Source: a virus
Length of the DNA stretch: 21,644 nt
Virus record (IMG/VR): IMGVR_UViG_3300047548_001046
Span: 1 to 21,644 of that record
Reading direction: 5' to 3' (one strand)
Shown here: positions 1 to 21,644 of the stretch, piece after piece
Layout: the number at the start of each line of letters is the position of its first letter
Position numbering within the stretch: the first letter of the stretch is position 1
Notes under the pieces: generated by a model
Databases searched by the model: none
What the model was told of the DNA's origin: nothing
Seen by the model: the letters and a program-made list of their open reading frames with translations, nothing else
Program-made: the position numbers and the translations under genes

Positions 1-534
1 GCAACAACACCTGCTTCCAAAGGTGGTTTAGGTATTCCGGAAGTGACTTACAAAGGAACCTTCACTGGTGAGCAGGCATTATTAGCTATTAGTAGTAGTT
101 TAGGTGTTACTGCGTTTGAGTCGGCATCCCAAGATTCAACGCTACAAAAAAACCTAAACATGCTATTCGCAGGCTACGTATCTGCTAGCGGAATTGTAGA
201 ACCGCCGGCTGGTGAAATTTCTACTGAATACAATGCTATTATAGCAAAAAGATCTCTCTTTAAAAAAGATATAACAGAATATGTATTTGCAGCTAGTGGA
301 AGTTTAAGTATAGTACAACTAACAGCAAAGTGGGGTGTTGATACCATAACGGCGGAGATTCAGACGAACAAAAAAATACCTAATCCTAAGTGGACGGTTA
401 GCTTGTATGCCGTAAGCGCAGCACCGCAGATTGGAACAAACTTCAACGGAACGCCAGTTGCAGGTAGAGGGATAGATGGCGCCGCTTACACTATAAAGTA
501 TGCACGCATAAGTGACGAACAGACTAAGATATGA
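1..534 (+). CDS. Phage protein of unknown function, 3' part only
   Basis: The reading frame is open from the first base of the window, so this is the C-terminal 177 residues of a longer protein. A GTG at 43 could be read as a start, but the frame stays open upstream of it and nothing there looks like a promoter or ribosome binding site, so a truncated gene is the better reading. The visible part has no cysteine, no transmembrane stretch and no motif I recognise. It is rich in Ser, Ala, Thr and Ile in an alternating pattern that suggests beta structure. Its stop codon overlaps the ATG of the next gene (ATGA at 531-534), which implies co-transcription and translational coupling with the Ig-domain structural protein. 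A structural role is inferred from this context only. Confidence 0.75.
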   Translation, partial: ATTPASKGGLGIPEVTYKGTFTGEQALLAISSSLGVTAFESASQDSTLQKNLNMLFAGYVSASGIVEPPAGEISTEYNAIIAKRSLFKKDITEYVFAASGSLSIVQLTAKWGVDTITAEIQTNKKIPNPKWTVSLYAVSAAPQIGTNFNGTPVAGRGIDGAAYTIKYARISDEQTKI

Positions 535-3323
535 AGAAATTAACAGCAAAACTGACACCACCTTTAGAGGATCAGGCTTTGAGATCAGGAGATTTCTTCT
601 TAATGCCCGAAGCACCCGTTCCACCAGCTATTGTATCGGATTTAGACAAGAACATAAGACAAAAGACATGGATTGGAGAGTATGTAAATGGAGAGCCAAG
701 TTACCTCGAAATACAACCAATCTTTGGTAGATTTACAGTACTAGCAGGTACTGCTGTTGAGATGTTTATTATAGCTGAAGATCCATCCTTAGTTGATCCA
801 AGCTTGCGAGGAGACGATAGTCGATTAAAGTATGTGTGGAAGCGCAACGGAGCATCTATCGTTGAAGTTAACTCTCTTAACAATGGAAAGGGTATTTCTG
901 GTTTAGCACTATCCTCTCGAGAGGTAGACGAGAACGTTAGTGGACTTTATACTTGTGAAGTCTCAAATACTTACGGAACTACGATTTCAACTGAAATTGA
1001 ACTCGTTGTTGTTGATCCTAGAAATCATCCAAAGCTATTTAAAAACCTTCTTATGAATGGTTCCTCTACTGTGGATTGGACCGTTAGTTCGGATGTGATA
1101 ACTAGAACCTTCATAGAGAGTGTACCAGCAACAAATCACTTTGGCAGCTTACCACACTTTTGCTACTATGATTATGGCTTCTCCAAAGTACAACCAGCAA
1201 CGCCAGACGACTTTCGATTTTCTCAAGCAGGACATAGCGGCTTGCTATTTAACGTATTAAATACGTGGAAAAGTAAAGATCCAAACCTATACGATATTAG
1301 TCCGAATGCAAGACAAACACACAATTCCTCATTGCCAGATTGGATGGCATGGATGAATTCTAGCTATCCGGCTCAAATTGTTCCAAACGAGGATATAGAA
1401 ACTTTCAAGTTCGCAGGATTCTTTCCAGGACTAAAGTGGATGGATTTGTATAACAGAAATCTTAACGGAAGATTGATTGGTTTATCAAATGAGGTTGATA
1501 ACCAAATATTAACATACATAACTCGAGACAAGATAAAATTCAAAAAAGATGGTGGAAGTGAGAGTTCAACAGCATCTCAGATAATAGACTTGCAGGATAT
1601 AGATGCTGTGGTTGATGGTAAGGTCTTAGGTTTAAACAAACTACAAGCTCAGTTTTTTGCATATGTAGGAGCTGGTATCACGGGGTACCAAATCAAAGCA
1701 ACTACTGAGGATGGTGAGCAGTTGTTTAATTGGTTTGTCAACAGTAGTTTTGATGTTTACGATCGAATAAGATCAAGCAAAGATAATAGAGTAGAGTTGG
1801 TTAAAGATAGTGTGATTGAGATTATTCCACTAATGCAAGACTCTACAACAATATCCCTCATTATGAGGAACGCAAATGGAGTAGAGATCGAAAGACAGGA
1901 TATTCCAGGTCCAGACGTTTATGATGTATTTGCAATTAAAGAGAAATCATACTTACCTATAACTTGGTATCCAATTTTTGATTTGTTCATAACAAATAAC
2001 AACACTGTTAAAATATTCGGTCAAAAATACTCAGACACTACGGCTCTTCTCAACCTAATGTCTCCAAACCCAGCAATACCTAGCCAAAGGTTAGTGGGAT
2101 ATAATTACAACTTAAAGTTGAATAATTTCAGTGGTGGAGCCAATAAAAGAAGAAAGTTCAAAAACGTATTTAATGATTACGGATATTCTGACGACTTTGG
2201 TGAGCAGATTATAGGAGGGAATGGTTCGTGGAACATAGATAACTGGTTTAATAATCTAAACGCTCCAGCAAGATTAATACTAATACCACTGCAGCCAGAA
2301 GATCTGGGTGGAGAGAGTATTGAAAACATATCAGCAGAGGAGTTTAAGCAGCTTCAGAGGAGAAAGGCATATAGAAATATGAAGCGTCAACTTGAAGAGA
2401 TTGACGGAGAAATAAAAGTAACGTTGAGCAGTACTCCTATATACCAAAACATAAGGGTAGATAATGATATCGCTAGAATTAACACGGTAGATGTGACTGG
2501 TATGGATAGAAATGCAGCCTTCTTTATAAAGAAAGTTCCTTTTAAAGAAGGAGGTCGATACTATCCAAAACAAACACCACCTAACTACGATCCAGCCAAT
2601 CCACAAAACTCGGTAATTAGCGATAAAAGAACTTTTAAGGCTTTGGAGGATTTTGGAGCTGCAGCAATGTTTGGAGTAGGTGCTACGGTTGACGTTCCTA
2701 AAAACACAAGATCAGTTGAAGTATTAATCACATTCACACACACTTCAGATGCGTTTGAAGATTCTCAACCAGAGTCACGAGGTTGGACAAGACCGGAGAT
2801 TTATAGAAATGACTTTACAACTGCAGTTGCAGACTCTAATAACAAGCCAGTTCTAGAATATGGATATCCACGATGTGGTGTTGCATTGGCAAAGTTTCAA
2901 CTAATGCCTGCCGGAGCAGGAGCAAGCGACAACTACGTAAGTTACTTCCTCCCACCAGCAGAATACACGGTATTGGGCTTAAGAAAGAGAAGGTTATTTG
3001 AGGATGTAAATGACACATCACAGCCGGGTACATTCACTTACGATTATCAGATGCCTAAATCAATTCCTCAAATGCCAGGAATTGACATATTCAGCCTCAA
3101 CAAGGCTACTGAGGATTATTCTCGAGGAGTACGTATAAAAGCAAGAGAGCTAGATCCACCACCATCTGTAGAAGAGTTGAATATATTTGAAAGAGATGTA
3201 GTAGGTGTGGAGGATGCTAGTGGAGATCGAATTGAAAACATCGAGAATGTGGTCACTCTTGATGAGCAGCTTCAAGATGCAGAGATTCCGGAAGATACAC
3301 CACCATCAGAAACTGAGTCATAA
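531..3323 (+). CDS. Large virion structural protein with an immunoglobulin-like (I-set) domain
   Basis: 930 residues. At about residues 62-162 there is a recognisable Ig-like domain: the core tryptophan of strand C (YVWKRNG, W103) and the strand F signature VSGLYTCEVSNTYG (Y140, C142). The first disulfide cysteine expected near residue 80 is absent (VEMFII), so the usual Ig disulfide cannot form. The remaining roughly 750 residues match no family I can name. They are rich in Asn, Asp, Tyr and Phe and end in an acidic, Pro/Glu-rich tail (residues about 895-930). Ig-like domains are well known add-ons on capsid and tail proteins of tailed phages, where they are thought to aid surface attachment. 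The gene starts inside the preceding stop codon and is followed by a late-promoter-like octamer. Virion component, probably tail or baseplate; the exact role is not determinable here. Confidence 0.8.
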   Translation: MKKLTAKLTPPLEDQALRSGDFFLMPEAPVPPAIVSDLDKNIRQKTWIGEYVNGEPSYLEIQPIFGRFTVLAGTAVEMFIIAEDPSLVDPSLRGDDSRLKYVWKRNGASIVEVNSLNNGKGISGLALSSREVDENVSGLYTCEVSNTYGTTISTEIELVVVDPRNHPKLFKNLLMNGSSTVDWTVSSDVITRTFIESVPATNHFGSLPHFCYYDYGFSKVQPATPDDFRFSQAGHSGLLFNVLNTWKSKDPNLYDISPNARQTHNSSLPDWMAWMNSSYPAQIVPNEDIETFKFAGFFPGLKWMDLYNRNLNGRLIGLSNEVDNQILTYITRDKIKFKKDGGSESSTASQIIDLQDIDAVVDGKVLGLNKLQAQFFAYVGAGITGYQIKATTEDGEQLFNWFVNSSFDVYDRIRSSKDNRVELVKDSVIEIIPLMQDSTTISLIMRNANGVEIERQDIPGPDVYDVFAIKEKSYLPITWYPIFDLFITNNNTVKIFGQKYSDTTALLNLMSPNPAIPSQRLVGYNYNLKLNNFSGGANKRRKFKNVFNDYGYSDDFGEQIIGGNGSWNIDNWFNNLNAPARLILIPLQPEDLGGESIENISAEEFKQLQRRKAYRNMKRQLEEIDGEIKVTLSSTPIYQNIRVDNDIARINTVDVTGMDRNAAFFIKKVPFKEGGRYYPKQTPPNYDPANPQNSVISDKRTFKALEDFGAAAMFGVGATVDVPKNTRSVEVLITFTHTSDAFEDSQPESRGWTRPEIYRNDFTTAVADSNNKPVLEYGYPRCGVALAKFQLMPAGAGASDNYVSYFLPPAEYTVLGLRKRRLFEDVNDTSQPGTFTYDYQMPKSIPQMPGIDIFSLNKATEDYSRGVRIKARELDPPPSVEELNIFERDVVGVEDASGDRIENIENVVTLDEQLQDAEIPEDTPPSETES

Positions 3324-3337
3324 CTTCAGCGGTAAGA

Positions 3338-3345
3338 TATTTATA
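3338..3345 (+). promoter_or_regulatory. Late-promoter-like octamer TATTTATA
   Basis: TATTTATA in the 32-base gap after the Ig-domain protein, ending 10 bases before the GTG start of the 1531-residue tail protein. It is one of five identical octamers seen in the window, all just upstream of genes. As a minus-10-like core it would start transcription only a few bases before the start codon. Its function is inferred from position and recurrence. Confidence 0.6.
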
Positions 3346-3355
3346 TTAAAAATAC

Positions 3356-6300
3356 GTGGCTAAAAAGAATATACAAAACGTATCGACGCTTCCTACTGGA
3401 TCTTTTCAATCAAGACCAGGAGGTAGAGATTTACCAGCAGGACCGAGACCTTTAGGATCAACCCCGCAATCACGACCTGCAACACCACAATCTCCACAAG
3501 CTACTAATGTAAAGCCCTTTGGGCTAGAGTCTTCTGACATAACTCGATATCCAAACGACGTTGTAATTCTTGACGTATACAATGCCGTTAACGTATATTT
3601 AGAGAGTAGTTTTAGAGTATCGACTTTTACAAAGAGCGGTAACGATATTACATTAGATGTCGAGGCAGATATAAAGAATCTAGGCTATGTATCAGGAAGG
3701 TATAACGTAGAGTATAAGTTTCACAGAAACATATTAGGATCTGGAGACGGCCATAAGGTTGAAATACAAGAAATCAGCTCAGATGGCCTAGAAGCTCGTA
3801 TTGTTCCAGTAACAAGTCCAACATTAAGTAATGGAGATTTCTTAGAGTTCTTCAGTTCTAGGTTATTTACCTTGCCTAAGGCTCAAATACTACCAAACCT
3901 TTTCCTACTCAGACAGACAGAGACAGGAGTGCAGGCTTATAGGATATTCGATTATATTCAAGATAAGTTTACAATAACTCTAAATCCATACTCCATAGTG
4001 CTTAAATTTGCAGCACCACTCCCTGCAAACGTTAGCTTAGGAGAAAACGTATGGATTGCACAGCAAGTCAGTGAAAACCTATCTGACACTATAACGGTAG
4101 TTCCACCAAAGCCTAAAAGAAACCAGACAATCATAGCGGGAGCTAACTGGGACGTTTTAAATAAAACACAAACTACAGTAACCACTCCCTACAAGGACTG
4201 GGACGACATACTATCTACAAATACACCAACAACCGAAGCTATTATAAACAGCCTACTTAGTGGGTCTTTGGTTGAAGGTATTAATTTGAATACGGATTTT
4301 CGTAGATTTGAGAACTTTATCACATTAGGATCTGCAGTAGAGAGGTTAGAGAATTTTAGATACAAAATGACTTTGCTAGAAAGCTATAACGCTCGAATAG
4401 CGGAGTTAACCACAAACTTAAACGGATCACCTAACAGTAGTGTTACTGGAAGTATTACATACCAGACAAACGTTATTAATGCACAAACAAAGAGAGCTGC
4501 ACTTATAGGAACGTTTGACTCGTATGAGAAATATCTCTACAATCAATCTAGCAGCTACGAAACAAGCAGCTATGGTGAGTTTTATCCAACCACATGGCCA
4601 AAATCAAACTCAACCCACCCCTATGTAAATTACTCAGTAACCTCTTCGGCAGTAGAGGAGTGGTGGGATGGCATATATAGCTCAGCTAGTTTGTACGATC
4701 AAAACAACGATCAAGCGTTATATAGACTGATTCCGGCACACGTTCTGGAAGATCCAGCTAACAACGAGTACACACTGTTGGTAAATATGATGGGTCATTA
4801 TTTCGATACGATGATGCTTTATATAAAGAACATCACCGAAACGTATGACCGAAATCAATCAACATACGATGGTTTCAGTAGAGATTTGATATACCACGTT
4901 GCTAAGAACTTAGGTATAGATTTCGAAAACGGAAACACATTAGAAGACCTTTGGTCCTATGCTCTAGGTACAACGGTGTCTGGATCTAATGTTTCAACCT
5001 ACGGGTCAGAGTACCCTGCAACAGCAGAAGATCGAACTAAGGAGATTTGGAAGCGCATAATAAATAACCTACCATATCTCCTAAAAACAAAAGGAACCGA
5101 GAGAGGTGTAAGAGCTTTAATCAACTGTTTTGGTATTCCACAGACCATCTTACGAATTAGAGAGTACGGAGGTCCAGAGCCTGACTTTGATACAAAGACG
5201 GACTTGCAATATGAAAGGTTCTTCTATGCAACACGAGTAGGATATCCTAGATCAGTGCAGACTACCTGGAACACTCTTCCACAAAACTCTAGATTCCCAC
5301 TAAGTGTACAAATTAGAGCAAAAGCAGCAGCTAATCAAACTGGGAGTCGATTCTTGTTGGGAGATAACAACTCAACATGGAAGATAGAAGCGTTTCAGAG
5401 TGCGAGTGGAGATTACTTAGGCTTTTATTTGAGCGGTAGTCAGGGATGGGCAACAGCAAGCTTCAGCTGCTCAATATATGACCAAGGCTTCTGGAATATA
5501 TCCCTATTACGAGATGCAGCAGATGATACAGTAACAACAAATGCTACATACACACTAGTCGCAAAGAAGACCAACTATCAAAAAGTAGTTGCTACGTATT
5601 CGTCTTCGGTATTTGTAGATGGAGCTACCAGCTCTTCTTATAACACAAGCTTCCTAACAGCAGGAGATGTACAAACAACACGACCAGGAACTGCGGATCC
5701 ATTATTATCGTGGTCTGGAAGTATTCAAGAACTGCGATTTTGGTCAGCAAAGTTGCAAGATCCTATACTTGATAATCACGCCTTAGCACCGACTAGCTAT
5801 CAAGGTAACTTAGCAGACGCATACACGGGAAGTACTTCTAGTTTCTATGAGTTAGGGTTTAGAGCGTGTTTAGGTACAGACAACAAGAGGTACGATGTAT
5901 TTGCCACTACCAGCTTCAGCTCTCAACATCCAGACCAAAGTAGTACAACTGCTTATGATTTCAATAATTACAATGATGAAGGTGTTGATAGTTTCTATGA
6001 ATCAATAGCAGAATTTCATTCATTAGAATGGCCAGATTTAGGTGGTAATAGGAGCGTATCGAATAAGATAAGAATAGAAGATACATTCACTGCAGGAGGT
6101 GGAATAGGAACTGAGGGTAATATTCTTTATCGCAACAACAGCGTACAGAGAAGCCTTGCAGACAATCAACCACCAGACAGTCCTCGCTTAGGTATTTACC
6201 TATCACCACAAAATGAAATCAATCAGGATATAGCAGAGCAATTTGGTGCAATCAGCATTGACGACTATATAGGAGATCCAAGTTATCTGTCATTAGACAC

Positions 6301-7951
6301 ATACCCAGGCCTAGATGAGCTGAAGAGAGAGTACGCTAAAAAGTACGTAGGAAGAAACAAGATACAAAATTACATAAGGTTATTACAATACTACGACGCA
6401 TCGCTTTTCCAGCTAATTAAGAAGTTTGTTCCACACAGAGCAAATACTCAGGTTGGATTGGTTGTAGAGCCTACCGTCATAGAGCGATCAAAGGTTAGAC
6501 TTGCTCCACCATCATATGAGGAGTTACACTACTCTACGTCAATTGATGTTGGTCCTGATGCAATATGGACACCAGGAGGTGCAGTTCAAGATGGAGATGG
6601 CGAACCGGAAAGAAATCAACCTTACTGGGCAAACAACGGATACGTTGCCGAAGGTAAGATAGGAGGAGATGAGGGTGATTACGTAGCATTGAGTGGAGAA
6701 GAGCAAAGAGTAGCTGAGTATAACGATATAATTAGCTACCCTGATTATGAATATCAAGCGCCTCGACTAGGAATAGACGTAATCATACCAGAGCCTGATC
6801 AGGAAGAGGTAGACTACGTGATAATCGATGGAACGAATCCATCTTTAATCCCTCTCTTCGATGATAGTTATGCTAATGAGTTCACAAGACAGGGCATAGA
6901 CGATAATCCGTCAACTAGTGGAAGCATGACTGGTCCTATTGATCTGGGAGTTTCCAGCTACGGTCGAGATACTAGAGTACAAGGTACCCAGTATCGATTT
7001 GTAACTTGGGCAAGAAGCGGAAGTGGTACTACAATATCTAATCCATACCTTGTAGACAGTCTACCTTACGATTACTATGAAGCGGTAGTACCAGCAATCA
7101 TAACTGCAAGATATAGCGAAAGATCTAATAACGAAGATGGTGTTTATGGAAAGGATATCCTAGCAGGAAAAGCCTTCACTGGAAGTGCTGCTTTACAGAC
7201 TGGATCAACAATTTTCACATCTTCATACGCTTTTCAGTCGAACCTATGGACTAGTCAATACGGACTTCACATATCAAACTCCTTCACAGGAAGTTCTGCT
7301 GTATATGGTTCAGCAGTATATGGCGCAGCTCTCTATGGAGGTGGAGCATTACCGCTACCTGCAACGGGAAGCTATCACTGGAGAATGGATAATGTGGATG
7401 GTCTGTACTTCTATAATGGGTCAGGTGCAACAAGAGCAAATTTCTCAGGATCAGTAAGTGTCGATGCATTCTTTTACGAAAAGAATCAACCACAAACTTA
7501 CCAATATTTGTATGAGACCAAGATAACAGTAGCAACCTCCGGAACGGTAACTGCTAACTTGATTTTGTTTTTTGGAGGATTTAACTCTCAAATACAACAA
7601 ACAGTAGTAGTAACTTCAACTCCAACAACCTATACATTCAGAACCTTAGCTAGTGGGAATGAGTTAGGAATACTAGCAGCTGTCACTTCAGCAACAGATG
7701 GTGGGGAGGTTCAGATAAGAAGTTTATCAATTAAGTCGCTAAACTACAGAGCTGAGGTTCAAGATTTTCACTTACACGATAGTTATGGTATGAGAAACGC
7801 TCGATACGACGGATGTAAGCTGACATCGACAGACTACAACATTGATAGCCCAGATACTTCTGATGGTGGTCCAGTTATCACAATTACAGAAGGAACGGGA
7901 GTTGAATTGGTAAACAGACCAACAGCAAGAGGTAACTTTGAAATAAGATAG
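3356..7951 (+). CDS. Giant tail/baseplate-type protein with LamG-like lectin domain
   Basis: 1531 residues starting at GTG; no ATG lies near, and the start sits 10 bases after a promoter-like octamer. Residues about 13-50 are a Pro/Gly/Arg/Ser/Gln-rich low-complexity leader. Residues about 480-605 form a helical module (NLPYLLKTKGTERG, then FGIPQTILRIREYGG) of the kind seen in phage tail and baseplate proteins. Residues about 620-840 look like a concanavalin A/LamG-type jelly roll, ending near SGSIQELRFWSAKL. A second conserved-looking helical segment lies near residues 1008-1048 (DASLFQLIKKFVPHRAN, then GLVVEP). The C-terminal 300 residues are Gly/Ser/Tyr-rich beta sequence with a short SAVYG repeat. 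The size and modular make-up point to a tail or baseplate component that may bind host glycans. The virion role is well supported; the exact part is not. Confidence 0.75.
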   Translation: MAKKNIQNVSTLPTGSFQSRPGGRDLPAGPRPLGSTPQSRPATPQSPQATNVKPFGLESSDITRYPNDVVILDVYNAVNVYLESSFRVSTFTKSGNDITLDVEADIKNLGYVSGRYNVEYKFHRNILGSGDGHKVEIQEISSDGLEARIVPVTSPTLSNGDFLEFFSSRLFTLPKAQILPNLFLLRQTETGVQAYRIFDYIQDKFTITLNPYSIVLKFAAPLPANVSLGENVWIAQQVSENLSDTITVVPPKPKRNQTIIAGANWDVLNKTQTTVTTPYKDWDDILSTNTPTTEAIINSLLSGSLVEGINLNTDFRRFENFITLGSAVERLENFRYKMTLLESYNARIAELTTNLNGSPNSSVTGSITYQTNVINAQTKRAALIGTFDSYEKYLYNQSSSYETSSYGEFYPTTWPKSNSTHPYVNYSVTSSAVEEWWDGIYSSASLYDQNNDQALYRLIPAHVLEDPANNEYTLLVNMMGHYFDTMMLYIKNITETYDRNQSTYDGFSRDLIYHVAKNLGIDFENGNTLEDLWSYALGTTVSGSNVSTYGSEYPATAEDRTKEIWKRIINNLPYLLKTKGTERGVRALINCFGIPQTILRIREYGGPEPDFDTKTDLQYERFFYATRVGYPRSVQTTWNTLPQNSRFPLSVQIRAKAAANQTGSRFLLGDNNSTWKIEAFQSASGDYLGFYLSGSQGWATASFSCSIYDQGFWNISLLRDAADDTVTTNATYTLVAKKTNYQKVVATYSSSVFVDGATSSSYNTSFLTAGDVQTTRPGTADPLLSWSGSIQELRFWSAKLQDPILDNHALAPTSYQGNLADAYTGSTSSFYELGFRACLGTDNKRYDVFATTSFSSQHPDQSSTTAYDFNNYNDEGVDSFYESIAEFHSLEWPDLGGNRSVSNKIRIEDTFTAGGGIGTEGNILYRNNSVQRSLADNQPPDSPRLGIYLSPQNEINQDIAEQFGAISIDDYIGDPSYLSLDTYPGLDELKREYAKKYVGRNKIQNYIRLLQYYDASLFQLIKKFVPHRANTQVGLVVEPTVIERSKVRLAPPSYEELHYSTSIDVGPDAIWTPGGAVQDGDGEPERNQPYWANNGYVAEGKIGGDEGDYVALSGEEQRVAEYNDIISYPDYEYQAPRLGIDVIIPEPDQEEVDYVIIDGTNPSLIPLFDDSYANEFTRQGIDDNPSTSGSMTGPIDLGVSSYGRDTRVQGTQYRFVTWARSGSGTTISNPYLVDSLPYDYYEAVVPAIITARYSERSNNEDGVYGKDILAGKAFTGSAALQTGSTIFTSSYAFQSNLWTSQYGLHISNSFTGSSAVYGSAVYGAALYGGGALPLPATGSYHWRMDNVDGLYFYNGSGATRANFSGSVSVDAFFYEKNQPQTYQYLYETKITVATSGTVTANLILFFGGFNSQIQQTVVVTSTPTTYTFRTLASGNELGILAAVTSATDGGEVQIRSLSIKSLNYRAEVQDFHLHDSYGMRNARYDGCKLTSTDYNIDSPDTSDGGPVITITEGTGVELVNRPTARGNFEIR
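7295..7339 (+). repeat. Three tandem pentapeptide-coding repeats (SAVYG, SAVYG, AALYG)
   Basis: Three consecutive 15-base units inside the 1531-residue tail protein encode SAVYG, SAVYG and AALYG, followed by a Gly-rich stretch. The units differ at several bases but keep the x-A-x-Y-G pattern. This is a small local duplication in a Gly/Tyr-rich linker, not a mobile element. Confidence 0.7.
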
Positions 7952-7968
7952 TTTTCTAAATTGTAACA

Positions 7969-7976
7969 TATTTATA
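7969..7976 (+). promoter_or_regulatory. Late-promoter-like octamer TATTTATA
   Basis: TATTTATA in the 40-base gap between the 1531-residue tail protein and the 249-residue protein, ending 15 bases before the ATG at 7992. This is the longest spacing among the five copies and would leave a leader of about 8-10 bases. The bases after it (TTAAA) match those after the copy at 3338. Confidence 0.6.
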
Positions 7977-7991
7977 TTAAACAACTAACAA

Positions 7992-8741
7992 ATGGGGTAT
8001 TTAGATAATACGACAGTAACAGTAGACGCAATCCTTACAAATAAAGGGCGTCAAATTTTAGCAGCAGGTGGAAAGCTTAACATCGTTAAGTTTGCGCTTT
8101 CAGACGACGAGATCGATTACGATCTTTGGAACCCTGCACACACATTAGGTACAAACTACTACGGTGCAGTAATCGAAAACATGCCAGTACTAGAAGCGCT
8201 TCCTGATGAAACTCAAATGCTAAGATACAAGCTAATTACCCTACCTAAGGATGTAATTGGTATTCCTGTAATTAGTGTTGCTCCGTCTGCTATCACAATC
8301 ACATCTTTGAAGCAGTCAGTAACTGTAACTCCAAACACACTAAACTTGCAAGGAGGAAACGATTCAGCAGGATATACTGCTATTCTTAGTGATGATACTG
8401 TTGCAACTCTTGAGGTAGCTCCTGATGGAGGAGTAACTCAACCAGCAGCACGAGCTTTCGGAGCAGCAGTACAAAATGTAGCAGATGTAAATGCGGCTTC
8501 AACAGCAGCAAACTTTATAGACGATGAGGTTACTGGATCAACTACAGCAGGTAAAACTATCACTAAGGTTGGTACTAAGTTCCTTATTAAAGCAAAACCA
8601 CAATCAGGAACAACAATTCGTCGTGCATTGTTGACTATTGTTGGTAACGAGACTGGTGGATTTAAAACTGTTTCTATTACAGTAGATCCTTCACAATTCT
8701 TAACATTAGATGTTCAATCAGCAACACCACTTAACGCATAA
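7992..8741 (+). CDS. Phage structural protein with a beta-rich, Ig/BIG2-like C-terminal half
   Basis: 249 residues. The N-terminal part (about 1-90) starts MGYLDNTTVTVDAIL and continues with TNKGRQILA and FALSDDEIDYDLWNP; I recognise it as resembling a short conserved module in structural proteins of uncultured tailed phages, but cannot confirm this by search. Residues about 95-245 are Val/Thr/Ala-rich alternating beta sequence, compatible with a bacterial Ig-like (BIG2-type) fold; there is no cysteine. No enzyme motif is present. The gene has its own late-promoter-like octamer, and the next gene follows 7 bases later, so the two probably form one transcript. A likely role is a virion surface or tail component. 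The structural assignment is fairly safe; the domain name is tentative. Confidence 0.7.
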   Translation: MGYLDNTTVTVDAILTNKGRQILAAGGKLNIVKFALSDDEIDYDLWNPAHTLGTNYYGAVIENMPVLEALPDETQMLRYKLITLPKDVIGIPVISVAPSAITITSLKQSVTVTPNTLNLQGGNDSAGYTAILSDDTVATLEVAPDGGVTQPAARAFGAAVQNVADVNAASTAANFIDDEVTGSTTAGKTITKVGTKFLIKAKPQSGTTIRRALLTIVGNETGGFKTVSITVDPSQFLTLDVQSATPLNA

Positions 8742-8748
8742 TTAAACC

Positions 8749-9819
8749 ATGGCAGAGATTTTTAAGTTCTTCACAGAAGATGATATCGTAGCAGGGGACA
8801 TCCAAACCATATCACAACCGATATGGTCTGAAAACATGAACCCTTATTCACAATCGTTTGCTAGTGGTATAGGTTTCTTTACATCTTCAGCTCAGATGTC
8901 ACAGTCTGGAGATTATTACATGAATGTGTATCATAGAGACCCACAAACAAGTCCAAACGCAGCAGTTCAATTTGCACTTGCATACGGACATAGAAAGGGT
9001 AGTGGATCTTATGGTGATCCAAATACAACTGGACAAAATGTAAACGATACACCAACTAGAGCAATATACTCTCAGTATAAGAACATGCTACTACCTCCAA
9101 CCGACACTGTTTTCTCATTCAGTAACGGATCAGGAGGTACAGACAATCCAGACGATATTATTGTAATCAACGTAGCACGTGCACGTTTCCGTCAAAAAGT
9201 AGATCCAGGAAACTGGGAATTGAGATTGGGTAGTGGATCGGTGTCGTCTACTTGGCCAACAGCTTATCGTACCTTTATCGATGCAAGTGGGCAAGGAGAG
9301 ACTCCTACAGTAAATGAGTCAGGACGAGTGTTTGGTATTTACAGTGGATCAGGAGGCGTTACTGCATCAGCAGTTCAATACGGATTGTTCTACCCAGATC
9401 AAGGTGTGTTTATCTTCAATGCAGCTCGTCTGAAGTCTGAATTAGGAATCGCTTTCGATAGTCGATCATCCGACACACTCGATCAGCTAGCACTACAACC
9501 ACGCAACCATGTGACTATGTCAGCACGTATTTCTGGTTCTTCACACTTCTTAGCAAGAAGCGAAGAAAAAGTCACATCTACACACTACTTTGTTCGAATC
9601 ACAAACAAACAGTTTAACTTTTCAAATAACCCAACATTTGTAACCGGTTCAAGCGGGCAGTTCTTGCATGCTAGCATGATTCGTAACCCATCCGTTTACA
9701 TTACTACAATCGGAATGTACGACAATATTAACCGTCTTGTAGCTGTTGCAAAGCTAAGTCGACCGTTATTGAAAAGCTTCAACCGAGAAGCGTTGATCAA
9801 AGTAAAACTAGATTACTAA
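8749..9819 (+). CDS. Phage structural protein, paralogue of the LamG protein at 9897
   Basis: 356 residues, starting 7 bases after the preceding stop, without a Shine-Dalgarno sequence. It shares its beginning and end with the 580-residue neighbour at 9897. The N-termini are MAEIFKFF and MAGIFKSL. A middle segment here (IIVINVARARF, then PGNWEL) aligns loosely with VISMPQSKFGESILPGSV there. The C-terminal module (residues about 206-356) has SNNPTFV, ITTIGMYD and LVAVAKLS against SNNPTLQ, VTTIGLYD and LVAIGKLS. It lacks the LamG domain of its paralogue and has instead a Gly/Ser-rich region with several SGSG runs. No enzymatic motif is seen. It is probably a tail or adhesion component; the C-terminal module may mediate assembly onto the virion. 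A strong hairpin terminator follows the stop codon. Confidence 0.75.
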   Translation: MAEIFKFFTEDDIVAGDIQTISQPIWSENMNPYSQSFASGIGFFTSSAQMSQSGDYYMNVYHRDPQTSPNAAVQFALAYGHRKGSGSYGDPNTTGQNVNDTPTRAIYSQYKNMLLPPTDTVFSFSNGSGGTDNPDDIIVINVARARFRQKVDPGNWELRLGSGSVSSTWPTAYRTFIDASGQGETPTVNESGRVFGIYSGSGGVTASAVQYGLFYPDQGVFIFNAARLKSELGIAFDSRSSDTLDQLALQPRNHVTMSARISGSSHFLARSEEKVTSTHYFVRITNKQFNFSNNPTFVTGSSGQFLHASMIRNPSVYITTIGMYDNINRLVAVAKLSRPLLKSFNREALIKVKLDY

Positions 9820-9840
9820 AATAATTCCACCTTAATAAAG

Positions 9841-9872
9841 AAACCCTTTACTTAATTGCAGGTAAAGGGTTT
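9841..9872 (+). terminator. Rho-independent-type terminator hairpin
   Basis: A perfect 11-base-pair stem, AAACCCTTTAC (9841-9851) and GTAAAGGGTTT (9862-9872), with a 10-base loop. It is followed by ACTTTTAGGTTAT, a short and imperfect T-tract. It sits 21 bases after the stop of the 356-residue protein and just upstream of a promoter-like octamer, so it separates two transcription units. It is the only convincing terminator in the window. Confidence 0.8.
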
Positions 9873-9884
9873 ACTTTTAGGTTA

Positions 9885-9892
9885 TATTTATA
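9885..9892 (+). promoter_or_regulatory. Late-promoter-like octamer TATTTATA
   Basis: TATTTATA lies 13 bases after the terminator stem and ends exactly 4 bases before the ATG at 9897. If it acts as a minus-10 element, transcription would begin at or within a few bases of the start codon, giving a leaderless mRNA. Terminator followed directly by octamer is the strongest positional support for a promoter role. Confidence 0.7.
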
Positions 9893-9896
9893 TCAA

Positions 9897-11639
9897 ATGG
9901 CAGGAATTTTCAAAAGCTTAGATAAGTCCGACGTACGCATAACTCCGTTTAGAACGTATAAGTTATGGGCCGACTCTATTCAAGATAATTTAAGTGGCTC
10001 AGTATACACGGTGTATCAGGCAGACTACAATCCAACACCTGACCATCTCGAAGCCGATCCGCTTGGAGATAATTTTGATCAAGGAAACTTTCACTACGAT
10101 GCGGATGAACCCCAAACGGCCAATGGAAAGTATCAAAGAATCGTACACAGATCAGTTGAACACCTTTATTACAGAGACTTCTACGTAAACAATAAGGCAT
10201 CTTTTGGTAGCGGGAATATAAACTCACAGTACAGGTATTTAGAAGATCGAGCTCAAGTGATAAGCATGCCTCAGTCAAAGTTTGGTGAATCGATATTACC
10301 AGGCTCTGTACGCATGCTTGTAAGTTGGTCAATGGTTAGTGGTAGTACCTCGACCCATATAAGTGGAACTTGGGTAGTCGAAGATGATCTGTATGGAAAT
10401 CTTATCATTTCTGGAGGACAGTACCTATCACCTTATGGCGAGTATGTGGGTGGAGCCTTTACTAATTACACATCTTCTATAACTAAGCAGACAATAGGTG
10501 AGTGGCCATTAGATGATATATACAAGTACGTTGGAGCTGGAGCAGTGAACATATCTTCTAGCTATAACCGTGGCGGTTGGAATGTTCAAACCAACTACTA
10601 CAACGTATCTTCGGAATTTGTAACAGCATCCAGCTACACAACTGGATCTGAAAAAGGGTTTTTAGGAACAGCTCTGTTCTTTACGTCATCTCTTAGCTCT
10701 AGTGTAACTATAAACTATGATCCAGTTCCAGACTACAAAGATCAATACAACTTCCAGAACAAAAACTTCACAATTGCAATGATGGTGATGCCAACTCAGG
10801 CATCTACGAACGTATCGGGAGCAGTGCTTTTAGCTAAACATGGATACTCAGAGCAGCTGCGAATTGATGAGAATGGTAATGTATATTCGCAGCCAGTGAA
10901 TAATCAGTTTCCATATAGACTCGCATACACAACAGAATCTAAAGTTGCCTTTGAGAAAGGAGGCGGTGCAGATGGCATTTTTACCGTAACAAGCAGCTTT
11001 GCGTTAGATAACGATCAACTCTACTACATTATAGCCGAAAAGTCAGGATCAACTATGACTTTAGAGGTCTATGGATCGGCTTCATACTCATCAACATCAG
11101 GAGTGTGCCCTTTCTTAGATAGGAATTGTATCAATCTAGCTAACGTATACATTGGTAACTCTTATAAGCAGGATCAAGGCTTTAATGGATTGATCGATAA
11201 TATTAAGATTTATAGAGAGATTCTAAGCTTAGATGAAAAGAAAGTACTCAGACATACGCAGGGAGTTGGAACAACCCAAATAGGCAATATATTCTACAAT
11301 CACGGAATGATGACGTTAACATCGATTCCTTCCAGATATTGCACAATACACGATATAGATACGAGAAGTACTCACACAATTTGGGAAACGGAAGTATCCT
11401 GCACAGTAGGTCCAGGAGAGTTCACTAGGAGTAATAATCCAACTTTACAGGTTTACGATCCAGATCAAAACCAATACGTATTCAAGTCATTCGTTACTGG
11501 TTCAGATTTTGTACCATTTGTAACTACCATAGGACTGTATGACGATTACCATAGGTTGGTTGCAATTGGAAAGTTGAGTACGCCAATCCAAATGCCAAAT
11601 AACGTAGATACAACCTTCATTGTAAGGTTTGATAGATAG
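9897..11639 (+). CDS. Phage structural protein with LamG (concanavalin A-like) domain
   Basis: 580 residues. The N-terminal module (about 1-165) and C-terminal module (about 460-580) are homologous to the 356-residue protein just upstream. Between them lies a LamG-type jelly roll (about 200-452), recognised by FLGTALFF at its start, NFTIAMMVMP in the middle, and the closing signature GLIDNIKIYREILSLDE, typical of LamG/concanavalin A-like domains. The C-terminal module carries GNIFYNHG, SNNPTLQ, VTTIGLYD and TPIQMPNN and ends in FIVRFDR. LamG-type domains bind glycans or proteins, so a host-surface recognition or virion decoration role is plausible. The gene has its own promoter-like octamer 4 bases before ATG. 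The T7-type endonuclease gene follows 4 bases after its stop. Confidence 0.8.
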   Translation: MAGIFKSLDKSDVRITPFRTYKLWADSIQDNLSGSVYTVYQADYNPTPDHLEADPLGDNFDQGNFHYDADEPQTANGKYQRIVHRSVEHLYYRDFYVNNKASFGSGNINSQYRYLEDRAQVISMPQSKFGESILPGSVRMLVSWSMVSGSTSTHISGTWVVEDDLYGNLIISGGQYLSPYGEYVGGAFTNYTSSITKQTIGEWPLDDIYKYVGAGAVNISSSYNRGGWNVQTNYYNVSSEFVTASSYTTGSEKGFLGTALFFTSSLSSSVTINYDPVPDYKDQYNFQNKNFTIAMMVMPTQASTNVSGAVLLAKHGYSEQLRIDENGNVYSQPVNNQFPYRLAYTTESKVAFEKGGGADGIFTVTSSFALDNDQLYYIIAEKSGSTMTLEVYGSASYSSTSGVCPFLDRNCINLANVYIGNSYKQDQGFNGLIDNIKIYREILSLDEKKVLRHTQGVGTTQIGNIFYNHGMMTLTSIPSRYCTIHDIDTRSTHTIWETEVSCTVGPGEFTRSNNPTLQVYDPDQNQYVFKSFVTGSDFVPFVTTIGLYDDYHRLVAIGKLSTPIQMPNNVDTTFIVRFDR

Positions 11640-11643
11640 TAGG

Positions 11644-12042
11644 ATGAGAAAAAGGTTTACAAAAAAGCAGGCAGCTGCAAAGCATGGTTTTAGAAGTGGT
11701 CTTGAGGAAGTTTTAGATCAATCATTAAGATCGAGAGGCATTGATGGTCAGTATGAACAGCATAAGGTTTCTTATACCAAACCAGCCACACAACACATAT
11801 ATACTCCTGATTTTAGACTACCTAATGGGATCTTTATTGAAACCAAGGGTCGGTTTGTTTTAGCAGACAGACAGAAGCACTTATTGATAAAGCAGCAGAA
11901 CCCGGAATTAGACATCAGGTTTGTGTTTCAGAACTCAAAAAACAAAATAAGAAAGGGCTCAAAGACAACATACGCAGATTGGTGTAACAAGCATGGGTTT
12001 CTTTATGCAGATAAGGATATTCCAGTAGAATGGTTTGCTTAG
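11644..12042 (+). CDS. T7 gp3-type endonuclease I (Holliday junction resolvase)
   Basis: 132 residues from ATG 11644; T7 endonuclease I has 149. The enzyme cleaves four-way and branched DNA, resolving recombination and replication intermediates before packaging. The fold is recognised from FRSGLE, YTPDFRLPNG, IETKG, KHLLI, NPELDIRFVF and KHGFLYADKDIPVEW, all in the order of the T7 protein. The T7 catalytic set E20, D55, E65, K67 corresponds here to E21, D56, E66, K68, so the active site is intact. An in-frame TTG at 11629 would add five residues and overlap the previous gene; ATG is preferred because it follows AGG, sits 4 bases after the preceding stop, and gives the family's spacing to the first catalytic Glu. 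It opens the replication/recombination cassette and may be co-transcribed with the structural gene before it. Confidence 0.93.
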   Translation: MRKRFTKKQAAAKHGFRSGLEEVLDQSLRSRGIDGQYEQHKVSYTKPATQHIYTPDFRLPNGIFIETKGRFVLADRQKHLLIKQQNPELDIRFVFQNSKNKIRKGSKTTYADWCNKHGFLYADKDIPVEWFA

Positions 12043-12057
12043 TAAAGCAAAACTTCG

Positions 12058-12063
12058 TATAGT
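12058..12063 (+). promoter_or_regulatory. Possible sigma70-like promoter (minus-10 TATAGT) for the primase operon
   Basis: TATAGT (5 of 6 matches to TATAAT) lies 17 bases after TTGCTT at 12035-12040 (3 of 6 matches to TTGACA), in the 27-base gap and gene end before the primase. The start point would fall near the ATG at 12070. A 7-base-pair stem, TTTGCTT/AAGCAAA (12034-12051), overlaps the minus-35 part. The late-type octamer is absent here, so this could let replication genes be expressed at another time. The evidence is weak. Confidence 0.35.
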
Positions 12064-12069
12064 ATATAC

Positions 12070-12996
12070 ATGACAGTAAGTGTATTGCAATCAAAAGGCC
12101 TATTGGATGGCTTTCTTGGACCTAGCACGCCTCATAGAAATAATGAGCATAGTTACTCGTGTCCGTTTTGTAATCACTACAAAAAGAAGCTGCAAGTAAA
12201 CCTTGTAACGCAGAAGTGGCACTGTTGGGTATGTGATGCTCGAGGTCAAACTATCACATCACTACTACGCAAAAGTAACGCACCTTATGAGTTGGTTAAG
12301 AAGGCTAAGGAGCTTTATGGAGACAACTCTACATCATCCAACATTCCTATTAACACAAGGGAGTTGGTAGGTCTTCCGGAAGGATACAGACCTCTCTATA
12401 TAAACCAAAACACACCAGATTACCGCAATGCATTGCATTATGCGATGAAAGAAAGAAACCTCACAGCGGTAGACATTTTAAGATATCAAGTAGGTTATTG
12501 TGAAGAAGGACCGTATGCAGGAATGCTGATTATTCCAAGCTATAATCAAGACAACCAACTTAATTACTACGTTGGAAGAAGTTATTATAAAGGATCCACG
12601 ATTGCACACAAGAATCCTCCAGTCTCAAAGGACATTGTAGGTTTTGAAAACCAAATCAACTGGAAAGAGCCTATAGTAATAGTAGAGGGTGCTTTTGATG
12701 CGATTGCAGTAAAAAGAAACGCAATTCCGTTGTTTGGTAAGAAAATTTTGACTACTTTAAGGAGTCGTATACTCACAGAGAGAGTTAAGCAAATATACTT
12801 AGCACTCGATGCTGATGCATTTAACGATAGCGTAAAGGAGATTGAGTACTTTATGAACAATGGCATAGAAGTTTGTGTAGTTAACCTTCCGGGTAAGGAT
12901 CCAAGTGAGATTGGGTATGCCGGGATGGTTGACGCTATTTCTAAGGCAAAGAAGGTCGACTTTTTCGATCTTATCAAATACAAGATGTTACTATGA
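12070..12996 (+). CDS. DNA primase, zinc-ribbon plus Toprim type
   Basis: 308 residues. Primases make the short RNA primers for lagging-strand synthesis. The N-terminus has a zinc ribbon with CPFC (C31, C34) and CWVC (C52, C55), preceded by a helical segment. The Toprim domain shows the catalytic glutamate in IVIVEGAFDAI (E186), the DxD in YLALDADAF (D227, D229) and the third motif GKDPSE (D257, E260). This is the DnaG/T7 gp4 primase architecture. No helicase (RecA-type) domain follows, so the helicase must be a separate gene outside the window, as in T4 where primase (gp61) and helicase (gp41) are separate. The protein is a little shorter than T4 gp61. The gene ends in an ATGA overlap with the Mre11-Rad50 fusion, implying a shared transcript and coupled translation. 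Confidence 0.92.
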   Translation: MTVSVLQSKGLLDGFLGPSTPHRNNEHSYSCPFCNHYKKKLQVNLVTQKWHCWVCDARGQTITSLLRKSNAPYELVKKAKELYGDNSTSSNIPINTRELVGLPEGYRPLYINQNTPDYRNALHYAMKERNLTAVDILRYQVGYCEEGPYAGMLIIPSYNQDNQLNYYVGRSYYKGSTIAHKNPPVSKDIVGFENQINWKEPIVIVEGAFDAIAVKRNAIPLFGKKILTTLRSRILTERVKQIYLALDADAFNDSVKEIEYFMNNGIEVCVVNLPGKDPSEIGYAGMVDAISKAKKVDFFDLIKYKMLL

Positions 12997-15900
12997 TAAA
13001 CAAAGTAAAAAGCTCACTAAAGTCGGTAGACTACATCTTCCACATTGCTGATATACACTTACGCAACTGGAAAAGGCATAAGGAGTTTAAGGAGGTTTTT
13101 GACGATGTGTTTGCTCGAATAGATCAACTACCACCTAACTCGATAGTGACCGTGGGAGGAGATATTGTGCACGCTAAAACCGACATGAGTCCAGAGCTTA
13201 TAGAGATGGTTTCCTACCTCTTCAACGGACTAGCTGACCGAGTGCCGACCATAGTAATCACTGGAAATCACGATGCGAACCTAAACAATCAGCATAGATT
13301 AGATGCGCTTACACCTATCGTTAAGAGTATTAACCATCCCAACCTTTCTTATCTCAGAAACTCAGGATTGTACGAGATAGGTGACATAGCTTTGAGTGTA
13401 TACTCTTTGCTTGATGAACCAGATAAATACATTACTTACGATAAAATTAAGCAACCAAACAAGTACAAGAAGCTGGTAGCCCTGTACCATGGTACTATCG
13501 CAAACAGTAGTGTCGATAGCGGTTTAGTCCTTTCGCATGGATTGGATTGGAGTCTATTCGCTGGCTTTGATGTTGTCCCATTAGGAGACATACATAAGCG
13601 ACAAATACTAAGCAAAAGCAACCCTGCAATATTCTATCCTGGATCTCTAGTGCAACAGAACTTTGGAGAAGCTTTTGAGGGTCATGGCTATGCGTTGATA
13701 GATTTAACAAAGCCAGAAGTTGAGTATGAATTTCACGATATTCCAAACAGCTACGGCTACTATACGCTGGATATTGACAACGGAGTGTTGCCAGACAACC
13801 TACCACTAACCTCTAAGACAAATTTACGAGTTCGTACAATAAACACAGACCCAGCGCAACTGAAGCGCGTTCTTGCTACGATTAGAAAAGAGTACAGGAT
13901 TCGTGATGTGATTGTTCAAAAGCTTGATAAAAATAGCATTAACGGTAACTCAAATATACTTGACGATACTCTCAACCAAGGAGACGTCAGAAGTGTAGCT
14001 TACCAGAACCAACTACTAACAGAATACCTCTCAGCACAGAACATCGATGACGAGACTTTGGCTAAGGTTTTAGAGATCAACACTAAACTAAACCAGGAAA
14101 TCAACTTACCAGAAACAGCCCGTAATGTTGTCTGGAAGCCTAAGCGATTTGAGTTCAGCAATATGTTCTCTTATGGGGAAGGTAATGTTATTGACTTTGG
14201 AACGAAGCAAGGAACTTGTGGGCTTTTCGCGCCAAACCATGCTGGAAAGTCTGCTGTATTAGACGCTCTATGCTTCTGCTTATTTGATCAATCGTTTCGT
14301 GCAAGTAAGGCAGAACAAGTCCTTAACCGCAAGAAGGATTCGTTTGAGTGTAAGTTCAACTTTGAGCTTGGTGGATTAGATTTTTTTGTAGAGAAAAAGG
14401 CATATCGCTACAGAAGTGGTGCTCTCAAAGGAAAGCTGAGAGTAGATGTAGATTTCTGGATGATCAACTCAGAAGGAGAGAGGGTTTCGTTAAACGGAGA
14501 GCAAAGACGAGATACAAATTACAGCATTCAATCCTATGTTGGAACGTTTGATGACTTCATTTTAACAGCACTATCGTTGCAGGGTAACAATTCTAACTTC
14601 ATAGACAAAACGCAAGGAGAAAGGAAGGACCTACTAGCAAACTTCTTAGATGTAACCATATTCGACTCTCTCTGTGATTTAGCAAATAAGAACAACAGAA
14701 AGACTGCAATTCTAATAGAAGAGTATCAAAAGCAAGACTTTGAAACCAAACTTGGAGATGCAGAGAGATCGAAGGAGCTTTACGAAAAGAAGCAAGAGGA
14801 TGTGCTTGCAGAGTTAGAACAAGCTCAGGAGGAGATGCAGGATATAAACGACAAACTACTTGAATATAATAAGCAATTGCAAGATTGTAAGGGAGATGGT
14901 TTGGATATAGACATCCTTAACGATCAATTAGAGGATTGCAAGACTCGCATCGAGGATCTCAAAAAAGACAAAGAAGAACGTAGACTTAGAGAAGCGGAAT
15001 TAAATGGCCAACATTCTCAGATTTGTACACAAATAGAGAGTGCATCAAAAACATTCAACCAAGACCTCTACAACGACTACAGATCGGAAATTGCTGCAAA
15101 GCTCATGCTTGATAAGGAGCTTGACACTATGAAGCTTACAATCAAAAATAAACTCGAAAAGCTAGCAAAACTCAACGAACATGAGTATGATCCTAACTGT
15201 CAGTATTGTGTATCGAATGTGTTTGTACAAGACGCAATGAAGACAAAAGAGGAGTTGGAGCAGGATAAAAAGACGGTAGCAGACTTCTTACAAAAGAGAA
15301 GCGTTGTTGTTGATTTTATCGAGAAAAATGCCTTCATCGAAGAGCAGGCAGACGAACTCAACCAACTAATAAAGAAACGCGATCAACTACACTTAGATAG
15401 AACCACAGCTTCTGTAGGATTGGAGCGAGTGAAGTCCATGCTTATTCAAGCAGAAAACGAGAAAAAGACAATTCAAGGCAACATAAAACTATACCACGAC
15501 AACGTAACAATCCTAGAGAGCAACAAACGGATACAGGATGAGATTAGTAAGCTAAACAAGGAAAAGAATGTGAAAGCGGTCACACTCTCGAAGCTTAACA
15601 ATACAGCAAAAGACTACCATGCAAAGGTACAAGTTGCAGAGCAAACTATCTCCGAGTGCTTGAGAACCATAGAGCACATGCATCAGTTGGTAGATCAGCA
15701 ACTTGCGTATGACCTTTACACAAAGGCAATGCACAAGGATGGTATTCCGTATACGCTAATCAGCAAAGCAGTACCATACATCCAGCAATATACTAACAAC
15801 ATTCTAAATCAAATTATTGACTTCACTGTTGAGCTTGAGACAGATGGAAAGAACATAAACGCGTACATCTGCTATGATGATGAAAAATGGCCACTAGAGC

Positions 15901-16175
15901 TGAGTTCTGGAATGGAGAGGTTCCTTTCATCTATAGCTATTCGAATTGCATTGATAAAGATTACAAACCTACCAAAACCAGACTTCATTGCTATTGACGA
16001 AGGTCTTGGGGTATTAGATAGTACAAACCTAAACTCAATGCATACCCTATTTACTCACATGAAAGACGTATTCCGATTCAGCTTAATCATCTCACACATA
16101 GACGTGGTACGAGACATGGTCGACACCATACTATCAATAGATAAGAAGGATGATATGAGCTACATCTCCTGCTAG
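12993..16175 (+). CDS. Mre11-Rad50 (SbcD-SbcC / T4 gp47-gp46) fused in one polypeptide
   Basis: 1060 residues in one uninterrupted frame. Residues 14-250 are a calcineurin-like nuclease with all Mre11 metal motifs: HIADIH (D20, H22), GGDIVH (D57), GNHD (N92-D94), LYHGTI (H166) and GDIHKRQ (D199, H201). Residues about 250-380 link to a Rad50 ATPase: Walker A APNHAGKS (413-420), Q-loop LSLQGN (near 530), a coiled coil broken by the zinc hook CQYC (C736, C739), ABC signature LSSGME (970-975), Walker B FIAIDEG (D1002, E1003) and an H-loop histidine (SHID, H1035). In T4, gp47 and gp46 are separate proteins of roughly 340 and 560 residues that process DNA ends for recombination-dependent replication. 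Here both halves keep every key residue, so an active one-chain complex is likely. The start overlaps the primase stop (ATGA). Confidence 0.95.
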   Translation: MINKVKSSLKSVDYIFHIADIHLRNWKRHKEFKEVFDDVFARIDQLPPNSIVTVGGDIVHAKTDMSPELIEMVSYLFNGLADRVPTIVITGNHDANLNNQHRLDALTPIVKSINHPNLSYLRNSGLYEIGDIALSVYSLLDEPDKYITYDKIKQPNKYKKLVALYHGTIANSSVDSGLVLSHGLDWSLFAGFDVVPLGDIHKRQILSKSNPAIFYPGSLVQQNFGEAFEGHGYALIDLTKPEVEYEFHDIPNSYGYYTLDIDNGVLPDNLPLTSKTNLRVRTINTDPAQLKRVLATIRKEYRIRDVIVQKLDKNSINGNSNILDDTLNQGDVRSVAYQNQLLTEYLSAQNIDDETLAKVLEINTKLNQEINLPETARNVVWKPKRFEFSNMFSYGEGNVIDFGTKQGTCGLFAPNHAGKSAVLDALCFCLFDQSFRASKAEQVLNRKKDSFECKFNFELGGLDFFVEKKAYRYRSGALKGKLRVDVDFWMINSEGERVSLNGEQRRDTNYSIQSYVGTFDDFILTALSLQGNNSNFIDKTQGERKDLLANFLDVTIFDSLCDLANKNNRKTAILIEEYQKQDFETKLGDAERSKELYEKKQEDVLAELEQAQEEMQDINDKLLEYNKQLQDCKGDGLDIDILNDQLEDCKTRIEDLKKDKEERRLREAELNGQHSQICTQIESASKTFNQDLYNDYRSEIAAKLMLDKELDTMKLTIKNKLEKLAKLNEHEYDPNCQYCVSNVFVQDAMKTKEELEQDKKTVADFLQKRSVVVDFIEKNAFIEEQADELNQLIKKRDQLHLDRTTASVGLERVKSMLIQAENEKKTIQGNIKLYHDNVTILESNKRIQDEISKLNKEKNVKAVTLSKLNNTAKDYHAKVQVAEQTISECLRTIEHMHQLVDQQLAYDLYTKAMHKDGIPYTLISKAVPYIQQYTNNILNQIIDFTVELETDGKNINAYICYDDEKWPLELSSGMERFLSSIAIRIALIKITNLPKPDFIAIDEGLGVLDSTNLNSMHTLFTHMKDVFRFSLIISHIDVVRDMVDTILSIDKKDDMSYISC

Positions 16176-16179
16176 AGTA

Positions 16180-16187
16180 TATTTATA
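16180..16187 (+). promoter_or_regulatory. Late-promoter-like octamer TATTTATA
   Basis: TATTTATA begins 5 bases after the stop of the Mre11-Rad50 fusion and ends exactly 4 bases before the ATG at 16192, the same spacing as at 9885 and 20337. It marks the return from replication genes to structural genes and would drive the three-gene unit that follows. Confidence 0.65.
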
Positions 16188-16191
16188 CTAA

Positions 16192-18327
16192 ATGGCAGTT
16201 AATTCGATATACAGAATACCACAACCCCGTGGATATGATAAAGGGACTTTCTACATACAAGATAGTAGTGAGACTTCACCGCTTTACTTTGATGTGACGT
16301 CCTTTCCTTCAATGCTGGGTGGAGGTCGAAGTGTAATAACCCTAAAAGGAGGGCCAAATTTAAGACTCAACTCAACAATAGATGTAGAAGTACTAGATGC
16401 AGCAGGCAATGGCATATATGCAGAGGTAACCAATTTCATAGATAGATTCAACAACTATTACATCAGCATCGACATATACGATATTACAGCGAAGGGTCCT
16501 GCAACAATGTATCTCGTAGGAGAAGCGTTGCTAGATCCAAATGGAGATCCAATTCCTAGAGAACAGCAGAACAAGTACAACGTTAGATGGAGCCGTGACT
16601 TTATGGTTGAACCTTTTGAGCGAAACGATACGCTACTGCTATTCGATAAACCACCTCTAGTATCTGTAGCCCAGATTATAACACCTGCACGTCTGCAAAC
16701 TCAATACACTTCTAGCGGCTTTGTATACACTACAAAGACATCGAGCATCAGGCAGCTAACAATAGAAACATCCCAATTCAAAGGCTACGATAGAGATTTC
16801 AGCACTAGCAGCGACATTCTAGATCCAAGATTGAAGGGAATAATAATAGATCCAGCTGCTAAACCTTTCACAGAAAACTCTGTTAACACAGCACTGAGAC
16901 AGCGAGATTCGGACATAGTTGGAGGATATCTAATCCAATACACAAACAGATACAACACAGTCATAACTGCCACTAGTAGTTTTTTCAAAAAAGAACATCT
17001 TGGAGGTCAGTTTGCCTTTTTCAACTCGCAAAGTGTTCCTAAGAGATTATCACCACAGTTGCCTGCAGGAGTGACACTGGTAGACAGTTTAGGAAGTCAG
17101 CTGCAATACTATACGGCAAGTATTGTAGAGATCATAAACGACAAACAAGCCGTTATAAGTAATCCGCTAACGGTGCGCACTCATGTAGCCTCATCTAGCT
17201 CTCTTTCTACAAACAGAAATTCAACCTTCACTTACAAAAAGGCGAGTAACTTTACTGGCAGCGTTGTGTATGCACCGTCAGACATATCATACGCAACTAG
17301 CTCTGCTGTATCACAATCATACGTTGAGTTTACCTACCAAGATCTCAACCCTATCAGTGGACAGGTTTACCGCATTAAGACGTACACAAAATTAGAATCA
17401 CTATCAGGAGAATACAAATTACTCAACGACCAGATAATTAAGTCTCCAGAGTACTTAACCGACGCCGCTTTTCCTAACACAACCAACTACGGAAAGCACG
17501 AGTCCGATTACCTTTTGATAGGCCACTTCACAACCCAAAGTATACTAGACACGTACTGGTCTTTTGTTGAGGAGGTACCTAATCTGTTCACACTGGTGTC
17601 GGGGTCAGTAACAGACAACCCACTCATTGAATCAGCAGTCCTTCCTGCAAGTTATACGCAATCAATGGTATTGACGCCAACATACAATCAAAACTACATA
17701 GGCGATCAACTTTATACGTTAGGATTCTACTTGACGTTGGATCCATATACGGAGTTAGAGGTTTACATGAATAGCGACCCACTCAACTCATACACTATCT
17801 TACCTCAGGTGTATCCAAAAGCGTTTCGTAAAACGACAAACAACGAGAAGGAGAGGTACGCCGGCGTCGAGAATAAGTTTGGAAAGTATGTTGGTAAGAT
17901 AGTCAACGATAGACCAATAGCAAAGTATTATGGAAAAGTATTGTTTGATTTTCAAACCGATGCCGACGGTCTGGGAAGACCTTTATTTAGATCAAGGGTT
18001 GTGGACGAGCAACCAAACACAACCGGCAACACTTATGTGTCTGAGATAAGTATAAAGCCGTACCAACTTAACGGGTTCACTCCTAAATTAATACAGTTCC
18101 CAGTTCAGTTGAGTGCTGAGGTTGCGGAGGCTATGACAATATCTCAATCAATTGATTTCAAAATCGAGTACTTCGATTATACGGGAAAGCAATCTGAATA
18201 TGTAACATACTTGGATGATGTTGTGGTAAACCTCAAAGCAGAAATACCAGGAAATGGATGTCAGGCTGAGATATTAAACTCCTTTACGTATGATTCGTCG
18301 GCTGTTTCTAAGAAAAAAACAATTTAA
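16192..18327 (+). CDS. Large phage structural protein, probably tail or baseplate
   Basis: 711 residues with no enzyme motif. The N-terminal 115 residues (GGGRSVITLKGGPNLRLN, then DVEVLDAAGNGIYAEV) read like an all-beta domain, and a later segment (about residues 370-470: QVYRIKTYTKLESLSGEY, then LLIGHFTTQS) resembles a conserved block I associate with tail proteins of uncultured marine phages; neither can be named with certainty. The composition is Tyr/Ser/Thr/Asn-rich, with one cysteine near the C-terminus (GNGCQAE). The gene has its own promoter-like octamer and the next gene begins 2 bases after its stop. The final codons contain a run of seven A residues (18313-18319), discussed in the findings. 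Virion component is well supported by context; the part is unknown. Confidence 0.7.
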   Translation: MAVNSIYRIPQPRGYDKGTFYIQDSSETSPLYFDVTSFPSMLGGGRSVITLKGGPNLRLNSTIDVEVLDAAGNGIYAEVTNFIDRFNNYYISIDIYDITAKGPATMYLVGEALLDPNGDPIPREQQNKYNVRWSRDFMVEPFERNDTLLLFDKPPLVSVAQIITPARLQTQYTSSGFVYTTKTSSIRQLTIETSQFKGYDRDFSTSSDILDPRLKGIIIDPAAKPFTENSVNTALRQRDSDIVGGYLIQYTNRYNTVITATSSFFKKEHLGGQFAFFNSQSVPKRLSPQLPAGVTLVDSLGSQLQYYTASIVEIINDKQAVISNPLTVRTHVASSSSLSTNRNSTFTYKKASNFTGSVVYAPSDISYATSSAVSQSYVEFTYQDLNPISGQVYRIKTYTKLESLSGEYKLLNDQIIKSPEYLTDAAFPNTTNYGKHESDYLLIGHFTTQSILDTYWSFVEEVPNLFTLVSGSVTDNPLIESAVLPASYTQSMVLTPTYNQNYIGDQLYTLGFYLTLDPYTELEVYMNSDPLNSYTILPQVYPKAFRKTTNNEKERYAGVENKFGKYVGKIVNDRPIAKYYGKVLFDFQTDADGLGRPLFRSRVVDEQPNTTGNTYVSEISIKPYQLNGFTPKLIQFPVQLSAEVAEAMTISQSIDFKIEYFDYTGKQSEYVTYLDDVVVNLKAEIPGNGCQAEILNSFTYDSSAVSKKKTI

Positions 18328-18329
18328 CA

Positions 18330-19826
18330 ATGGCATTTGAAACAAAAGCATTTGGTTTGTTTTACAAACACTTTCCATCAACATCCCTTCAACCATCAGC
18401 ACCATACAACGCTCCGCTGTTGAGCGAAAACGCATTCGACGTATATTACCTACTGCAAACCGATCCATGGACCAGTAATGACATAAGATGGTATACTTCT
18501 GGTTCAAACAATACAGCAACGAATGATGCTGACACCTTTGAAAGCTGGTTTAACTACCCAAGGGATAGAGGAGTTTTGTCGGGATCTCAGTGGCGTAGTA
18601 CGCGAACTACAGATAGCATGACTGGAAGCTACAGAGCGCTTCCGTGGGGGTCGCATGCGTGCGACTTCATGTGGAACGTGTTAGTACCAAGCTGGTCCAG
18701 TCCTATAGGCACTGTGGGTGGCGACGACGCTGGCATTGGTAACTGGTTTGTTACATACTCGAGTAGAAGTTTTCACTACGACTCTGGATCTACAAAATTT
18801 GGAGTGCAGAATTACAACATAACCAGTAGCTGGCATGTATATGATCCAAAAATGATCCCAGACTCATCAGGAAGCGTGTGGCCAGCAAACTCAAGACCCA
18901 ACTTCATAATACGAAGAATTGATGCATCTGGTGCAATGTATACCCAATACACAACCCCACCTGCCGACGTTATACTGGTATCACCATATACCTCTTCAAA
19001 TACAGATGCAGCAAAGTACCCAATCCCAACCCCAGGACACTACTACACATCGTGCTCATACCAGCTAGGAAGTAATATCACAAGAGAGACTAGCAGCGTA
19101 GATGGTCAATACTTCGACAGAGGGGGTGGTGCAGCTATTACACGAACAGAAGTTAGTCGATCTCTAGTAACAGCATCGTTGTTTGGATCCTCTACAGACT
19201 CTACTGGTTTAAGAAACTTTAGACGAGGGTTAAAGAATAGAAGGTTATTTTTTCCAACTCCATATTCTGGAAGCGGTACACCACTAGGAACCGATTATTG
19301 GTTAAAATCTTTCACCGGCTTTCAAGCAAATGAGCTTTTTACCGAGAATGGTGGCATCTACTCTGTAGACTTTACCTTAAAAAGATACGTACCACACGAT
19401 CGCTATCCAGATGCCGGATCATATATGAGCGTGTTCATACACAATGTAATTGATAATGCGCCAGTACCGTCTGCACGAGTGGCAGGTGCTGATGGATGGT
19501 ATCCACCTGCAAATAACATAGTAACAATTGGAAACGGGTATGGGTCTGCACCATTATTTACCTTTTTTGATCCTACTACGGGATTCTATCACGAGAGGTT
19601 TAGTGTAATGCTTATTCAATATGGAGCACCAGCCCAGTTATGTTTTGAAGCGTCAGGATCTTTGGCAACAAACTCCTATTTTGGTGTAATAATAGATGAC
19701 ATCTCTTTCTGCAAACTTGGAGTCACAACTGATCCAAGCTTCACAAAACCCGGAACAAATGGTGGATTCGTTATCCCTTCGTTACCTGGTGGATTGTCAC
19801 CTAGAGAAGATTTAGAAGTATCATAA
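18330..19826 (+). CDS. Phage tail/adhesion-type protein of unknown family
   Basis: 498 residues, starting 2 bases after the previous stop, with no Shine-Dalgarno sequence. It is rich in Ser, Tyr, Gly, Trp and Asp, as expected for a secreted-type beta protein or receptor-binding component. The C-terminal third (from about residue 320: GIYSVDFTLKRYVP, then FSVMLIQYGAPAQL and GVIIDDISFCKLG) has the pattern of a carbohydrate-binding jelly roll, ending in the DDISF strand typical of CBM-like domains. No hydrolase signature is evident. It ends in a flexible Gly/Pro-rich tail (about residues 470-498). It lies in a three-gene unit with the 711- and 173-residue proteins. A host-binding role is a reasonable inference from composition and position; the family is not recognised. 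Confidence 0.65.
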   Translation: MAFETKAFGLFYKHFPSTSLQPSAPYNAPLLSENAFDVYYLLQTDPWTSNDIRWYTSGSNNTATNDADTFESWFNYPRDRGVLSGSQWRSTRTTDSMTGSYRALPWGSHACDFMWNVLVPSWSSPIGTVGGDDAGIGNWFVTYSSRSFHYDSGSTKFGVQNYNITSSWHVYDPKMIPDSSGSVWPANSRPNFIIRRIDASGAMYTQYTTPPADVILVSPYTSSNTDAAKYPIPTPGHYYTSCSYQLGSNITRETSSVDGQYFDRGGGAAITRTEVSRSLVTASLFGSSTDSTGLRNFRRGLKNRRLFFPTPYSGSGTPLGTDYWLKSFTGFQANELFTENGGIYSVDFTLKRYVPHDRYPDAGSYMSVFIHNVIDNAPVPSARVAGADGWYPPANNIVTIGNGYGSAPLFTFFDPTTGFYHERFSVMLIQYGAPAQLCFEASGSLATNSYFGVIIDDISFCKLGVTTDPSFTKPGTNGGFVIPSLPGGLSPREDLEVS

Positions 19827-19827
19827 T

Positions 19828-20349
19828 ATGATAAACAGCAGCACAATACGAAATTGCCAAGTACAGTTCCCAATCACTCAGGGAATGGTTAATGGCAACA
19901 CTCTAGGAAAGATGTATATAAAAAACCTATACCAATCCTGGAATGGAGAGAATATTGAACAGATAAAGCAAAGACATGAGCAAAACCCATACAGTCTACG
20001 CATAGGCTTACCATCTACAGATCAGCAGCTGAAGAATGATGCAGTATACTTCATTTTACACTACTTAGCATACAATCCGGTAACCAAAGACATTGAGCGA
20101 AGAGAGATTATACCTCTAAGAAACACCGAAAAGGTGTATATCGGTCACTCTTTGGATGAAAAGGTGTATAAAGACTATAGGCTCTTTGTTGAAGGTAATG
20201 CCGTTGTAGATGACATATACCTACGCAAGTCCTTGGGACAGCAATCTGTAGGTAGACTTCTTACAACAATCGTAGATCGAATGGAAAAACTACAAATGGA
20301 GGTAGTCGAATTAAAACGTCAACTTCAATCGAAGCATATTTATAAGTAA
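19828..20349 (+). CDS. Short fibre-like phage protein with C-terminal coiled coil
   Basis: 173 residues beginning 1 base after the preceding stop. Residues about 95-135 contain KVYIGHSLDEKVYKDYRL followed by FVEGNAVVDDIYLRKS. This resembles the IGxxxxxxYxLxVxGnaxvxxxLyl strand-turn motif found before the trimerisation or chaperone regions of phage tail fibres. Residues about 138-170 (LLTTIVDRMEKLQMEVVEL) form a heptad-like amphipathic helix, likely a short trimeric coiled coil. The protein is too small for a full fibre, so it may be a fibre tip, a connector or a baseplate-associated trimer. The late-promoter-like octamer of the next gene lies within its last codons, and its TAA overlaps the next ATG by one base (20349). 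Confidence 0.65.
   Translation: MINSSTIRNCQVQFPITQGMVNGNTLGKMYIKNLYQSWNGENIEQIKQRHEQNPYSLRIGLPSTDQQLKNDAVYFILHYLAYNPVTKDIERREIIPLRNTEKVYIGHSLDEKVYKDYRLFVEGNAVVDDIYLRKSLGQQSVGRLLTTIVDRMEKLQMEVVELKRQLQSKHIYK
20337..20344 (+). promoter_or_regulatory. Late-promoter-like octamer TATTTATA inside the preceding gene
   Basis: TATTTATA lies within the last codons of the 173-residue protein and ends 4 bases before the ATG at 20349. The exact spacing is kept although the octamer has to be compatible with coding for the C-terminus (HIYK), which supports selection on the site rather than chance. Confidence 0.65.
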
Positions 20350-21644
20350 TGAAGAATACATTAGCAAATTACTTGGTTGAGCAAGTTCTCAAAGAAATGG
20401 AGGAAGGTATTGTGGTAATGCTTCCTGGAGGGTTTAAGCCACCACATGCTGGTCATTTAGAGTTAGCAAAGCGATATGCAGCACAACCAAACGTCTCAGA
20501 AGTTAAGATTTTAATTGGTCCAAAGGAGCGAGATGGTATTACCATGCAGCAATCGATGGACATCTGGAGACTATTGTTAAAGGGTGCGGCTGGTGTTAGG
20601 GTAGAAAAGGCACCAAATGACAATCCAATGAGAGCTGCCTATGAATTTATTGAACAAGCAGCTCCCGGTACTTATGCATTAGGATCAAGCTCAAAGGGTA
20701 AAGACTACGATCGAGTAAAGATGTTCGTAGCAGGTCATGCAGACGCTAAAGGAACCACACCAGCTGGAAAGTATAACAGACCTAATGTAAATGTAGTAGA
20801 GCTTCCAATGGACGTTTCACCGCTTACATATTCAGGTAGAGACGATGATAAGAATGGCCAAGGTATTAGCGCTAGTGTTTTAAGAGCAGATTTAGCAGCA
20901 GGAAACTACAATAATTTCAAAACCAACTATCCAAACATACCAGACTCAACAACTCGTGCAATCTTTGATATACTAACAAATAAGTCTCAACTAAGCGAAG
21001 CTGTTGTAGGAGAGTATGTTCAAAAAATTAAAACTCGGTTTAAAGAACTTATAAAAGCTATTAAGGATGAGGGTATTGAGACAAAAAAAGCCTTCTCCCT
21101 TTTGATACAAGCGGCAGCTGGAAAAAAAGAACTAACTAAACAAGAAAAAGAGCAGATCGGAAATCAGATGAAAGAAGCACTAAAGGCTTCTGGATTAGTA
21201 GCCGCTTCTGTCTTACCAGGAGGTACTATCTACTTCATTCTTATAAGATTGTTAAAGCTCGAAGACACACTCCTTCCTCAAAGATTTCTGAGCAAAAATG
21301 CTGCATCGGCAGGAACACTTGCTATGATGGAAGAGCATCTATATCAGTGGAAGCCTGCTAAGGGTAAGATGAATTTGAACGACAAAAGTCGAATAACTAT
21401 AAACGAGAATGCAGCAGTGATGGCAGCAATGGCAGCTACAACGCACGCTGCGTTAGCAAGTAGAAGAGGAGGATATAGTAGTAATGATGATTGGAACTTC
21501 AACATATTAGGTTGGTTTAGAGAGTTTTTGAAAGACAGAAAGCTTCAGAAGATAGCTGATAGACTGGTTCAAGATCCAGAAATCCAAAAACTAGTAAGAG
21601 ATCACACATACTTTGATAAGAATAATAAAGTAATTGCTACCTCA
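20349..21644 (+). CDS. HxGH nucleotidyltransferase fused to a LETM1-like segment, 3' end outside window
   Basis: 432 residues are visible with no stop before the window ends. Residues about 20-200 form a cytidylyltransferase/NMN adenylyltransferase-type Rossmann domain: PGGFKPPHAGH with the HxGH motif (H33-H36), the LIGPKERDG loop (55-63), and the C-terminal motif ISASVLR (173-179), equivalent to the ISSTxIR motif of this superfamily. Residues about 225-315 resemble the LETM1-like family (KKELTKQEKEQIGNQMKEAL, then a hydrophobic stretch with VLPGGTIYFILIRLL and LLPQRF). A third part (about 352-432) contains an Ala-rich helix and a charged helical segment (LKDRKLQKIADRLVQDPE). The substrate cannot be read from the sequence; NMN, CTP or pantetheine-type chemistry are all possible. 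The gene has its own late-promoter-like octamer, suggesting late expression, unusual for a purely metabolic enzyme. Confidence 0.8.
   Translation, partial: MKNTLANYLVEQVLKEMEEGIVVMLPGGFKPPHAGHLELAKRYAAQPNVSEVKILIGPKERDGITMQQSMDIWRLLLKGAAGVRVEKAPNDNPMRAAYEFIEQAAPGTYALGSSSKGKDYDRVKMFVAGHADAKGTTPAGKYNRPNVNVVELPMDVSPLTYSGRDDDKNGQGISASVLRADLAAGNYNNFKTNYPNIPDSTTRAIFDILTNKSQLSEAVVGEYVQKIKTRFKELIKAIKDEGIETKKAFSLLIQAAAGKKELTKQEKEQIGNQMKEALKASGLVAASVLPGGTIYFILIRLLKLEDTLLPQRFLSKNAASAGTLAMMEEHLYQWKPAKGKMNLNDKSRITINENAAVMAAMAATTHAALASRRGGYSSNDDWNFNILGWFREFLKDRKLQKIADRLVQDPEIQKLVRDHTYFDKNNKVIATS

Follow-up and report, generated by a model that had tools for sequence, protein, structure and literature searches.

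A single-chain Mre11–Rad50 nuclease gene of an uncultured aquatic tailed phage, a new member of an already described fused family

Within the window analysed here—the whole stretch of DNA, 21,644 nucleotides long, from an uncultured aquatic tailed phage—one gene holds both halves of an Mre11–Rad50 (SbcD–SbcC) nuclease. This locus raises the question of whether the fusion is genuine, whether its two halves are complete, whether joining them alters the enzyme, and whether such an arrangement is new.

The single-chain Mre11–Rad50 gene lies at 12993..16175 on the plus strand and comprises a single open frame of 1060 residues with an ATG start, overlapping the stop of the upstream primase-like gene by 4 nt. 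In Pfam, Metallophos (PF00149) matches residues 15–123 with 35.2 bits and AAA_23 (PF13476) matches residues 389–630 with 52.4 bits, both above the curated cut-offs; the PHROG SbcC family phrog_77 matches residues 288–1058 (E 3.5e-39), and NCBIfam also matches the protein. Nuclease precedes ATPase, uninterrupted in one frame, as in the SbcDC fusion family, and the gene product unites an Mre11/SbcD-type nuclease and a Rad50/SbcC-type ATPase, each complete, on one polypeptide. A preliminary description of this DNA had proposed just such a 1060-residue frame with full nuclease and ATPase motif sets, and the frame, the family matches, and every residue that it quoted are indeed present.

Single-chain relatives, which the same description had suggested seeking among phage and metagenomic proteins, are abundant: 36 were found in a first scan, 541 IMG/VR stretches in a second, and at least 588 in a third. 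Conservation was read from an alignment of 82 sequences, consisting of the window protein and 81 relatives that are 36%–78% identical to it.

The Mre11-type nuclease core spans residues 12–253 (13026..13751, plus strand), and residues D20, D57, H60, N92, H93, D94, H166, D199, and H201 are invariant across the alignment, with H22 retained in 80 of the 82 sequences. The metal-binding motifs of Mre11/SbcD (DxH, GDxxH, GNHD, and His166) are thus all present and conserved; at the GHxH position, GDIH is found in all 82 sequences. The D199/H201 pair had previously been listed among the metal motifs; both residues are there, but an aspartate replaces one canonical metal-binding histidine (G-D199-I-H201), whereas most split Mre11 proteins possess GHxH (His206/His208 in Pyrococcus furiosus). 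The Mimivirus protein R555 reportedly also has Asp at the residue equivalent to P. furiosus His206, the same position as D199 of the window (PMC3175470). With D199 in place of this histidine, metal preference or activity could differ.

The Rad50 half begins with the N-terminal ATPase lobe, residues 381–555 (14133..14657, plus strand), which contains the Walker A motif APNHAGKS (413–420) and the Q-loop glutamine Q530 and is covered in large part by the AAA_23 match. It is followed by an antiparallel coiled coil with a zinc hook, residues 556–912 (14658..15728, plus strand), in which helices 555–580 to 780–913 flank the hook motif CQYC (736–739, at 15198–15209). The C-terminal ATPase lobe, residues 913–1060 (15729..16172, plus strand), holds the signature LSSGME (970–975), the Walker B residues DE (1002–1003), the D-loop D1009, and the H-loop H1035. 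Across the 82 sequences, G418-K419-S420, Q530, both hook cysteines (C736 and C739), S972-G973-M974-E975, D1002, and E1003 are invariant, and H1035 is retained in 81. Walker A, Q-loop, signature, Walker B, D-loop, H-loop, and a CxxC hook in the coiled coil are therefore all in place, as in Rad50/SbcC.

An AlphaFold2 model of one chain (mean pLDDT 82.8, pTM 0.48) agrees with this division. Among PDB structures, residues 12–310 match Staphylococcus aureus SbcD (Z 25.1) and residues 381–1060 match SbcC/Rad50 heads, with Escherichia coli SbcC at Z 28.3 and alignments reaching residue 1060. The best fold matches in BFVD are giant-virus proteins of similar length, headed by a Tupanvirus protein of 1379 residues (23% identity over 1324 columns, E 1.8e-50) and followed by those of other giant viruses; kinship with R555-type proteins is indicated through these other giant viruses.

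The preliminary description held that the Rad50-docking region had been replaced by a linker of about 130 residues, a reading that is contradicted by profile alignment, the structure model, and alignment with SbcD. Fusion residues 14–349 align profile-to-profile with stand-alone phage Mre11, capping domain included (hhalign 99.6%). This capping domain occupies residues 254–312 (13752..13928, plus strand; strands 256–262, 277–283, and 306–310, helix 287–301), and the nuclease-plus-capping structure of SbcD aligns up to residue 310. There follows a flexible, poorly conserved loop, residues 313–334 (13929..13994, plus strand), with the lowest conservation (0.35) and the most gaps in the Mre11 half; its segment 313–326 is the sole part of the model with pLDDT below 50.

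Residues 335–369 (13995..14099, plus strand) are modelled as two helices, 335–347 and 353–369, at pLDDT 86–91, and Q338 and N363 within them are invariant in the 82 sequences. In a first, weaker model, residues 13–371 are matched by E. coli SbcD chains taken from structures of SbcCD head complexes, with ends at 367–371; among the PDB matches listed for the better model, no SbcD chain extends to this element. The predicted helix-loop-helix sits at the position of the Rad50-binding domain of Mre11. The covalent tether proper, residues 370–380 (14100..14132, plus strand; pLDDT about 69), adds only some 10 residues before Rad50 residue 1, which aligns at 379–381. As in the SbcDC family, therefore, a capping and helix-loop-helix region stands between the halves and is followed by a short linker.

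It is exceedingly improbable that the fusion is an artefact of assembly or sequencing, in which an indel abolished a stop or changed the reading frame and thereby merged adjacent gp47-like and gp46-like genes. An error of this kind looks possible in Listeria phages, where a one-frame gene of LMTA-57 (3030 nt) and a 3031-nt stretch of LMSP-25 annotated as two genes show 100.0% identity, with one base separating the fused from the two-gene state. For the fusion studied here, however, 100 of 104 loci are open in one frame from Mre11 into Rad50; once 17 duplicate contigs and the window itself are set aside, 82 further distinct records remain that are open across the joint. One of these 82 (L020) has a frame break within the Mre11 part, and in another locus (L089) the frame breaks downstream of the joint. 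Residues 367 and 381 lie a constant 14 residues apart throughout the 82-sequence alignment, and the record of the cultured Microcystis phage Mel-JY01, which has a named host, carries the fusion as a single frame of 1066 residues. Independent homologues thus share the open joint, and the artefact is rejected.

In trees of both halves, the close fusions, Mel-JY01, and the copies of a 484-kb and a 735-kb phage stand apart from the T4- and SPO1-type proteins, in a topology with partly open forks and long branches. The insert of the 484-kb phage copy yielded no intron match in Rfam. One scan of genome contigs with only two short peptide patterns confirmed no cellular relatives, which says little about bacterial fusions.

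Upstream of the fusion lie a DnaG-type primase-like gene with zinc ribbon and Toprim domains (12070..12996, plus strand; phrog_47 E 9e-34 and a dnaG match) and a T7 gp3-type endonuclease I gene of the Holliday-junction resolvase family (11629..12042, plus strand; PF05367, 194.5 bits), both of which are conserved beside the fusion in the loci of relatives. A second, split Mre11–Rad50 pair in the same phage was considered and rejected: no second AAA_23 match over the cut-off occurs in the long records of the close family, among them the complete 190-kb Mel-JY01. Two of the contigs (G012 and G017) have no AAA_23 match whatsoever, the fusion in G012 being detected by phrog_77. Apart from the fusion, phrog_77 matches nothing strongly in the long close-family contigs, its additional hits being marginal. 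Small separate metallophosphoesterases occur in some records.

Taken together, the gene very probably encodes a single-chain Mre11–Rad50 nuclease whose predicted job is that of the separate gp47 and gp46 of T4-type phages. The most likely role is that of the lineage's own gp46/47, namely ATP-gated processing of DNA ends for recombination and replication by a dimer of fused chains. Two chains would dimerise via their Mre11 cores, Rad50 heads, and zinc hooks, with each helix-loop-helix docking on a Rad50 coiled-coil base, the simplest case being docking within the same chain. ATP binding would close the heads and block the nuclease; hydrolysis and DNA-end binding would then permit end processing that feeds RecA/UvsX-type recombination-dependent replication. 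The fusion itself most likely arose by loss of a stop between adjacent operon genes, and its main benefit is most likely guaranteed co-expression at a 1:1 ratio.

A different role, such as degradation of host DNA or countering of host SbcCD/RecBCD, is quite unlikely to apply in place of recombination-dependent replication. T4 gp46/47 are annotated as also needed for host-DNA degradation, yet the primase and endonuclease I are conserved neighbours, the fusion is the sole strong Rad50-like gene in the long related records, and 8 of 10 of these contain a RecA-family gene; nor are the two roles mutually exclusive. It also seems unlikely that the fusion yields a mechanically different machine, in which the tether holds each Mre11 to one particular Rad50 and limits the open–closed cycle. 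The constant 367–381 length among such divergent relatives suggests that length is under constraint, and a mechanically distinct enzyme with fixed cis docking and an altered cycle, evolved in a large aquatic phage lineage as its sole Mre11–Rad50 machine, is for the same reason conceivable, if improbable. Against this, the fusion retains the capping domain, the flexible loop, and the helix-loop-helix, and the elements joined by the tether are only about 28 Å apart in the two-chain Thermotoga maritima enzyme (PMC3175470); little extra constraint from the tether is therefore expected. The earlier proposal that fusion restricts opening and closing does not follow, given this proximity and the roughly 20-residue loop. 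Its companion, a fixed 1:1 stoichiometry, is correct as far as the fusion does impose that ratio, but the ratio is the same in the two-chain 2:2 enzyme.

Full-length sequences confirm what was inferred in 2011 from short metagenomic scaffolds: a single chain is the usual form of Mre11–Rad50 in a large group of aquatic phages. The fusion is widespread and apparently complete, and it overturns nothing. Two-chain Mre11–Rad50 otherwise requires co-purification of its halves; a naturally fused, compact enzyme whose carriers include a sequenced phage with an identified host (Mel-JY01) could suit structural work.

One-chain fusions had been taken as unknown, a claim refuted by the literature: Yoshida, Claverie and Ogata described them in 2011 from Mimivirus (R555), a Bacillus phage, plasmids, bacteria, and eukaryotes (PMC3175470). 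They reported abundant homologues in aquatic viral metagenomes, on scaffolds that also bear phage primase and T7 gp3-type endonuclease genes, and inferred that many fusions reside in aquatic phages; whole fusions were then confirmed only in a handful of long marine sequences and, among isolated phages, in Bacillus phage 0305phi8-36, whose fusion lacks the capping and docking part (PMC3175470). The window protein is a new member of this family, first described from R555, and the fusion itself is not new. The window scaffold resembles those aquatic viral metagenome scaffolds in its primase and endonuclease genes; the fusion proteins have Mre11 followed by Rad50 in one chain, most of them keep the capping domain and helix-loop-helix, and the window protein is shorter than R555 (1060 versus 1351 residues). 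The Mel-JY01 protein (WWT39521.1, annotated as "AAA domain containing protein") is 38% identical to it over the whole length. Mel-JY01, whose host is a cyanobacterium, likewise has a primase-like gene upstream, but with a short open reading frame before the fusion, and a GIY-YIG gene occupies the slot held in the window by endonuclease I.

T4 gp47/gp46 and the SPO1-type (Herelleviridae) proteins belong to the same two enzyme families in the same gene order, adjacent or nearly so, but as two chains; the nucleases of T4, S-CAM7, and Herelleviridae have GHxH where the window has GDIH. E. coli SbcCD and T. maritima Mre11–Rad50 share with the window protein both half folds, the position of the docking helix-loop-helix, and the zinc hook, yet they are two-chain enzymes with about 15%–20% identity to it in structural alignments, and E. 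coli SbcC (1048 residues) is much longer than the window's Rad50 half because of its coiled coil.

An uninterrupted forward-strand frame of 1060 residues lies at 12993–16175 of the 21,644-base IMG/VR virus record, its start overlapping the 3′ end of the primase gene by 4 nt. Pfam detects Metallophos and AAA_23 domains in the product, both over cut-offs, the PHROGs SbcC family match spans residues 288–1058, and NCBIfam and PDB sequences assign the first half to SbcD/Mre11 and the second to SbcC/Rad50; the proposal that one frame holds both enzymes is thus borne out. Elsewhere in the window, 9897–11639 and 531–3323 encode large, probably structural proteins, of which one carries a LamG/concanavalin-like domain (PF13385, 42.6 bits) and the other has weak Ig-like matches, and an open-ended ORF (20349–21644) shows weak N-terminal nucleotidylyltransferase similarity (coaD/cyt_tran type, under cut-offs).

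The preliminary description had asked whether an assembly artefact joins two genes here. A single open frame runs from Mre11 into Rad50 in 100 of the 104 loci with both halves detected; setting aside 17 duplicate contigs and the window itself leaves 82 distinct records open through the joint. Microcystis phage Mel-JY01, a 190-kb genome whose record names the host, also encodes such a fusion: its 1066 residues are 38% identical along the whole protein, and the gene likewise follows a primase-like one. An artefact is therefore rejected. Because the test began at the best Mre11 match, loci with a frame break within Mre11 (L020) or downstream of the joint (L089) were counted as open. The four failing loci are L083, which has a frame break; the interrupted copy of the 484-kb phage LR756508.1 (L038); the split pair of phiNIT1 (L108), used as a control; and the copy in the 735-kb phage LR756501.1 (L039), where the crude test recorded one stop yet a single 1202-residue frame is open. 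Relatives numbered 36 in the first IMG/VR scan (58–88% identity among segments listed), 541 in a profile scan, and at least 588 using more distant members, counts that take in overlapping fragments of related viruses rather than independent events.

Nearly every nuclease and ATPase residue is invariant across an alignment of 82 sequences, in which the relatives share 36–78% identity with the window protein. The Mre11 GHxH motif reads GDIH in the fusion, with D199 where P. furiosus has His206, a substitution also reported in Mimivirus R555 (PMC3175470).

The docking region had been thought replaced by a linker of about 130 residues, a view that the structural evidence contradicts. The AlphaFold2 model built on this alignment (mean pLDDT 82.8, pTM 0.48) comprises a phosphoesterase core, a capping domain (strands 256–262, 277–283 and 306–310; helix 287–301), a disordered loop (313–326, pLDDT <50), a helix-loop-helix (335–347, 353–369), a short tether and, from 380–381 onwards, a Rad50 head whose coiled-coil region (~350 residues) surrounds the CQYC hook. 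Residues 12–310 match S. aureus SbcD (Z 25.1) and 381–1060 match E. coli SbcC (Z 28.3). In a first, weaker model, residues 13–371, including the helix-loop-helix, align with E. coli SbcD of the SbcCD head complex, and profile comparison aligns residues 14–349 with five split phage Mre11 proteins. Together, the modelled capping domain and helix-loop-helix and these alignments indicate that the Rad50-docking part is kept, and that the fusion added only a tether some 10 residues long. The loop preceding the helix-loop-helix is variable, whereas residues 367 and 381 stand 14 positions apart in every one of the 82 sequences. Each model was of one chain; that the fusion would dimerise, its docking in cis or in trans, and its activity are inferences.

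Several homologues differ in organisation. In LR756508.1 (L038:4950–9175), a ~1-kb insert splits the gene directly after the nuclease motif LGDIHKRQ; it encodes a TnsA-like endonuclease domain (PF08722) in a 305-aa ORF and resembles a homing-endonuclease insertion. Rfam found no intron in the insert. A nearby 405-aa ORF (L038:1304–2521) is, judged from sequence, IS605/TnpB-type in appearance. Listeria phage LMTA-57 has an annotated one-frame exonuclease gene (L040:2917–5946), 1 base off in length from the two-gene version of LMSP-25 and A511-type phages, which points either to a sequencing error or to a fusion that happened very recently. The 1202-residue protein of LR756501.1 (L039:3013–6618) is ~25% identical.

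Endonuclease I and primase adjoin the fusion in most close loci. Of 20 close-family records searched, 18, the complete Mel-JY01 among them, have no AAA_23 match over cut-off besides the fusion; the other two (G012 and G017) gave no AAA_23 match, phrog_77 nevertheless detecting the fusion in G012. LR756501.1, outside the close group, has further AAA_23 and metallophosphoesterase genes. A RecA-family gene occurs in 8 of 10 long records, and the capsid and tail genes of Mel-JY01 are T4-like. Family and context suggest that the fusion is most likely the T4 gp46/47 equivalent in recombination-dependent replication.

Novelty of the one-chain arrangement, as first supposed, does not hold, since such fusions are already common and have been on record since 2011. 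Yoshida, Claverie and Ogata (Virol J 2011, 8:427; PMC3175470) reported Mimivirus R555 as an Mre11/Rad50 fusion and listed a further twelve, drawn from bacteria, plasmids, eukaryotes and Bacillus phage 0305phi8-36, most retaining the capping and helix-loop-helix regions. The best viral fold matches to the window protein are long giant-virus proteins, then Tenacibaculum phages and Listeria LMTA-57. The present analysis adds confirmation at full length in many phage contigs, a conserved tether length and evidence of a retained docking element. The 2011 study also found R555 homologues in abundance in aquatic viral metagenomes, where their scaffolds bore phage primases (SPO1, Twort and A511 types) and T7 gp3-type endonucleases (PMC3175470); the window carries this same set of fusion, phage primase and T7 gp3-type endonuclease.
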